Assembly (NCBI RefSeq): GCF_026651855.1
Contig: NZ_CP093280.1
Span: 3,760,001-3,824,000 of the forward strand
Direction: 5' to 3'
DNA: 64,000 bases
From: Pseudomonas silvicola
GTDB lineage: Bacteria; Pseudomonadota; Gammaproteobacteria; Pseudomonadales; Pseudomonadaceae
Shown here: piece by piece, positions 1 to 64,000 of the stretch
Numbering within the stretch: the stretch's first letter is position 1
Layout of the letters: each line of letters begins with the position of its first letter
Position numbers and translations under genes: made by a program
The notes under the pieces: model-generated
What the model was told of the DNA's origin: nothing
The model's database searches: none
Seen by the model: the letters and a program-made list of their open reading frames with translations, nothing else

Positions 1-2
1 AG

Positions 3-305
3 GTAGAACAATGCCTGAAAGGGTTTGGGGGAAAGGCCTATTATACGGTAGGTCATGCGCTTCTCCAGTCGGTTGCAACCGCATGGAAACGCACTACCTG
101 CGGATCGCACTATCCGTTTCTTGCTCAATTAGCTGCCGGCTGGGGCTCAGGTGGTGCTCGGGGATTGTTACAGTGTGGCGGGACGCTCACAAGCGATATC
201 CCACCAGGTCATTACAGTGTGATTTCTGATGATGCAGGAACGTTGAAAAAAAAGGGGTCGCAGCGATCACAAATGCAGGCCTCAACCTTGGCAAATGATC
301 AGTAA
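3..305 (+). CDS. C-terminal part of an unidentified protein (5' end outside window)
   Basis: Frame 3 is open from the left edge to a TAA at 303-305, giving 100 residues with coding-like composition (AYYTVGHALLQSV, FLAQLAAGWGSGGARG, DIPPGHYSVISDDAG). An overlapping +2-frame ORF at 11-229 has a far less protein-like composition. I do not recognise the family. The stretch rich in Gly/Ala with two cysteines (TTCGSHYP, LLQCGGT) could belong to an exported protein. The stop lies 11 bp before the next start, so the two genes are probably co-transcribed. The DNA is more AT-rich than the rest of the window. Confidence 0.45.
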   Translation, partial: VEQCLKGFGGKAYYTVGHALLQSVATAWKRTTCGSHYPFLAQLAAGWGSGGARGLLQCGGTLTSDIPPGHYSVISDDAGTLKKKGSQRSQMQASTLANDQ

Positions 306-316
306 GGAAAGTAGCC

Positions 317-739
317 ATGAGAGACCGTCTAAAGATTACTTGCTCACTTCTCGTGCTGCTTATGAGCAATGCGGATGCTTCGCAAGCCGGTAACGACTAC
401 AGATGCACGATTGAGCGTTTCTCTCAGGCCCAAGGAGATAGCGGGCCAACTTACAAAATCCTCAGCGAGAATTTCGTGGGGAAACAATTCACGGTAGATC
501 GAATGTCAGGGATCACCGTTGGTGTGCTGAAAAATTCGGCTAACGCTCAGCCAACCGTAATTGATCGAGGTAACCGTGAAAATTCCTTCAAGGTCGTGTC
601 GATGCTTAGCGCTGACCAGGGAATGCCTGGAACAACAATCACAGCTTTGAATGTGATGGAGTTCGTTGAGGGCAACAGCAAGCCATTCAACTTTATGATC
701 GATGACGGCGTGTTCTTCGGGACATGTGAGTCGTTTTAG
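317..739 (+). CDS. Small secreted hypothetical protein, 140 aa
   Basis: Function unknown. Residues 1-24 form a Sec-type signal peptide (MRDRLK, then the hydrophobic stretch ITCSLLVLLMSNADASQA), so the product is probably periplasmic. The mature part has two cysteines, in DYRCTIERF and at the end in FGTCESF, which could form one disulphide joining the two ends of the domain. AAGGAAAG sits about 6 bp before the ATG and decides the start. The composition and two-cysteine pattern resemble small periplasmic inhibitor or adhesin-like proteins, but I cannot assign a family. It probably shares a transcript with the truncated gene upstream. Confidence 0.6.
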   Translation: MRDRLKITCSLLVLLMSNADASQAGNDYRCTIERFSQAQGDSGPTYKILSENFVGKQFTVDRMSGITVGVLKNSANAQPTVIDRGNRENSFKVVSMLSADQGMPGTTITALNVMEFVEGNSKPFNFMIDDGVFFGTCESF

Positions 740-753
740 GAAAAATCGTTGCA

Positions 754-1056
754 TCACTTGCCCGCCCAGTCGCGGGTTTTGGCAAGCGCTTTGCGAAGGT
801 GTAGCTTGAGAAATACGGCGATGCAGAGCAGTAGAATAATACCAAGAGCTGATGCGTTTAGAACTATCATGCGCTCAATGGTCATTGGTCTGGTAATTCT
901 CGCCATGGTGTAAAGATTCTGGGCATAGCCATACATCATTATTGCTACGCCCATCCAGATCAGACGAACCTTAAGATCTTGAAGGCGTTTTCCTTCGATC
1001 GCGAAGTACATCAGTACAAGTCCCGCAACACTGATGGCAAGTTCTACTTTTTCCAT
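754..1056 (-). CDS. Small inner-membrane hypothetical protein, 100 aa
   Basis: Three hydrophobic segments are visible: about residues 5-20 (ELAISVAGLVLMYFAI), 31-48 (VRLIWMGVAIMMYGYAQ) and 66-84 (IVLNASALGIILLLCIAVFL). A basic C-terminal tail follows (KLHLRKALAKTRDWAGK). This fits a small inner-membrane protein. A strong Shine-Dalgarno GGAGG lies 6 bp before the ATG at 1056. It converges with the secreted protein on the other strand and ends 14 bp from it. No family recognised. Confidence 0.6.
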   Translation of the reverse strand: MEKVELAISVAGLVLMYFAIEGKRLQDLKVRLIWMGVAIMMYGYAQNLYTMARITRPMTIERMIVLNASALGIILLLCIAVFLKLHLRKALAKTRDWAGK

Positions 1057-1384
1057 GAAATACCTCCGTTTACCTGTGGTGGATTCATCTCAATGCCAAT
1101 TGGCAGATGGAGCGTAGACACTTTTTCAGTATATGCCAGCTTAGAGCTGCGAAGAACTAGTTTGTCTGCGACATGCTTTGCGGATACTGCTACCAGTATG
1201 GAATGCAGTCAATGACCCAGCTGCGCTCCATGAAGCCCACATCCATACGCGGGTTACCGAGGCTTTCTGACGGTGCCAAGTACCGAAGAAATCATGGGGC
1301 CTATGGTTGACTGGTTGAAACAAAACGGCCGGATCGTGGGCCGCTTTGCTCGAAAAGGTACTCGGCCCCCTGGCTTGTCGCCGC
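1057..1384. other. Intergenic, 328 bp, no supported gene
   Basis: Only short, poorly composed reading frames are present. The plus-strand stretch 1291-1370 reads MGPMVDWLKQNGRIVGRF, which faintly recalls the C-terminal end of IS5-type transposases, but it is too short to call. The promoter of the small membrane protein at 754-1056 should lie at the left end. Confidence 0.5.
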
Positions 1385-2413
1385 TTACTCCTGAAGCTCC
1401 CTGCGCACAATCTCCGCACCCGCACTCAACGCATTCAACTTGCCCCTTGCCACCCGCCGAGGCAACGGGGCCATGCCACAGTTTGTGCACGGGTAGAGCT
1501 TGTCGGCGTCCACAAACTGAAGCGCCTTTCGCAGGGTGTTGGCGACTTCCTCAGGTGTTTCGATAGTGTGGGTTGCCACGTCAATGGCCCCTACCATCAC
1601 TTTCTTGCCACGAATGAGTTCAATCAGGTCCATTGGCACCCGCGAGTTGTGACACTCCAGCGAGATGATATCAATGCCGGATTTCTGCAGCCTGGGGAAC
1701 GCCTCTTCATACTGGCGCCACTCGGCCCCCAGCGTCTTTTTCCAGTCGGTATTGGCCTTGATGCCGTAGCCATAGCAGATATGTACCGCCGTTTCGCATT
1801 TGAGGCCTTCGATTGCCCGCTCCAGGGTGGCCACGCCCCAATCATTCACCTCGTCGAAGAAGACGTTGAAGGCGGGCTCGTCAAACTGGATGATATCAAC
1901 GCCCGCAGCTTCCAGTTCCCTGGCTTCCTCATTGAGAATCCTGGCGAATTCCCATGCCAGTTTTTCGCGGCTTTTATAGTGGTTGTCATGAAGCGTATCG
2001 ATCATCGTCATGGGACCCGGCAGTGCCCATTTGATGGGTTGCCGAGTTTGCTGGCGCAGAAACGTGGCGTCCTCAACGAACACGGGTTTCTGGCGAGCTA
2101 CCGCGCCCACGACGGTGGGTACGCTGGCATCGTAGCGATCACGGATCCTGACGGTCTCACGCTGCTCGAAATCGACGCCGCTCAGGTGTTCGATAAACGT
2201 GGTGACAAAGTGTTGGCGTGTTTGCTCACCGTCGCTGACGATGTCGATACCTGCCTGCTGTTGCTCTTGCAGCGACAGCCGCAATGCATCGTGTTTTCCC
2301 TCGACCCATTCATCGCCCTGCAGTTTCCAGGGCGACCAGAGTGTCTCTGGCTGTGCCAGCCAGGCGGGTTTGGGAAGGCTGCCGGCCGTTGAGGTGGGTA
2401 GCAGTTTTTTCAT
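1385..2413 (-). CDS. mesD: MesD, core-MetE-type folate-independent methionine synthase
   Basis: 342 aa covering only the C-terminal catalytic barrel of cobalamin-independent methionine synthase; the N-terminal MetE domain is missing. Zinc ligands by analogy with MetE are H211 and C213 (VHICYGYG), E253 (ISLECHN) and C312 (TNCGMAP). It should methylate homocysteine to methionine in the cytoplasm. In the described MesD family the methyl donor is not methyl-tetrahydrofolate, and activity needs the partner MesX and oxygen. The start overlaps the mesX stop by 4 bp (ATGA), so translation is coupled. The conserved mesX neighbour makes this assignment much safer than a generic MetE call. Confidence 0.88.
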   Translation of the reverse strand: MKKLLPTSTAGSLPKPAWLAQPETLWSPWKLQGDEWVEGKHDALRLSLQEQQQAGIDIVSDGEQTRQHFVTTFIEHLSGVDFEQRETVRIRDRYDASVPTVVGAVARQKPVFVEDATFLRQQTRQPIKWALPGPMTMIDTLHDNHYKSREKLAWEFARILNEEARELEAAGVDIIQFDEPAFNVFFDEVNDWGVATLERAIEGLKCETAVHICYGYGIKANTDWKKTLGAEWRQYEEAFPRLQKSGIDIISLECHNSRVPMDLIELIRGKKVMVGAIDVATHTIETPEEVANTLRKALQFVDADKLYPCTNCGMAPLPRRVARGKLNALSAGAEIVRRELQE

Positions 2414-3408
2414 GATGCATGGCCTTGTGTATGCAGTTGACCCAAAAGTGCCATCAGGCGCGCCTGGTATGGCTTGATGAAGTGTTTCTCGGCGAACGCC
2501 CCTTGCTCCATGGCCAGGCGGCTGCGCTCTTCTCGGTCATAGACAATTCGGGTCAGTGAATAATCCTGATGCTTCAGGCTTGGCTGGTAGCATTTTCCTG
2601 CTGCGGAATTCGCGTTGTAGATCTCGGGGCGGTAAATCTTCTGGAACGTATCCATCGTGCTGATGGTGCTGATGAGTTCAAGGTTGGTGTAGTCGCCGAG
2701 CAAGTCACCGCTAAAATAAAAAGCCAGGGGCGCAGCACTATTCGCAGGCATGAAATAGCGAACCTTCAAGCCCATTTTCCTGAAATATTCATCCGTCAGC
2801 GAGTATTCACCCTGCTGGTATTCGACACCCAGTACAGGGTGCTGGTTTTCAGTCCGATGGTAGACCTTGCTGCTGGAAACACTCAGGCAGATAACGGGTG
2901 GTTTTTTGAAGTGATCGCTGTAGGCGCTCGACGCTACGAAGCACTGGAACAGCTTGCCATGAAGGTCGCCGAAACCGTCCGGGGTACTGAAGGCGGACTG
3001 GCCCTTGTTGTGGCCTGGCAAGAGCACGCTGAAGTCGTAGTCCCGAACATAAGAGGAAAAATTGTTTCCGACAATGCCGTCAATGCGTTCGCTGGTTTTT
3101 CGGTCAACGACCGTTGTTTTCAATATCTCGATCAGCGGGAGGGCATTGGCGCTGTTGTCGAAGTCGATATTCATCTCGACTGAGATGATGTCAAGCTCGA
3201 CCGTGTAACGATCGCCGGCGGGGTTGTCCCACTGCGCCAGGGCATTGAAGCGATTGTTGATCATTTCCAGGGTGTTGCGTAAATTTTCCTGGCGCCTGCT
3301 TCCTCTCGCCAAGTTGGCAAAGTTGGTCGTGATTCGGGTATTGTCCGATGGCGTGTAATGTTCATCGAAACGAATACGCCTGATGGTGAAGGCGAAGTCA
3401 TTGCTCAT
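2410..3408 (-). CDS. mesX: MesX (DUF1852), partner of MesD methionine synthase
   Basis: 332 aa, matching the DUF1852 family in length and opening (MSNDFAFTIRRIRFDEHYTPSDNTRITTNFANLARG, read in segments). Members are almost always encoded next to core MetE. From memory of published genetics, MesX is required for MesD to make methionine, perhaps helping obtain the one-carbon unit in an oxygen-dependent way; its own chemistry is not settled. No signal peptide or membrane segment, so cytoplasmic. The gene is first in the two-gene operon, and a MetR-like palindrome lies about 130 bp upstream. Confidence 0.88.
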   Translation of the reverse strand: MSNDFAFTIRRIRFDEHYTPSDNTRITTNFANLARGSRRQENLRNTLEMINNRFNALAQWDNPAGDRYTVELDIISVEMNIDFDNSANALPLIEILKTTVVDRKTSERIDGIVGNNFSSYVRDYDFSVLLPGHNKGQSAFSTPDGFGDLHGKLFQCFVASSAYSDHFKKPPVICLSVSSSKVYHRTENQHPVLGVEYQQGEYSLTDEYFRKMGLKVRYFMPANSAAPLAFYFSGDLLGDYTNLELISTISTMDTFQKIYRPEIYNANSAAGKCYQPSLKHQDYSLTRIVYDREERSRLAMEQGAFAEKHFIKPYQARLMALLGQLHTQGHAS

Positions 3409-3536
3409 GGTGGTCGGGTGCTCTAATCGATTCTGTTTGTCAGTGCGCGCTGTTTTCCCTTTTGCCGGTTTTGGTCAATAAGTATCTGCACTGTTATTGA
3501 GCAGCATCTTATGGGGGGCTATCGAACAAGCGCTAG

Positions 3537-3549
3537 TGAATTGATTTCA
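3537..3549. promoter_or_regulatory. Candidate MetR operator upstream of mesX-mesD
   Basis: TGAATTGATTTCA is a perfect TGAA-N5-TTCA inverted repeat, the MetR half-site arrangement known in enterobacteria (the central base differs from the usual A/T). It lies 129 bp upstream of the mesX start in the only sizeable intergenic space. Regulation by homocysteine/MetR is inferred, not shown. Confidence 0.45.
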
Positions 3550-3653
3550 CAGAACCTTTAGTCATCTTCATGCGGGTGTCACGGCGTGACTCAAGTTGGA
3601 TATCGCGCGGTCAGGCCATGATTGCCAGGAGATAAAGGTGTATTAGCCAGTCA

Positions 3654-4274
3654 TCACAACCAGTGCCACAACCGACTCCAGAACCCACGCTCCAGATCAT
3701 TCCTGCACCCCGCGTATTGCTGCGCATACATCTGCGACCGGGTCTGCACCTTGCCCGCCACGTGCGGCAACCACGCCTTGCTGGCGTAGGTTCGCTGCCG
3801 ATATCCACCCCAGCCCTCGTGGTAGTTCAGGTACTGGTCATACGCATCGTATTTCGACACGCCGTTGATGGTGTAGGTCTTGTCCATGTACCACCCGACA
3901 AAGTCGATGGCGTCGTCGAAGTGCTGACGGCTGGCGCCGCTGCGGCCGGTACTTTTGCGGTAATCGTTCCAGCCTTCATCCTTGGCTTGCGCGTACCCTG
4001 CGGCCGTGGTGACGCGCCCCCATGGGATGATCCACAACAGGTATTTGCGCGGCGCCTTGGCGTCCTGGTGGAAGCCTGACTCCTGATACAGGATTGCGAA
4101 CGGCACCTGGATCGGCACGCCCCAGCGCTGTTGGGTGACTTTGGCGGCGTCGTACCAATCATCCTTCTCCCGAAAGATGCCGCAGATGTCATCGGGCGTG
4201 CGCGGTGGTGACGTGCTGCATGCGGCGAGCAAGGCGGTGAGTAACAAAAGTCCTGCGGTTCTGCCTGCGCTCAA
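3654..4274 (-). CDS. Lipoprotein with lytic-transglycosylase-like domain
   Basis: 206 aa. Residues 1-19 are a lipoprotein signal ending in the lipobox LLAAC (C19 would be acylated). The domain after it has the goose-lysozyme/SLT-like signature FAILYQESGFH with E65 as the probable catalytic acid, followed by aromatic-rich motifs (GRVTTAAGYAQAKDEGW, DFVGWYMDKT, YLNYHEGWGGY) seen in transglycosylase-fold lipoproteins. It would cleave or remodel peptidoglycan from the membrane side. The start is TTG at 4274; no better ATG is available and AGG sits 7 bp upstream. It is monocistronic, with mesX upstream in the same orientation across 245 bp. Confidence 0.75.
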   Translation of the reverse strand: MSAGRTAGLLLLTALLAACSTSPPRTPDDICGIFREKDDWYDAAKVTQQRWGVPIQVPFAILYQESGFHQDAKAPRKYLLWIIPWGRVTTAAGYAQAKDEGWNDYRKSTGRSGASRQHFDDAIDFVGWYMDKTYTINGVSKYDAYDQYLNYHEGWGGYRQRTYASKAWLPHVAGKVQTRSQMYAQQYAGCRNDLERGFWSRLWHWL

Positions 4275-4546
4275 TGGGCACCTGTCCGATACGCGAAAAA
4301 GCCGACATTTTACGCACGCGGGGGGACTGATGCCGATATGTCATCACGCGATTGCTTCAACGCCCAGGCCGCAACGCCCCGCAAACAGGCAACTTATTGA
4401 AAATACTGAATAATTTTTCATTGTTCGTAGAACTTTTCTGCCGGTCGTGGTCTACCTGATGAGATTTTTGTCGAAACTGACACAGTTGGCGCCGCAGCCG
4501 CGAGGCCGATTCGGATTCAACGGCTTATCAGAGACCTACCTGACTT

Positions 4547-4882
4547 ATGAAATTCTACAGCCCCTCCATCGTGCTCGCAGCGCTGCTTTCGTTGGCGGCA
4601 GCAGGGACTGCCTGCGCCTCGCCAATGCAGGCGCCGCTGGCCGCGTCGCTCGTTCAAGGCCCTGCGGGGAAGACTCCGGGCGCGGCCAACCCATGGCCAG
4701 GTTTGCTGAGCATGGGCAGCCAGCAGTCAACCGAGTTGGCCTATGACGACCACTACCGGCGCGACGGCCACTGGCAGTCCCGTCAGGAGCAGATTCGCCG
4801 GGAGCGCTGGCGGCGGGAGCAGGCACGCCGGGAGGCGGAGCGTCGTCATGAGTGGGAACGCCGCCATCATCATCGGCGCTAA
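4547..4882 (+). CDS. Small periplasmic Arg/His-rich protein
   Basis: 111 aa with a clear signal peptide (MKFYSPSIVLAALLSLAAAG, cleavage likely after ACA-SP). The mature part is short and polar. The last 40 residues are a charged run of Arg/Glu heptad-like repeats (RRERWRREQARREAERRHEW) ending in HHHRR, likely helical and possibly metal- or nucleic-acid-binding by composition only. Similar short basic secreted proteins are common hypotheticals in Pseudomonas. No enzyme motif is visible. Confidence 0.65.
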   Translation: MKFYSPSIVLAALLSLAAAGTACASPMQAPLAASLVQGPAGKTPGAANPWPGLLSMGSQQSTELAYDDHYRRDGHWQSRQEQIRRERWRREQARREAERRHEWERRHHHRR

Positions 4883-4972
4883 GCCAACACATGTACTCGC
4901 GCGTTGCCAGGCACACCGCATGAAGGCCGACGCGGCCTCACGGCTGCTACCGGTCTCGCACCCGCTGAAGCG

Positions 4973-5746
4973 TCAGGCCCGCCCCGCAAACACTTCCTTG
5001 AGCACCGGCACCGCCGACATCGCTTTCGGCCACCCCACGTAAAACGCCAGGTGCGTCACCACCTCAGCCGCCTGTTCCCGGGTAAGCCCGTTATCCATGG
5101 CGCGGTTGAGGTGGAAGGGCAGTTGCGCTGCCTGGCCTTGGGCGACAAGCGCCGCCACGGTCACCAGGCTGCGGTCTCGGGGTGTCAGGCTGCTGTCACG
5201 CCACACCTGCCCGAACAGTATTTCGTTGGTGTAACGGGCCAGTTCAGGGGCCACGTCACCGACACCGGCCTGGACGGCGGCGCGGCGTTTGCTTTCGCTC
5301 TCCGGGTCCAGGGTGAGCGGCGCGGCGGGCGCCGGCGCTACCTGCTCGGCACCCAGGTGTCGCTCCGTGAATACCTGCTTGGCCACGCCCACCGCAGACA
5401 TCGCGTTAGGCCAGCCGGAATAGAACGCCAGGTGGGTGATCAGCGCGGTGATCTCGCCGGGCGTGAGGCCATTGTCCAGGCCCAGCCGGATGTGCCCCTG
5501 CAGTTGTGCGAACTGGCCGCTGGCGACCAGCGCGGCCACGGTCACCAGGCTGCGGTCGCGAGGGGACAGTGCCTCGCGTTTCCACACTTCGCCGAACAGC
5601 AGCTCAGTGGTGTAGCGGTACAGTTGCGGGGTTATTTCCAGCACGTCGGACGAAGGCTTGGGGTCGGGCCGTGCCTGTGCCTGGTCGGCGCCCACGGCGG
5701 CGGAGCAGAGCAGGGTGGCGAAGGTGGTCGCGGTCAGCAGTTTCAT
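4973..5746 (-). CDS. Secreted protein with two carboxymuconolactone-decarboxylase (CMD/AhpD-like) domains
   Basis: 257 aa from the ATG at 5746, chosen because a signal peptide (MKLLTATTFATLLCSAAVGADQAQA) and an upstream GGGAG follow from it; the frame extends further upstream but without signal features. Two tandem repeats each carry RDRSLVTVAALVA and THLAFYxGWPxAMSA, the CMD fold signature with the conserved histidine. No AhpD-type CxxC pair is present, so a peroxidase role is unlikely. Periplasmic double-CMD proteins are often annotated as gamma-carboxymuconolactone decarboxylase family without proven substrate. Confidence 0.8.
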   Translation of the reverse strand: MKLLTATTFATLLCSAAVGADQAQARPDPKPSSDVLEITPQLYRYTTELLFGEVWKREALSPRDRSLVTVAALVASGQFAQLQGHIRLGLDNGLTPGEITALITHLAFYSGWPNAMSAVGVAKQVFTERHLGAEQVAPAPAAPLTLDPESESKRRAAVQAGVGDVAPELARYTNEILFGQVWRDSSLTPRDRSLVTVAALVAQGQAAQLPFHLNRAMDNGLTREQAAEVVTHLAFYVGWPKAMSAVPVLKEVFAGRA

Positions 5747-5942
5747 GGTGCACTCCCAGCAGAAAATTGGACGGCCCCGGGCGCAAGGTCGGCCCTGCGT
5801 GCGCTGACGTGAATGCCGATCAGGCTTCTTCAAGCGCGGGCACCGGCCCATGGTAGGCAACGCGGGCCGATAGATTAATAGCCGCAAACAGCATGTAGTG
5901 ATGAGTGTTGCTCATCAAGGTGGTGACACGGCAGGGGCGAAC

Positions 5943-7935
<1,993 letters not shown>

Positions 7936-7966
7936 GGGCCTGCGCCGCGGCGAACGTGGGTGCGGG

Positions 7967-9151
7967 TCAGGCTTTTCCCGCGCGCAGAAAGTCGGCCCAC
8001 CGACGCACCAGGTAATTGTGCTCGTCCATCACCGAGTTCCACACGCTGATGTGCCCCATGCGCTCGGCGTAGGAACCGCCTTCACGGCAGGCGCCGGCGT
8101 CGATCAGCGGCAAGCCGTCGCTGCCCATCAGCGCTTCGCGTGCCGGCTTGCCGTCGTACCAGTAGTCCCACTCCGCGGCGCTCAAATGGTCGCGGGCACG
8201 CAGGGGGTTGGAAATATAGAACCCTTGGCGGGCCATTACCGCCCCCGGCCAACCCGCCAGCCACCAGTTGAGGTAGGCATAGGCGGCATCGCGCACACGC
8301 CCCTGGGCGCAGCGGGACAGTGACAGCCCGCCGAACCACGCCCGGTACCCTTCCTTGGGCACGGCCAAGCGGTACTCGATACCGGCGCGGTGCAGTTGCA
8401 TCAGCGTGGGTGACCACAGGCTCTGAATGTCGATGCGCGGTTGCAGCATCAGCTCGCCGGCCTCCTGGCCGTCTGACCAGAAGGCGGCGAAATGGCCATG
8501 GCGCTGTTTGTCGATGAGGATTTTCGCCAGTTGGTCTATTTCTTCCAGCGCCAGGTTGCCGATGTTGTCGAACCCGGCCAGGCCTGATGCCTGCACGGCC
8601 AGCGCGGCGTCGAGGGCACCGATGGACGCATCGCTTTGCAGGGCGATGCGCCCGCACCAGGACTCGTCCACCAGCCATGCCCAGCTCTCGTCCGCCATGG
8701 CCAGCCCGGCCGGCAGGTGCTGGGGGCGGTAGGCGAAACTGTCGGCGTTGTGGGTCAGGGGCAACATGCTGATCAGGTCGGTGGCGCGGTTGCCCAGGCT
8801 GCCGTCGTGCTGCACGAACAGACGGTCGCACGGCAGGCTGCCGGTGGCCAGGCGGTCATCGGGGTTGAGCCGGCCGCGCTTGGGCAGGTCGTTGATCTCT
8901 TCCCACAGCGCCAGGCGGCGGGTGTCGATGGGCTGGATGGCTCGTGCCGGCCACACCAGGTCGACGTTGTGGAACCATTGGTCGTACAGGTCGTAGCTGT
9001 CGGGTTGCATCACCGCGATGCGCTGTGCCTGTTGCACGTCGTGAATCTGGTAGACGATGCGCACCCCCAGCTCTTGCTCGGCGCGCTGGCGAATCGACTC
9101 CAGCAGGGTCACTGAAGTGCCCAGCACGCGCAGGGTAACCGGCTCGGTCAT
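7967..9151 (-). CDS. Solute-binding-protein-like protein without signal peptide
   Basis: 394 aa from the ATG at 9151, which overlaps the upstream GTPase stop (ATGA). The fold is that of PotD/PotF-type extracellular solute-binding proteins: a ligand-lobe start (TLRVLGTSVTLLESIRQRAEQ), DESWCGRIALQSD, and EYRLAVPKEGYRAWFGGLSLSR near the hinge. The protein starts MTEPVTLRVLG with no signal peptide, and no ABC permease or ATPase gene is nearby. It therefore looks like a cytoplasmic binding protein, perhaps a ligand sensor or carrier. It is the last gene of the operon starting with the amidase at 15768. Confidence 0.72.
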   Translation of the reverse strand: MTEPVTLRVLGTSVTLLESIRQRAEQELGVRIVYQIHDVQQAQRIAVMQPDSYDLYDQWFHNVDLVWPARAIQPIDTRRLALWEEINDLPKRGRLNPDDRLATGSLPCDRLFVQHDGSLGNRATDLISMLPLTHNADSFAYRPQHLPAGLAMADESWAWLVDESWCGRIALQSDASIGALDAALAVQASGLAGFDNIGNLALEEIDQLAKILIDKQRHGHFAAFWSDGQEAGELMLQPRIDIQSLWSPTLMQLHRAGIEYRLAVPKEGYRAWFGGLSLSRCAQGRVRDAAYAYLNWWLAGWPGAVMARQGFYISNPLRARDHLSAAEWDYWYDGKPAREALMGSDGLPLIDAGACREGGSYAERMGHISVWNSVMDEHNYLVRRWADFLRAGKA

Positions 9152-10137
9152 GCGGCCACCCGTGGCTGGCCGAGAAAGGCGGCGAACGAACGGCGCAGCA
9201 AGCCGGTGTCCACGCCCCGCACGATGAACACCAGGCGCGAGGTGCGCGGGCCTGCGGGCCAGGAGGCCAGGTGGACGGGGGCGTGCAGGCAGTGCTGCAC
9301 ACCGTGAATGACAATGGGATGTTCGCTGTTGATCACTTCCAGGATGCCCTTGACGCGCAGGATTCGTTCGCCGTGGCATCTTAGCAGCATCGACAGCCAC
9401 ACACCGAAGGTCAACCAGTCCAGGGGGGCGTCGAAGCTCAGGCAGCACACCTGCGCTTCAGCGTGGTGGTGCGCGTCCACAGGCTGGAATAGCGTCCAGC
9501 GCGCCAGTTCGCTGGCGATTGCCTCGCCCCGTGGCGCCTGGCTGCGCAGCAACGGGTCAGCGCCGCTCAAGGTGCGGGCGAGCTGGACCGGGGCGCCGCC
9601 GTTGATTCGGCTCAGGCGTTCCTGTACCTGCGCCAGTACCGTCGCGTCGACGCGGTCGTCCTTGCTGATCAGCAGGTGGTCGGCGGCGGCGACCTGCGCC
9701 AGCCATTCAGGGTGCAGGCGCTGTTGCAGCGCGGCATGCTCGGCGTCCACCAGGGTAATCATCTGGCCCAGGTGAAAGTGGCCGCGCAGGTTGGCGTCCT
9801 TGGCCAGTGTCGCCAGGATAGGCGCGGGGTCGGCCAGGCCGGTGGTTTCCAGCAGTACGCGGCGCAGCACCGGCCACTCGCCGCGGCGCTGGCGACCCTC
9901 CAGGTTCAGCAGGGCGGCCTTGAGGTCACCGCGAATGGAGCAGCACACGCAGCCGTTGGGCAGCAGTACCGTGTTCGGCGCCAGGTCTTCGACCAGCAGA
10001 TGGTCCAGGCCCACTTCGCCGAATTCGTTGATCAGCACAGCGGTGTCGCTCAGGTCCTGGTCGGCGAGCAGGCGCTTGAGCAGGGTGGTTTTGCCGCTGC
10101 CGAGAAAACCGGTGATGACAGTCAGGGGGATGCTCAT
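9148..10137 (-). CDS. COG0523/CobW-family GTPase (putative metallochaperone)
   Basis: 329 aa. Walker A is GFLGSGKTT (residues 10-18), the family CXCC metal motif is CVCC (63-66) within PNGCVCCSIRGDL, and the guanine-specificity motif is SKDD. A CobW C-terminal domain follows. Family members bind zinc, cobalt or iron and deliver it to client enzymes using GTP; some activate nitrile hydratases. Start and stop overlap both neighbours by 4 bp, so it is translated together with the small MCGLCG protein and the binding protein. A client in this operon could be the metal-dependent imidase-like enzyme (inference). Confidence 0.88.
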   Translation of the reverse strand: MSIPLTVITGFLGSGKTTLLKRLLADQDLSDTAVLINEFGEVGLDHLLVEDLAPNTVLLPNGCVCCSIRGDLKAALLNLEGRQRRGEWPVLRRVLLETTGLADPAPILATLAKDANLRGHFHLGQMITLVDAEHAALQQRLHPEWLAQVAAADHLLISKDDRVDATVLAQVQERLSRINGGAPVQLARTLSGADPLLRSQAPRGEAIASELARWTLFQPVDAHHHAEAQVCCLSFDAPLDWLTFGVWLSMLLRCHGERILRVKGILEVINSEHPIVIHGVQHCLHAPVHLASWPAGPRTSRLVFIVRGVDTGLLRRSFAAFLGQPRVAA

Positions 10138-10433
10138 GACGCGGCCTCCAGGTGCTGCAGCAGGCGCGGGTCCAGCGGGTCGAGAGGGCGCCCGATGATG
10201 GCGTGGGCCTTGTCCCACAGTTCGTCCAGGCCGCTGGCCAGTTCCTGGCGGCCGGTGGGGCCCTGTACCAGGTAGGCAGAGCCCTGGAAGTCGCACACGT
10301 TCAACCGGAACGGTGCCAGCACGCGGTTGATGGCCGTGATGCGTTGCAGCCGTTCACGGCGGCGCGGCAGTTCGGCGCTCAGGGGGTCGCTCCAGTGAAT
10401 GTCTTCGCCCAGCAGCCCGCACAGTCCACACAT
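10134..10433 (-). CDS. Small protein with N-terminal MCGLCG motif, unknown function
   Basis: 99 aa; ATG at 10433 preceded by AAGG; stop overlaps the GTPase start by 4 bp. The opening MCGLCGLLGED recalls the N-terminal cysteine of class II glutamine amidotransferases, but those domains are about twice as long, so an amidotransferase is unlikely. The CxxC at residues 2-5 plus C47 could bind a metal, which would fit the adjacent COG0523 GTPase. I cannot name a family. It seems to be a fixed partner of the GTPase and binding protein. Confidence 0.7.
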   Translation of the reverse strand: MCGLCGLLGEDIHWSDPLSAELPRRRERLQRITAINRVLAPFRLNVCDFQGSAYLVQGPTGRQELASGLDELWDKAHAIIGRPLDPLDPRLLQHLEAAS

Positions 10434-10454
10434 GATGTTTGCCTTCTTGCAAAG

Positions 10455-10477
10455 GGCCGGCCCGGGTTGGGCCGGCC
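10455..10477 (-). terminator. GC-rich hairpin between SDR and MCGLCG gene
   Basis: Perfect 9-bp stem GGCCGGCCC / GGGCCGGCC with a 5-nt loop in the 58-bp gap after the SDR stop. On the minus strand only CTTTGC follows, so it is at best a weak terminator. It may attenuate or stabilise the mRNA between the first five and last three genes of the operon. Confidence 0.45.
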
Positions 10478-10491
10478 GGTTCGATGCACCG

Positions 10492-11265
10492 TCAGGGCAT
10501 CACATCGCCCGAATTGGGCCCCAGGGTCTGGCCGACGAACAGGTTGCCGCCCGGCTCCGAGGCCAGCAGCACGGCAACGGGCGCTACTTCTTCGGCCAGG
10601 CCGAAGCGGCCCAGGGGCAGCTCGCGGGCCTTGGCGGTTTTCCAGTCCTGGCTCAGGTCATCCACCAGCGCGGTGGTGATGGGCCCGGGCGCGATGGCAT
10701 TGACCAGCACGTTGTGTTTGGACACTTCCAGTGCCAGCGACTTGGTGAAGCCGATCACGCCAGCTTTCGCCGCCGCGTAGTGGGTCAGTTCAGCGCCGCC
10801 CTTGATACCCAGTTGCGAGGCGACGTTGATGATGCGCCCCCAGCGCTGCGCCAGCATCGCGGGCAGGGCCCGTTGGCTGGCGATGAACACGCTGGTCAGG
10901 TCCACGCGCAGCATGTCGTCCCACATGTCCTGGGTCAGGTCCACGCAGGGCGCCTGGGTGAGCATGCCGGCGTTGTTGACCAGAATATCGATGCCGCCGA
11001 AGGCGTCCACGCAGCGGTCGACGCCGGCCTGGGCGCCGGTGCGGGTGCCGACGTCGGCCACGCAGGTCACCACGTCGGCGCCCAGGGCGCGGCACTCCAG
11101 GGCCACGCGCTCCAGGGCCGGGCCGTTGCGATCGCCCAGCACCAGCCTGGCGCCTGCTTCTGCATAGGCCCGGGCAATGGCCGCACCGATGCCGCTGGCC
11201 GCGCCGGTGATCACGGCGCGCCGCCCGGCCAGTGGGCGGGCGAGGGTTCTGAGGGTGTCTTGCAT
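10492..11265 (-). CDS. Short-chain dehydrogenase/reductase (SDR) 1 of imide-type operon
   Basis: 257 aa. NAD(P)-binding motif VITGAASGIGAAIA near the N-terminus, NNAG motif (VNNAGML), and catalytic YAAAK after a conserved serine (NVASQLG). This is a classical SDR that oxidises or reduces a hydroxyl/keto group. Start is ATG at 11265 or the adjacent GTG at 11268, both served by GGAG overlapping the upstream stop region. It lies 6 bp downstream of a second SDR, with which it shares only family-level similarity. The substrate is presumably an intermediate of the pathway encoded around it. Confidence 0.85.
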   Translation of the reverse strand: MQDTLRTLARPLAGRRAVITGAASGIGAAIARAYAEAGARLVLGDRNGPALERVALECRALGADVVTCVADVGTRTGAQAGVDRCVDAFGGIDILVNNAGMLTQAPCVDLTQDMWDDMLRVDLTSVFIASQRALPAMLAQRWGRIINVASQLGIKGGAELTHYAAAKAGVIGFTKSLALEVSKHNVLVNAIAPGPITTALVDDLSQDWKTAKARELPLGRFGLAEEVAPVAVLLASEPGGNLFVGQTLGPNSGDVMP

Positions 11266-11271
11266 CACGGC

Positions 11272-12045
11272 TTACTCCGGCCAGCGAACGGTGAGGCCAC
11301 CGTCGATGACAATGCTTTGCCCGGTCAGGTAACTGGCGTCGGACGAGGTCAGGAAGGCCACCAGGGCGGCCACTTCATCGGCGCGCCCCACGCGCCCCAG
11401 GGGGATGGCGCGGGCGGCCTTGGCCAGGCCCTCGGGGCCCAGGGAGTTTTTTGCGTCCAGTGATTGCGGCGTTTCGATCAGGCCGGGAATCACGGCGTTG
11501 CAACGAATGCCGCGCGGCGCCAGTTCCACCGCCAGCGAGCGGCACAGGCCCGGTACGCCGGCCTTGGCGGCGGCGTAGTGGGCATGGTCCTGCCACCCGT
11601 AGACACCGCCGGCGATGGACGAGATGGCCACCATGGCGCCGCCGTCGCCCATGTAGCGCGAGGCCGCGCGGAAGGTGCGCATCACACCGGTGAGGTCGAC
11701 ATTGAGCAACGCGTTCCAGCGTTCATCAGTCATCTCCAGCAGCGGTGCGGCTCGCAGCAGCCCGGCGTTGGCCACGGCATAGTCCAGGCGCCCGAACTGC
11801 TCCACGGCTTGCGCTGCCGCGGCGTCTACCGATTCGGTAGAGGTCACGTCCAGCGCCAGCATGATGCACTCGCCACCCACCTGGGCGACGCGGCTGGCGG
11901 TGTGCTGGGGGTCATGTGGGTCGCCCGGGAAATACCCGCCCACCACGCGCACGCCGCGCTGGGCATAGGCCACGGCCAGGGCCTGGCCGATGCCGCTGGC
12001 GGCACCGGTAATGAAGGCTACGGGGGAAGTATCGACAGCAGTCAT
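11272..12045 (-). CDS. Short-chain dehydrogenase/reductase (SDR) 2 of imide-type operon
   Basis: 257 aa from the ATG at 12045, preferred over a GTG at 12069 because GGAG lies 8 bp before it. Cofactor motif AFITGAASGIGQALA, followed by VVGGYFPGD, where an acidic residue typical of NAD preference is not obvious. Active-site serine in ISSIAGG and YAAAK. C-terminal GQSIVIDGGLTVRW is the usual SDR end. Translationally close to the MFS gene (13 bp) and SDR 1. Confidence 0.85.
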   Translation of the reverse strand: MTAVDTSPVAFITGAASGIGQALAVAYAQRGVRVVGGYFPGDPHDPQHTASRVAQVGGECIMLALDVTSTESVDAAAAQAVEQFGRLDYAVANAGLLRAAPLLEMTDERWNALLNVDLTGVMRTFRAASRYMGDGGAMVAISSIAGGVYGWQDHAHYAAAKAGVPGLCRSLAVELAPRGIRCNAVIPGLIETPQSLDAKNSLGPEGLAKAARAIPLGRVGRADEVAALVAFLTSSDASYLTGQSIVIDGGLTVRWPE

Positions 12046-12058
12046 GTGCAACTCCAGT

Positions 12059-13417
12059 TTACTTGACACTTTCAGGGCTGACGTGGCGCGCGGCCAACAT
12101 CACCAGGCCGGACAGGAAGCAGGGCACCGCACCGAACCAGATGGCGGCGCTGCCCCATTGGCCACCGCCCGTCAGCACGCCGGTGATGCCCAGGCCAGCG
12201 ACCACGGCACCGATGGGCCCCATGGCATGGACGATGGCACCGCCCGTGGCACGGATGCTGGTGGGGAAGCTTTCGCTCATGAAGAACAGCAACGCCGAAT
12301 AAGGGCCGTTGAGGAAGAACAGGCCAACGCTGTAAAGCGTGACCACGGTGACCAGGTCGCTGGGGCCATAGATCATGGCCGCGAAGGCCACGCCGCCGCA
12401 CATCCAGCCCAGGGCCACGGTGTTGCGCCGGCCGATGCGGTCGCCCAGCCAGCCGTGGAACAGGTAGCCGCAAAAGCCCACCAGGTTGGACAGCACCAGA
12501 ATCCACAGGGAGTTCTGGAATGACACGTTGTGCACGCTGACGATCACCGAGGTGCCCAGCACGCTGAACACCTGGATGGCGGACCAGTTGAGCAACAGTG
12601 CCACGCTCAGTACCAGCGTGGCCCGCAGGGCCTGGCCGCGGAACGCCGCGCCGACACCGGCCTTGGCGTGTTCCTGGTAATCAATACCGTAGGCCTTGGC
12701 CAGGGCTTGTGCCTGGGCGTCTTCGCCGGCCTTGCGCAGGTGGGCGATGCGCAGGTGCAGTTGGAACTGTGGGCTTTCCTTGAGCCTGCGAGCCAGGATC
12801 GCCACCACGAACGCCGGGATGGCGGCGAAGACGAAGCACCCTTGCCAGCCAATGCTGGGCAGCAGCAGGGCGGTCAAGCCAGCGGCGATCAGGGCGCCGA
12901 CCGGCCAGCCACTTTGCACCAGGCTGTAGATGAACCCGCGACGCTTGACCAGCTTCGGGTCGGTGGAGGCCGCGTAGATCTCGGTCAGGTACGTGGCGTT
13001 GACCCCTTCCTCGGCATAGCCAAGGCCTGCCACCGAGCGCACGGCAATCAGGCCGCCCTTGCCCACACCTGCGGTAAAGGCGGTCAGCAACGAGCACAGG
13101 GCAGAACCGGTGACGGTAAAGATGATGCCGCTGCGGCGGCCCAGGCGGTCCACCACCGGGCCGATGGCGAAGGCCACCACGGCACCGCCCAGGGCTACCC
13201 AGGTGGCAATCTCTGCCTGGGTAGCCTGGTTCCAGCTGAAGTGCTCACCCATCACCGGCAACAGCGTGCCGAACAGGATGAAGTCATACACCGCGAACAC
13301 CCACGCGAAGAACGCGATCCAGGTGGCGTATTTGACATCTCCTGACGTCAGGTACTGTGGCTTCCATTCGGCGGCAGGCACCTGCTCAGGTGCGAAAACG
13401 GCGGTGGGCGTAGTCAT
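12059..13417 (-). CDS. MFS transporter of the imide-type operon
   Basis: 452 aa from the ATG at 13417 (GAGGA 8 bp upstream; an in-frame TTG at 13423 is less likely). About 12 membrane segments. The MFS signature after TM2 is GPVVDRLGRRSG, with a second copy GWLGDRIGRRN in the second half, typical of the sugar/aromatic-acid-porter-like branch. It sits between the imidase-like hydrolase and the SDRs, so it probably imports the pathway substrate. Confidence 0.88.
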   Translation of the reverse strand: MTTPTAVFAPEQVPAAEWKPQYLTSGDVKYATWIAFFAWVFAVYDFILFGTLLPVMGEHFSWNQATQAEIATWVALGGAVVAFAIGPVVDRLGRRSGIIFTVTGSALCSLLTAFTAGVGKGGLIAVRSVAGLGYAEEGVNATYLTEIYAASTDPKLVKRRGFIYSLVQSGWPVGALIAAGLTALLLPSIGWQGCFVFAAIPAFVVAILARRLKESPQFQLHLRIAHLRKAGEDAQAQALAKAYGIDYQEHAKAGVGAAFRGQALRATLVLSVALLLNWSAIQVFSVLGTSVIVSVHNVSFQNSLWILVLSNLVGFCGYLFHGWLGDRIGRRNTVALGWMCGGVAFAAMIYGPSDLVTVVTLYSVGLFFLNGPYSALLFFMSESFPTSIRATGGAIVHAMGPIGAVVAGLGITGVLTGGGQWGSAAIWFGAVPCFLSGLVMLAARHVSPESVK

Positions 13418-13441
13418 GGTCAATCCTCGGCGGGATAAAGA

Positions 13442-14323
13442 TCAGCGCTGGCGGGGGTGGCGTTTGATGAAGTCGTCGGCAATCTCGTCCATGGTCACGA
13501 AGCGCACGCCGGCATGGTCTTGCATGTGCTCGATGAAGCGTTCGAGCATCAGCAGCACCTGGGGGCGCCCGGACACATCAGGGTGAATGGTGATGGGAAA
13601 CACGGCGTAGTCGTGCTCGCGGTATACCCAGTCGAACTGGTCGCGCCACATTTCTTCCAGGTGGCGCGGGTTGACGAAGCCGTGGCTGTTGGGTGATTTC
13701 TTGATGAACATCATCGGGGGCAGGTCATCCAGGTACCAGTTGGCCGGGATCTCCACCAGGTCGGTTTCCTGGCCACGCACCAGCGGTTTCATCCAGGTGT
13801 CGGGGTGCTGGCTGTAGTCGATCTTGGTCCACTCGTCACCCACGCGCACGTAGTAGGGGGTGAAGTCGTTGTGCATCAGGCTGTGGTCGTACTTGATGCC
13901 TTTCTTGAGCAGCAGTTCGTTGGTGACGCGGCTGAACTCCCACCACGGTGCGACGTACCCGGTGGGGCGGCGACCGGTCAGTTCGGTGATCAGCGCAATG
14001 GACTTGTCCAGGACGATTTCTTCCTGCTCGGCGGTCATGGCGATGGGGTTTTCATGGCTGTAGCCATGGATGCCCACCTCGTGGCCCGCGTCGGCGACGG
14101 CTTTCATTTCCTTGGGGAAGGTTTCCACCGAGTGCCCGGGGATGAACCACGTGGTGCGCAGGTCGTACTTCCTGAACAGGTTGAGCAGGCGCGGGGCGCC
14201 CACTTCACCGGCGAACAGGCCGCGGGAGATATCGTCCGGCGAATCCTCGCCGCCGTACGAACCCAACCAGCCGGCGACGGCGTCAACGTCCACGCCGATC
14301 GATACCAGAATCTCTTTAGCCAT
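13442..14323 (-). CDS. Polysaccharide-deacetylase-fold hydrolase, probable cyclic imide hydrolase (imidase)
   Basis: 293 aa, NodB-like fold. It aligns by eye with Helicobacter HP0310 (PgdA), including the zinc ligands D14, H86 and H90 ([21 protein letters not shown]) and the [15 protein letters not shown] segment. From memory, the metal-dependent imidase of P. putida YZ-26 is also 293 aa and of this family, opening cyclic imides to half-amides. PuuE-type allantoinases are further relatives. With no signal peptide it cannot act on cell-wall peptidoglycan in the periplasm. Next to an amidase and an MFS carrier, a ring-opening cyclic amidohydrolase is the best reading. A very strong GGAGGAGGA ribosome site precedes the ATG. 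Confidence 0.72.
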
Positions 14324-14409
14324 GGGTACATCCTCCTCCCGGTGACAACGGATGAGCGCTTGGGCCGGGCCCCCGGCGCCCCTGAAAGAAGCCGTCTGAA
14401 TGAAGCGGG

Positions 14410-15768
14410 TCAGGCGGGGTGGGCGAACAGCTGTTCCACGGCCAGGGCCGCGCGCAGTACCGGGGTGTCGTCACCGCTGCACCCGGCCAGTAGCCAACTG
14501 GTGGCCAGCCCGGCGCGGTCGACGCCGCTGGGCAGGGCGATGCCGGGCATGTCCAGCAGGCTGCCGGCCATGGTCAGGCGCAAGGTGGCCAGGTTGGTGC
14601 TGGCGAACAGCACATCGTCCTGGGCCAGGGGCGCCAGCAGTGGCGCCACGTGGGCTACGGTAGGCGTCACCAGCAGGGCGCCGTCCAGTTCTGCCTTGAG
14701 CCGTGCCTGCAACAGGGCGCGACGTTCGTAAAGGTGCAGTTGCACGCTGGCGGGCAGCGTGCGTGCCGCTTCCAGGCGCTTGCGTACCCGTGGGTCGAGT
14801 TGTTCGGCCTCGGGGCTGTCGAGCAGCGCCTCATGGCGGGCAAAGGCCTCGGCAGCGCCCAGCCAGCCGTGTTCGGCGATGCAGTCCAGGGTCGCGTGCC
14901 AGGCGTGCACCGGGCGACGGTCGATGCGCGCCCCGGCTTGGCCTAGTCGCTGCAGGCAATGGTGCAGGTTGTCCCTGACGGCGGCGTCCACGCGCGGGTC
15001 GTTCAAGGTTGTATCGTCGACACGCACGTGCAGGTTGCGCAGGTCCGCCGGTTGCACCGCCGGGCCACCTGTCAGGAACTGGTCGATGGCCAGCGCATCG
15101 CGCACGCTGCGGGTGATCGGCCCCAGAGCATCGAGGCTGCGGGCCAGGCTGAACACGCCGTGTGCGCTGTAGCGCTGGCGGCTGCTGCGGTAACCCACCA
15201 GGCCATTGAAGGCGGCCGGAATGCGGATCGACCCCGCGGTGTCGGTGCCCATGGCGATCGGCACGATCGCGGTGGCGACGGCAATGGCCGAGCCCGAAGA
15301 CGAACCGCCTGGCACCCGGGCTTCACCCGAGTGGCTGGGCAGGGTGGGGGTGCCGAAATGGGGGTTCAGGCCCAGCCCCGAATAGGCCAGCTCGCTGAGG
15401 TTGGTCTTGCCCACGCTGACCAGCCCTGCCTGGGTCAAGCGTTGCACCAGCGTGGCATCGTGTGGCGCGGGGGCGGCGTTGCGACGAAACGCGGCGCCTG
15501 CGGTGGTGACCGTGCCGGCCATGTCGAACAGGTCCTTCCACGCCATGGGCACGCCGTCCAGGGCGGACAGCGGCGCACCGGCCTGCCAGCGCGCACGGGA
15601 GGCGTGGGCTTCGCGGCGGCCCCGCTCCAGCGTCAGGGCAGTGAAGACCGCCTCGCTGTCCTGAGCCCTTTCGGCGGCGGCCTCGAACACGTCGACGGGG
15701 TCTTGGGTGCCGTCGGCATAGGCTGCGGCGAGGGTGGACCCATCGAGCGGGGCGTGAAGGTCGTTCAT
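14410..15768 (-). CDS. Amidase-signature enzyme, candidate half-amidase
   Basis: 452 aa from the ATG at 15768 (GGAG upstream; a longer frame begins with an unlikely MYIFNK extension). The amidase-signature Ser-cisSer-Lys triad is present: K78 (AWKDLFD), the serine cluster at 156-158 (PGGSSSGSA) and nucleophile S180 ([16 protein letters not shown]). It hydrolyses an amide to acid plus ammonia in the cytoplasm. As first gene of the operon and neighbour of an imidase-like enzyme it could act on the half-amide (for example succinamate-like) released by ring opening. Alternatives are AtzE/AtzF-like or other small-amide amidases. Confidence 0.82.
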
Positions 15769-15792
15769 GAACGGCTCCGAAAACAGGGCTTT

Positions 15793-15830
15793 ATTAAAAA
15801 TGTACATTTGCTATATCCATACATTTTAAT
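15793..15830. promoter_or_regulatory. Imperfect inverted repeat upstream of the amidase operon
   Basis: ATTAAAAATGTA and TACATTTTAAT face each other (one extra A) around 15 bp, 25-62 bp upstream of the amidase start, inside an AT-rich patch. It probably overlaps the operon promoter. The central CTATATCCAT shares ATCCAT with the second dyad at 15929-15957, which suggests one protein, presumably the adjacent GntR regulator, binds both. Confidence 0.4.
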
Positions 15831-15928
15831 GAAGCATGCATCATGCCAACCCGCAGATCAGGCACGCAGAATGCACAAGCACAAGCGTTCTTGAAACATT
15901 CAAAGGGGAAGGGGGAGTCGAGATCGAA

Positions 15929-15957
15929 AAATGGATCTATTTGTTAAATATCCATTT
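15929..15957. promoter_or_regulatory. Perfect 8-bp dyad, candidate GntR operator
   Basis: AAATGGAT, 13 bp, ATCCATTT. It lies between the divergent amidase operon and the GntR gene, about 120 bp before the GntR start. Together with the upstream dyad there are three ATCCAT half-sites in this space, which would suit a regulator with two DNA-binding heads. Confidence 0.5.
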
Positions 15958-16076
15958 GTGAGCAAAAAAGTAACACGTGCGGGTAAACGGCCCCACTTTG
16001 GTGCCTGCGCAACCGCCCCACACCCAAGGCCAGGTGTGAGAGAATTTTTCCGCGCCCTTGAAAGGAAATGCCGCTG

Positions 16077-17090
16077 ATGTTGGTCGCCGACGACCTTGTA
16101 ACCGAAGAGAGCCGCAGTGCCCCGCGTTATGGGCTGATTCGCAGTGCCTTGCGTGACGCCATCCTGCAGGGCCGTGCCGCGCCGGGCTTGGTGTTGCTGG
16201 AAGCGCCCTTGGCCGAGCTGTTCGCCACCAGCCGCGTGCCTGTGCGCCAGGCACTGGCGCTGCTGTGCGAAGAGGGCCTGGTGCGCCGTTTCGAGGGCCG
16301 TGGCTACCTGATCAACCCACAAGGGTTGGACCTGCCGCCAGTGCGCGTCACCCTGACGCGGCAATTGCTGGGCCTGGAGTCGGGCGAGGAATTGATTGAC
16401 CTGCGCCCGCTCAGCGAGCGGGTCTACGATGAGATCGCCACGTGCGTATCGACTGTGATGGTGTTCGGGCACTATCGGCTGGATGAGCACGCGTCGGCCG
16501 AGCATTTCGGCGTCAGCCGCAGCGTGGTGCGTGAGGCGCTGATGCGCTTGCGCGACCGCGGCCTGGTCGAGAAGGAACCCTACGGGCAGTGGCTGGCCGG
16601 GCCGTTGACCGCACGGGAAATCACCGACGACTACGAATTGCGCGCGTTGCTGGAGCCCCAGGCCCTGCAGCAGACCGCGTCGGGCCTGAGCCGTGAGACG
16701 TTGCTGGGCATGCTCGATCACATCAACCAGTTGCAACAGGCACCGACCCAGGCGACAGCTGCCGGGGTTGAAAAACTGGAGCAGGACCTGCACGTGTGCT
16801 GCCTGGCCGGGCTGCGCAACCGCAAGATGGCGGCGCTGATTCAGCTCTATCAGAGCCCCATGAACGTCAGCCGCATCTTCAACGACGCCCTGGGCCTGGG
16901 TGTCGACGAAGCCACCCTGGTGGAGCACCGGCTGGTGATCGAGTCGCTGTTGCATGGCAACGTCGATTCAGCGGCGCTGAGCCTGCGTGACCACCTGCTG
17001 CGCGCCCGCGAGCGGACGCTGCAACGGCTGAAGGTGCTGTCGGTGTTGCCGGAGCCGGAGTTGCCACCTTATCTGACTCGGCTCAGTTGA
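16077..17090 (+). CDS. GntR/FCD-type regulator with two winged-helix domains
   Basis: 337 aa from the ATG at 16077; AAGGAA lies 10 bp before it and is too close to the earlier ATG at 16068. Two GntR winged helices are visible: about residues 17-79 (RSALRDAILQG, SRVPVRQALALLCEEGLVRRFEGRGY) and 113-175 (SERVYDEIATCV, FGVSRSVVREALMRLRDRGLVEKE). An FCD-like helical effector domain follows (about 183-310). GntR proteins normally have one such domain. It is divergent from the imidase/amidase operon and probably controls it. Confidence 0.82.
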   Translation: MLVADDLVTEESRSAPRYGLIRSALRDAILQGRAAPGLVLLEAPLAELFATSRVPVRQALALLCEEGLVRRFEGRGYLINPQGLDLPPVRVTLTRQLLGLESGEELIDLRPLSERVYDEIATCVSTVMVFGHYRLDEHASAEHFGVSRSVVREALMRLRDRGLVEKEPYGQWLAGPLTAREITDDYELRALLEPQALQQTASGLSRETLLGMLDHINQLQQAPTQATAAGVEKLEQDLHVCCLAGLRNRKMAALIQLYQSPMNVSRIFNDALGLGVDEATLVEHRLVIESLLHGNVDSAALSLRDHLLRARERTLQRLKVLSVLPEPELPPYLTRLS

Positions 17091-17681
17091 AACACTGAAC
17101 GCGCGCCCAGCGCCCAGGCCGGCTCGCCAGCGATACTGAACAGCCGGCACCCCCCACCGTTCTCCACGGGGTGTGCGATGTCATACGCACGCCAGTCACC
17201 CGTGGCATCGCTGTCGAGCTCGGCTGGATGCGTCTTTTGGCCGTGTCTGGACGTTCGCTGGCAAGCCAGCTCCCACGGACGATTCTGAACCGAAACCGTA
17301 TACTTCGTGCAGATCCTGACAGCAGCCTGGCTACCATGCCTGACTCCCTGGTGTGGTTCTTCAAAGCCCTCTCTCCTGCAGGCCACGTTGCCTGGCTCGG
17401 CGCGTAGCTGATGTTCCCCTTCAATGACATGCGCTGCCTGTGGCAAGCGGACCTGGCCACGTCACGAACGGCGCGCAGTATCAGGCGTAACGCGGATTTC
17501 CCCCGAGGAGGCCAAGGACGAACTGATGGCGGTGATCATTTCCATCGTGTGCAGGTGAGGAGGGCTGGCCGCCCGCTGTAGCGCCCTCGACCGGTACTTT
17601 TGGGCAATACCCTGTCATTGCGCGAGACGGCATAATGCCATCAATCAGGCAAGCCCTTCCGATCCCGCTCGAGACCCGCAG
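17091..17681. other. Intergenic, about 590 bp, with gene remnants and one REP-like element
   Basis: No intact gene. 17253-17277 holds a Pseudomonas REP-like palindrome (CGCTGGCAAGCCAGCTCCCAC). On the minus strand 17070-17230 reads as coding-like sequence (DWRAYDIAHPVENGGG, EPAWALGARSVFQLSR), which may be the tail of a decayed gene. On the plus strand 17475-17550 reads ISPEEAKDELMAVIISIVCR before a stop, another possible remnant. The promoter of the GGDEF-EAL gene should lie in the last 100 bp. Confidence 0.4.
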
Positions 17682-19787
17682 ATGCAGTTCACCGACGCCT
17701 CCGATGCCATGTACCGCCTGCTCGTGCAGAGCGTCGTGGACTACGCGATCTACATGCTTTCGCCAGAAGGCATTGTGACGAACTGGAACCCGGGCGCTGA
17801 ACGCGCCAAGGGCTACAAGGCGGCCGAGATCGTCGGCCAGCATTTTTCGCTGTTCTATACCCCGGAAGACCGGGCGGCGGGGATGCCCGCCCATGGCCTT
17901 GAAACGGCGCGGCGCGAGGGGCGCTTCCAGGCCGAGGGCGTGCGGCAGCGCAAGGATGGTTCGCATTTCTGGACGCATGTGGTCATCGACGCCATTCACG
18001 ATGACGACGGCCAGATGATCGGCTTCGCTAAGGTCACGCGCGATATCACCGAGCGGCGCGAGAAAGAGCTGCAACTGCTTGAGGCCAATGTGCGTGCCGA
18101 GCAGTACAGCGCCGAGATGGCTTCGCTATCGCAGTTCCTGGATTCGGTGATTTCCAATATTCCGGCCAGTGTCATCGTCAAGGACGTGCAGACCAACCGC
18201 ATCCTCCTGGCGAACCATCAGGCCGAGGCGTTGTTCGTGCCCAACGGAGCCAGCATGGTGGGCCAATTGATGAGCGAGGCACTGTCGGCGGATACCGCAG
18301 CGTACATCGAACAGCAGATGGGCGAGGACCTGAGCTTAGGCGCCATCAAGACGGTCGAGGCGCTGGTCGGCACCAACCGCGGGCCTCGCACGCTCAGAAG
18401 CCGCACGGTACTCAACCAGGACCCCGGCAATGGCTCGGAATACGTGCTGTTCGTGGCGGAGGACGTCACGGTGGAGTTGGAGGCCAATGCGCGGATCCAT
18501 CACATGGCCCACCACGATGCACTGACCGGGTTGCCGAACCGAGTACTGTTTCATCAGAAGCTCAAGGAAGCGCTGCTGCAGGCTGAGGGCTCGGGCAGGA
18601 TCACCGCCACGCTGTGCCTGGACCTGGACGACTTCAAGAACGTCAACGATTCGCTTGGCCATGGTATTGGCGACAAGTTGCTGCGGGCGTTGAGCAGCCG
18701 CCTGGAAATGGAACTGCGGGAGGTCGACACCCTGGCCCGCCTGGGCGGGGATGAGTACGCCGTGATTCTTCCTGAACTGGAGATAGCGGAGGCGGCCGAG
18801 TTGATGGCGCAGCGCCTGATCCAGGCCGTACGGCCGCCATTTCTGATTGATGGCCATAGCTGCTCGGTGGGGGTAAGCGTAGGTATCGCACTGTCCCCGC
18901 AGGACCACGACAGCCCCGAGCAACTGATGGGCTATGCCGACATGGCGTTGTATGAAGCCAAGCGCAATGGCCGCAACCGCTTCGAGCGGTTCAAGTTTCA
19001 ACTCGACGAAGCGGCCCGCCACCGCCGCACCCTGGAGACTGACCTGCGCACGGCACTGCACCTGGGGCATCTGCAGTTGCATTACCAGCCGATCGTTACC
19101 CACGGTGGCGACGAGGTTTCAGGGTACGAGGCGCTGTTGCGTTGGCAGCACCCCACTAAGGGCACCATCATGCCCATGGACTTCATCACCATGGCGGAAG
19201 AGACGGGCTTGATCCATGAAGTGGGTAACCGCGCGCTGAACCTGGCCTGCAAGGAGGCCGCCACGTGGGGCACGCCGCAGACCGTGGCGGTGAACCTGTC
19301 GCCGGTGCAGTTCAAGAACCCGGGCCTGGTGGATGCCGTGGCGCTGGCGCTCAGTGATGCCGGGCTTGAGCCGGCGCGCCTTGAGCTGGAAATTACCGAG
19401 TCCGTGCTGCTGGAGGACAACGAAGGCAACCTGGACACCCTGCGGGCACTCAAGGCACTGGGCGTGGCCATATCGCTCGACGACTTCGGCACGGGGTATT
19501 CGTCGCTGGGGTATCTGCGCTCGTTTCCGTTCGACCGGATCAAGATCGACATGTCGTTCGTGCGCGAAATGAAGAACAGCAAGGAGGCCCTGGCAATCAT
19601 CCGGGCCATTACCGGCATGAGCAACAGCCTGCTGATCAAGACCACTGCCGAGGGCGTCGAGACGGCCGAGCAGATGGAGCAGTTGATCAAGGAAGGCTGC
19701 TCGCATTTCCAGGGCTACTACTTTGGCCGCCCGGCCCCCGCGAACCAGCGGCGCAGCGCCGGCGCCGGTTTGCCAGCGAGCGCTTAG
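17682..19787 (+). CDS. PAS-PAS-GGDEF-EAL cyclic-di-GMP turnover protein
   Basis: 701 aa, no signal peptide and no clear membrane segments, so probably soluble. PAS 1 at about 10-125 (NWNPGAERAKGYKAAEIVGQHF), PAS 2 at about 150-265, GGDEF at about 275-440 and EAL at about 455-695. The cyclase motif is GGDEY (355-359) rather than GGDEF. The RxxD inhibitory site (REVD, 346-349) is at the canonical spacing. The EAL half is intact: EALLRW (E483), ITESVLLED, DDFGTGYSSL and AEGVET. It probably acts mainly as a phosphodiesterase, with the GGDEF part active or regulatory. Monocistronic. Confidence 0.9.
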   Translation: MQFTDASDAMYRLLVQSVVDYAIYMLSPEGIVTNWNPGAERAKGYKAAEIVGQHFSLFYTPEDRAAGMPAHGLETARREGRFQAEGVRQRKDGSHFWTHVVIDAIHDDDGQMIGFAKVTRDITERREKELQLLEANVRAEQYSAEMASLSQFLDSVISNIPASVIVKDVQTNRILLANHQAEALFVPNGASMVGQLMSEALSADTAAYIEQQMGEDLSLGAIKTVEALVGTNRGPRTLRSRTVLNQDPGNGSEYVLFVAEDVTVELEANARIHHMAHHDALTGLPNRVLFHQKLKEALLQAEGSGRITATLCLDLDDFKNVNDSLGHGIGDKLLRALSSRLEMELREVDTLARLGGDEYAVILPELEIAEAAELMAQRLIQAVRPPFLIDGHSCSVGVSVGIALSPQDHDSPEQLMGYADMALYEAKRNGRNRFERFKFQLDEAARHRRTLETDLRTALHLGHLQLHYQPIVTHGGDEVSGYEALLRWQHPTKGTIMPMDFITMAEETGLIHEVGNRALNLACKEAATWGTPQTVAVNLSPVQFKNPGLVDAVALALSDAGLEPARLELEITESVLLEDNEGNLDTLRALKALGVAISLDDFGTGYSSLGYLRSFPFDRIKIDMSFVREMKNSKEALAIIRAITGMSNSLLIKTTAEGVETAEQMEQLIKEGCSHFQGYYFGRPAPANQRRSAGAGLPASA

Positions 19788-19843
19788 TTCCGCTGGCGTC
19801 GAGCGCGGCGGCTCGACAGGCGTGGTTCCGATTCGGGCGTGCC

Positions 19844-19888
19844 GGTGCGGGCGCGCACCATCTGGATGCGCGTGGGCCCGGCGCCCAC
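19844..19888. terminator. Two adjacent GC-rich perfect hairpins
   Basis: GGTGCG-N4-CGCACC (19844-19859) and GTGGGC-N5-GCCCAC (19872-19888) follow the GGDEF-EAL stop and precede the sigma-54 promoter. Neither has a T-run, so as terminators they are weak. They could also be binding sites for an enhancer-type activator, but they do not match the NtrC consensus orientation. Confidence 0.35.
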
Positions 19889-19935
19889 AAACCAAGTAGC
19901 GGCAACTGTCCTTGCAGGCGGGGCTGGGAGACTGT

Positions 19936-19950
19936 TGGCCCGCAACTTGC
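19936..19950 (+). promoter_or_regulatory. Sigma-54 (RpoN) promoter of the amide-utilisation operon
   Basis: TGGCCCG-CAAC-TTGC matches the -24/-12 consensus TGGCACG-N4-TTGC with exact spacing and one mismatch in the -24 element. The predicted start is near 19962, about 213 nt before the first gene, leaving room for the leader hairpins at 19993-20059. It suggests nitrogen-limitation control. Confidence 0.6.
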
Positions 19951-19992
19951 TTTTCAATTCCCATCGACGCACCCGGCCTGCTCCGCCAGGCT

Positions 19993-20059
19993 GAATATCT
20001 CCAACGATGCAGATATTCCTCGCCGGTGCCGACACCTCCTTTGCCGACAACGTCGTCGG
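19993..20059 (+). promoter_or_regulatory. Candidate ANTAR-binding leader RNA with twin hexaloops
   Basis: Hairpin 1 (19993-20018) has an 8-bp perfect outer stem GAATATCT/AGATATTC, a C-C mismatch, a C-G pair and the loop AACGAT. Hairpin 2 (20044-20059) has a 5-bp stem CCGAC/GTCGG and the loop AACGTC, followed by TTTT. Both six-base loops carry A at position 1 and G at position 4, as in known targets of ANTAR antiterminators. It precedes an AmiR-like ANTAR gene's operon. The linker of 25 nt is long for the motif. Confidence 0.5.
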
Positions 20060-20174
20060 TTTTGAATCAGGCATGTTCCTGCCCGGTTCCATTCCCCATA
20101 CTGGTCGCTTTCCGCCTGCGTGCGCCTGCCGCGCAACGCTTGGGCACCGTTGACTGGTATGACGGAGACCCCCG

Positions 20175-21311
20175 ATGCCCGCATCCCCGCAACCCGCCAC
20201 CCTCAAGGTCGGCCTGCTGTTTTCCAGTACCTGCATGACCGCCGCCGTGGAAGCCACCCAAGCCCAGGCGACGCTGTTGGCCATTGATGAAGTCAACGAA
20301 CAGGGCGGTATCAACGGTGTGCCCGTTGAGGCGGTCCGCCTGCCCATTGGCGCCACCCCGGAAAGCTATCGCCAGGCCGCCCTGGAGTTGTGTGACCGCC
20401 ATGGCGTGCAGGTGCTGTTCGGCACGCATATGTCCAGCACCCGCAAGGCAGTGTTACCGGTAGTAGAGAGCCGCCGCCGGTTGCTGTTCTACCCAACCTT
20501 GTATGAAGGTTTCGAATATTCCCCCTTTGTGTACTACACCGGCGCCGCGCCGAACCAGAACTCCCTGCAACTGGCCCGCCACGCGTTGAAGCATTTTGGC
20601 CGCCGTGTGCTGTTCGTCGGCGTGCCCTACGTGTACCCGGTCGAGTCCAACCGCATCATGCGTGACCTGTTCGAGCAAGCCGGTGGGGAAGTCGTCGACG
20701 AGATCTACCTGCCCTTCGGCGCCGGTCTCGACGCCTGTCGCCAGGTCATGGCGCGGGTGCGTGAAACCCTCCCGGACGTGATCTATTCGACGGTGGTGGG
20801 CGGCGATATTCCGGCCCTGTACGGTGCCTACCACGAAGCCGGTTTCGACCCGGCGCGGCGGCCCATCATCAGCCTGTCGACCACCGAAGCCGAAGTGGCG
20901 ATGATGCCCGCGCACGTGAGTGCCGGGCACATCTGCGCCGCGCCCTGGTTCGACACGGTGGACACGCCGCTGAGCCGTCAGTTCGTGAGCCGCTATCGTC
21001 AGCGCCATGGCGCCGATGCACCGATCACCGCAGGCGCGGAAGCGGCGTATTTTCAGGTGCACCTCTACGCCCAGGCAGCGCGCAAGGCGCAGCCGAACAA
21101 CCTCGATGCCCTGCGCGCGGCCTTGGCCGGTTCGACCTTCGAGGCTCCGCAAGGCCCGGTGCGCATCGACGCCGAGAACCACCACACCTGGCTGTGGCCA
21201 CGGCTGGCGCGCATTGATGCCAACGGCCGCTTCGAGGTACTGGAACAGGCTGAACAGCAGGAGCACCCCAGCCCGTACCTGATCGAACTGTTGCTCGACG
21301 GCAACGAGTGA
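20175..21311 (+). CDS. AmiC-like cytoplasmic amide sensor (transporter substrate-binding family)
   Basis: 378 aa, periplasmic-binding-protein fold of the AmiC/UrtA group (KVGLLFSSTCMTAAVEATQAQ, EVNEQGGINGVPVEAV, ENHHTWLWPRLARI). There is no signal peptide, as in AmiC, which is cytoplasmic and holds AmiR inactive until an amide binds. GGAG lies 9 bp before the ATG. The AmiR-like gene begins 7 bp after its stop, as in the Pseudomonas amidase operon. It probably senses the compound imported by the NCS1 permease downstream. Confidence 0.85.
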   Translation: MPASPQPATLKVGLLFSSTCMTAAVEATQAQATLLAIDEVNEQGGINGVPVEAVRLPIGATPESYRQAALELCDRHGVQVLFGTHMSSTRKAVLPVVESRRRLLFYPTLYEGFEYSPFVYYTGAAPNQNSLQLARHALKHFGRRVLFVGVPYVYPVESNRIMRDLFEQAGGEVVDEIYLPFGAGLDACRQVMARVRETLPDVIYSTVVGGDIPALYGAYHEAGFDPARRPIISLSTTEAEVAMMPAHVSAGHICAAPWFDTVDTPLSRQFVSRYRQRHGADAPITAGAEAAYFQVHLYAQAARKAQPNNLDALRAALAGSTFEAPQGPVRIDAENHHTWLWPRLARIDANGRFEVLEQAEQQEHPSPYLIELLLDGNE

Positions 21312-21318
21312 GGCGGCC

Positions 21319-21921
21319 ATGACCACTGCCAACCTGCTGGGTGAACTGAAGGGCTTGCGTGTGCTGGTATTGCACCCGCAAGACACGGAAGCGCAGATCG
21401 TGCTGGGCCACCTGCAACGTATCGGCTGCGAGGTGCAGCAACAATGGCCGGTGCCCGAACGCCTGCCCCCGGGCGTCGACGTCGTGCTGCTGTCCATCGA
21501 ACTGGACCAGCGCAAGGCCATCGAGCGCCTGGTGGACAGCCTGGATGAACAAGCCCCGCCGATCATCGCCATCGTCGGCTATGAAAACCCCTCGATGCTG
21601 CAACTGGTGCTGCTCAGCCAGCCCGCGGCGGTCATCGAACGGCCGCTGAAACCCTTCGGCCTGCTCACCCAACTGTTGATCGCGCGCTCGTTCTGGCGCC
21701 GGCGCGTGGCCATGCTGGCGGAGATCCGCAAACTGGAAATTCGCCAGTCCGCGGTGTCGCGCATCTCCATGGCCAAGACCCTGCTGATGGCCCGCCACGG
21801 CTTCAGCGAGCCTCAGGCGCACCAGCGCATCCAGCGAGACGCCATGGCCCAGCGCTGCAGCATGGACGTGGTTGCCCAGCAGATCATCGACAACGACAGC
21901 CCCGAACGCGCGCCCCCCTGA
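21319..21921 (+). CDS. AmiR-like antiterminator with ANTAR RNA-binding domain
   Basis: 200 aa. An N-terminal pseudo-receiver domain (VLVLHPQDTEAQIVLGHL, residues 1-125) is joined by a coiled helix to a textbook ANTAR domain at about 150-195 (ISMAKTLLMARHGFSEPQAH, RIQRDAMAQRCSMDVVAQQI). ANTAR proteins bind paired hexaloop hairpins in leader RNA and prevent termination. The matching leader candidate is at 19993-20059. Most likely it is sequestered by the AmiC-like protein and released on ligand binding. Confidence 0.88.
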   Translation: MTTANLLGELKGLRVLVLHPQDTEAQIVLGHLQRIGCEVQQQWPVPERLPPGVDVVLLSIELDQRKAIERLVDSLDEQAPPIIAIVGYENPSMLQLVLLSQPAAVIERPLKPFGLLTQLLIARSFWRRRVAMLAEIRKLEIRQSAVSRISMAKTLLMARHGFSEPQAHQRIQRDAMAQRCSMDVVAQQIIDNDSPERAPP

Positions 21922-22015
21922 TACCCCCGCGTCACCCCTTTGATTGATTCCACACACGCCATCGCGGCCAGCCGCGGTCCGGGCCTTCGCACGCCCGAAA
22001 AACGAGGTTTACCCC

Positions 22016-23497
22016 ATGAGCAAATTGAAAGACTGGTTCCAGGGCCCCCAGGACATCACCGAAGCCGAAGCCGTGGAAGACTACGCGGTGGGCCGCGTGC
22101 CCAGCCGCTACCGCTGGCCCATCCCGGCGATCATCCTGGTGCTGCTGGGCAACTCCACCGCCATGTTCTGGTTCAGCCTGGGCGCCGACATGAGCTACCA
22201 GGTGGGCTGGCCGAAGATCCTCATTCCCATCCTGTACATGGTGGTGTTCGCCACCCTCATCGGCGCCTGCGTGATGAAGCTTGCGGCCAAGGAAGGGTTG
22301 TCCTTGAGCCTGCTGACCCGCGGGCTGGGCTTTGGCTACATGGGCTCGGCGTTCACCTCGCTGATCTACGCGGTGAACTTCATTTTCTACTTTCTGTTCG
22401 AGGGCACCATCGTCTCCCATGCCATCGCCCACTACGCGGGGGTGGAGGTCGGCTCGCTGGCCGGGGTGGCGATTTTCGCCGGCATTGGCCTGGTGACCGT
22501 GTTGTTCGCCTGGAAGGGCATGTCGTCCATGCAGTTCCTGCAGACCTGGGGTGTGCCGATTTTCGTGGTGTTGTTCGCCTTCTGCCTGTACCAGCTCACC
22601 CACAACTATGACGCCGTGGGCCCGGCTGGCTGGATGCCCCACAGCCAGGACAGCGCCACCGCCTTGTGGATGGTGATGAACATGGCCAACGGGCAGATCG
22701 TGTTCCAGGGCCTGATGGCTACTGACTATGGCCGCTTCGCCAAGCCGACCATCAGCCACAAGGGCACGGCCACCATCATGCTGGGCATGCTGCTGCCGAT
22801 CGTTGCGGTGATGCTCAGCGGTGCCTATCTGGCGTATACCCTGATTCCACACATCACCCAGGGCGACGCCTTCGCCCAGGCCATGGACCCCGGCTTCATC
22901 TTCCCCACGGTGCTGGGCCTGATCGGGGTGATCTTCGCCATCGTCACGCAAATCCGCATCAACGTGATGAACCTCTATTCGGGTTCCATCGCCCTGTCCA
23001 ACACCATGGACATGACCCTCAACTACCGCCCCGGTCGCCAGTGGTGGATGCTGGTGGTGTGGCTCGTGGGCGTGGTGTTCTACGTGTTCAACGTGCTGCA
23101 GTACACCGGTACCTTCCTGGCCATCACCGGCATTCTCACCAACACCTGGGTGTTCATCATCCTCGCCGACTACCTGGTGTGCCGCAAAATGCTGAACCTG
23201 GCGCCCAGTGATTTCGTCGAGTTCCGCCGTGAGCACCTGCGTTCCTGGAACCCCTGTGGCGTGTTCAGCCTGCTGATCGCCGTGGCCATCGGCGCCGCTG
23301 GCATCCTCGGCGCCTACCCCATGTACTACGCGTCCTTCATCGCCATGCTGGTGGGTCCAGTGCTGCACGTAGCGCTCAGCCTGATGACCCGGGGCCGCTA
23401 CTACTTCAGCAGCTTTCCCCAGGACATGGCCACCCAGTGGCAACCGTCCCACACCTACGGCGGCCCGCAGCCGCTCACCCGTTCGACTGCCGCCTGA
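22016..23497 (+). CDS. NCS1-family cytosine/purine/allantoin-type permease
   Basis: 493 aa from the ATG at 22016 (GAGG upstream). About 12 membrane segments; the opening SRYRWPIPAIILVLLGNSTAMFW and ISHKGTATIMLG fit the nucleobase-cation-symport-1 family. The family imports cytosine, uracil, allantoin, hydantoins or similar small N-heterocycles with a cation. Between the amide sensor pair and a nitrilase-fold hydrolase it is likely the uptake step. The exact substrate cannot be read from the sequence. Confidence 0.85.
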   Translation: MSKLKDWFQGPQDITEAEAVEDYAVGRVPSRYRWPIPAIILVLLGNSTAMFWFSLGADMSYQVGWPKILIPILYMVVFATLIGACVMKLAAKEGLSLSLLTRGLGFGYMGSAFTSLIYAVNFIFYFLFEGTIVSHAIAHYAGVEVGSLAGVAIFAGIGLVTVLFAWKGMSSMQFLQTWGVPIFVVLFAFCLYQLTHNYDAVGPAGWMPHSQDSATALWMVMNMANGQIVFQGLMATDYGRFAKPTISHKGTATIMLGMLLPIVAVMLSGAYLAYTLIPHITQGDAFAQAMDPGFIFPTVLGLIGVIFAIVTQIRINVMNLYSGSIALSNTMDMTLNYRPGRQWWMLVVWLVGVVFYVFNVLQYTGTFLAITGILTNTWVFIILADYLVCRKMLNLAPSDFVEFRREHLRSWNPCGVFSLLIAVAIGAAGILGAYPMYYASFIAMLVGPVLHVALSLMTRGRYYFSSFPQDMATQWQPSHTYGGPQPLTRSTAA

Positions 23498-23508
23498 GGA
23501 AGCCAATC

Positions 23509-25233
23509 ATGAATAACCTGCTCAATGTCGCTGCCGTGCAATTCGAACCCACGCTGTTCGAGAAACCCCGCAACCTGGACCGCCTCAGTGAATGGGTGGA
23601 GGAGGCCGCTCGCGCCGGTGCGCAACTGATCGTCACCCCGGAGATGGGCACCACCGGCTACTGCTGGCAGGACCGCGAAGAAGTAGCGCCCTATGTGGAG
23701 AGCATTCCGGGCGCTACCACCGAACGCTTTGCCCGCCTGGCGCGGCAGTACGGTTGCCACGTGGTCATCGGCATGCCCGAGGTCGACCCGGTGGACGACC
23801 TCTACTACAACGCCGCCGTGCTGATCGGCCCCCAGGGCGTGGTCGGCAAGCACCGCAAGACCCACCCCTACATCAGCGAACCGAAATGGGCCGCGTCCGG
23901 TGACCTGGGCCACCAGGTGTTCGACACCCCCATCGGCCGCATCGCGCTGCTGATCTGCATGGACATCCACTTCCTGGAAACCGCCCGGGTGGCAGGCCTG
24001 GGCGGTGCAGACGTGATCTGCCACGTCAGCAACTGGCTGGCTGAGCGCACGCCGGCGCCTTACTGGATCAACCGTGCGTTCGAAAACGGTTGCTACCTGG
24101 TGGAAAGTAACCGCTGGGGCCAGGAGCGCGGTGTGCAATTCAGCGGTGGCACCTGTGTGATCGAGCCCGATGGCCATGTGCAGGGCATCCTCGATAAAGG
24201 CGACGGTCTGCTGTTTGGCAAACTGGACCTGGCGCGCGTGCGTGACCGCCAGCCCACGCTAATGGCAGCGCGTCGGCCGGCGTTATACAAAGAACTGGCG
24301 CAGCCGGCCTACGCCTGGAACCCGCTGGATTTCTTCGGCCTGTACGGCCTGTCGCCGCGGGCCAGGGGCAAGGTGTCCGCTGTTGCAGTGGGGCAGTTCG
24401 CGCCAGGCCGCGATACCGCCGCGAATCTGCGTGCCATCACCGAGCAGGCTCAGGCCGCCAAGGTCCAGGGTGCTGAGTTGGTGGTTTTTCCAGAGCTGTC
24501 GCTCAGTGGCGGTTATGTCGATGACACCAGCGCACTGGCACTGGACGGCCCCGAGGTCCGCGCGTTGCTGAACCTGGCCATAGAGCTGCGAGTCCACCTG
24601 GTAGCGGGCCTGGTGTTGGCCGAAGGGCAGGCGCTGTACAACAGCGCCGTGGTGGTGGGGCCTGAAGGGGTGGTGGGCCATTACCACAAACTGCACCTGA
24701 GCGAGGGCGACAAGGCCTGGGCCACGCCCGGAACCACCTGGAAAACCCTCGACCTGCCGCTGGGGCGGGTAGGGCTGTTGATCGGTGACGATTGTCTGGT
24801 ACCCGAAGCGGGCAGGGTGCTGGCCCTGCGTGGCTGTGACCTTATCGCCTGCCCCGCGGCCCTGTCGGCGCCCCTGCCGGGTGCCCACCCCGGCACGGCC
24901 ATCGCCCATCCAGCGCCAATCCCCACGGGCGCGGACCCGTACCATTGGCACCTGGGCCGCGTGAGGGCCGGTGAGAACAATCTGTACATGGCCTTCGCCA
25001 ACAGCCTCGACCCGGCAGTGGGGAGCTTTGGCGCCAGCGGGGTATTCGGCCCGGACACTTTCGCGTTTCCGCGCCAGGAGGTGATCGTCATCGGGGAACA
25101 GGGCCATGCGGTGGCGCACATGGACACCAGTAACCTGGACACGCCGTACCCCACTAACGTTGTGCGGCGCAAAGACCTGGTGCTAATGCGCCAGGCTCAC
25201 CAGTACGGGGCTTTGTGGCAAGTCGCGCGTTGA
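23509..25233 (+). CDS. Tandem nitrilase-superfamily amidohydrolase with degenerate second domain
   Basis: 574 aa from the ATG at 23509. Two carbon-nitrogen hydrolase domains in one chain (about 1-270 and 288-570). Domain 1 has the Glu-Lys-Cys triad: E45 (VTPEMGTTGY), K117 (KHRKTHPY) and C150 (LLICMDIHF). Domain 2 keeps E329 (FPELSLSGG) and K394 (YHKLHLSEG), but at the nucleophile position reads LLIGDDCLVPE, with G426 in place of cysteine. Domain 2 is therefore probably a pseudo-enzyme or structural partner. The reaction should be hydrolysis of an amide or carbamoyl group. It is the last gene of the amide operon. Confidence 0.85.
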   Translation: MNNLLNVAAVQFEPTLFEKPRNLDRLSEWVEEAARAGAQLIVTPEMGTTGYCWQDREEVAPYVESIPGATTERFARLARQYGCHVVIGMPEVDPVDDLYYNAAVLIGPQGVVGKHRKTHPYISEPKWAASGDLGHQVFDTPIGRIALLICMDIHFLETARVAGLGGADVICHVSNWLAERTPAPYWINRAFENGCYLVESNRWGQERGVQFSGGTCVIEPDGHVQGILDKGDGLLFGKLDLARVRDRQPTLMAARRPALYKELAQPAYAWNPLDFFGLYGLSPRARGKVSAVAVGQFAPGRDTAANLRAITEQAQAAKVQGAELVVFPELSLSGGYVDDTSALALDGPEVRALLNLAIELRVHLVAGLVLAEGQALYNSAVVVGPEGVVGHYHKLHLSEGDKAWATPGTTWKTLDLPLGRVGLLIGDDCLVPEAGRVLALRGCDLIACPAALSAPLPGAHPGTAIAHPAPIPTGADPYHWHLGRVRAGENNLYMAFANSLDPAVGSFGASGVFGPDTFAFPRQEVIVIGEQGHAVAHMDTSNLDTPYPTNVVRRKDLVLMRQAHQYGALWQVAR

Positions 25234-25246
25234 GGGGCGACCGGGT

Positions 25247-25262
25247 CAGGGCTTCGGCCCTG
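25247..25262 (+). terminator. TTCG tetraloop hairpin after nitrilase gene
   Basis: CAGGGC-TTCG-GCCCTG, a perfect 6-bp stem closed by the very stable UUCG loop, 13 bp after the nitrilase stop. No T-run follows, so it may stabilise the 3' end or act as a rho-dependent end point rather than a classic terminator. Confidence 0.4.
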
Positions 25263-25362
25263 TCTCCGGCTCGCTCCAAGCCGTGAGTGAAGTGGAGCGG
25301 GCTTCATGTGCCAAACCTGCACGCAGGACGGCATAATGTCATTCACATCAAAGGAATGCCCC

Positions 25363-25668
25363 ATGATCACCTGCCACGTCAAATACATCATCGACCCTTA
25401 CCAGCTACCGGCCTTCGAGCGCTATTCGCGCGAATGGATCAGCCTGGTGGCACGCTTTGGCGGCCAGCATCACGGCTACTTCCTGCCGGCCGAGGGCGCC
25501 AGCAACATCGCTTACTGCCTGTTCAGCTTTGCCAGCCTGGCCGAATACGAGCAGTATCGCCAGCAGGCGGCGCAGGACCCGGAATGCATACGGCTGGTGG
25601 AGGAAGCCACTGAGCTGAAGTTCATCGTGAGCTATGAGCGAAGCTTCCTGCGGCCCGTACTCGAGTGA
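25363..25668 (+). CDS. NIPSNAP-family protein
   Basis: 101 aa from the ATG at 25363 (AAAGGAA upstream). It starts MITCHVKYIIDPYQLPAFERY and carries FGGQHHGYFLPAEGASN and the aromatic/acidic pattern of the dimeric alpha-beta barrel NIPSNAP family. These small cytoplasmic proteins have no settled function in bacteria. It stands alone between the amide operon and the nucleotidase. Confidence 0.8.
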   Translation: MITCHVKYIIDPYQLPAFERYSREWISLVARFGGQHHGYFLPAEGASNIAYCLFSFASLAEYEQYRQQAAQDPECIRLVEEATELKFIVSYERSFLRPVLE

Positions 25669-25742
25669 TCAAACCATACGCCTGGGACCCGGCCTGACGG
25701 CCGCTGCAGGGTTGAGGGACGTCTCCCATTCAGGAACCCACC

Positions 25743-26735
25743 ATGCCTTACCCCATCGAGAAAAAACTGGTCGTGGGCGTTGCCTCCAGCGCGTTGTTCG
25801 ACCTTGCCGTGTCCGACGATATCTACGAAAACCAGGGTGTGGAGGCATACCGTCAGCACCAGGAACAGAACATCGACGCGCCTTTTGCCAAAGGCGTGGC
25901 GTTTCCGTTCATTCGCCGTTTCCTGAGCATCAACAAGGCATTTCCCGAGCAGTTGCCGGTGGAAGTGGTGCTGTTATCACGTAACTCGCCCGAAACCGGC
26001 CTGCGCGTGTTCCGGTCCATCAACCATTACGGGCTGGATATCACCCGTGCCGCGTTCATGTCCGGTCGCTCGCCTTACGAATACATCCCGGCGTTCAACG
26101 CTTCGCTGTTTCTCAGTGCCCACGAACCGGACGTGCAGCGGGCCATCGATGCCAGCTACCCAGCAGGTCTGGTGCTGCCCACGCGCATCGTCGATGACGA
26201 AATAGACACCGAGCTGCGCGTGGCTTTCGACTTCGACGGCGTGATCGCCGACGACGAAGCCGAAAGCGTGTACAAGCAAAACGACAACCTCGACGACTTC
26301 CAGGATTATGAGCGCGCGCACCAGGCCATCCCGCATCAGCCCGGGCCCTTGGCAGACCTGTTCCGCAAGCTGTCGCTGATCCGCACCCTGGAGGATGAAA
26401 AAATCGCCCAGTGCCCGGACTACCAGCGCATCCTGCGCATTGCCATCGTCACGGCGCGCAACGCGCCGTCCCACGAGCGGGTAGTGACCACCCTGAAAAC
26501 CTGGGGCGTGTCGCCCGACGAGTCGTTTTTCCTCGGAGGAATGGAAAAGGCCAGGGTATTGTCCATCCTCAAGCCGCACATGTTCTTCGACGACCAGCGC
26601 AGCCACCTGCAATCGCCGGCCGGTAACCTGCCGATGGTGCATGTACCGTTTGGGGTGGCCAACAAGGCGGGGGCGCAGCCGGCCTCGGTCGAGGTGGCGG
26701 TGCCTGCGTCAGATACTGGGGCAGGCGTGGCCTGA
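25743..26735 (+). CDS. Cytosolic 5'-nucleotidase (cN-I-like, HAD superfamily)
   Basis: 330 aa. The HAD nucleophile motif is FDFDGVIADDE (about residues 158-168), preceded by an N-terminal region typical of the bacterial relatives of eukaryotic cytosolic 5'-nucleotidase I (EKKLVVGVASSALFDL). The later FFDDQRSH provides the acidic motif. It should dephosphorylate nucleoside monophosphates. AGGAACCC precedes the ATG. Monocistronic. Confidence 0.85.
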   Translation: MPYPIEKKLVVGVASSALFDLAVSDDIYENQGVEAYRQHQEQNIDAPFAKGVAFPFIRRFLSINKAFPEQLPVEVVLLSRNSPETGLRVFRSINHYGLDITRAAFMSGRSPYEYIPAFNASLFLSAHEPDVQRAIDASYPAGLVLPTRIVDDEIDTELRVAFDFDGVIADDEAESVYKQNDNLDDFQDYERAHQAIPHQPGPLADLFRKLSLIRTLEDEKIAQCPDYQRILRIAIVTARNAPSHERVVTTLKTWGVSPDESFFLGGMEKARVLSILKPHMFFDDQRSHLQSPAGNLPMVHVPFGVANKAGAQPASVEVAVPASDTGAGVA

Positions 26736-26784
26736 TGGCTGAAGAGCGCCGATGTTCGGGCGTCAGCCACACCGCGGTGCCCCG

Positions 26785-26919
26785 TTCCCGAGCTCGCGCC
26801 CGGTCCTACAGGGGTGAATGCGGTAGCGGGGTTTGCTCTGTGGGACCGGGCGAAACTCGGGAAGCAGGCGCTGCGGTCACCCTGCCACACCACGGTGCCC
26901 CTTCCCGATCTCACAAGGG
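26785..26919. repeat. Inverted pair of REP-like elements plus a partial third copy
   Basis: TTCCCGAGCTCGCGCCCGG-TCCTACAG (26785-26811) faces CTGTGGGACCGGGCG-AAACTCGGGAA (26838-26862). A third, shorter copy (CACCACGGTGCCCCTTCCC, from 26888) follows in the first orientation. The same element appears again as an inverted pair at 37903-37966, so it is a dispersed family in this genome, distinct from the REPINs near 44-45 kb. Confidence 0.7.
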
Positions 26920-27015
26920 CCAGCAACAGGTTGGCGTTGAGCTGCTCCTGCGTCGCCATGCAGGTGAATATCAGGACGGCGCATGATCGGATGGTTGTCG
27001 AATCAGCTGCGCCTG

Positions 27016-27459
27016 CTACAACGGGCTGACCCCCAGCGCAGCGATCAGCGACTCCACCGATGGTGGGGCGCCCTCCAAGCAAGTGTGCGAGCGCAAGGTG
27101 TCCCATGGCATCGCATCGTTCAGGCAATAGTCGCCAATGCAGGTCATTGAATGGGTCTGCGGGTCCAGCAGCCCCAGCGGTACCCACACGTAGGGCAAGC
27201 CGCGCAGGAGATTGGGCACGGTGGTACCGCACTGTGTGCAGAAGTCATTGCGGTAGCCGCTGGGCTTTTGCCAGGTACTGATATCGGCCTGCCCCGCCAG
27301 CCAGTGGAAGTGGGTGGCGGTGACGATGGTCGCGCAGTTGTAGCCGGTACCCGTCTGCCGGCGGCACAGGGAGCAGTGGCATCGGTAGAAGAACAGAGGC
27401 GCTGCCTCAAGGGAAAATCTGACGCTGGCGCAAAGGCATTGTCCGGTGGGCATGTCCAT
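27016..27459 (-). CDS. GFA-family (glutathione-dependent formaldehyde-activating-like) zinc protein
   Basis: 147 aa from the ATG at 27459 (AGGA directly upstream; the ATG at 27453 is also possible). The zinc-binding cysteines are CLCASV, CHCSLCRR and CTQCG, the two-site pattern of the GFA/CENP-V family. These proteins are often annotated as aldehyde-activating but most have no proven reaction. The frame extends further upstream, but only through sequence without family features. Confidence 0.82.
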   Translation of the reverse strand: MDMPTGQCLCASVRFSLEAAPLFFYRCHCSLCRRQTGTGYNCATIVTATHFHWLAGQADISTWQKPSGYRNDFCTQCGTTVPNLLRGLPYVWVPLGLLDPQTHSMTCIGDYCLNDAMPWDTLRSHTCLEGAPPSVESLIAALGVSPL

Positions 27460-27572
27460 ATTCCTGGCGGGTTCCCGCCCATCATACTCCGGCAGGGGCG
27501 AAGAGGGTGGCGCACTGAGTGATGCCATACCGCTCAGCCGAGAGAACGTCGCGCCGGAGCCGTGGGTGTACA

Positions 27573-27896
27573 TCAAGCTTCCAGCGCCTGCCACCACGGT
27601 GCGTAGGGCGTGTTCATTATCCGTTTGCGATTGAAGTCCGGACTTCCATCGCTCCACCACGGCGGGCCACGCTCTCCCAGTGCGACCTTCGCCTCCTGTA
27701 CCGCAGCGCGCGCGACCCGCAACGCTGCCGGATCCTGGGCCGCATTGGCAGCCCGTACCGCCCGCCGCGCCGCCATCAATTGCGCGACCAGCACCGAGCG
27801 AGTCGCTTCATCCAACGCCGGGTTGGAGCACCGCCACAGTTGCCCTTTCACCACAAAATAACGCCCATCAGGCGTGGTGGGGTGGCCGCTCGCCAC
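27573..27896 (-). CDS. Conserved hypothetical protein, 107 aa
   Basis: Small soluble protein beginning MASGHPTTPDGRYFVVKGQLWRCSNP, with an Ala/Arg-rich helix (ARRAVRAANAAQDPAALRVARAAVQEAK) and ending GPPWWSDGSPDFNRK followed by a short tail. I remember near-identical openings in many proteobacterial hypotheticals, but no function. It is transcribed just after a small membrane protein (3 bp between them), so the two probably form one unit. Confidence 0.7.
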   Translation of the reverse strand: MASGHPTTPDGRYFVVKGQLWRCSNPALDEATRSVLVAQLMAARRAVRAANAAQDPAALRVARAAVQEAKVALGERGPPWWSDGSPDFNRKRIMNTPYAPWWQALEA

Positions 27897-27899
27897 GGC

Positions 27900-28064
27900 C
27901 TAGGCTGCCGCGTGGCGTGGCACCAGCGGCGCGCGCTCACGGCGTACTGGCACAGGCGCGGCGGGTGCATGCCGGCGGGCGATGCGCAGGATGCCCCACA
28001 ACATGGCAAAGGCAATCGCCAACCAGGCGGCAATCATGCTGAAGATAGTCATCGATAGGCTCAT
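27900..28064 (-). CDS. Small single-pass membrane protein, 54 aa
   Basis: From the ATG at 28064, preceded by AAAGGAGG. One hydrophobic span (MTIFSMIAAWLAIAFAMLWGIL) then an Arg/Pro-rich cytoplasmic tail (RIARRHAPAAPVPVRRER). Function unknown. Coupled to the 107-aa hypothetical 3 bp downstream. Confidence 0.55.
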   Translation of the reverse strand: MSLSMTIFSMIAAWLAIAFAMLWGILRIARRHAPAAPVPVRRERAPLVPRHAAA

Positions 28065-28160
28065 TGGGCGCCTCCTTTGGGTTATCGTCGTCATGCTCTC
28101 CTATTAACCGACCGCCATCGTCGCCGGGGATTCAATCGGATTCCAACACCGCCAGATGCG

Positions 28161-29069
28161 TTACTGCTCGCCCCCCACCGGTTGGCGCGCCACTTTCGTG
28201 GTGCACAACTTCACCCCGCTTGCCGCCAGCAGCACGCCGGCCCAGGCCAGCAGAGGCATCGGCTCGTGGAGCACGCACAGCGCAAACAGCGCCGCGCAAG
28301 GTGGCACCAGAAAGAACACCGCTGACACCTTGGCCGCTTCGTTGCGGCGCACCATCAACATCAGCAATGCCACGGCCAGCAGTGAGTTGCACAGCCCCAG
28401 GTAACCCAGTGCGCCGAGCAGCGCCCCGTTCAACTCCAGCCGAGGTACCTCGGCCACCAGCACCAAAGGCCCGACCACCACCAGCCCCATCACGTACTGC
28501 ACGGCCAATGAAACCAGCACCGGCTGCGGGGGCAGGGTTTTCTCCAGCAACACGGCGCCGGTAAGGCCAAGCAGTGAGATCACCGCCAGGCCCAGGCCCA
28601 GCGCCGTGAAGGTTTCCACCCGCGACTTGCTGAGGATGACCACGATCGCCCCCAGGAAGCCCAGCAACAGCCCCAGCCACTGAAGACGGGCAACGGGGGT
28701 ACGCAGCACGATGGGCGATGCCACACCCACCAGCACCGGCTGCATCGACACAATCAGTGCCAGCAGCCCCGCCGATATCCCGGCGCTGATCGCCAGGTAG
28801 GTACCGGCGAAATACACGCATTGCATCAACAACCCCGAGACGATGAGGCCCAGCCACTGGCGGCCTTTTGGCAACGGGGGGCGTTGAATCAGTATCAGGG
28901 GGGTCAACACCAGTACCACCAGGGCATAGCGTAGCCACAGGAACAGCAGGGGGCTGCTGTACGTCAGGCCCACTTTGACGATGGCGAATCCTGAGGACCA
29001 CAGGATCAGGAATGCGGTACAGATCAGAATGTCCGCGCGTTTATTCAGAATTTCCAGATACCTGGCCAA
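28161..29069 (-). CDS. EamA/DMT-family exporter of the NRPS locus
   Basis: 302 aa with ten predicted membrane segments in two EamA repeats (ILWSSGFAIVKVGLTYSSP; SLLGLTGAVLLEKTLPPQPV). The start is TTG at 29069 with GAGGAA 6 bp upstream; no in-frame ATG exists nearby. Family members export amino acids and metabolites, as in threonine or O-acetylserine exporters. It is last in the minus-strand set NRPS-SDR-oxygenase-exporter and could export the product or confer self-resistance. Confidence 0.8.
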   Translation of the reverse strand: MARYLEILNKRADILICTAFLILWSSGFAIVKVGLTYSSPLLFLWLRYALVVLVLTPLILIQRPPLPKGRQWLGLIVSGLLMQCVYFAGTYLAISAGISAGLLALIVSMQPVLVGVASPIVLRTPVARLQWLGLLLGFLGAIVVILSKSRVETFTALGLGLAVISLLGLTGAVLLEKTLPPQPVLVSLAVQYVMGLVVVGPLVLVAEVPRLELNGALLGALGYLGLCNSLLAVALLMLMVRRNEAAKVSAVFFLVPPCAALFALCVLHEPMPLLAWAGVLLAASGVKLCTTKVARQPVGGEQ

Positions 29070-29146
29070 TGAGTTTCCTCGATGTTCAACCGTTACCCCG
29101 GGCCCAGTGGCGCCCCCGGCGCAGGGGGCGCCCCGGTAGCGCCGGG

Positions 29147-29962
29147 TCAGCTCCAGTAAGTCAGCGGGCGCTCGCTCCCATAGCAGCCAATGAAGGCGGC
29201 CATGCCGATACGGTAGCTTTCATCGCTGGGTGTCACGGCGTGCAGCATTCTGGAACTGAATATGATCAGGTCGCCTGCGTCAGGATGGATCACCAATGGC
29301 GCCGCTTCCACCTCTGTCGGCAGCAAGCCTTCGACGTCTCTGATTTTCACCATTTCGTCGGCGGTCGGGTCGCGCAACCAGAGTTGCAGGTCGCCACCTT
29401 TGCTGGGCGTGCGCAAGTACATGTTGGCGACCATTTGCTCCTCGATGCCCTGGAGTTCAGGGGCATCCGACTCTTCGATGATGGTGTCGTTATGCGGGAA
29501 AAAGCGTGACGAGGCCGGTTTGAATACGCGGATCGCACCCACGAAACAGCTATGGCCGTGCAAGCGTTGAATGTTGGCGCCGGCGGGCCAGAACTCTTGA
29601 AGGTTCAGGCGGATTTTGTCGGCGGGTGTCAGGTGTGGCGAAAACAGGCTGCGCAAGTCATGAATGTTTTCCACCGCTTCATCGTGATATTTGCGGGCTG
29701 CCACCGGGTCCCATTCGGAGTCGATGTGCGGGGTGCAGATCCGGCCCACGCTGCTGGTGTATTTTTTATTGTAATGGCCCAGTTTCGGGTGGTCGATGCA
29801 TCGCGCGGCGGCGGCGTCAGCCACGTCAACGGGGTAATAGCCCTTGACATGGATTGCGCCGATTTCGCGCGCCGCCAAGGCCAGTAGCGTGTCGGTTGTC
29901 AGCTCGGTGGCCACCACGGCAGGGGCGACAGCTCGTCTTGGGGCTTTTACCTGAACGTTCAT
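29147..29962 (-). CDS. Fe(II)/2-oxoglutarate oxygenase, WelO5-like but with HxD triad
   Basis: 271 aa from the ATG at 29962 (AAGGA 6 bp before it; the ATG at 29968 is too close). Likely iron ligands are H157 and D159 (FFPHNDTIIEES) and H241 (RMLHAVTPSDESYRIG), with R251 for 2-oxoglutarate. The C-terminal end PLTYWS and overall plan resemble the WelO5 halogenase group. WelO5 has Gly where this protein has Asp, so hydroxylation or desaturation is expected here, not halogenation. In a one-module NRPS locus it probably modifies the tethered amino acid or the released product. Soluble. Confidence 0.78.
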   Translation of the reverse strand: MNVQVKAPRRAVAPAVVATELTTDTLLALAAREIGAIHVKGYYPVDVADAAAARCIDHPKLGHYNKKYTSSVGRICTPHIDSEWDPVAARKYHDEAVENIHDLRSLFSPHLTPADKIRLNLQEFWPAGANIQRLHGHSCFVGAIRVFKPASSRFFPHNDTIIEESDAPELQGIEEQMVANMYLRTPSKGGDLQLWLRDPTADEMVKIRDVEGLLPTEVEAAPLVIHPDAGDLIIFSSRMLHAVTPSDESYRIGMAAFIGCYGSERPLTYWS

Positions 29963-29998
29963 CTTCATTCCTTGTTTGAGAGGCTGCGGTTGTCGAAA

Positions 29999-30751
29999 TC
30001 AGACCTTCTGGCGCGTGGGACGCAGCCGGATGTCGTCTACGTGAACATGGGGCGGCTGCTCGAGCACAAAACGAATGCAACGGGCGACGTCGGACGCACT
30101 CAGGAACGGGCCTTGGTCGCGTTCCAATTGGTTGAACGCTTGCATGTCGTACCCTGCCGATTCCTGGAAACCACTTCGTACGAACCCCGGCTCAACCAAG
30201 GTGACGCGAATCAGCTGGCTAGCCAGTTCCTGGCGCAGGGATTCCACCAGCGAATGCAGGGCGAATTTGGTGGCGCCGTAGACCGGGTTGCCGGCAGACA
30301 ACACCCGGCCGACCGTGGACCCGATCACGACGATATCGCGCACGGTTTCGCCATCCCCGCCCTGGTTGCGCAGCGCCGTGGCCGCAGCGCGCAGTTGCTG
30401 CATTGCAGCGAGAAGGTTGACCGTGAGCAGTTCGTCCCACTGTTGGTGATCAGAGGTCAGTAGCGACCCGGGCAACCCGCGTCCCGCGCACAATACAAAG
30501 GCACTGGGCAGGCTGCCGAAGGCACGTTCGCTGGCTTGCCAAAGCTGCTCCACGTGAGTTGGTTCGCGGGCGTCGGCGGCCAGGCCGATGATGTCGCCCG
30601 GGTGTGGGGCAGCGCTGCACACTTCCTCGAGGCGGCTTTTATCGCGGCCGCTGATGGCCACGTGAACGCCGGCCTGCGCCAGGTCCAGGGCCACGGCTCG
30701 GCCAATGCCGGAGGTGCCGCCTGATACAACAACGGTTCGGTGGTTCAACAT
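29999..30751 (-). CDS. SDR-family oxidoreductase of the NRPS locus (1)
   Basis: 250 aa. Cofactor motif VVVSGGTSGIGRAVA, catalytic YGATK after VIGSTVGRV. An N-terminal basic pair (SGRDKSR) suggests NADPH. The ATG overlaps the end of the NRPS gene by 7 bp, so translation is coupled. It may reduce the aldehyde released by the NRPS reductase domain or oxidise a hydroxyl added by the oxygenase. Confidence 0.85.
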   Translation of the reverse strand: MLNHRTVVVSGGTSGIGRAVALDLAQAGVHVAISGRDKSRLEEVCSAAPHPGDIIGLAADAREPTHVEQLWQASERAFGSLPSAFVLCAGRGLPGSLLTSDHQQWDELLTVNLLAAMQQLRAAATALRNQGGDGETVRDIVVIGSTVGRVLSAGNPVYGATKFALHSLVESLRQELASQLIRVTLVEPGFVRSGFQESAGYDMQAFNQLERDQGPFLSASDVARCIRFVLEQPPHVHVDDIRLRPTRQKV

Positions 30752-33700
30752 TGAGGCTGACTCCTGTTTTTAGACGATGCGGTGCGTTCCATCGGGGTGG
30801 CCTGCCGGAACAGGCCAAGGTCATCCAGGCGCCGTACGAAATGATCGACCCAGGTACTGGACAGTTGCGGAAACTCAATGCCGTATGTACGTAAGCGCGC
30901 CAGGGTCCTGGAGTGGTCATAGGTCACGTTGCGCGGCTCGCGTGAGGCCCAGAACATGCCGAGTGCAACCGGTGCCAGGGCGGTCTTTCCCGAACGCTCG
31001 AGCGCGGCCTGAAGGCCGTCGGCGTCGATGCGTCGGACTGGAATGTCGAGTTGTTGTAGAGCCTGTACGAACTGGTTCGCGGAGACCGTGAAAGGGGAGT
31101 CCACGTGATAGGTGCCGGCCGGCAGCATCGGGTCCAGCGAGAGCGCGACGATGCCTTGGGCAACCGTGTCGATCGGGCTCAGCACCAGCGGCTCGTCATA
31201 AGACAGTGGGGCTGTTCCCGCATGGGCGATCGCGCTGATGCACTGCACCCAACGGTTGGCGTCGGCGTTGCGTTGGAACAGGGCCGTCTGCGAATGGCCC
31301 GTCACGTTCCCGGAGCGATAGATGAACGCGCTGTGCCCACGGTAGGCCAGTTCTCGTACCACGCCTTCGGCCATGAACTTGCTGCGTTCGTACTCGTTGA
31401 GAAAGCTCTGGCCTACATCCAGCGCGTCTTCGTCGAACCGCACCGGGCCATCGCCCCGGTAGCAACCCCCTACCGCCAGGGTCGACATGAAATGCAGTGA
31501 TTTGCCCCGGCCTGTTTCCAGCAGCCGCACGAGTTCATGGGTGGGGCCGACGATGCTACGTTGCATATCGGCGCGGCTGCCGACCAGGCGGGTATCGGCG
31601 GCAAAGTGGTACACGCTGTCCACCCTGGCAGCGAGTTGATCCCATTCGCCTTGAGCCAAGCCGAACCCGAGTTGGCAAACGTCGCCAACCAGCACGTTGA
31701 CGCGTGTGCTGGACAGTGCGGGTGTGTCGTCCTTGAAGTAATAGGCCCAGGTGTCGGCGAGCCGTTGCCAGGCCATGGCGGGGGATCCAGCGCGTACCAG
31801 GCAGTGGATAGTTGCCTGACTGTGGCTCAAGAGTTCGCGCAGCACATGTACGCCCAGAAACCCGGTGGCGCCAGTCAGGAATAGGCAACTGGGTGCTGGG
31901 CGGGCCCGGGCGTCTTCTTGTGTGCGCTTATGCATGAGCACTTGCCTGGGAATATTCCACAAGGCGCCGGAAGAGCTATGGGGGCTCAGATAGCAAGGGT
32001 GAGGGTTGGCTGCTTCACCTAGCAGGGCAGTGCGAAAATCTTGCACGAAATGTTGCATGTGGGCGCTGGACGTTGCCCGGCCATTGAAGTTGAGGTCCAG
32101 CACCAGTTGGTCTTCAACCAGCCGCCCCGTCAGTTTGAACTGGTTGACCCGGTGGTTTTCCTGCCCTCGTACCCCTTCGTAGGTCACGAGGGCTGGCCGT
32201 AGCTTCAGGTCGTCACGCAGGCCCAGGCGGGCTCTGCCCAGGTAGTTGAAGCAATAACGGGTGGCCAGAGGGGGCAAACCCGACAGGGCGTGGGAATGCC
32301 CAAGGTCGGGGATTTCACGCAGCGCTTGTTCGATGACCTGGGCAGGTGTGTCCAGCAGGTCAACGGCGTTCAGGACAACAGGGAACGCCGCGGTGAACCA
32401 CCCCACGGTCCTGGATACGTCGACATCATCGTTCAAGCTCAGCCGGCCGTGACTCTCGATGGTCACCCCCACCGTCGGCTCTGGCCAATGGCGGTTGGCA
32501 ACCTGCAGGTAAGTACCCATAAGGTATCGATCAATGGGCACACCGGTAGCCGTCGCGTTCTCGAGAATGGTCGACGTCTGGGCAGGTGTGAAAGCGATCC
32601 ATGCCGTTTGCGCGTCGTTTTCAGTTCCCGCCTCGAAGGAGGGCGAACATGCGTCCGGTAGGCGTTGCCGCCACCACGCCGAGTCTGAGGCCCAGCGTGG
32701 CCCTTCCTGATGAAGGTGCCTAACCCAGCGGTCATAGGTTCGCGCACGCAGTGGCGTGGCGTTGGCTGGATGGGTGTAATGTACTGTCAGCTCATCCAGT
32801 ATCAGCCCCCACGACACCACATCAACTACCAGGTGATGGGCCACGGCCAATAAATACTGGTGTCCGCCTGCCTCGATGAGTTCCAGGAAAAACAGGCGGC
32901 CGGTACTGATATTGAGGTTCTGCTCAAGGGCCGTGTAACGCCCATTGAGCAGGGTGTCCAGGTCTGACACAGCGCCTGTTTCAACATGGGAAAACGCAGT
33001 CGCATAAGTGTCGGTTGCCTCAAACACCCACTGTTCCGTGGCGTGATCAAAGTGGAAACGAGAGCGAAGCAGGGGGTGCCTCTGCAGCACCTGCGCGGTG
33101 GCTTCGCGCAAGCGGTCAGCATTCAAGGCAACCCCTGCCTCGATAAACATCGACTGGCTCCAGCGGTTAGGCTCTCGGAAGTCCTGCTGCAAAAACCACG
33201 CTTGCGCAGGTCCGGCAGCGCAGGGCCCCTCGACTGCGTCGTGGTGCTGGGCGGGTGAGCAGGGCCGTTCCCGGTCTAGCTGGGCAAACAGCCCCTCCAG
33301 CGTAGGGGCGCTCAGGAATGCCCGTGCGGTCACATCGAAACCATCCAGCTGCAATTCCGAGATGAGCCGCACGGCATCGAGGGAGTCACCACCCATGTCA
33401 AAAAAATTGCTCGTGGTGCCGACGTTTGCCGTTCTGCAGTGGCGCTGAAATTTTGCTCTGATCTTGTCCTCAGGCGTGGCTGTTTCAGCGTGCTCAACCA
33501 CGACGTCACCGAGGTCGTCGGCGAAGCGCTTTATCAGCTCCACTGACACGGCAGAGCGGTCAAGCTTGCCGTTGGCATTCATCGGCAGCAGGGGAAGCAG
33601 GTAAAAACTGAATGGAATCATATGTGGGGGGAGATGCTGGGCCAGGCGCGTACGAAGTTCGGGCGCGCTCCTCGAAAGGCCTTCACAGGCGCACAGCAGG

Positions 33701-35010
33701 TAATCGCGATCGTCGAAACGGTGGTGCACCACCACTGCCCTGGTGTCGAGCGCGCTCAGCAGTACTGCTTCTATATGGCTGAGCTCCACGCGGTAGCCAT
33801 TGACTTTGACCTGCAGGTCGCCGCGCCCCATGAAGCGCAGATGGCCATCGCTGTCCAGTACCACCCGGTCACCGGTACGGTAATACCGCATGCCCGCTAT
33901 GTTCAAGAAACGGCCTTGGTTCAACTCAGGACGTTTCCAGTAACCGATGGCGACTTGTGGCCCGCCGATGAATAGTTCGCCCGTCTGTTCTGGTGCGCAG
34001 AGGTTTCCCTCAGGGTCGACAACCCTGAAGTGGGTACCACCCAGTGCTTTTCCGATAGGTACGCTGCGCTCATCCGCGCCCGCGGAGCCCTGTTCCACCA
34101 CGGGGTAGATGCTGACGCCCACGGTGGTTTCCGTTGGACCGTAGTGGTTGATCAGCCTCGCTGTAGCGCCGCTGGCCAGTGTTGCCTGGGCCAGTGAGGA
34201 TTCCAGCGCCTCGCCGCCCAGCAGGAGCCAGCCAAGCGCCGGGCGCCGGCCGGGGCTGGCAGGAATCTGTGCAAGCACGGTTCGCCACTGGGTCGGTGTG
34301 ATTTTCAGCACGTCAATGTCCCGCTCCATGAGCAGGCGATACAACGCTTGTGGGTCTTTGCGTTCGGCCTCGTCGGCAATGTATAAACTGCCCCCTGTCC
34401 AGAGCATCAGAAACAACCCCGTGTTACCCAGGTCTGCCGCGAATGTACTGACATGCGCATAGCTGAGCCCTGGGGGAATGGCCAGGGCCTGCGCGAGGCT
34501 TTGGCAATAGTGAGCAATATTGCCGTGAGAGACAGCCACGCCTTTGGGCTCGCCGGTGGAGCCTGAGGTATACAGCACATAAGCGGCGGCCTCTGGGCCG
34601 CCTGCATCACGCGTAACCCCTGTCCCGGGCTGGCCGTTGCCGGCCAGGCTATAGGTGAGGGCGTTGGCGCATGTGGGGGCGAAACCGCCTGTAGCGATGA
34701 CGAGGTCGGGCTGGATCTGGGCAAGCCGGTCACTGGCGTCAAACGGCAGGCCTGGTACTTCGACGATGGTGTACGCGGCCCCACTGAGCATGACGCCGAC
34801 CAGTGCTATCACGGTCTCGACATTGCGCGGGCCGATGACGGCGATCAACTGACCGGTTCCCATTCCACGGTTGCCAATGCACGTTGCGAGATGCCGTGCC
34901 TCATGCCCTAGAACGCCCCAGCTTATTTCGCAATGGGCGTCATGCAGCGCACGCTGGGACGGTTGGCAGTCAAACCAGGTGGTCAACCGTGAAATAAGAA
35001 GTTCCGACAT
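30745..35010 (-). CDS. Single-module NRPS: adenylation, carrier, epimerization, thioester reductase
   Basis: 1421 aa. A domain about 1-495 (A3 motif YTSGSTGEPKG at 147-157; A10 NGKLDR at 480-485). Carrier about 510-585 with S543 in GGDSLDAV. Epimerization-type domain about 600-1030 (HHLVVDVVSW at 725-734; FNYLG at 921-925). Thioester reductase about 1040-1400 (GATGFLG at 1047-1053; Y1207, K1211). There is no condensation domain for chain growth. Aligning by hand to GrsA gives the specificity code D-L-T-K-L-G-H-V-G-K, close to Asp and Asn codes. Expected output: an amino acid loaded, possibly epimerised, then released as an aldehyde or alcohol. AAGGAAG precedes the ATG. Confidence 0.85.
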   Translation of the reverse strand: MSELLISRLTTWFDCQPSQRALHDAHCEISWGVLGHEARHLATCIGNRGMGTGQLIAVIGPRNVETVIALVGVMLSGAAYTIVEVPGLPFDASDRLAQIQPDLVIATGGFAPTCANALTYSLAGNGQPGTGVTRDAGGPEAAAYVLYTSGSTGEPKGVAVSHGNIAHYCQSLAQALAIPPGLSYAHVSTFAADLGNTGLFLMLWTGGSLYIADEAERKDPQALYRLLMERDIDVLKITPTQWRTVLAQIPASPGRRPALGWLLLGGEALESSLAQATLASGATARLINHYGPTETTVGVSIYPVVEQGSAGADERSVPIGKALGGTHFRVVDPEGNLCAPEQTGELFIGGPQVAIGYWKRPELNQGRFLNIAGMRYYRTGDRVVLDSDGHLRFMGRGDLQVKVNGYRVELSHIEAVLLSALDTRAVVVHHRFDDRDYLLCACEGLSRSAPELRTRLAQHLPPHMIPFSFYLLPLLPMNANGKLDRSAVSVELIKRFADDLGDVVVEHAETATPEDKIRAKFQRHCRTANVGTTSNFFDMGGDSLDAVRLISELQLDGFDVTARAFLSAPTLEGLFAQLDRERPCSPAQHHDAVEGPCAAGPAQAWFLQQDFREPNRWSQSMFIEAGVALNADRLREATAQVLQRHPLLRSRFHFDHATEQWVFEATDTYATAFSHVETGAVSDLDTLLNGRYTALEQNLNISTGRLFFLELIEAGGHQYLLAVAHHLVVDVVSWGLILDELTVHYTHPANATPLRARTYDRWVRHLHQEGPRWASDSAWWRQRLPDACSPSFEAGTENDAQTAWIAFTPAQTSTILENATATGVPIDRYLMGTYLQVANRHWPEPTVGVTIESHGRLSLNDDVDVSRTVGWFTAAFPVVLNAVDLLDTPAQVIEQALREIPDLGHSHALSGLPPLATRYCFNYLGRARLGLRDDLKLRPALVTYEGVRGQENHRVNQFKLTGRLVEDQLVLDLNFNGRATSSAHMQHFVQDFRTALLGEAANPHPCYLSPHSSSGALWNIPRQVLMHKRTQEDARARPAPSCLFLTGATGFLGVHVLRELLSHSQATIHCLVRAGSPAMAWQRLADTWAYYFKDDTPALSSTRVNVLVGDVCQLGFGLAQGEWDQLAARVDSVYHFAADTRLVGSRADMQRSIVGPTHELVRLLETGRGKSLHFMSTLAVGGCYRGDGPVRFDEDALDVGQSFLNEYERSKFMAEGVVRELAYRGHSAFIYRSGNVTGHSQTALFQRNADANRWVQCISAIAHAGTAPLSYDEPLVLSPIDTVAQGIVALSLDPMLPAGTYHVDSPFTVSANQFVQALQQLDIPVRRIDADGLQAALERSGKTALAPVALGMFWASREPRNVTYDHSRTLARLRTYGIEFPQLSSTWVDHFVRRLDDLGLFRQATPMERTASSKNRSQPQC

Positions 35011-35117
35011 ATTACTTCCTTTTAATATTTATTCTCCAAGGCGTTGTCACATTAAAGCCGTGCATCACCCTGTGGGGATGACACACTAAGCATCACTTTT
35101 TGAATGGTCCAATATCG

Positions 35118-35134
35118 CTGAAATATAGTTTCAG
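35118..35134. promoter_or_regulatory. Perfect inverted repeat in the NRPS/SDR divergent promoter
   Basis: CTGAAA-TATAG-TTTCAG lies in the AT-rich 217-bp space between the divergent NRPS and SDR genes. It is a plausible operator for the LysR regulator at the end of the locus, although the spacing is not the strict T-N11-A form. Confidence 0.5.
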
Positions 35135-35227
35135 ACGGCTTGTATATAGTTGTGTATCGCGTTGACAGGGTATGGGTCGCTCCCTTATAAGAGCGTTGTA
35201 TGTGCATCAGCCAGAAAGAGGATTTTC

Positions 35228-35971
35228 ATGGGACTTGCGTTGGTAACAGGCGGTAGTCGTGGCATTGGCGCTGCCATTGCGCGCGCCTTGGCGGCGAACG
35301 GTTACGGGGTGGTGTTGACCTATGAAAAAAATGCGCTGGCGGCCCACGCACTAGTTGATGAAATTATTGCAAACGGGGGTACAGCGCAGGCCGTACAACT
35401 TGATATTTCTCGCGAGGCGGCCATTGTCGACTTGTTCCGTCTGCTCGATGAATATGCCATGCCGCTGAGTGTGCTGGTCAACAATGCCGGTGTTACCGGC
35501 GGGTTCAGTCGTCTGGACGCATTAACGCTTGAACAATTGCACCGCGTGTTTGAGGTCAACGTATTTGGGGCTTTTCTCTGCGCCCGTGAGGCAGTGCGGC
35601 GAATGGGGCGTGAATCGGGTGGCGAAGGTGGAGTCATCATCAACATCTCATCCCGCGCGGCGCAGTTGGGGGGTGGTGGCGAATGGATTCATTACGCGGC
35701 CTCCAAAGGAGCGCTGGATAGCCTCACGGTGGGCCTGGCCAAAGAAGTGGCCGCGCAGGGGATTCGGGTCAATGGTGTAGCGCCTGGCATCATCGACACC
35801 GACTTGCATGCTGACGCGGGAAAGCCTGACCGAGCAGAGCAATTGGGCGCATCGGTGCCGTTGGCCAGGCCCGGGCAACCCGCCGAGGTTGCCGACTGCG
35901 TTGTGTGGCTGGCGTCAGCCGCGGCAGCCTATGTCACGGGGGCGATCATTCCTGTAGCGGGCGGACGCTAG
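35228..35971 (+). CDS. SDR-family oxidoreductase of the NRPS locus (2), FabG-like
   Basis: 247 aa from the ATG at 35228 (AGAGG upstream; the frame extends further up without SDR features). LVTGGSRGIGAAIA, VNNAGVTGG, then catalytic serine (INISSRAAQL) and YAASK, as in 3-oxoacyl-ACP-reductase-like SDRs. The codon usage and base composition look more AT-rich than the neighbours to the left. Divergent from the NRPS and convergent with the LysR gene, overlapping it by 4 bp. Confidence 0.85.
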   Translation: MGLALVTGGSRGIGAAIARALAANGYGVVLTYEKNALAAHALVDEIIANGGTAQAVQLDISREAAIVDLFRLLDEYAMPLSVLVNNAGVTGGFSRLDALTLEQLHRVFEVNVFGAFLCAREAVRRMGRESGGEGGVIINISSRAAQLGGGGEWIHYAASKGALDSLTVGLAKEVAAQGIRVNGVAPGIIDTDLHADAGKPDRAEQLGASVPLARPGQPAEVADCVVWLASAAAAYVTGAIIPVAGGR

Positions 35972-36927
35972 GCGCTGGGTACGGTAACCGTCAAATCCAG
36001 CATGGGTAGCAGATTGTGCACCGCCGCCATGCTGTTTTCTTCCAGCCAGGCAACGCTCATGGGGGAGCACAGGAGGTCGCCCTCTATCGGAATGAAGGCA
36101 ATGCCTTGGCGAGGTTCCGCACCCACGCTCTGTGGGACAAAGGTCAAGCCGACGCCGGCGCGGGTCAGCCCGAGTGCCGCCTGAAGGTTCTCCACCTGCT
36201 GGACAATGTCCAATCTGATGGTGGCAGCTTCCAGGGTGTTCAGAATCAGATCCGTCAGGCTTGGCAGGGGGTAGCGTGGGTACAGAACCGTCTTTTGGCC
36301 ATCTAGGTTGGCCAGGGTAATGCACGTGCGGGTAGCCAGAGGGTGGGCGCTTGGCAGGGCGACGACCAACGGTTCGTTCAGCAATAATTTTTGCTGCAGC
36401 GCGGGCGTTTCATTGATGGGCGGGCGAGAGAAACCGATATCGATCGTACGGGCCATGAGCGCCGATGCGATGTCGGCGGCCAACAATTCCTTGAACGTCA
36501 ACTCCACGGCGGGGTAACACTGCTGGAACATGCCCAGGATTTCGGGAAGTTTGTTGTACATGGCTGAGCCGGCGAAGCCTATCGCCAGGCGACCCTGTTT
36601 GCCTTCGGCGATACCTTTGATATCGCGAACGCTGCTGGTGATATCGCTCAGGATGAGGTTGACCCGCAGCAGAAACTGTTCGCCCGCCTCGGTGAGCCGC
36701 AGTGGGCGGGTATGACGTTCGAGCAAGGTAACGCCCAGCTCACTTTCCAGTTGCATGATCTGCTGGCTGAGCGGGGGTTGAGCCATATGCAGCTTTTCCG
36801 CGGCGCGAGTGAAATTGAGTTCTTCGGCAACGGCCTTGAAATAACGTAGGTGGCGCAGTTCCAACCGGTGTTCGCAGTCGGATGGCAAGAGGGAAGGGCT
36901 AGCGGCTTTGGGGTACAGGGCAGGCAT
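35968..36927 (-). CDS. LysR-family regulator of the NRPS locus
   Basis: 319 aa. Winged HTH about residues 22-82 (LRHLRYFKAVAEELNFTRAAEKLHMAQPPLSQQI), effector domain after residue 105 (RLAIGFAGSAMYNKLPEIL). It resembles the BenM/CatR-type LysR group. The start at 36927 has only a weak ribosome site, so the true start could be slightly later, near the ELRHLRYF segment. It closes the biosynthetic locus and overlaps the FabG-like SDR by 4 bp at the 3' ends. Its operator may be the dyad at 35118-35134. Confidence 0.85.
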   Translation of the reverse strand: MPALYPKAASPSLLPSDCEHRLELRHLRYFKAVAEELNFTRAAEKLHMAQPPLSQQIMQLESELGVTLLERHTRPLRLTEAGEQFLLRVNLILSDITSSVRDIKGIAEGKQGRLAIGFAGSAMYNKLPEILGMFQQCYPAVELTFKELLAADIASALMARTIDIGFSRPPINETPALQQKLLLNEPLVVALPSAHPLATRTCITLANLDGQKTVLYPRYPLPSLTDLILNTLEAATIRLDIVQQVENLQAALGLTRAGVGLTFVPQSVGAEPRQGIAFIPIEGDLLCSPMSVAWLEENSMAAVHNLLPMLDLTVTVPSA

Positions 36928-37199
36928 GAAGAAACAGTCCTTGTATTATTTGTATTCGGCTACAACGGCAATGCTAGAGGGCGTGCAGATCAATTCGTGG
37001 GCGAACGTCAGGCATACGGTCATGCGAATGTACGCTGCTGTCCAACGTCTGGCCATCCAGGCGGCTGGCAATGCCTCGCTTTCGCAGCCCTGCGGCGAAA
37101 GACTGAACGCCTGTCGCGCACGGGTCTCGAATCCAGTAGTGCCGCCATGGCCGGTCAAACCCGATCAGCCAGCGGCCCCTGAATGCTGGAGTGTTGACC

Positions 37200-37874
37200 A
37201 TGCAGTTGGAAACGTCATTCATCTTCGACCTCGACGGCACGCTGACCGACAGCGTTTACCAGAACGTGGCCGCCTGGAAAGAAGCCCTGGACGCCGAGAA
37301 CATCCCGCTGGCGATGTGGCGCATCCACCGAAAAATCGGTATGAGCGGGGGGTTGATGTTGAAGTCCTTGTGCCGCGAGACGGGCCTTGAGATCGACGAT
37401 GCCCAGGCCAAACGCCTGAGCGAACATCATGCCAAAGCCTACGAGCGGCTGCAGGGCCAGATCATTGCGCTGCCTGGGGCCGTCGAGTTGCTGCACGCGC
37501 TTGACCAGGGTGGGTTCAAATGGTGCATCGCCACCAGCGGCGGCAGTGATACGGCCCACATCAACCTCAAGGCACTGGGGCTGGGCCTGGACGAGGTCAC
37601 GCTGATCACCCGTGATGAGGTGAAATACGGCAAGCCGGACCCGGCGCTTTTCCGCACCGCCGCTGACCGAATGGGTGTGCCGATCGAGCAATGCCTGGTG
37701 GTGGGCGATGCTATCTGGGACATGCTGGCGGCCCGGCGTTGCAAGGCCACCGGTATTGGCGTGCTTTCGGGTGGCTATGACATCTCGGAGCTAGAGCGCG
37801 CCGGGGCGTTGCGGGTGTATGAAGATGCGCTGGATGTGCTCAACCACCTGGAAGAAGTGGCATCGCGCCCCTAG
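37200..37874 (+). CDS. HAD-family phosphatase (phosphoglycolate-phosphatase-like)
   Basis: 224 aa from the ATG at 37200, with GGAG 8 bp upstream; a GTG at 37191 overlaps that site. HAD motifs: FDLDGTLTDS (nucleophile and acid/base Asp), CIATSGG (motif II), KYGKPDP (Lys) and VVGDAIWDM (acidic motif). A helical cap domain lies between motifs I and II. Substrates in this group are small phosphate esters, often sugar phosphates. The stop codon sits in the loop of a terminator-like hairpin. Confidence 0.85.
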   Translation: MQLETSFIFDLDGTLTDSVYQNVAAWKEALDAENIPLAMWRIHRKIGMSGGLMLKSLCRETGLEIDDAQAKRLSEHHAKAYERLQGQIIALPGAVELLHALDQGGFKWCIATSGGSDTAHINLKALGLGLDEVTLITRDEVKYGKPDPALFRTAADRMGVPIEQCLVVGDAIWDMLAARRCKATGIGVLSGGYDISELERAGALRVYEDALDVLNHLEEVASRP

Positions 37875-37883
37875 GGCGCGATG
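37861..37883 (+). terminator. Perfect 10-bp hairpin enclosing the HAD stop codon
   Basis: CATCGCGCCC-CTA-GGGCGCGATG; the TAG stop at 37872-37874 overlaps the loop and right arm. A TTTT follows 11 bp later. Likely the intrinsic terminator of the HAD gene, although the T-run is displaced. Confidence 0.55.
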
Positions 37884-37902
37884 CGGCGGTTGGGTTTTCC
37901 CC

Positions 37903-37966
37903 GTGGGACCGGGTGGTGTATCCGCCAGACCGCGGCATCGCCTTCCCGAGCTTCGCCCGGTCCCAC
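37903..37966. repeat. Inverted REP-like pair (same family as 26785-26862)
   Basis: GTGGGACCGGG at the left and TTCCCGAGCTTCGCCC-GGTCCCAC (37943-37966) at the right face each other. The same inverted-pair arrangement and core (GGGACCGGGCGAA.CTCGGGAA) occurs near 26.8 kb. It fills the gap between the HAD gene and the small protein on the other strand. Confidence 0.65.
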
Positions 37967-37976
37967 ACGCGGTCGG

Positions 37977-38186
37977 TCACGCCCCCCGTCGCGCATCGCA
38001 GCGGTAGAAAATCGTCTTGTCCTCCTGCGCCTTGTTCAGCCCCTGCGCCCGGGCGCTGCACTGCTGCGCCCGGGCGTCGTCGTTGAGAAACTTGGGCGCC
38101 ATCCACACAAACTGCGGCGGCATGCAGTTGTCATGGGCCGCGGTGGTGCACACCACCGCGTTGAGAAAAAAAGCCGGAAGGTTCAT
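37977..38186 (-). CDS. Small Cys-containing conserved hypothetical, 69 aa
   Basis: Starts MNLPAFFLNAVVCTTAAHDNCMPPQ and has four cysteines (C13, C21, and in QQCSARAQ and FYRCDARRG). The hydrophobic first 18 residues could be a short signal or anchor. A strong AAGGAG lies before the ATG, supporting expression. No family recognised. Confidence 0.6.
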   Translation of the reverse strand: MNLPAFFLNAVVCTTAAHDNCMPPQFVWMAPKFLNDDARAQQCSARAQGLNKAQEDKTIFYRCDARRGA

Positions 38187-38341
38187 CGCTCACTCCTTGT
38201 GAGTAGAAAAACAGCGCCGGTCATCGACGCCCCTATCCCTTTCTGAGCCTGTCAGGCCCAGCAGGTTCGCAGTTTTCGTGTAGCACTGGGTACGCCCTCG
38301 GTTACCAACCCGACATCAGGTCGCACCCACTCTCCATCGTG

Positions 38342-38359
38342 AATGCACAATTGTACATT
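38342..38359. promoter_or_regulatory. Near-perfect palindrome upstream of the RND operon
   Basis: AATGCACAATTGTACATT is an 18-bp palindrome with one mismatched pair, 45 bp before the first efflux gene. It has the size and symmetry of a TetR-family operator. No tetR-type gene is adjacent, so the repressor would be encoded elsewhere. Confidence 0.45.
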
Positions 38360-38404
38360 AACGTCGTTAGCTAGCTATCTATTTGCTCGCAACGAGGACC
38401 TTCC

Positions 38405-39547
38405 ATGAAACTCAAGCCTTGCGTGACCACCGTGGTCGCCGCAGCGGCCCTGGCCTGCCTGCTCAGCGGCTGCAATAAAGAGGCGGCCGCCCCCGCCCAG
38501 CAGACGCCCGAGGTCGGCGTGGTAACCCTGCACCCACAACCCTACGCCCTGACCCGTGAAGTCCCCGGCCGTGTCACCGCCTTCCGGGTCGCCGAAGTGC
38601 GCCCCCAGGTAGATGGCGTCATTCTCAAACGCCTGTTCAAGGAAGGTACAGACGTCAAGGCTGGCGAGCAGCTGTACCAGATCGACCCCTCGGTGTACGA
38701 AGCCACCCTGGCCAGCGCCAAGGCCAGCCTGGCCTCCGCCAAGTCCCTGGCCGACCGTTACAAGCAGTTGATCGATGAACAGGCGGTCAGCCGCCAGGAG
38801 TACGACAACGCCCGTTCCACCGAGCTGCAGGACCAGGCCGCGCTGATGACGGCGCAGATCAACATGCGCTACACCAAGGTGCTGGCGCCCATTGATGGCC
38901 GCATCGGCCGTTCCAGCGTGACCGAAGGCGCTCTGGTCACGAGTGCCCAGACCACCGCCATGGCCACCATCCAGCAACTGGACCCCATCTACGTGGATGT
39001 CACCGAGTCCTCGGCCAACCTGCTGAAACTGCGCAAGGCCCTGGCCAGCGGGCAGCTGCAGAAAGCCGGCGACAACGGTGCCAAGGTCAAGCTGACCCTG
39101 GAAGACGGCAGTGCCTTCAATCAGGATGGCACTCTGGAATTCTCGGAAGTGTCGGTGGACGAAAGCACCGGCTCCGTGACCCTGCGTGCCAAGTTCCCCA
39201 ACCCTGACCACACCCTGCTGCCCGGCATGTTCGTGCACGCGCAATTGCAGGCCGGTATCGCCAGCACCGCTATTCTGGCGCCCCAGCAGGGCGTGACCCA
39301 TGACCTCAAGGGCACCCCCACCGCATTGGTGGTCAATGCCGACAACAAGGTCGAGCTGCGTGAACTGAAAGCCAGCCGCACCGTGGGTACCGACTGGCTG
39401 ATCGAAGACGGCCTGCACGATGGCGACCGCGTCATCACCGAAGGCCTGCAGTACGTCAAGCCCGGCGAAACCGTGAAGGTCAGCGCCGCCAGCAACGTCG
39501 AGCCTGCCGCCAACGCCCAGGCCAGCGTCGCGGCGAAGGGGGAGTAA
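38405..39547 (+). CDS. RND efflux membrane-fusion lipoprotein (MexA/TtgA/TtgD-like)
   Basis: 380 aa. Lipoprotein signal with lipobox LLSGC (C23). Typical MexA order: barrel-sandwich halves (RVAEVRPQVDGVILKRLFKEG; TKVLAPIDGRIG), alpha hairpin between them (about 95-165), beta-barrel and membrane-proximal domain (LKGTPTALVV). It bridges the inner-membrane pump and outer channel of a tripartite drug/solvent pump. GAGG sits upstream of the ATG. The paralogue (TtgA versus TtgD or others) cannot be settled by eye. Confidence 0.93.
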   Translation: MKLKPCVTTVVAAAALACLLSGCNKEAAAPAQQTPEVGVVTLHPQPYALTREVPGRVTAFRVAEVRPQVDGVILKRLFKEGTDVKAGEQLYQIDPSVYEATLASAKASLASAKSLADRYKQLIDEQAVSRQEYDNARSTELQDQAALMTAQINMRYTKVLAPIDGRIGRSSVTEGALVTSAQTTAMATIQQLDPIYVDVTESSANLLKLRKALASGQLQKAGDNGAKVKLTLEDGSAFNQDGTLEFSEVSVDESTGSVTLRAKFPNPDHTLLPGMFVHAQLQAGIASTAILAPQQGVTHDLKGTPTALVVNADNKVELRELKASRTVGTDWLIEDGLHDGDRVITEGLQYVKPGETVKVSAASNVEPAANAQASVAAKGE

Positions 39548-39550
39548 CCC

Positions 39551-42500
39551 ATGTCCAAGTTCTTTATCGACCGGCCCATCTTCGCCTGGGTGGTTGCCCT
39601 GGTGATCATGCTGGTCGGTGCGCTGTCGATCCTCAACCTGCCTGTCAACCAGTACCCCAGCATCGCGCCGCCCGCCATCGACATCACCGTGACCTACCCG
39701 GGCGCTTCCGCGCAGACCGTGCAGGACACCGTGGTGCAGGTGATCGAGCAGCAGCTCAACGGCATCGACAACCTGCGCTACATTTCCTCGGACAGCAACT
39801 CCGACGGTTCGATGACCATCGAGGCGACCTTCAATCAGGGCACCAACCCGGACATGGCCCAGGTGCAGGTGCAGAACAAGCTCAACCTGGCCACGCCCCT
39901 GCTGCCCCAGGAAGTGCAGAACCAGGGTATCCGCGTGACCAAGGGGGTGAAGAACTTCCTGATGGTGATCGGCCTGGTGTCGGACGATGGCAGCATGACC
40001 AAGGACGACTTGGCCAACTACATCGTTTCCAACATGCAGGACCCCATCTCGCGCACCAGCGGCGTGGGTGACTTCCAGGTGTTCGGCGCCCAGTACGCCA
40101 TGCGCATCTGGCTGGACCCGGCCAAACTCAACAAGTACCAGTTGACCCCGGCCGATGTCTCTACCGCCATTACCAACCAGAACGTGCAGGTGTCCTCCGG
40201 CCAGTTCGGCGGCCTGCCGTCGGTGGCGCATCAGGAGCTGAACGCCACCATCATCGGCAAGACCCGCCTGCAAACCGCCGAACAGTTCAAGAAGATCCTG
40301 CTGAAGGTCAACACCGATGGCTCCCAGGTGCGCATCGGCGACGTAGCCGATGTGGGCCTTGGCGGCGAAAACTACAGCATCAGCTCCGAGTACAACGGCA
40401 AGCCGGCCTCGGGCATGGCCATCAAATTGGCCACCGGCGCGAACGCCCTGGACACCGCCAAGGCCATCCGTGAAACCGTCAACCAACTGGAACCCTTCTT
40501 CCCGCCAGGGGTGAAGGTGGTGTACCCCTATGACACCACGCCGGTGATCACGGGCTCCATCCATGGCGTGATCGAAACCCTGGTGGAAGCGATCATCCTG
40601 GTGTTCCTGGTGATGCTGCTGTTCCTGCAGAACATTCGTGCCACGCTGATCACCACCATGGCCGTGCCTGTGGTGCTGCTGGGCACCTTCGGTATCCTCG
40701 CCGCCGCCGGTTTCAGCATCAATACCCTGACCATGTTCGGCATGGTCCTGGCCATCGGTCTGTTGGTGGACGACGCCATCGTGGTGGTGGAAAACGTCGA
40801 GCGGGTGATGAGTGAAGAGGGCTTGTCCCCCAAGGAGGCCACCAAGAAGTCCATGGGCCAGATCCAGGGGGCACTGGTGGGCATCGCCATGGTGCTCTCG
40901 GCGGTGCTGCTGCCCATGGCGTTCTTCGGTGGCTCCACCGGGGTGATCTACCGCCAGTTCTCCATCACCATCGTGTCGGCCATGGCCCTGTCGGTGCTGG
41001 TGGCGCTGATCTTCACCCCGGCGCTGTGCGCCACGATTCTCAAGCCCGTTGCCAAGGGGCACCACGGCAAGACCACCGGTTTCTTTGGCTGGTTCAACCG
41101 CACCTTCGACAACGGCGTACACCGCTACGAGCGCAGCGTCAGCCGTATTCTGCGCAACAAGGTGCCGTACCTGCTGGCCTATGCCTTGATCGTGGTGGGC
41201 ATGATCTGGCTGTTCACGCGCATCCCGTCTTCGTTCCTGCCGGAAGAAGACCAGGGCGTGCTGTTCACCCAGGTGCAGACGCCACCCGGTACCCCGGCCC
41301 AGCGCACCCAGCAGGTCATCGACCGCATGCGTGACTACATGCTGACCAAGGAAACCGGTGCGGTGCGTTCGGTGTTCACCGTCACGGGCTTCAACTTCGC
41401 CGGCCGCAGCCAGAACTCGGGCATGGGCTTCGTCATGCTCAAGCCCTGGGACGAGCGCAACGCCGACAACAGCGTCTCGGCCCTGGCCGCCCGCGCCCAG
41501 AAGCATTTCCTAGGCTTCCGTGACGCCATGGTGTTTGCCTTCGCGCCGCCCGCGGTGATGGAGCTGGGCAACGCCAGCGGTTTCGACGTGTACCTGCAGG
41601 ACCGCTCCGGCGTGGGCCACGCCAAGTTGATGGAAGCGCGCAACAAGTTCCTCGCTGCCGCCGCCAAGAGCCCGATCCTGGCGCAAGTGCGCCCCAATGG
41701 CCTGGACGACGAACCGCAGTACCAGTTGATCCTCGACGACGAGCGTACCGAGGCGCTGGGCGTGACGGTTGCCGACGTCAACGACACCCTGTCGTATGCC
41801 TTCGGTGGCAGCTACGTGAACGATTTCATCGACCGGGGCCGGGTGAAGAAGGTGTACATCCAGGGCAAGGCCGACTCGCGCATGAACCCTGAAGACCTGA
41901 ACAAGTGGTACGTGCGCAACAGCGCCGGCACCATGGTGCCCTTCTCGGCGTTCGCCAGTGGCAAGTGGATCTACGGTTCGCCGAAGCTGTCGCGTTTCAA
42001 CGGTGTGTCGGCGGTGGAAATCCTCGGTGCCCCGGCCCCCGGCCACAGCACCGGCGAGGCCATGGCCGAAGTGGAGCGCATTGCCGCCACGCTGCCCACC
42101 GGCGTCGGTTATGCCTGGACCGGGTTGTCGTACGAAGAGAAATTGTCCGGTTCCCAGGCACCCGCGCTGTATGCCATTTCCATGCTGATGGTGTTCCTGT
42201 GCCTGGCTGCGTTGTATGAAAGCTGGTCAATTCCGATCGCCGTGATGCTGGTGGTACCCCTGGGGATCATCGGTGCGTTGCTGGCGACCACGTTGCGCGG
42301 CCTGTCCAACGACGTGTACTTCCAGGTGGGCCTGTTGACCACCATCGGCCTGGCGGCGAAGAACGCCATTCTGATCGTCGAGTTCGCCAAGGAGCTTCAC
42401 GAGCAGGGACGCAGCTACACCGAAGCGGCCATCGAGGCCTGCCGGCTGCGCCTGCGGCCGATCATCATGACCTCGCTGGCGTTCATCCTGGGCGTGGTGC

Positions 42501-42700
42501 CGCTGGCCATTTCCCACGGTGCCGGCGCGGGCAGCCAGCACGCCATCGGCACGGGCGTGATCGGCGGCATGCTGACCGCTACCACACTGGCCGTTTTCTG
42601 GGTGCCGTTGTTCTTTGTCTCGGTGTCGTCGCTGTTTGGCGACAAACGCAAGGCCAAGGACGAACCCGCACCTGCTCTTGAAGAGGAGAGCGCACAATGA
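39551..42700 (+). CDS. RND multidrug/solvent efflux pump (MexB/TtgB/TtgE-like)
   Basis: 1049 aa, full length for the HAE1 class. Twelve membrane segments in two halves with large periplasmic loops. Proton-relay residues are visible: the Asp pair in [18 protein letters not shown] and the Lys in [16 protein letters not shown]. It exports hydrophobic drugs, solvents or antibiotics by proton antiport. It starts 3 bp after the fusion protein and overlaps the channel gene by 4 bp (ATGA), so the three proteins are made from one transcript. Confidence 0.95.
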
Positions 42701-44106
42701 CCCGACCCCTTACGTTTCTGGCACTGGCGGCCTTCATGCTGGGTGGCTGTTCGCTGATCCCGCACTACGATCGCCCGGCAGCCCCCGTGGCCGCGCAGTT
42801 CCCCCAAGGGCCGGCGTATGCGCCGGCCCAGGAGGCGGCCGCCCAGGCCGCCGCCGAACAGGGCTGGCGCCAGGTTTTCCATGACCCGGCCTTGCAGGCG
42901 GTGATCCACACCGCCCTGGACAACAACCGCGACTTGCGCGTGGCCGCCTTGAATGTCGAGGCCTACCGCGCCCAGTACCGCATCCAGCGGGCAGACCTGT
43001 TCCCGGCCGTGACCGCTGGTAGCACGGCCGAACGCACGCGCACACCGGCTGACCTGAGCACCACCGGCAAGACCGCGGTGGGTGGCGAATACACCGCCAC
43101 CCTGGGGGTCAGCGCTTATGAACTCGACCTGTGGGGCCGGATGCGCAGCCTGAGCAAGGAGGCGCTGCAAACCTACCTGGCAAGCGACGAAGGCCGGCGC
43201 TCCACGCAGATCAGCCTGGTGGCCAGTGTGGCCAACGCCTGGTTTACCCTGGAGTCGGACAAGGAGCTGCTGAAGCTGACCCAGGACACCCTGCAAGCCT
43301 ATGAGCAAAGCTACAAGCTCACTGCTCACAGCGGCGAAGTGGGCGTGTCGACGGCGCTGGACGTGAGCCAGGCGCGCATCTCGGTGGAAACCGCCAAGGT
43401 CAGCCTGGCCAAGTATCAGCGCGCCGTGGCCCAGGACATGGACAACCTGGTGTTGCTGCTGGGCACGCACCTGCCCGATAACCTGCCGGCGGCGCAACCG
43501 CTGGCGGCGGGGCTGGTGGCCGAAGTACCGGCCGGCTTGCCGTCGGAGCTGCTGCAACGGCGCCCGGACATCCTCGAGGCCGAACATACCCTCAAGGCCG
43601 CCAACGCCAACATCGGCGCGGCCCGCGCGGCGTTCTTCCCCACCATCTCCCTGACAGCCAGTGCCGGCAGTGAAAGCGCCGACATGGGGCACCTGTTCAA
43701 GGGGGGGCAGGGCACCTGGACCTTTGCGCCGAGCATCAACATCCCGATCTTCAACGCCGGCAGCCTGAAAGCCAGCCTCGACTACGCGAAAATCGAGAAG
43801 GACGTCGACGTGGCCAGCTACGAGAAAGCCATCCAGACCGGTTTCCAGGAAGTCGCCGACGGCCTCGCGGCACGGCAGACCTACAAACAGCAACTGCAGG
43901 CCCAGACTGCCCTGGTGCAGGCCAACCAGGACTATTACCGCCTGGCCGAGCGCCGCTACCGCACCGGCATCGACAGCAACCTAACGTTCCTGGACGCCCA
44001 GCGCTCGCTGTTCAGCGCCCAACAGTCGGCCATCACCGACCGGCTGTCGCAGCTGACAGCCGAAGTGAATCTGTACAAGGCGTTGGGGGGAGGGTGGAAG
44101 GAGTGA
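42697..44106 (+). CDS. Outer-membrane efflux channel (OprM/TtgC/TtgF-like)
   Basis: 469 aa with lipobox LGGC (C18). Tandem TolC-type repeats, each with long helices ([32 protein letters not shown]), forming the trimeric outer-membrane channel. It ends [11 protein letters not shown], the usual OprM-family tail. Completes the tripartite pump; the REPIN array begins 27 bp after its stop. Confidence 0.94.
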
Positions 44107-44269
44107 CCTGACCGGTCATTTCGTGTTGCCCCGTTCGCCAGCAAGCTGTGCTCCAACAGGCGTGCATCCTGTGCGTTCCAATAGGCTCACCCACGAAACA
44201 ATCCGCTATGACTTCGAATGCCCGGCATAGAACGGGTCTGTTTTCGGAGCAAAGTGGCCGGTACGCCCT

Positions 44270-44368
44270 GTTGGAGCACAGCTTGCTGGCGAAGCAGGCG
44301 GCGCGGTGTGTCGGGCTGCATGCGTGTGAGCAGGCCTGGCCCCGTTCGCGAGCAAGCTCTGCTCCAAC
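44270..44368. repeat. REPIN 1
   Basis: Left arm GTTGGAGCACAGCTTGCTGG-CGAA (44270-44293) and inverted right arm TTCGCGAGCAAGCTCTGCTC-CAAC (44345-44368), 51 bp apart. Two mismatches between the arms. Could form a long cruciform or RNA hairpin. Confidence 0.8.
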
Positions 44369-44504
44369 AGGTGTGCATCCTGGGAGCGTAGCTCGCTAGC
44401 CAACGAGGCCAGTTGGCTCGCCCACGACGGAAACAATCCGCTAAGACTTCGAAATGTCCGGCATAGAACGGGTCTGTTTTCAGAGCAAAGTGGCCGGTAC
44501 GGCT

Positions 44505-44603
44505 GTAGGAGCACAGCTTGCTGGCGAAGCAGGCGACGCGGTGTGTCGGACTGCATGCGTGTGAGCAGGCCTGGCCCCGTTCGCGAGCAAGCTCTGCTCT
44601 AAC
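44505..44603. repeat. REPIN 2
   Basis: Same architecture as REPIN 1: left arm at 44505-44528 (GTAGGAGCACAGCTTGCTGG) and right arm at 44580-44603 (ending CTCTAAC). Slight drift in both arms compared with REPINs 1 and 3. Confidence 0.8.
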
Positions 44604-44716
44604 AGGCGTGCATCCTGTGCGTTCCAATAGGCTCACCCACGAAACAATCCGCTATGACTTCGAAATGCCCGGCATAGAGCGGGTCTGTTTTCAGAGCAAA
44701 GTGGCCGGTACGCCCT

Positions 44717-44815
44717 GTTGGAGCACAGCTTGCTGGCGAAGCAGGCGGCGCGGTGTGTCGGGCTGCATGCGTGTGAGCAGGCCTGGCCCCGTTCGCGAGC
44801 AAGCTCTGCTCCAAC
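44717..44815. repeat. REPIN 3
   Basis: Left arm 44717-44740, right arm 44792-44815; sequence identical or nearly identical to REPIN 1, including the inner GCAGGCGGCGCGGTGTGTCG segment. Confidence 0.8.
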
Positions 44816-44957
44816 AGGTGTGCATCCTGGGAGCGTAGCTCGCTAGCCAACGAGGCCAGTCGGCTTGCCCACGATTGAAACAATCCGCTATGACTTCGAA
44901 TGCCCGGGCGGCCTGAATTCACTTACTTTCATTGCTTTCTTCTCGGGAGGCAATGGA

Positions 44958-45416
44958 ATGCCAATTTTTCGCTCGCACCGGCTTAGAACGGGTCGATTTT
45001 CTGAGCAAAGCCGTCTTTACCTGATCACGCTGGTCGTTCGGCAACGGGAGCCGGTGTTCAATGATTGGTCAAGCGCACGGCCGCTCATCGTGTCAATGAA
45101 AGCCTGTCAGGCTGAAGGCGGTGCCGATTCGCTGTGCTGGGTCATTATGCCTGACCATTTTCACTGGCTGATGGAACTGAAAGGGCGGGATCTCGCAGGC
45201 GAAGTGGCCAGGCTGAAGTCGCGCTCAACAGTTTTGTTCAACCGAGCGAATCAGCGGGTGGGCTCATTATGGCAAAAGGGGTTTCATGACCGAGCATTGC
45301 GAAGGGAGGAAGATGTGAAGTCGGTAGCTCGCTATATCGTCGCCAACCCGCTAAGGGCGGGGCTTGCGGAACGCATAGGCGATTACCCGCTTTGGGATGC
45401 TGTCTGGCTGCAATAG
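44958..45416 (+). CDS. RAYT: REP-associated tyrosine transposase
   Basis: 152 aa from the ATG at 44958. Y1-type HUH nuclease of the IS200/IS605-related TnpA_REP family: metal-binding HFH (H67, H69) in VIMPDHFHWLMELKG and catalytic Tyr126 in SVARYIVANPLRAGL. It cuts single-stranded REP hairpins and is thought to mobilise REPINs. It is flanked by REPINs 1-3 upstream and REPIN 4 downstream, the usual self-association. The ORF appears full length, so it is probably active or recently so. Confidence 0.9.
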   Translation: MPIFRSHRLRTGRFSEQSRLYLITLVVRQREPVFNDWSSARPLIVSMKACQAEGGADSLCWVIMPDHFHWLMELKGRDLAGEVARLKSRSTVLFNRANQRVGSLWQKGFHDRALRREEDVKSVARYIVANPLRAGLAERIGDYPLWDAVWLQ

Positions 45417-45450
45417 AACGAGTCAAACCACACTCCCAGAGGGTACGCCT

Positions 45451-45550
45451 GTTGGAGCACAGCTTGCTGGCGAAGCAGGCGGCGCGGTGTGTCGGGCTGC
45501 ATGCGTGTGAGCAGGCCTGGCCTCTACCGCGAGCAAGCTCTGCTCCCACC
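45451..45550. repeat. REPIN 4, downstream of the RAYT
   Basis: Left arm 45451-45474 as in REPIN 1; right arm 45526-45550 (CGAGCAAGCTCTGCTCCCACC) has diverged. A further half-element (CTGGAGCAGCGCTTGCTTGG, from 45564) follows. The sequence before the left arm (AGGGTACGCCTGTTGGAGC) matches the 3' end of the upstream spacers. Confidence 0.75.
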
Positions 45551-45603
45551 GGTTGACTTGCCTGCTGGAGCAGCGCTTGCTTGGAAAGGGGGCGATCCGG
45601 TGG

Positions 45604-45918
45604 CTATTTAGGCGCATCCGAACTCGACGCCCCGCCATCCGCAGCGCCGCCATCGTCATCGTCGTCATCATCGTCGTCGGTGCCACCACCGCTGGACTGT
45701 CCGCTTTTGCCGTCGTACCCCGCACCGTTGTTGTCGACACCGCCGGCACGGCCCGGGTCCGCACCTTGGGTGCGGGGGTCGGCGCCGGGGCTGTTGGGGG
45801 CGGAGGAATCGGTGCCAGGGTTGATGCGGATGGGGCTGTCGGAAGCCGCCACGGCGATGGCCGAGGCGCCAGCCAACAGGCTGGCGACCGCCAGGGATAA
45901 CAAGGTTTTCCTGAACAT
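45604..45918 (-). CDS. Secreted Asp/Gly-rich protein with poly-Asp run
   Basis: 104 aa from the ATG at 45918 (GGGAG upstream). Signal peptide MFRKTLLSLAVASLLAGASA. The mature part is low complexity: Pro/Gly/Asp-rich, then nine consecutive Asp codons (GAC/GAT mixture, 45652-45678) and a Gly/Ser tail. It is acidic and probably disordered, possibly calcium-binding by composition. Mixed Asp codons argue against simple slippage but leave room for copy-number change. Function unknown. Confidence 0.7.
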   Translation of the reverse strand: MFRKTLLSLAVASLLAGASAIAVAASDSPIRINPGTDSSAPNSPGADPRTQGADPGRAGGVDNNGAGYDGKSGQSSGGGTDDDDDDDDDGGAADGGASSSDAPK

Positions 45919-46009
45919 GGTGCTGCTCCCTTCTTGAGGACGTTTCACCAGCTTAGGCAAGGGGTGGCACGCCGTCGATCCCGTGAGGTGACCGACGGCG
46001 AAGTTTCAT

Positions 46010-47401
46010 TCAACGGCGGTCCACCCACACGGTCTGTGCGTTGCAGAATTCACGCAGGCCGAAGTGCGACAGTTCGCGGCCGAAACCGCTTTTCTTCACC
46101 CCGCCAATGGCGACACGGGGGTCAGAGGCGCAGTAACCATTGATGAACACACCGCCGGTTTCCAGCCGTACCGCCATGCGCCGGGCCAGGTTGACGTCGG
46201 CACTCCACACGCTGCCGGCCAGGCCGAACTCGCTGTCGTTCGCCAGTTCCACCGCATGGTCGGCGTCGCGGCAAGCGATGATCGAGGCCACCGGGCCAAA
46301 CAGTTCCTGCTTGAACGACGTCATGTCGGGCGTCACGTCGCCCAGGATCGTCGGTGCGTAATAGTTGCCCACGCCTTCGATCTTGTGCCCGCCCAACAAC
46401 AGGGTGGCACCTTCGGCGAGCGTCTGCCGCACCTGGCCGTCCAACTCATCACGCAGATCGTAGCGCGCCATTGGACCAATGTAGTTGCCTTCCACCAGCG
46501 GGTCGCCGACCTGCATGGCCTTGACCGTGGCCACCAGTTTCTCGGTGAACGCCGGCAGGATGCTTTCTTCGATGATGAAACGCTTCGCGGCGATGCACAC
46601 CTGCCCGACGTTCTGGAAACGGCCGATGGCAGCGGCCTTTACTGCCTCCTCCAGGTCCGCGTCGGCCAGCACGATGAAAGGGTCGGAGCCACCCAGTTCC
46701 AGCACGCATTTCTTCAACGCCGCACCCGCCTGGGAGGCGATAGCCGCACCGGCACGCACACTGCCGGTCACGGTGACGGCAGCGATGCGTGGGTCATTGA
46801 TGGCGCTGGAAACGCCGTCGTTGCCGACATTGAGCACTTCGAACACCCCGTCCGGCACACCGCCCCGGCGCAGGGCCTCGGCCATCAGCAGCGCACTGCC
46901 CATCACGTTGGGCGCGTGCTTGAGCACATACGTATTGCCAGCCAGCAGGATCGGCACCGCGCCACGCAGCACTTGCCACACGGGGAAGTTCCACGGCATC
47001 ACTGCCAGGATCGGGCCGATGGGGCGGTATTCGATGAAGGCTTTGTCGCCCGGTACTTGCGTGGGTTCAGGGGCCAGTAGCTCAGGCCCCTGCTCGGCAT
47101 ACCACTCGCACAGGCCAGCGCATTTTTCCACTTCGGCCCGGGCCTGCAGAATCGGCTTGCCCATTTCCAGGGCCATGCTGCGCGCCAGGGGTTCGCTCAA
47201 GTCACGCAGGGCAGCCGCCAGCTTGACCAGCACGGCGGCACGGTCGGCTACCGATACCTGACGCCACTGTTGGTAGGCCGTGTGGCTGCGGGCCAGAGCC
47301 TGGTCCAGTTCGGCAGCGGTCTGGAAGGGGTAGCGGGCCAACTCTTCACCGGTGGTCGGGTTCAACGAGACAGCGAAGTCGATCGGGGCAGGGGCATTCA
47401 T
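46010..47401 (-). CDS. NAD(P)-dependent succinate-semialdehyde-dehydrogenase-like aldehyde dehydrogenase
   Basis: 463 aa. ALDH catalytic residues: N137 (MPWNFPVWQ), E235 (LELGGSDP) and C269 (NVGQVCIAAKRF). The short length and YRPIGPILAVMPWNFPVWQV are characteristic of the Sad/YneI branch, which oxidises succinate semialdehyde to succinate. It is divergent from a LysR gene, the same arrangement as sad with its regulator in E. coli. It might link GABA or amide-nitrogen catabolism to the TCA cycle. Confidence 0.85.
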   Translation of the reverse strand: MNAPAPIDFAVSLNPTTGEELARYPFQTAAELDQALARSHTAYQQWRQVSVADRAAVLVKLAAALRDLSEPLARSMALEMGKPILQARAEVEKCAGLCEWYAEQGPELLAPEPTQVPGDKAFIEYRPIGPILAVMPWNFPVWQVLRGAVPILLAGNTYVLKHAPNVMGSALLMAEALRRGGVPDGVFEVLNVGNDGVSSAINDPRIAAVTVTGSVRAGAAIASQAGAALKKCVLELGGSDPFIVLADADLEEAVKAAAIGRFQNVGQVCIAAKRFIIEESILPAFTEKLVATVKAMQVGDPLVEGNYIGPMARYDLRDELDGQVRQTLAEGATLLLGGHKIEGVGNYYAPTILGDVTPDMTSFKQELFGPVASIIACRDADHAVELANDSEFGLAGSVWSADVNLARRMAVRLETGGVFINGYCASDPRVAIGGVKKSGFGRELSHFGLREFCNAQTVWVDRR

Positions 47402-47449
47402 CGGAAACCTCCGTGGGTAAGTGATGGGCCTACCTTAAGCGCTTGTTTG

Positions 47450-47466
47450 ATTCATGAATAATGAAT
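47450..47466. promoter_or_regulatory. Inverted repeat between aldehyde dehydrogenase and LysR genes
   Basis: ATTCAT-GAATA-ATGAAT, perfect 6-bp arms with LysR-type spacing, 49 bp from the dehydrogenase start and 37 bp before the LysR start. Likely the operator of that regulator. Confidence 0.55.
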
Positions 47467-47502
47467 AATAATCTTCAAAACACTCACGAAAAGAGAAAGT
47501 AT

Positions 47503-48381
47503 ATGGACCTGACCCAGCTTGAGCTGTTTCGCGCCGTGGCCGAGGAGGGCAGCATCAGTGCTGCCGCCGCCAAGGTGCACCGGGTGCCTTCCAACCTGAC
47601 CACGCGCATCAAGCAACTGGAAAGCGAGCTGGGGGTGGACCTGTTCATCCGTGAGAAACTGCGCTTGCGCTTGTCAGCCAACGGCCACAGCTTTCTGGAT
47701 TACACCCGGCGCATTCTTGACCTGGTGGAGGAGGCCAAGTTGGCGGTGTCCACGGGTGAACCTCAGGGTGTGTTCACCCTGGGGTCGCTGGAAAGCACGG
47801 CGGCGGTGCGCATTCCGCCGTTGCTGGCGGCCTACCACCAGCGTTACCCCAAAGTGGAGCTGGATTTGTCTACCGGGCCTTCAGGGGAAATGATCGACGG
47901 CGTGCTGGCCGGGCGCTACGCCGCGGCGTTCGTGGACGGGCCGCTGCACCCGCTGCTGGATGGCATCCCGGTGTTCGAGGAAGAAATGCTCCTGGTGACC
48001 GCCAAAGGCCACGCGCCGGTCACCCGTGCCCAGGACGTCAGCGGCGAGACGGTGTACGCCTTCCGCGCCAACTGCTCCTACCGTCGCCATTTCGAAAACT
48101 GGTTCATCGCCGACGGTGCCACCCCAGGGCGTATCTTCGAAATGGAGAGCTACCACGGCATGCTGGCCTGCGTCAGCGCTGGCGCTGGCCTGGCGCTGGT
48201 GCCGCGCAGCATGCTGGAAAGCATGCCCGGCAGCAGCAACGTCAGTGCCTGGCCACTGGACGAGGAATACGGCAAGCGCCAGACCTGGCTGACGTGGCGC
48301 CGGGGTACCCGCTCACCCAACTTGCTGGGTATGCAGGAAATGCTGGAAAGTCAGGCTTCGGCGGCCATGCGCCCGGCGTAG
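47503..48381 (+). CDS. LysR-family regulator divergent from SSADH-like gene
   Basis: 292 aa from the ATG at 47503. HTH at about residues 4-62 ([34 protein letters not shown]). Effector domain about 85-285. The neighbour and gene order match the E. coli YneJ(PtrR)-sad pair, so it probably controls the dehydrogenase in response to a semialdehyde or polyamine-derived signal (inference). It overlaps the convergent DUF815 gene by 31 bp. Confidence 0.85.
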
Positions 48382-49244
48382 TCGCGGGCAAATTGCGCGG
48401 CGATGCGCCCCGAGCGCGAGCCGCGCTGGGTGGCCCAGCGCAGGGCTTCGACGTGGGCCTGCTCGAAGGCCTGCTCGGGCACGCCACAGCTGGCGAGCCA
48501 CTCGTTGACCGCGCTGAGGAATTCGTCCTGGGAAAAGGGGTAGAAGGAAATCCACAGGCCGAAGCGCTCGGACAGGGAGATCTTCTCCTCGGTTTCTTCG
48601 CCGGGGTTGAGGGCGCCGTTTTCGCCGCGGGTCCAGTTGAGGTTGTCGCTGGCGCGTTCGGCCATCAGGTGGCGGCGGTTGGAGGTCGCGTAGATCAGGG
48701 TGTTGGCCGCCTGGCCCGCTACCGAGCCGTCGAGCACGGTCTTGAGGCTCTTGTAGCCGATGTCACCTTCTTCGAACGACAGGTCGTCGCAGAACAGAAT
48801 GAAGCGCTCCGGGCGGCCGGTGGTGAAATCGAGGATCTGCGGCAGGTCGCCGATATGCGCCTTGTCCACTTCGATCAGGCGCAAGCCCTGGTGGTGAAAG
48901 CGTTCCAGGCAAGCCTTGACCAGTGATGACTTGCCGGTACCTCGGGCGCCCGTCAACAGTACGTTGTTGGCCGGGCGGCCTTCCACGAACTGGCGAGTGT
49001 TCTGTTCGATCAGGCGTTTCTGCCGCTCAATGTTCTGCAAGGCCTCGAAGCTGATCAGGCTGGGCTGCTTGACGGCGGTCAGCACTGCCTGCTCAACCCC
49101 GCGCACCTGCCGGTAATGCCACTGGTAGGCGATGGCCTGTGTGTCGAAGACCTGCTCCTGAGGTGGAGGAAACGCGCGTTCCAGGCTGTTGGCGATGCGC
49201 TCGAGCTGGGCGAGCAGGGCGGTATTGTCGAAGGCTGTGGACAT
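48351..49244 (-). CDS. DUF815-family AAA ATPase
   Basis: 297 aa from the ATG at 49244. Walker [10 protein letters not shown] within [22 protein letters not shown], Walker [10 protein letters not shown] and an arginine-containing sensor ([13 protein letters not shown]). DUF815 proteins are conserved predicted ATPases related to DnaC/Orc-like AAA proteins; their role is not established. The frame extends 136 codons upstream, but only through non-family sequence. Core Pseudomonas gene. Confidence 0.85.
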
Positions 49245-49327
49245 GGTTCGATCACAAGGCTGGGGAGGACTGGGCAGCAGCTTAGGGTTCAGGCAAAGTG
49301 TTCGTCTAACGGTAAAAGGGCGGCCAC

Positions 49328-50095
49328 ATGCGTAAAACGGACATTGTCGACCATGGCGTGCCGAAGGATGCCCGCAGCGTCGCCGCCGTGGCGCTGGATT
49401 TCGATGATGGCCATCGGGTTGCCAGCCACCGTCACCAGCAGGCACAGCTGCTGTATGCCACCCAGGGTGTACTGGTGGTGGGCAGCGCCGAGGGGCATTG
49501 GCTGGTGCCTGGCAACCGCGGCTTATGGATACCGCCGGGGGTAGAGCACTGGACACGCATGGTGGGTGCCGTGCGGGTCCGCACGCTGTATATCGATCCG
49601 GCCCTGGTCTCGGCCCGGCTGCCGGGTCATTGCTGCGTGCTGGGGGTGTCACCGTTGCTGCGGGAGCTGATCCTGGCCGCCGTGGGCATCCGTACCGCGC
49701 CGCCGGCTGACAGCCGTGACGGCAGGGTGATGGCGCTGATGCTGGATGAGCTGGACCAGCAGCAGGTATTGCCCCTGCATTTGCCGCATTTGCGGCATGA
49801 GGCGTTGCAGCCGTTGTCCGAGCGCGTGCTGCAAGGTCAAGGGCTGGAACTGGAGTTGGGCGACTGGGCCGGGCAATTGGGCGTGAACCCGAAGACGGTA
49901 CAGCGCTGGTTCATCCATGACACCGGCATGACCTTCGGCAAATGGCGCCAGCAGGCGCGGTTGCTGACGGCCCTGCAGCGTCTGGCCCTGGGGCACAGTG
50001 TGTTGGAGGTGGCGCTGGAGGTGGGGTACAACACCCCCAGTGCCTTCAGCGCCATGTTCCGCCGGCAGTTCGGCGTGTCACCGAGTGAGTGGTAG
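49328..50095 (+). CDS. AraC-family regulator with N-terminal cupin sensor
   Basis: 255 aa. Cupin-type ligand domain about 15-100 (ASHRHQQAQLLYATQGVLVV, GNRGLWIPPGVEHW) and two AraC helix-turn-helix motifs at about 165-250 (DWAGQLGVNPKTVQRWF, EVALEVGYNTPSAFSAMFRRQFG). Resembles the AraC at 61021 in size and plan. Divergent from DUF815, but there is no obvious dedicated target beside it. Confidence 0.85.
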   Translation: MRKTDIVDHGVPKDARSVAAVALDFDDGHRVASHRHQQAQLLYATQGVLVVGSAEGHWLVPGNRGLWIPPGVEHWTRMVGAVRVRTLYIDPALVSARLPGHCCVLGVSPLLRELILAAVGIRTAPPADSRDGRVMALMLDELDQQQVLPLHLPHLRHEALQPLSERVLQGQGLELELGDWAGQLGVNPKTVQRWFIHDTGMTFGKWRQQARLLTALQRLALGHSVLEVALEVGYNTPSAFSAMFRRQFGVSPSEW

Positions 50096-50158
50096 CTGCC
50101 GGTGGTGTGCCTGATGCTGCGCGGCGTGTGTGATGCGGCCAGGTCTGCTGCGGTGGCT

Positions 50159-50710
50159 TCAGCCTTTCAACCGCGCCAGGCGCTCGATAATCTCCGGCCG
50201 CCTGGCCTGCCACTCTTCGGCGGTGATGCCGAGCAGAACCACATCCAGCCGCTGGCCGTCCTTCAGCACGTTCTGACGCCGTACCCCTTCCAGGGTAAAA
50301 CCGAACTTCTGGTGCAGGCGCACCACCGCCGGGTTGCTGGCCAGTACCTCGCAGTTGAGCTTGGCCAGTCCCACTTCGCCGAAAGCGTGGTCCAGTAGCC
50401 AGCATTCAACCTGGCTGCCCAGGCCTTTGCCCTGCAACTCGGTGTCCAGGTAGAACGCCCAGTCGGCGCTCTGGTGCAGGCGGTTGATGGCGCTGAGCGA
50501 CACCACGCCACGGGCCATGCCGTCGACCATCACCACGAACACCGACTGCTGCGGGTTGTCGGCCAGGCTGGTCAGCCAGGCCTGATGTTCCTGCGCGCTG
50601 ATCTCGTGCTCGGTGTACATGTAGCGCCGCACCGCTTCCTGGTTGCGCAGGTGGCGTACGCGTTCCTGCACCTGGGCGGTGCTCGCCAGCAGCGGTTGAA
50701 AGCTGATCAT
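50159..50710 (-). CDS. GNAT acetyltransferase, PseH-like
   Basis: 183 aa. GNAT fold with acetyl-CoA loop ELQGKGLGSQVE, followed by LAKLNCEVLASNPAVVRLHQKFGF. The opening NQEAVRRYMYTEHEISAQEHQAWL is close to PseH, which acetylates the 4-amino group of the pseudaminic acid precursor. No other pseudaminic-acid or flagellin-glycosylation genes are nearby, so it may instead acetylate another amine. Its start overlaps the tetR gene by 4 bp. Confidence 0.78.
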   Translation of the reverse strand: MISFQPLLASTAQVQERVRHLRNQEAVRRYMYTEHEISAQEHQAWLTSLADNPQQSVFVVMVDGMARGVVSLSAINRLHQSADWAFYLDTELQGKGLGSQVECWLLDHAFGEVGLAKLNCEVLASNPAVVRLHQKFGFTLEGVRRQNVLKDGQRLDVVLLGITAEEWQARRPEIIERLARLKG

Positions 50711-51285
50711 GCCAGGCTCTCCCGGGCCGCCTGCAGAATCTCATCCGACAGCGGGTCGCCCTCGGTGGCCCGGGCCAGGGTGATGGCCCCGACCATCAGG
50801 GCGAACTCCACCAGCGCCGTCTGCCGCCGAGCTTCGGCCTGTGGCTGGTCCATGACCGCCTCGTAGTCGTCGATCAGCGCGTGTACGCCCTGGGTGTATA
50901 CCCGTCGCAGGGGGCTATCCTCGGCCTCGTGGCACACGTCGCCTGCCAGGCCCACGGCCGGGCAGCCGTCGCCCGGGATATCCCGGTTGTTGTCTGCCAG
51001 GTAGTGGTCCACCAGCACGCGGCGTGCGCCCTTGCGGTCGCGAGTGGGCGCCGTGCGCTCGGCCCAGCGTTGCACCGACTGGTCGAATGCCTGCTGGCAG
51101 GCCTGGGCGGCGAGGGCTTCCTTGGATTCGAAGTGGCCATAGAAACCGCCGTGGGTCAGGCCCGCGGCGTTCATGACCTCGGCCACGCTCAAGCCCTTGA
51201 GGCCGCGTTCACGGAACAGGCGGGTGGCCACTTGAAGAATGATTTCACGGTTGCGTTCGGTCTGTTGGCGGGATACGCGCGGCAT
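50707..51285 (-). CDS. TetR-family regulator
   Basis: 192 aa. N-terminal HTH about residues 10-56 (NREIILQVATRLFRERGLKGLSVAEVMNAAGLTHGGFYGHF), then a ligand-binding helical domain. The C-terminal AARESLA overlaps the GNAT gene (4 bp). It lies 52 bp after the panE-like gene on the same strand, so the three genes may be one unit, and it could repress that unit. The inducer is unknown. Confidence 0.85.
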   Translation of the reverse strand: MPRVSRQQTERNREIILQVATRLFRERGLKGLSVAEVMNAAGLTHGGFYGHFESKEALAAQACQQAFDQSVQRWAERTAPTRDRKGARRVLVDHYLADNNRDIPGDGCPAVGLAGDVCHEAEDSPLRRVYTQGVHALIDDYEAVMDQPQAEARRQTALVEFALMVGAITLARATEGDPLSDEILQAARESLA

Positions 51286-51337
51286 GATGGTCTCGGTGTC
51301 GCTGGGGGCAAGGTTTCAGGGGCGGGCAATGGAGCGC

Positions 51338-52276
51338 TCACGGCTGCTCGCGGCGGCGCCGCGCGGCGTAAGCCTGCAGGTGCGTGAAGGCCAGGCGCAG
51401 CACCGAGCGGTCCGGGGTCTCCACGTCTTCGGGCAGGCGTCGGGCGAGCAGGTCGCCCAGCACGTGTTCGGCCTCGGTGGCGTCACCACGTTCAACGTCG
51501 CGCAACATCGAGGCGGTCAGGGCCGACCCCGGTTGGGTCAGTACCTGCAGGAAGGCTTCACGAACCGGTTCCCGGGGTGGGTAGCCCGCACGGCGGGCGA
51601 TGGCCGAGCATTCCTCGAAGAGGTCGCAGATCAGGTCCACACCGCCAGCCGCCACGACGTCGCCGACGCTGGCGCGCATCAGGCAGGTAATGCCACCGCC
51701 GGTGGCGATGAACATCCACTTTTCCCACATCTCCTGGGTGATGTCGGGACTCAACTGGGCGGTGAAGCCGGCACCGGCCAAGGCGTCTGCCACCGCTTGC
51801 ACCTGGGCGCTGTCCTGGCCGGCACGTACGCCAAAGCTCAGGTCATCACGCTCGTTGAAGTGCACGATGGTGCCATCGGCCAGCTTGTCGAGTGACACGA
51901 AGCACTTGCCTCCCAGCACATGCGCCGCGCCGAAGCGCTGGTCCAGCGCATCCAGGTGGCGCAGGCCGTTGAGCAACGGCAGTATCAGAGTGGATGGCCC
52001 CACGGCGTGGGTCAGGTCATCCATGACCCCGGGCAATTGCCCTGCCTTGCAACTGAGCAGGATCAGGTCATAGGTGCTCTGGATGTCGGCAGCCTGAACC
52101 CAGGGCACCCTATCGAGGTTTATATCCCCCAGCGGGCTGCGTACCTGCAGCCCCCGATCACTCAATTGCTGGCCGCGCGCGGCCCTGACCAGAAAGGTCA
52201 CGTCACGGCCGGCGGCCAGCAGGCGCCCACCAAAATAGCCGCCCACGGCACCGGCCCCTACGATCAGAATTCGCAT
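51338..52276 (-). CDS. 2-dehydropantoate 2-reductase (PanE/ApbA family)
   Basis: 312 aa. NADP-binding motif GAGAVGGYFGGRLLAAGRDV at residues 7-26. The catalytic lysine is probably in LLSCKAGQLPG. The C-terminal ketopantoate-reductase domain is all-helical (about 180-305). It may reduce ketopantoate for coenzyme A synthesis or serve as a paralogue with another 2-oxo acid; its operon with tetR and a GNAT gene favours a paralogue. Confidence 0.85.
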   Translation of the reverse strand: MRILIVGAGAVGGYFGGRLLAAGRDVTFLVRAARGQQLSDRGLQVRSPLGDINLDRVPWVQAADIQSTYDLILLSCKAGQLPGVMDDLTHAVGPSTLILPLLNGLRHLDALDQRFGAAHVLGGKCFVSLDKLADGTIVHFNERDDLSFGVRAGQDSAQVQAVADALAGAGFTAQLSPDITQEMWEKWMFIATGGGITCLMRASVGDVVAAGGVDLICDLFEECSAIARRAGYPPREPVREAFLQVLTQPGSALTASMLRDVERGDATEAEHVLGDLLARRLPEDVETPDRSVLRLAFTHLQAYAARRRREQP

Positions 52277-52326
52277 GATCTTTCACTCCTTGAAAATGGA
52301 AGGCCCAGGTCAGTTGATAACCCCAT

Positions 52327-52379
52327 AAAATATAGGCCGATCACACGCTCAGGAATAGAGTGTGACCGACCTTTATTTT
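52327..52379 (-). terminator. Long bidirectional hairpin terminator
   Basis: Two 20-base arms (52327-52346 and 52360-52379), 17 of 20 paired, with a 13-nt loop. Core AGGCCGATCACAC / GTGTGACCGACCT with A/T-rich ends that give T-runs in both directions. Ends the DUF6555 transcript (minus strand). Confidence 0.7.
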
Positions 52380-52396
52380 CAGGACGGCGCCGCTGT

Positions 52397-52621
52397 TCAG
52401 GCCGGCCGCCAACTGACGCCCTCGATGCCGAATTTCTCCGCCATTGGCTTGCTGGTCTTTTTCACCCGTTCTCGGCCGAACCGTCCGATTCGCCCAACGC
52501 CCGCGTCGCAACTTGCCCAATGCCAGGCTTCGCCGTTGTCCATGTTTTCGGCGCGGATGATGAACGATTTGGGTTGGCCGTGAAGGGTGTAGTCAATGAC
52601 GTAAAGCTTTGCGTTGTTCAT
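52397..52621 (-). CDS. DUF6555-like small Pseudomonas protein, 74 aa
   Basis: Compact soluble protein with MNNAKLYVIDYTLHGQPKSF at the start and DNGEAWHWASCDAGVG in the middle. This matches a family of short Pseudomonas-restricted proteins that I recall as DUF6555. Function unknown. It stands alone, upstream of a strong terminator. Confidence 0.7.
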   Translation of the reverse strand: MNNAKLYVIDYTLHGQPKSFIIRAENMDNGEAWHWASCDAGVGRIGRFGRERVKKTSKPMAEKFGIEGVSWRPA

Positions 52622-52701
52622 AAAGCCGAATTTCCTCCCTGTGACCTTCTAAGTGATTCTGGCCCAGTGAAAAAATTCAGTCGGATTGTCTGACAGGTCA
52701 G

Positions 52702-53265
52702 CTACTCGCCGCTGACCGTCCAGTGGATGGCATCTTTGGGGAATACAATCTGCTCCAGGCGGTGGGCGATGCCACAGGCCAGGGAGTCGTCGGCGGCGAT
52801 GACTTTCTCTTCGGCCGACAGGCATTTGAAGATATCCAGCTTCTGTTCCGCGTCTTCCGTTTCTTTCTTGAAAATGGTGACGTAGCGTTCCAGGTCGTTG
52901 TTGAGGCTCGACAGGTATTCGCGCAAACGCGAATGGTCCACGGAGTTCTGGCTGAAGTACCAGTTCATGGGGTGAATGAGAAAGCGCGATTGTGGCGCGG
53001 CAATGCGTTCGCTGCCCGCCAGGTACACGATGATGCCCATGGACTCGATATTGCCGGAGTTGATGGTGCGCACCGGAATGCCCAGGGATTTGAAAAAGGT
53101 GTAGATCGTGAAGCCGAAGTTGGTGCTGCCACCGGATGACGACATGTTCAACCACAACGAATCGGCGCCGGCCTTCAAGGCTTCCAGGCAGCGGTCACGC
53201 AGGCGTTCATGGGTGCTCTGATCAATCTGGCAATGGAAGTGGACAATGTGTTGGCTCACCTTCAT
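52702..53265 (-). CDS. ClpP-like ATP-dependent protease subunit, stand-alone
   Basis: 187 aa, crotonase/ClpP fold. Nucleophile S75 in NIESMGIIVYLAG and His98 in FLIHPMNWYFS match the ClpP SM and IH positions; a third acidic residue is likely near D143 (KLDIFKCLSAEEK). It lacks the canonical ClpP N-terminal loop and IGF-binding patches that I could recognise. No Clp ATPase gene is nearby. Related ClpP-like proteins occur in phages and plasmids as prohead proteases or stress factors; neither context is evident here. Confidence 0.75.
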   Translation of the reverse strand: MKVSQHIVHFHCQIDQSTHERLRDRCLEALKAGADSLWLNMSSSGGSTNFGFTIYTFFKSLGIPVRTINSGNIESMGIIVYLAGSERIAAPQSRFLIHPMNWYFSQNSVDHSRLREYLSSLNNDLERYVTIFKKETEDAEQKLDIFKCLSAEEKVIAADDSLACGIAHRLEQIVFPKDAIHWTVSGE

Positions 53266-53319
53266 GTCCTTGTGCGAAGTGGGCAGGCCGGGGGCAACGC
53301 CCCGGCCCTGACTCAGCGA

Positions 53320-53511
53320 TTAGCTGCGGCCGCCACCGTGGCTGCCTTGACCGCCTTTTTTACTGCTGTCGGGGGTTGCTTTGCTCCGGTCGTTTGGCAT
53401 TTTGCCTGCAGTCGAGCCGGAGGAGGCCTGTCCGCCTTTCTTGCCAGCTTCGGAGGCCTTTTCACGATCATTGGAGAAGTTTCCTGGGTTCGACTTGCCT
53501 GTGTTAGCCAT
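53320..53511 (-). CDS. KGG-motif stress protein (GsiB/YciG-like)
   Basis: 63 aa, very hydrophilic. Two KGG repeats (EASEAGKKGGQAS and DSSKKGGQGSHGG) preceded by NPGNFSNDREK, the general stress protein pattern associated with desiccation and stationary phase. Probably disordered and cytoplasmic. It lies 54 bp downstream of nothing else on its strand, so likely has its own, possibly RpoS-dependent, promoter. Confidence 0.8.
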   Translation of the reverse strand: MANTGKSNPGNFSNDREKASEAGKKGGQASSGSTAGKMPNDRSKATPDSSKKGGQGSHGGGRS

Positions 53512-53710
53512 GATTCTCTTCCTCTGTTTTATCGGATTTGCAAAGTCATTGACCTTGCAATAACTGTGAAAAGCAAACCGCGGGAAAGTTTATTGATTAT
53601 AGGAAGCCAAGACGGGCGGTCTTAGTGTTTTTGGCTTGAACATTTAGCGCTAAAACAACCGTTGTCTCGCCCTCGGCCGTAGCAGCGGACCTGCGTGGGC
53701 CAGGGGCGTT

Positions 53711-55852
53711 TCAGCACAGGCAGAACAACGCCACCTGCGGCGCGTCGCTGATCCACTGATGGCAGATTCGCCAACCGCCCAGCGCCGCCATTTCAGTGAA
53801 CGATTCAACCGTGAACTTGTGCGAGTTCTCGGTGTGCAGGCGCTCGCCTTCAGCGAAATGGAACGCTTGGCCGGCCACCTGCACCACCTGTTCGCGCTGG
53901 CTCACCAGATGCATTTCCATGCGTTGCAGCTCGGCATTCCATTGCGCCAGATGGCGGAAGCCATCCAGGTCGAAATCGCCGTCCAGTTCGCGGTTCATGC
54001 GCTTGAGCAGGTTGAGGTTGAACGCCGCCGTCACCCCACCCGCATCGTCGTAGGCCGCTTCCAGCAAGGCGGCTTCCTTGACCATGTCCACGCCGACGAT
54101 GAAATAGGCATTGCGGCCCAGCAAGGTATGCGCCGAACGCAGAAACTGCACGGCCTGGGGGCGGGTGAAATTGCCAATGGTAGAACCCGGGAAGAAGCCC
54201 ACCCGAGGCTTGCCTCGGGCCGCTTCAGGCAGGCGCAGGGCGCGCGTGAAGTCGTCCACCTGGGGGGCGATTTCAAGGTTCGGGTAATGCGCGTGCAACC
54301 GGCTGGCGGCGCTATCCAGTGCGTCCTGGCAGATATCGATTGGCACATAGACGCCCACCTGGGGCGCCGCGTCCAGCACCAGGCGGGTCTTGTCGCTGGC
54401 CCCGCTGCCAAATTCCACCAGCACCGCGCCGTCGGGAATCACGGCGCCGATCTCGGCCGCCACGTTCGTCAACAGCCGGGTCTCGGCGCGGGTCGGGTAA
54501 TACTCCGGCGTGGTGCAGATAGCTTCGAACAACTGCGAGCCGGCACCGTCGTAAAAGTACTTGGGCGACAGCGACTTGTGGGGCGCTGACAGCCCGGCCA
54601 CCACGTCGCGGGCAAATTCGCTGCTGTACGCACCGTGCTGGCAGATGTCCCGGGCCAGGCGCACGCCGGAGAACATCCAGCGCAGGCCCGGGGTAAAGAA
54701 GTTACGGTAGCTGGGCCGGCAGTGATCTGGCGAGCTGATGCTGGCGCCGCCGCGCAGCACCATCTGGTTGACCATGAACTTGCCGTTGTACTCGCCCACC
54801 GCCGAGGGCGCCGGACGGAAACCGGGGTAGGGGCTGTAGGCACTCTGGGTCCACTGCCAGGCCACGTCGTCCACCTGTTCGAGCAAGCCACTGACCGCGG
54901 CCAGTTCCCACTCCGCTTCAGTGGGCAACCGCGCCTGGGCCCAGGTGGCGAAGGCGCAGGCCTCGTAATAGCTGACGTGGGTCACAGGCGCATCGGCCTC
55001 CACGGGCACCAGCCCGGCCAGGGTCATGACTTGCCACTGCTCACCGTCCTGCTGCCAGTACAACGGCGCCTGCCAACCCTGTTCCCGTACCATGGCCCAA
55101 CCATCGGACAGCCACAGGCCGGCGGTGGCATAACCGCCGGCGGCCATGAATTGCAACCACTGGCCGTTGGTCACCAGACGGTCGCTGATCTCGAACGGCG
55201 CCAGGTAGACCTTGTGCCGTGGGCCTTCGTTGTCGAAGGCAAAGCCATCGCCGTCGTGGCCAACGTCCACCAGGCCGCCGTTCAGCGCCTTGAAGCGGCC
55301 TTCGCGGCCGGGTGCATCGGCGGGCCAGGCCGTGTCGTAGGCGGGCTTGAGCGCAGACAGGCTGAACAGGTGCAGGATGTCCATCAGTAGCAGTTCCTGG
55401 TGCTGTTGTTCATGGGCCAGGCCGAGTTCGATCAGGGCCAGGGTCGCGGCATCCAGGTCCTGGGCCAGCAGGCTGCCCATGTGCAGGTCCACGTATTGCC
55501 GGTAGGCCATCACTTGCTCAAGCGCTGGCCGGGTCATCAGCCCACGCTGCGGCCTGGGCTGGCGTGGGCCCACGGCCTCGTAATAGGAGTTGAAGAGATA
55601 AGTGAAACTGGGGTCGAACGGCCGGTAATCCGCCAGGTTGGGCACCAGCAGAAAGGTTTCGAAAAACCAGGTGATGTGCGCCAGGTGCCATTTGGTCGGG
55701 CTGGCGTCCGGCATCGACTGCACCACCATGTCCTCGGGGCTCAGGGGGCTGGCCAGCCGTTCACTGTGGCGGCGCACCTGGCGGTAGCGCTGCAGGCGCT
55801 CGTCGGCGAGGGTAGGCAGGGTGTCGAGGGCATGACGTGGCATCAGGTTCAT
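53711..55852 (-). CDS. Fused EgtB-EgtD ergothioneine biosynthesis enzyme
   Basis: 713 aa from the ATG at 55852 (GGAG about 9 bp upstream). N-terminal EgtB: DinB-type helical domain with iron-ligand histidines (HLAHITWFFE; HEQQHQELL, the HxxxH pair) and a formylglycine-type sulfoxide synthase fold to about residue 400 (SDRLVTNGQWL, RLPTEAEWE, MVLRGGAS). C-terminal EgtD from about 408: KSLSPKYFYDGAGSQLFE, LVEFGSGASDKT, GSTIGNFTR, VTAAFNLNLLKRMNRELD. It should trimethylate histidine and then couple hercynine to cysteine or gamma-glutamylcysteine. The C-terminal domain is clearly EgtD, which excludes OvoA. Confidence 0.9.
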   Translation of the reverse strand: MNLMPRHALDTLPTLADERLQRYRQVRRHSERLASPLSPEDMVVQSMPDASPTKWHLAHITWFFETFLLVPNLADYRPFDPSFTYLFNSYYEAVGPRQPRPQRGLMTRPALEQVMAYRQYVDLHMGSLLAQDLDAATLALIELGLAHEQQHQELLLMDILHLFSLSALKPAYDTAWPADAPGREGRFKALNGGLVDVGHDGDGFAFDNEGPRHKVYLAPFEISDRLVTNGQWLQFMAAGGYATAGLWLSDGWAMVREQGWQAPLYWQQDGEQWQVMTLAGLVPVEADAPVTHVSYYEACAFATWAQARLPTEAEWELAAVSGLLEQVDDVAWQWTQSAYSPYPGFRPAPSAVGEYNGKFMVNQMVLRGGASISSPDHCRPSYRNFFTPGLRWMFSGVRLARDICQHGAYSSEFARDVVAGLSAPHKSLSPKYFYDGAGSQLFEAICTTPEYYPTRAETRLLTNVAAEIGAVIPDGAVLVEFGSGASDKTRLVLDAAPQVGVYVPIDICQDALDSAASRLHAHYPNLEIAPQVDDFTRALRLPEAARGKPRVGFFPGSTIGNFTRPQAVQFLRSAHTLLGRNAYFIVGVDMVKEAALLEAAYDDAGGVTAAFNLNLLKRMNRELDGDFDLDGFRHLAQWNAELQRMEMHLVSQREQVVQVAGQAFHFAEGERLHTENSHKFTVESFTEMAALGGWRICHQWISDAPQVALFCLC

Positions 55853-55909
55853 CAGCAATGGCTCCGCGGCTGCGTCGTTAAGCGACGTTAGTTAGCGAGA
55901 TGTGCGGCC

Positions 55910-56332
55910 TCACAGGCCCAGTACATCGAGAGTCTTGGCGTCGGGCTGGCCGTCGAAAAAGTCGGCCAGCACCTCGTTGAACGGGCCGGGGTCATCGGCG
56001 GCGTTGGCGAACAGGGTCATGCACGAGCGTAGTTTGAGGTCGTCCGGCGAGCCAAGGATCTCGCCGACCGGTCGTCCCCTGAGGGCGCTCACCGCTGCCG
56101 TCGCTTCCAGTAACCGCTGGCCGAGCACGGGGTGTCGCAGGTACGCCAGCGCTTCGCCGGCACCGCTGATCGCATACTGCCGAGCCGTGGTGCTGTGCCC
56201 CAGGCCCTGGATCTGCGGAAAAATGAACCACATCCAGTGGGTGCGCTTGCGGCCTTGTCGCAGTTCATGCAGGGCCTGCTCGAACACAGGCCGCTGGGCA
56301 TCGACGAAACGCTGTAGGTTGTAGGTGTCCAT
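55910..56332 (-). CDS. DUF1810-family protein
   Basis: 140 aa from the ATG at 56332; an extension further upstream lacks family sequence. MDTYNLQRFVDAQRPVFEQALHELRQGRKRTHWMWFIFPQIQGLG and LGSPDDLKLRSCMTLFANA are the DUF1810 hallmarks. Function unknown; some relatives were annotated as calpastatin-like. It follows the EgtB-EgtD gene's promoter region, with no evident operon. Confidence 0.82.
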   Translation of the reverse strand: MDTYNLQRFVDAQRPVFEQALHELRQGRKRTHWMWFIFPQIQGLGHSTTARQYAISGAGEALAYLRHPVLGQRLLEATAAVSALRGRPVGEILGSPDDLKLRSCMTLFANAADDPGPFNEVLADFFDGQPDAKTLDVLGL

Positions 56333-56440
56333 GGTCTTCACCGAGAGGGCGATGATCAGATGACCGCCCGCTGCGTGGTGAGTTCGGTTGGTGGGACGAG
56401 GGGGCCTGTGCTTGCGCAGGGCCATACAGCGCAGTTGCGG

Positions 56441-57082
56441 CTACAAGGGGAGCGGAGCCGCGGGGTCGATTGGCCGCTCGTGCACCAGCGCCAGGGTTGA
56501 ATCCAGCAGTTTGACCATTTCGTCTATGTCCCGGCGCATCTCGCGGCAGAACGGTTCATCGTCACACAGCTCCAACCGCAGCTTCAGGCGCGACAACGGG
56601 GTACGCAGGTCATGGGAAACGGCGCCCAGCACATAGCCGCGCTGGCGTAGTTGTTCGCGGATGCGCCGCTGCATGCGGTTGAAGGTGTGGGCAGCCTGAC
56701 GCGCCTCCAGCAGGCTGTTCTCCTGCACGGCCAGGGGCGGGCTGTCCAGGTCCTCGCTCAGGCGCTCGGCAGCGGCGCTGAACCGACGGATAGGCCGCGA
56801 TAGCAGCTTGGCGCCGTACCAGGCGGCAGCTACCAAGGCCGACATCTGGAACAGCAACGGCACCACCGGAAAATCCAGCAGCGACCCAGCATGCGGGGGC
56901 GGTTCACCCGTCTCCAGCATCTGCACCTGCTCGGCATCGAACCGCGCGTCATCCTGGGCCTTGCCGTAAGCCTGGAACCACATGAAGGCCAGGCAGTGGG
57001 CGAAGACGATGGCGATCACCGAAATGCCGAACAGGCGGGCAAACAGGGAGTTGGCGAAGCGCGGCAGGCGAAGGCTGGGCAT
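56441..57082 (-). pseudogene. Histidine kinase truncated before the ATPase domain
   Basis: 213 aa. Membrane segment about 14-35, short periplasmic loop, second segment about 73-92, HAMP linker (LSRPIRRFSAAAERLSEDLD) and phospho-acceptor helix with H157 in GAVSHDLRTPLSRLKLRLE. It stops at DPAAPLPL. The whole HATPase domain (about 110 residues, N/G1/G2 boxes) is missing, and no response regulator is adjacent. Either a decayed kinase or a stand-alone His-phosphotransfer-type fragment. Confidence 0.75.
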
Positions 57083-57182
57083 GCGGAAGGCTCTTGGGCC
57101 GGGTCGATCCGAGCGGGCAGCATCGCCTTGCCTTGTATCCCGTTGATTTCACCCGTGTATCAGCCTGTATGCAGCGCTGGCC

Positions 57183-58007
57183 TCAGCCCTGGGGGGCGCC
57201 GAACCAGTATTGTGCTGTCACACCACCGTCCATCAGAAAGTCACTGCCGGTGATGAAAGTGCCTTCCGGCCCCATCAACAAAGCCGCCAACGCACCCACC
57301 TCATCCGGGGTGCCACCGCGCTTGGCTGCGCAGCCGTCGATCATGCGGCGGTAGCCCTCGCCACGGGGCCCGGCCAGTTCATCCCGGGCCAGCGGCGTAA
57401 AGATAATGCCAGGGCTGATGGCATTGACCCGCGCACCGCGCTGACCCCAGCGCACGGCTTCGGCCATGACCCTCAGGGCGTTGGCCCGTTTGGAGAGTTG
57501 GTAAGCGTTGAGCGGGTCGACAACGGCGTCCGGTTGCAGCATGGGCAGCGTCAACAGCGCCTCCGTCGCGGTCGACGCCAGGGCCTTGTCTTGCTCCGGG
57601 GTCAAGGCAGGCAGGCGGTGGCCGGACTGCGACGCGATGACCACCGCCGAGCCGCCCGGCGCGATGGCGTTGCCGAACAGCTCAAGCACCAGCGCTGTTC
57701 CGTACAGGTCCACCCGCAGAATGGTCGCCGGTGGCGCTTGGGAGGGCGATACTCCGGCAGCGTGGATGACCCCGGTGATCGGGCCAAGCGCCTGTGCAGT
57801 GGCGACCAGCGCCGCCACCGATTCGCGTGAGCTGACATCGACGACCGCGGTGCTGACGTCAAAGCCTGCGTCCAGCAGCACATCGGCTGCGGCGTCGGCG
57901 TTCTGCTGCTTCAGGTCGGCGAGCAGCACATGCTTGCCGGCACTCACCCGGCGGGCGATAGCTTGGCCGATGGCGCCAGCACCGATGACCACGGTGACGG
58001 TTTTCAT
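57183..58007 (-). CDS. SDR-family oxidoreductase, atypical cofactor motif
   Basis: 274 aa from the ATG at 58007. The nucleotide motif is VVIGAGAIGQAIA, lacking the usual Thr-Gly start. AAGVSPSQ replaces the NNAG motif and the active-site pattern is NAYQLSKRAN (Y/K) after VIASQSGHRL. Typical SDR C-terminus with GSDFLMDGGVTAQYW. Likely NADP-dependent. Faces away from the permease gene. Confidence 0.8.
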   Translation of the reverse strand: MKTVTVVIGAGAIGQAIARRVSAGKHVLLADLKQQNADAAADVLLDAGFDVSTAVVDVSSRESVAALVATAQALGPITGVIHAAGVSPSQAPPATILRVDLYGTALVLELFGNAIAPGGSAVVIASQSGHRLPALTPEQDKALASTATEALLTLPMLQPDAVVDPLNAYQLSKRANALRVMAEAVRWGQRGARVNAISPGIIFTPLARDELAGPRGEGYRRMIDGCAAKRGGTPDEVGALAALLMGPEGTFITGSDFLMDGGVTAQYWFGAPQG

Positions 58008-58325
58008 GGAGTGTGTTTCCTCTGTGAAGGGAGCAGGTGGTCCCATGATAGGGAGGAGGGACTGACGGGTTAACAGGCTGCAACTGAATGGACTTATGAG
58101 AAGGATTCATCAGTGGGCGGCGTGAAAGCGGAAGACAAGGGATGTGTGCGGCAAATCACCACACCCAAAACGCCTCTCATTCACGACCATTGCTCAGCTA
58201 ACCCTTTGCTTCTCAAGCACAATCCCGGACAATCGCCCCCCCTTTTATGGCCGGGGCGCTGCCTGCTTCATGTTTCATCCCGCCTCGGCCACGTATGAAT
58301 AACCGGCAAGCGGAGATTCGACCGG
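58008..58325. other. Intergenic, 318 bp, divergent promoters
   Basis: No gene seen. Carries the promoters of the SDR (minus) and the permease (plus). ATGA-GAAGGAT-TCAT near 58095 is the only noticeable dyad. AT content rises near 58080-58110 and 58190-58230. Confidence 0.4.
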
Positions 58326-59600
58326 ATGAATGAACAGGCCAATAGCCTCGACCAGACCTTTGACGCGGCGCCACAAGCGACGTTGGCAGGTTGGAACCGT
58401 CACGACACCACCTGGATGCTGGGCCTGTTCGGCACAGCCATCGGCGCCGGCACCTTGTTCCTGCCGATCAACGCCGGCCTCGGTGGTTTCTGGCCTTTGC
58501 TGATTCTGGCCGTGCTGGCCTTCCCGATGACGTTCTACGCACACCGCGGCTTGACCCGCTTCGTGCTGTCGGGCCGTGAAGGCGCGGACATCACCGAGGT
58601 GGTGGAGGAGCATTTCGGTGCCAAGGCCGGGGCGCTGATCACGCTGTTGTACTTCTTCGCGATCTTCCCCATTCTGCTGATCTACAGCGTTGCCTTGACC
58701 AACACCGTGGGCAGCTTCATCGAGCACCAACTGAACCTGCAGCCGCCACCCCGGGCGCTGCTGGCGCTGGTGCTGATCGTCGGCCTGCTGGGCGTTGTGC
58801 GTTGCGGCGAGCGGGTGATCGTCAAAGCCATGAGCCTGATGGTGTACCCCTTCATCGTCGCGCTGCTGCTGTTGGCGCTGTTCCTGGTGCCGCATTGGAC
58901 CGGCGGCATCCTGACCACTGCCAGCAATGTGCCTGAGCCTTCGGCGTTCCTGCATACCCTGTGGCTGGCAATTCCGGTGATGGTGTTCTCGTTCAACCAT
59001 TCGCCGATCATTTCGGCCTTCGCGGTGGACCAGAAACGTCGTTACGGTGCCAACGCCGAGAAGCGCAGCTCGCAGATCCTGGCCCGTGCCCATGGCCTGA
59101 TGGTGGTGATGGTGCTGTTCTTCGTGTTCAGTTGCGTGCTGACCCTGTCGCCAGAGCAACTGGCGGAAGCCAAGGCGCAGAACCTGTCGATCCTGTCTTA
59201 CCTGGCCAACCACTTCAGCAACCCGACCATCGCCTTCGCCGCGCCGCTGATTGCTTTCGTGGCCATCGCCAAGTCGTTCCTGGGCCATTACATCGGTGCC
59301 AGCGAGGGCCTCAAGGGCCTGATCGTCAAGAGCGGCAAGCGCCCGGCAGCCAAGACCATGGACCGCCTGGTGGCAGCGTTCATGCTGGTGGTGTGCTGGC
59401 TGGTGGCGACGCTCAACCCCAGCATCCTGGGCATGATCGAGACACTGGGCGGCCCGGTGATCGCGGCCATCCTGTTCCTGATGCCGATGTATGCCGTGCG
59501 CCGTGTGCCGGCCATGCGCATGTACGCGGGCAAACTGTCGAACGTGTTCGTGGTGATTGTCGGCCTGGTGGCCATTTCGGCACTGGTCTACACGCTTTGA
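58326..59600 (+). CDS. Serine/threonine-type amino acid permease (SdaC/HAAAP family)
   Basis: 424 aa, eleven hydrophobic segments. GLFGTAIGAGTLFLPINAGLGGFWPLL, VFSFNHSPIISAFAVDQKRRYG and FVAIAKSFLGHYIGASEGLKGL are the hallmarks of the hydroxy/aromatic amino acid permease family, closest to SdaC-type serine transporters. Imports serine or a related amino acid with H+/Na+. Monocistronic. Confidence 0.85.
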   Translation: MNEQANSLDQTFDAAPQATLAGWNRHDTTWMLGLFGTAIGAGTLFLPINAGLGGFWPLLILAVLAFPMTFYAHRGLTRFVLSGREGADITEVVEEHFGAKAGALITLLYFFAIFPILLIYSVALTNTVGSFIEHQLNLQPPPRALLALVLIVGLLGVVRCGERVIVKAMSLMVYPFIVALLLLALFLVPHWTGGILTTASNVPEPSAFLHTLWLAIPVMVFSFNHSPIISAFAVDQKRRYGANAEKRSSQILARAHGLMVVMVLFFVFSCVLTLSPEQLAEAKAQNLSILSYLANHFSNPTIAFAAPLIAFVAIAKSFLGHYIGASEGLKGLIVKSGKRPAAKTMDRLVAAFMLVVCWLVATLNPSILGMIETLGGPVIAAILFLMPMYAVRRVPAMRMYAGKLSNVFVVIVGLVAISALVYTL

Positions 59601-59630
59601 GATGCAAGCTGCAAGCTAATGCAGCTGTCG

Positions 59631-59661
59631 GCTTCTAGCTTCTAGCTTCTAGCTTCTAGCT
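59631..59661. repeat. Heptanucleotide tandem repeat (GCTTCTA)4.4
   Basis: Four exact copies of GCTTCTA plus GCT, 31 bp after the permease stop. Preceded by GCAAGCTGCAAGCTAATGC, so the whole patch is rich in AGCT. A simple sequence of this kind often varies in copy number between strains. Confidence 0.8.
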
Positions 59662-59678
59662 CAAGCTCGCAGCGGCTA

Positions 59679-59707
59679 GCTGCGCCAGCCAGCCCGGCTG
59701 GCGCAGC
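59679..59707. terminator. Perfect 12-bp hairpin
   Basis: GCTGCGCCAGCC-AGCCC-GGCTGGCGCAGC. Probably ends the permease transcript, although there is no T-run on either side. Confidence 0.5.
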
Positions 59708-59755
59708 CCATCAAACAACCTTGCGTAATCCGGGTGCAGCCGCCCCGGCGTTCGT

Positions 59756-59980
59756 GTGCGCGGGTATTCTCCGGGGGCCGCGTCTGTAGACGATGACGGT
59801 AGCCCCAGCCACGACTTGCACAACGGCAGCGGCACGGCTCAGTATCGGCTGTACACGGCGGCCGGCCAGGCCTTCGCCAGCACTTCCCGCACCTATACGT
59901 TGTACGCGCGCCTGCAGCCCGGCCGTGACGGCGCGGCGGGCGTGTACCAGGCCATGAGCGCCATCCGGCTGGTGTACTGA
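59756..59980 (+). pseudogene. Possible C-terminal fragment of a spore-coat-U/Csu-type pilin-like protein
   Basis: The frame reads NGSGTAQYRLYTAAGQAF, RTYTLYARLQPGRDGAAGVY and ends AIRLVY, the plan of SCPU domains (…YTVYGRIPAG…SY.DTV.V.V.Y). No signal peptide or N-terminal half is present upstream. Probably a relic. It ends 17 bp before the next gene. Confidence 0.4.
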
Positions 59981-59997
59981 TGTTCAGGAGACGATTG

Positions 59998-60501
59998 ATG
60001 AACCCACCCAAGCCTGTGTACCTGGCCGGTTTCGATGTGTTTCGCCGCGATGCCGTTGCCCGCGGCCTGTACCTCAAGGCGCTGTGCGCCGAACAGGGGC
60101 TGGAGGGCCTGTACCCCTTCGACGATGAAGTACCGGCAGGCCTGACGGGGGTAGCTGCCGCTCGGCTGATTTGTGCGCAGAACATCGCCATGATCCGCCG
60201 CTGTGACGCGGTGCTGGCTAACCTGAATGTATTCCGCGGCCAGGAGCCGGATTCCGGCACGGCCTTTGAGGTCGGCCTGGCGGTGGCCCTGGGCAAACCG
60301 GTGTGGGCCTATTTCGAGCCCGACCGCAGCCTGCGCCAACAGATTGCCCACGACCCTCAGGGCTATGATGCCCAGGGCTTCGCGGTGGAAGATTTCGACC
60401 TGCCGCGCAATTTGATGTTGGCAGCGAGCTGGGCAGGGTACAGTGCGACGGTCGAACAGGCGGTCGGCGATCTGCGCCGACACCTGGCATCGACGCCTTG
60501 A
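59998..60501 (+). CDS. Nucleoside 2-deoxyribosyltransferase-like protein
   Basis: 167 aa from the ATG at 59998 (CAGGAG upstream). PVYLAGFDVFRRDAVARG and RCDAVLANLNVFRGQEPDSGTAFEVGLAVALGKPVWAY match the NDT fold, with the catalytic glutamate in TAFEVG and the Asp in QEPDSG. Transfers deoxyribose between nucleobases or hydrolyses deoxynucleotides. It is 14 bp upstream of the next gene, so the two are probably coexpressed. Confidence 0.85.
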   Translation: MNPPKPVYLAGFDVFRRDAVARGLYLKALCAEQGLEGLYPFDDEVPAGLTGVAAARLICAQNIAMIRRCDAVLANLNVFRGQEPDSGTAFEVGLAVALGKPVWAYFEPDRSLRQQIAHDPQGYDAQGFAVEDFDLPRNLMLAASWAGYSATVEQAVGDLRRHLASTP

Positions 60502-60515
60502 GGAGGTAGACGGCC

Positions 60516-61013
60516 ATGGATCAAGTCCAGCAACTGGGCGAGATGCTCAAACACTATGCCCAGAGTGAAGAGCACAAGAAGCAGCAATTCGAAGCCCAGT
60601 GCAGCCATTGGAGCCTGAGCATCAACAGCCTGTTCGAGCGCATCGAACAGTGGTTGCAGCCGCTGCGCGACGGCGGTCTGGTGGAACTGGCCCGCGAGCC
60701 TTACCTGGCGACCAATGCCAGCTTCCCCGCGCCGGTATCGCCCTTCGCCAGCCACAAGCTGGTCATTACCCTGGCCCTGCGCACGGTGGAATTCGTGCCT
60801 GAAGCGATGGGTGCCAAGGGTCAGATCAGCCTGGCGGTGATGGGCCTGACCTCGGACCGCTATGGCAGTATCAGTGTCGTCTGCACACCGCCCGCCGAGG
60901 AGTGGCTGTGGCGCAAGGAACGCGGCGTCAAGGAGCCGGAAGCGCACCCGCTGACCGCTGACTTCCTGGCGCTGCAGTTGCAGGCACTGATCCCGCGTCA
61001 GCATCGGGAGTAG
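60516..61013 (+). CDS. Conserved hypothetical protein, 165 aa
   Basis: Soluble. An N-terminal helical part (QQLGEMLKHYAQSEEHKKQQFEAQCSHWSLSINSLFERIEQWLQPL) is followed by a beta-rich domain (HKLVITLALRTVEFVPEAMGAKGQISLAVMG). GAGG precedes the ATG. No family recognised; similar proteins occur widely in Pseudomonas. In line with the deoxyribosyltransferase-like gene upstream and the AraC gene 7 bp after its stop. Confidence 0.7.
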   Translation: MDQVQQLGEMLKHYAQSEEHKKQQFEAQCSHWSLSINSLFERIEQWLQPLRDGGLVELAREPYLATNASFPAPVSPFASHKLVITLALRTVEFVPEAMGAKGQISLAVMGLTSDRYGSISVVCTPPAEEWLWRKERGVKEPEAHPLTADFLALQLQALIPRQHRE

Positions 61014-61020
61014 GCCGGGC

Positions 61021-61761
61021 ATGTTCGACCGTTCACCCTTGCTGGCCTGTGCCGATGACTACGCCAATGGCGAGGTGATCGCCCCGCACTGCCATGGCCA
61101 GATCCAGTTCATCCATGCCATTTCCGGGGTCATGCGCGTGACCACTGGCCAAGGCAGCTGGGTGGTGCCGCCGGGCCATGCGCTGTGGGTGCCCGAGGCC
61201 ATGGAGCACGAAATCCGCATGACCGGGAACGTGCAGATGCGCACGCTGTTCATCTGTCCCGCGGCGCTGGACTTCAGCGTCACCGCGTGCAAGGTGGTCA
61301 AGGTGTCGGCATTGGTTCGTGAACTGATCCTGGCAGCCATTGGCGGCCTGGGCGCTGCCCGGCGCGAGGTGCGCGACCAGCACCTGCTGGGGCTGCTGTT
61401 TGCCGAACTGGAAGTGGCGCCGCCCTTGGCGACCCACGTGCCGCTGCCCCTCCAGCCGCGGTTGAAGGCCCTGTGCGAAGCCTTTGTGGCCGACCCTGCG
61501 CAGGAATCCACCCTGCAGGACTGGGCCGACCAGAGCAGCATGAGTTCACGCACCCTGGCGCGCCTGTTCCTGCGCGAAGTAGGAATGACCTTCGGCGAGT
61601 GGCGTACCCGCACGCGGCTGATCCTGAGCTTGCAGCGCCTGGCCTCGGGCGTCTCGATATTGGAGGTGGCGCTGGAACATGGGTATCAGAGCCCGAGCGC
61701 GTTCAGTGCGATGTTCAAGCGTGAATTGGGGTATGCGCCCAGTCATTATCAGGTGGGGTAG
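61021..61761 (+). CDS. AraC-family regulator with cupin sensor (2)
   Basis: 246 aa. Cupin part about 15-95 (NGEVIAPHCHGQIQFIHAISGVM, PPGHALWVPEAMEHE) and AraC HTH pair at about 155-240 (DWADQSSMSSRTLARLFLREVG, EVALEHGYQSPSAFSAMFKRELG). It starts 7 bp after the preceding hypothetical and 240 bp before the efflux genes, which it may control. Confidence 0.85.
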   Translation: MFDRSPLLACADDYANGEVIAPHCHGQIQFIHAISGVMRVTTGQGSWVVPPGHALWVPEAMEHEIRMTGNVQMRTLFICPAALDFSVTACKVVKVSALVRELILAAIGGLGAARREVRDQHLLGLLFAELEVAPPLATHVPLPLQPRLKALCEAFVADPAQESTLQDWADQSSMSSRTLARLFLREVGMTFGEWRTRTRLILSLQRLASGVSILEVALEHGYQSPSAFSAMFKRELGYAPSHYQVG

Positions 61762-61802
61762 GGGGGTGGTTTTTGGGGGTAGGCTTGATGCTTGTTGCGC
61801 CC

Positions 61803-61840
61803 TTGAGACCGAGCGCCGCCCGCGCGGCGCTCGATCTCAA
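61803..61840. repeat. 17-bp hairpin, Pseudomonas dispersed repeat
   Basis: TTGAGACCGAGCGCCGC, CCGC loop, GCGGCGCTCGATCTCAA: 16 of 17 pairs. It sits between the AraC gene and the efflux operon. This TTGAGATCGAGCGCCGC core recurs in P. putida-group genomes as a dispersed palindrome; no second copy is apparent in this window. Confidence 0.65.
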
Positions 61841-62001
61841 GAACCCTGCAACACCATCGCCTGGCACTTGGAGGCCCTGAGGCAACCCTTCAGCAAAACC
61901 ACTTTGTCCCAATCAAAACGACACTTGTCCAGATCTCACGAGCACTTCGCATACCGGATCCAATAATCTTCAGGCCTTGCCCTTCCAGATAAAGGTCCGC
62001 G

Positions 62002-63450
62002 ATGCCCCCTGCCTGTTTTCGCCCGTTGCTCCCTTGGCTGTTGATGGCCATGTTGCCCGGCTGCAGCCAATGGGCCAGCCACGAACCCGCGCGCTCGTCG
62101 TTGCCCGCCACCAACCCTTTGCCAGCGTTGCCCGCGCAGGTCAGCAACGCCCCGTTACCCCTGCGCTGGTGGCAGCTGTACCACGAGCCGGCCCTGGACC
62201 AACTTGTACGCAAGGCCCTGGCCCATAATCGTGACCTGGCCCAGGCCAGTGCCCATGCGCAAGCCCTGTTGGCGGGCCTGCGCGAGGCCGATGCCCAGCG
62301 CTGGCCTTCCACCACGCTTGAAATGGGCGCCAGCTACGGCAAGACCGCCGACGACCAGACCCTGGCCAAGGCGACCGGCAGCCATGCGCCCGCCCAGTGG
62401 GAATTCAACCCCGGGCTCGAGCTGGCGTACCAGGTGGATGTGTGGGGCCAGGTGCAACATGCCATCGAACGTGCCCAGGCCAATGCCGAGGCGGCCGCGG
62501 CCGCTGAGGACCAGGTGCGTGTGACCGTGGCGGCACAGACCACGCGGGCCTACGTCGACACCTGTGCCTTGGGCGCCCGCGCCACCGTGCAGCGTCAGTC
62601 GCTGGCGGTGTTGGCTGATAGCGTCAGGTTGCTGGAACGCCAGCGCCGAGCTGGGTTGGTGACCGACTTCGAGGTGTCGCGCATGCAGGCCCTGCAAGGC
62701 CAGGTCCAGGCGGTGTTGCCGATGCTGGAGGCACGTCGGCAGGCAGCGGTGTTCGAACTGGCGACGCTGACGGGCAACGCAGCGCCGTCGCCGGTCAGTT
62801 GCCAGCAGGTGCCGCGGTTGAGCGCCGAGCTGCCGGTGGGGGATGGCTGGCAATGGTTGGCGCGGCGCCCGGATATCCGCCAGGCCCAGCGTGAATTGCA
62901 AGCTGCCAGCCTGCGGGTGGACATCACCCAGGCCGACCTGTACCCCAAGGTCAGTTTCGGTGCCTCACTGACGTCTTCCAGCCACCCGTTGAACGAGCTG
63001 GGTGACAGCCACGCGGTGATGTTCGGCATCGGCCCGCTGATCAGTTGGCAGTTTCCCAACCGTGCTGCCAACCGCGCCCGGGTCGACCAGGCCCGAGCCC
63101 AGGAGCAGGGCCAGGTGGCCCGGTTCGATGCTCAAGTGCTCGGCGCGCTGCAGCAGGTGCGCCAGGCCCTGGTGCTCTACGACGGCGAGCGCCAGCGCCA
63201 TGCCGCGCTGGCTCAGGCGCTGAGTAGCAGCCAGCGGGCCTTTGACCTGGCCCAGCGCAACTATCGCGCCGGTGCCCTGGACTTTCTCGATGTGCTCGAC
63301 AGCGAGCGTGAACTCATCACCCTGCAAGCCGGCCTGGCCGATGCCGACGGCCAGTTGCTGCAACGCCAGATAGACCTGTTCGCCGCCCTGGGGGGCGGCT
63401 GGCAGCGCGACGACCCCTCCCTTTCCACTGCTGACGGAACCGCACCATGA
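62002..63450 (+). CDS. Outer-membrane efflux lipoprotein (OprM/NodT family)
   Basis: 482 aa, lipobox MLPGC (C21). TolC-type repeats with RALAHNRDLAQASAHAQALLAGLREA and ALGGGWQRD near the C-terminus. Pairs with the following HlyD-type adaptor (overlap ATGA), so this is a second, EmrAB-like export system in which the channel gene comes first. AAAGG-like sequence precedes the ATG. Confidence 0.9.
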   Translation: MPPACFRPLLPWLLMAMLPGCSQWASHEPARSSLPATNPLPALPAQVSNAPLPLRWWQLYHEPALDQLVRKALAHNRDLAQASAHAQALLAGLREADAQRWPSTTLEMGASYGKTADDQTLAKATGSHAPAQWEFNPGLELAYQVDVWGQVQHAIERAQANAEAAAAAEDQVRVTVAAQTTRAYVDTCALGARATVQRQSLAVLADSVRLLERQRRAGLVTDFEVSRMQALQGQVQAVLPMLEARRQAAVFELATLTGNAAPSPVSCQQVPRLSAELPVGDGWQWLARRPDIRQAQRELQAASLRVDITQADLYPKVSFGASLTSSSHPLNELGDSHAVMFGIGPLISWQFPNRAANRARVDQARAQEQGQVARFDAQVLGALQQVRQALVLYDGERQRHAALAQALSSSQRAFDLAQRNYRAGALDFLDVLDSERELITLQAGLADADGQLLQRQIDLFAALGGGWQRDDPSLSTADGTAP

Positions 63451-64000
63451 ACATTGCCGCCCATGACATCGACCACAGTGAGGCCCAGGCTCTGCGCCTG
63501 CGCCGCAAGCGCCGGTTGCAACTGGGGGCCGGGGCGCTGGGGCTCTGCGCAGCGGTGACCGTGGCGGGGTACTGGTGGCTGGAGGGCCGTTTCCTGGAAA
63601 GCACCGACGATGCCTACGTACGCGCCGACTGGGTGCCGGTCAGTGCTCGCATCAATGGCTACGTCGCGCAGGTGCTGGTGGCCGACGACCAGCCAGTGAA
63701 AGCCGGGCAAGTGCTGGTGCGCATGGACGACCGCGACTACCTGGCCCACCGTGATCAGGCTCGTGCGGCCGTCGCCGAAGCCGATGCCGCCGCGCTGGCC
63801 GGCCAGGCCAGCCTGGCCGTGGCCCACGACCGGGTCGCCGAGCAGCAGGCTGCCATCGCCCAGGCCGCCGCCCAGGCCCAGGGCAGCCGGGCCGAACTCC
63901 AGCGGGCCAGCCTCGACCGCCAGCGTTATCAGGGCCTGGTGCATGACCAGGCCGCCAGCGCCCAGCGCCTGGAAAGCGCCGAATCCAGTTTCGCCCAGGC
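63447..64000 (+). CDS. HlyD/EmrA-family membrane-fusion protein (3' end outside window)
   Basis: The first 184 residues are visible. One transmembrane helix about 24-46 (LQLGAGALGLCAAVTVAGYWWLEGRF), then STDDAYVRADWVPVSARINGYVAQVLVADDQPVKAGQVLVRMDDRDY, the biotinyl-lipoyl-like half-motif of EmrA adaptors, and a long Ala/Gln-rich coiled coil. Adaptor for an MFS-type exporter (EmrB-like), expected just beyond the edge. Partial. Confidence 0.9.
   Translation, partial: MNIAAHDIDHSEAQALRLRRKRRLQLGAGALGLCAAVTVAGYWWLEGRFLESTDDAYVRADWVPVSARINGYVAQVLVADDQPVKAGQVLVRMDDRDYLAHRDQARAAVAEADAAALAGQASLAVAHDRVAEQQAAIAQAAAQAQGSRAELQRASLDRQRYQGLVHDQAASAQRLESAESSFAQ

Follow-up and report, generated by a model that had tools for sequence, protein, structure and literature searches.

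A one-module peptide synthetase with an epimerisation domain, an aspartate-type pocket and a TniO-family reductase partner in Pseudomonas silvicola: a candidate source of C1-reduced D-aspartate

One-module reductive peptide synthetases of the A-T-R type load one amino acid and release it through a reductase (R) domain, without a condensation domain. A passage of PMC7586950 describes such an enzyme, ATRed of Xenorhabdus, and also names A-T-R synthetases in connection with chloramphenicol, Pseudomonas virulence factors and Aspergillus piperazines. We analysed a related locus in a 64,000-nucleotide stretch of the Pseudomonas silvicola chromosome (NZ_CP093280.1, positions 3,760,001 to 3,824,000; hereafter the window). 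The synthetase encoded there differs from the A-T-R enzymes in an epimerisation (E) domain between T and R, an aspartate-like pocket, and a TniO-family SDR and an Fe/2OG oxygenase as partners. A first, sequence-only reading had stated that no described product was known for exactly this set of genes; in agreement, our searches of the literature found no described cluster or product with it. Beyond that reading, our analysis adds a predicted aspartate pocket in the window and six relatives, the pairing with a TniO-family SDR, and an oxygenase that retains an HxD metal site.

The open reading frame check placed all genes where the sequence-only reading had put them, and profile searches confirmed the two SDRs, the EamA protein and the LysR protein that it had named. 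The locus comprises the following features.

28161–29069, minus strand: predicted EamA exporter (Pfam profile)
29147–29968, minus strand: Fe(II)/2-oxoglutarate oxygenase, H159-x-D161...H243...R253 (profile and residue check)
29999–30751, minus strand: SDR1, SDR_TniO_fam (NF038213 profile)
30745–35010, minus strand: A-T-E-R NRPS, 1421 aa (open reading frame, domain profiles and motifs)
35011–35227, no strand: putative divergent promoter region, between the NRPS and SDR2 genes
35228–35971, plus strand: SDR2 (profile; start set by eye at the ATG of 35228 instead of 35150)
35968–36927, minus strand: LysR-type regulator, tail-to-tail with SDR2 (profile; same arrangement in stretch L032 of P. piscis)

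The SDR1 gene begins before the NRPS gene ends, and the two share 7 bases at this ATG and stop. All six genes were found in identical order in Pseudomonas piscis, with identities of 60.8–82.3%; because of this recurrence, the set is no chance neighbourhood. An HAD phosphatase gene at 37191–37874 was considered as a further member and left out, as it was absent from the P. piscis set when read by eye; in a search of 24 genomes at E 1e-50, a set that took in its own genome and did not list P. piscis, only its own had a match. The LysR-type regulator presumably binds in the 35011–35227 region, which contains GTCCAATATCG at 35107–35117, identical in P. piscis, and a 6-base inverted repeat (CTGAAA-TATAG-TTTCAG, 35118–35134) that is not conserved there. 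The locus had been described as lying on more AT-rich DNA; the direction held, and the size of the difference is modest (GC of the cluster genes 0.589–0.641 vs 0.631 for the window; GC3 0.617–0.815 vs 0.785–0.881 in the six neighbouring genes computed). A megablast search of 28100–37000 against plasmids gave no match.

The A-T-E-R architecture proposed earlier was borne out by profiles and intact motifs, with the domains arranged on the NRPS gene as follows.

33541–34974, minus strand: adenylation domain, residues 13–490 (profiles; pocket DLTKLGHVGK, aspartate-like)
33289–33465, minus strand: carrier (T) domain, residues 516–574, GGDSL (profile and motif)
32002–33216, minus strand: epimerisation domain, residues 599–1003 (profile, motifs and tree)
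30814–31881, minus strand: thioester reductase domain, residues about 1044–1399, Y1207 and K1211 intact (profile and motifs)

Pfam scores were 193 bits for AMP-binding, 38 for PP-binding, 116.4 for the Condensation superfamily and 156.7 for NAD_binding_4, and the thioester reductase model TIGR01746 scored 216.8 bits (cut-off 213.35). The motifs A3, A10 Lys, GGDSL, HHLVVDVVSW, ESHGR, RTVGWFT, FNYLG, TGATGFLG, STLAV and YxxxK were all present. The A, T and R motifs are thus intact as in one-module reductive synthetases; a plain A-T-R enzyme has nothing between T and R, whereas here the E domain occupies residues 599–1003, and we therefore regard the NRPS as a variant of the A-T-R type. A protein of Nostoc UHCC 0926 was rejected as the plain one-module form, since its open frame carries about 470 extra residues before the A domain.

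Two findings had been named as overturning the proposal: a characterised cluster with the same genes, which our literature searches did not find, and a condensation domain of a known pathway in place of the E-like domain. In the single condensation-superfamily domain, the E-domain motifs HHxxVDxxSW, E-x-HGR and FNYLG were all found. A tree built from 19 domain entries grouped it (support 1.000) with the other A-T-E-R enzymes and with two canonical E domains encoded by the same genome, apart from the 11 C entries; two of the C domains enter twice, through overlapping stretches. H725, H726, D730, W734, E852, H854, G855 and R856 were invariant in six sequences, window included, as were the key R-domain residues. 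The domain of the Rhizobium leguminosarum A-T-E-R enzyme likewise has the motifs and tree position of an E domain. The E-associated model TIGR01720 scored 20.5 bits on the window domain, below its cut-off of 74.2, and the E1 motif pattern had no match in the row of the Pseudomonadales MAG and no more than a loose one in L030 and L031. Judged by motifs and tree, the domain is an epimerisation domain, so that the NRPS has no condensation domain, as first stated. A one-module synthetase with reductive release and its own partner genes is hence supported at the level of sequence.

Pocket residues were taken from an alignment to GrsA, in which the typed GrsA segment was identical to 1amu. The window pocket, DLTKLGHVGK, is identical in P. 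piscis; P. tumuqii, G137 and the MAG (L033) have DLTKVGHVGK, and reading the motifs of P. phymatum and R. leguminosarum gave Asp-type pockets there too. The reference code for aspartate we take to be DLTKVGHIGK. The window pocket is, by this code, of the Asp type, and it may also be compatible with 3-hydroxy-aspartate. The six relatives with Asp-type pockets are spread over Pseudomonas, a Pseudomonadales MAG and two plasmids, one of Paraburkholderia and one of Rhizobium; together with the window, these gave the seven loci compared.

SDR1 matched NF038213 (SDR_TniO_fam) over its whole profile (1–249 of 249) with 330.7 bits, above the curated cut-off of 300. In an alignment of four sequences, S145, Y158 and K162 of SDR1 were invariant. 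Four members above the cut-off were found (330.7, 336.1, 367.1 and 319.4 bits). Each lies next to or near an Asp-type A-T-E-R gene, so that the two genes adjoin or nearly adjoin in four of the seven loci; in R. leguminosarum they are 1.8 kb apart, with one SDR gene between. Three weaker matches (294.3, 182.6 and 179.7 bits) had no Asp-type A-T-E-R gene in the 20–35 kb read around them, and TniO-like SDRs in G821, G170 and G151 were rejected as sister loci, since none of the stretches read there contains an A-T-E-R gene. The NRPS and SDR1 are a core pair of a family present in other genera. The curated name suggests that a relative has already been named; literature searches found neither TniO as a gene name nor the cluster that gave it.

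Sister loci have other partners. P. tumuqii, G137 and the MAG share the set aminomutase–AurF–A-T-E-R–PhyH; their A-T-E-R enzymes are homologous to that of the window (37.3, 35.7 and 34.0% identity), whereas the TniO SDR, EamA and the WelO5-like oxygenase are absent (E 1e-8, stretches read). The aminomutase homologue of the P. tumuqii type scored 451.3 bits against PRK00062, glutamate-1-semialdehyde aminomutase (cut-off 398), and 421.1 bits against hemL, short of the stricter cut-off of 527.3. The glutamate-1-semialdehyde aminomutase family acts on a 1-semialdehyde, which would fit a product of this kind from the Asp-type A-T-E-R enzyme paired with it. The P. phymatum locus encodes a MATE pump and a D-Ala-D-Ala ligase that is divergent (147.4 bits against a cut-off of 245.65), and that of R. 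leguminosarum a TPP enzyme and further NRPS genes.

Two loci carry serine-related genes. In P. piscis, a second SerB (174.6 bits, cut-off 144.15; 41% identical to the other SerB of P. piscis) lies between the oxygenase and EamA genes on the same strand, and in R. leguminosarum, a SerS gene (368.7 bits, cut-off 301.65) follows 300 bases behind the A-T-E-R gene. Neither homologue was found in the stretches read of the other five (window, P. tumuqii, G137, MAG and P. phymatum), and the window genome has one SerB match only.

Combining domain anatomy, pocket code, gene-set conservation, TniO pairing and the SerB and SerS of these two loci, we tentatively favour the following pathway. The synthetase would adenylate L-aspartate and load it on its own carrier domain, the E domain would convert it to D-aspartyl-S-T, and the R domain would release D-aspartate 1-semialdehyde (3-amino-4-oxobutanoate) with NAD(P)H. 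SDR1 would reduce the semialdehyde, or handle the R-domain product, to give (R)-3-amino-4-hydroxybutanoate. The Fe/2OG enzyme and SDR2 may oxidise this further, perhaps by C2 hydroxylation, EamA would export the product, and transcription from the divergent promoter would be under the LysR protein. Such a product would be serine-shaped (beta3-homoserine) and may act as a small serine antimetabolite. Since C1 reduction makes the CH2OH arm and leaves the side-chain CH2COOH as the acid, the geometry of L-serine would arise from D-aspartate only, which would explain the E domain.

The oxygenase bears on two other readings. It matched Pfam WelO5 marginally (28.4 bits, gathering cut-off 27) and the HilA profile with 19.9 bits (cut-off 500), and these weak matches are its likeness to stand-alone enzymes such as BesD, WelO5 and HilA. 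In WelO5-type halogenases the metal-binding Asp is replaced by Gly or Ala, whereas the window enzyme retains Asp161 (H159-N-D161). A WelO5-type halogenase is therefore unlikely and a hydroxylase more likely; the earlier label of a WelO5-like oxygenase stands as a profile match and not as a prediction of halogenation, and a chlorinated product seems scarcely credible. A phmmer search against solved structures found no relative at E 0.1, and an AlphaFold2 model from a two-row alignment was discarded (mean pLDDT 32.8). The same genome also encodes a second oxygenase, 33% identical (stretch L073). The HxD site would also suit an enzyme that acts first, making 3-hydroxy-aspartate for the A domain and hence 3-hydroxy-aspartal, and the oxygenase is the best conserved gene of the set relative to P. 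piscis (82.3%, against 60.8% for the NRPS). However, this oxygenase is missing from the stretches read in relatives whose pocket is of this kind, and we consider this order of events improbable.

The amino aldehyde might instead leave the R domain and dimerise to a dihydropyrazine or pyrazine, as with ATRed, which in the passage of PMC7586950 turns phenylalanine into a pyrazine. A flat pyrazine loses the stereocentre and would leave the conserved E domain without a function, which we count in favour of a chiral product; the overlap of the SDR and NRPS genes also speaks against this route, to which we give little credence. A real possibility is that the locus does yield D-aspartate 1-semialdehyde or the alcohol, but as a building block or signal unrelated to serine, SerB and SerS being coincidental or biosynthetic (e.g. 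for phosphate removal). Their absence from five of the seven loci, window included, and the unrelated partners of the sister loci (aminomutase and AurF; Ddl and MATE; TPP enzyme and NRPSs) are consistent with this, whereas it is contradicted by the fact that two of the four TniO-type loci carry a serine gene, a different one in each, on the A-T-E-R strand and near the core genes. The serine link is post hoc, and the Rhizobium SerS may go with the further NRPS genes of that locus. It also leaves the Ddl-like ligase and MATE pump of P. phymatum unexplained, and the P. tumuqii-type loci keep the E domain without the TniO SDR or any hint of a serine-like product.

Extended to the family, the serine reading, which we still prefer for the window, would mean that C1-reduced D-aspartate is made by clusters that are scattered over Pseudomonas, Paraburkholderia and Rhizobium and probably mobile, that their E domain serves to make the reduced product a geometric copy of L-serine, that the products are antimetabolites of the (R)-3-amino-4-hydroxybutanoate type, and that a spare SerB or SerS guards some producers; taken as a whole, this is less likely than not. 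If true, each domain of this one enzyme would have a chemical purpose in turning a cheap amino acid into a chiral amino alcohol or aldehyde, and the family would combine it with a number of exchangeable tailoring sets (oxygenase; aminomutase and N-oxygenase; ATP-grasp ligase). The product of the window locus would then be a possible new serine antimetabolite.

Searches with Pfam and NCBIfam recovered the entire set of genes proposed in the sequence-only reading (an A-T-E-R NRPS, an Fe/2OG oxygenase, two SDRs, an EamA exporter, and a LysR regulator). The genome carrying the window comprises 8.65 Mb in three contigs (99.99% complete, 8.04% contaminated). The features are as follows.

28161-36927: six-gene cluster; minus-strand EamA exporter, Fe/2OG oxygenase, SDR1, and NRPS genes, plus-strand SDR2, LysR gene tail-to-tail with SDR2
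30745-35010 (-): NRPS, 1421 aa
35107-35134: 11-base block identical in P. piscis, with an adjoining inverted repeat
37191-37874: HAD phosphatase gene, divergent from the LysR gene

The NRPS stop and the SDR1 start overlap by seven bases; a 217-base region separates the NRPS from SDR2, which is read in the opposite direction. The block and inverted repeat in this divergent region are a candidate LysR site. A search of 24 genomes at E 1e-50 found the HAD phosphatase in the own genome only; the gene may have joined the cluster locally. Elsewhere in the window, a single 598-aa protein encoded at 23437-25233 matches carbon-nitrogen hydrolase (nitrilase) over two stretches; its gene lies beside that of a permease-like membrane protein. 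The 715-aa protein at 53711-55858 looks, from its motifs as read by eye, like a fusion of an EgtB-like part with an EgtD-like methyltransferase.

Pfam and NCBIfam models assigned A, T, C-superfamily, and R domains to the NRPS. The catalytic motifs looked for were present, and the key residues were invariant in six sequences including that of the window. The C-superfamily domain bears HHLVVDVVSW, ESHGR, RTVGWFT, and FNYLG. A tree built from 19 domain entries placed it, with support 1.000, beside the other A-T-E-R enzymes and two canonical E domains from the same genome, and apart from 11 C entries, which include two duplicate pairs from overlapping stretches. Counting against this placement, TIGR01720 scored only 20.5 bits, below the cut-off of 74.2; hence, this E domain is divergent. 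The absence of a condensation domain, as claimed earlier, is therefore upheld by motifs and tree, with TIGR01720 below its cut-off.

The A-domain pocket was DLTKLGHVGK in alignment with GrsA, whose segment was checked against 1amu. This is close to the Asp code DLTKVGHIGK. The same pocket was observed in P. piscis, and DLTKVGHVGK in P. tumuqii, G137, and a Pseudomonadales MAG; motif reading, rather than a clean alignment, gave DLTKFGHIGK in P. phymatum and DLTKLGHIGK in R. leguminosarum. The view of a one-module reductive NRPS was supported, and the pocket code narrowed its predicted substrate to aspartate.

The oxygenase had been called WelO5-like. The WelO5 match exists, though it is marginal, and the site is intact: H159-N-D161, H243, and R253 are in place, and H-x-D is kept in 20 of 21 aligned proteins (locus L027 is the exception). 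Relatives, mostly at ~32-37% identity, occur independently of the cluster; of 59 genomes in the genus, 19 gave a match, the own genome among them. From its sequence, the enzyme is more likely a hydroxylase or other oxygenase than a halogenase.

The same six-gene order was identified in P. piscis (identities: EamA 66.1%, oxygenase 82.3%, SDR1 70.5%, NRPS 60.8%, SDR2 67.5%, LysR 69.5%), with one additional gene, serB, between oxygenase and EamA; the flanking genes, judged by eye, differ. SDR1 belongs to NCBIfam SDR_TniO_fam, for which scores over the cut-off were obtained in the window (330.7), P. piscis (336.1), P. phymatum (367.1), and R. leguminosarum (319.4). The SDR adjoins the A-T-E-R gene in the first three and lies 1.8 kb away in R. 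leguminosarum, with another SDR gene in between. TniO matches occurred in 1/229 class, 4/398 genus, and 2/259 phylum genomes, and exceeded the cut-off in one, two, and one, respectively, own genome included each time. Around the weaker members (genomes G821, G170, and G151), no A-T-E-R synthetase was present in the 20-35 kb read. The TniO name suggests that curators knew some relative.

At the set thresholds, the NRPS matched 4 of 398 genus genomes (own included), 1 of 94 P. piscis relatives (P. piscis itself), and only its own genome among 144 relatives and 194 order genomes; these genome sets overlap. A six-row profile matched 10 of 195 phylum genomes and covered all four domains in the own genome only, the other nine matching roughly the A-T-E part within longer synthetases. 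A genome-contig scan, based on two short peptide patterns that further loci may escape, yielded whole-length matches in 3 of 31 loci (P. piscis, P. tumuqii, and the MAG). Among 2340 matching plasmid records, a single place covered 80% of the query in five. Two of these are A-T-E-R enzymes (P. phymatum pBPHY02, 45%; R. leguminosarum p3, 28%), and two are known from feature tables alone; that of Nostoc UHCC 0926 was rejected as not of plain one-module form, its N-terminus being longer. Separately, the own genome has four consecutive AMP-binding-like matches at G000:C1:7064116-7070700, three with identical scores spaced 1977 bases, explained either by tandem repetition or by an artefact of assembly.

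Other cluster types surround related enzymes. P. tumuqii (L034:7574-20309), G137 (L063), and the MAG (L033) share a glutamate-1-semialdehyde aminomutase homologue, an AurF-like N-oxygenase, the A-T-E-R enzyme, a PhyH-like oxygenase, a TauE permease, and a homologue of glutamate racemase, the last incomplete in the MAG; the stretches read lack the TniO SDR. This is possibly an aspartate version of C5 aminolevulinate logic. On pBPHY02 (L074:11444-20052), a divergent D-Ala-D-Ala ligase (Ddl), which may be biosynthetic or protective, and a MATE pump lie upstream of the A-T-E-R and TniO SDR genes. In the larger p3 cluster (L075:2640-26137), the A-T-E-R gene is surrounded by genes for two further NRPSs, a PPTase, SerS, a TPP enzyme, and oxygenases of the TauD and cupin types.

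Searches of the open-access literature turned up no described cluster with these genes. In the portions consulted, PMC7586950 reports Xenorhabdus indica ATRed, a minimal A-T-R enzyme that makes a pyrazine, and cites other A-T-R systems, whereas the window enzyme is A-T-E-R; those of PMC8949500 and PMC12403116 describe no A-T-E-R enzyme of this kind.

Judged from domains and pocket, D-aspartate 1-semialdehyde or the corresponding alcohol is the likely core product. Reduction at C1 would convert that carboxyl to CH2OH and leave the side-chain CH2COOH. Viewed from the H side, CH2COOH, CH2OH, and NH2 of reduced D-Asp would then follow the order of COOH, CH2OH, and NH2 in L-serine, and reduced L-Asp would give the mirror image. 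Because of this substituent order, D- rather than L-aspartate would give a serine-shaped (R)-3-amino-4-hydroxybutanoate. Spare copies of genes such as serB or serS are a known form of self-protection. A serine-shaped product agrees with the presence of an additional SerB at the P. piscis locus and of SerS behind the R. leguminosarum A-T-E-R gene; however, both are absent from the stretches read in the other five of seven loci, window included, and P. phymatum has Ddl and the MATE pump instead, which counts against the link. A serine-mimic function of the product is plausible, the connection to SerB and SerS being post hoc, and the window NRPS is a variant of the one-module reductive NRPS not described before.
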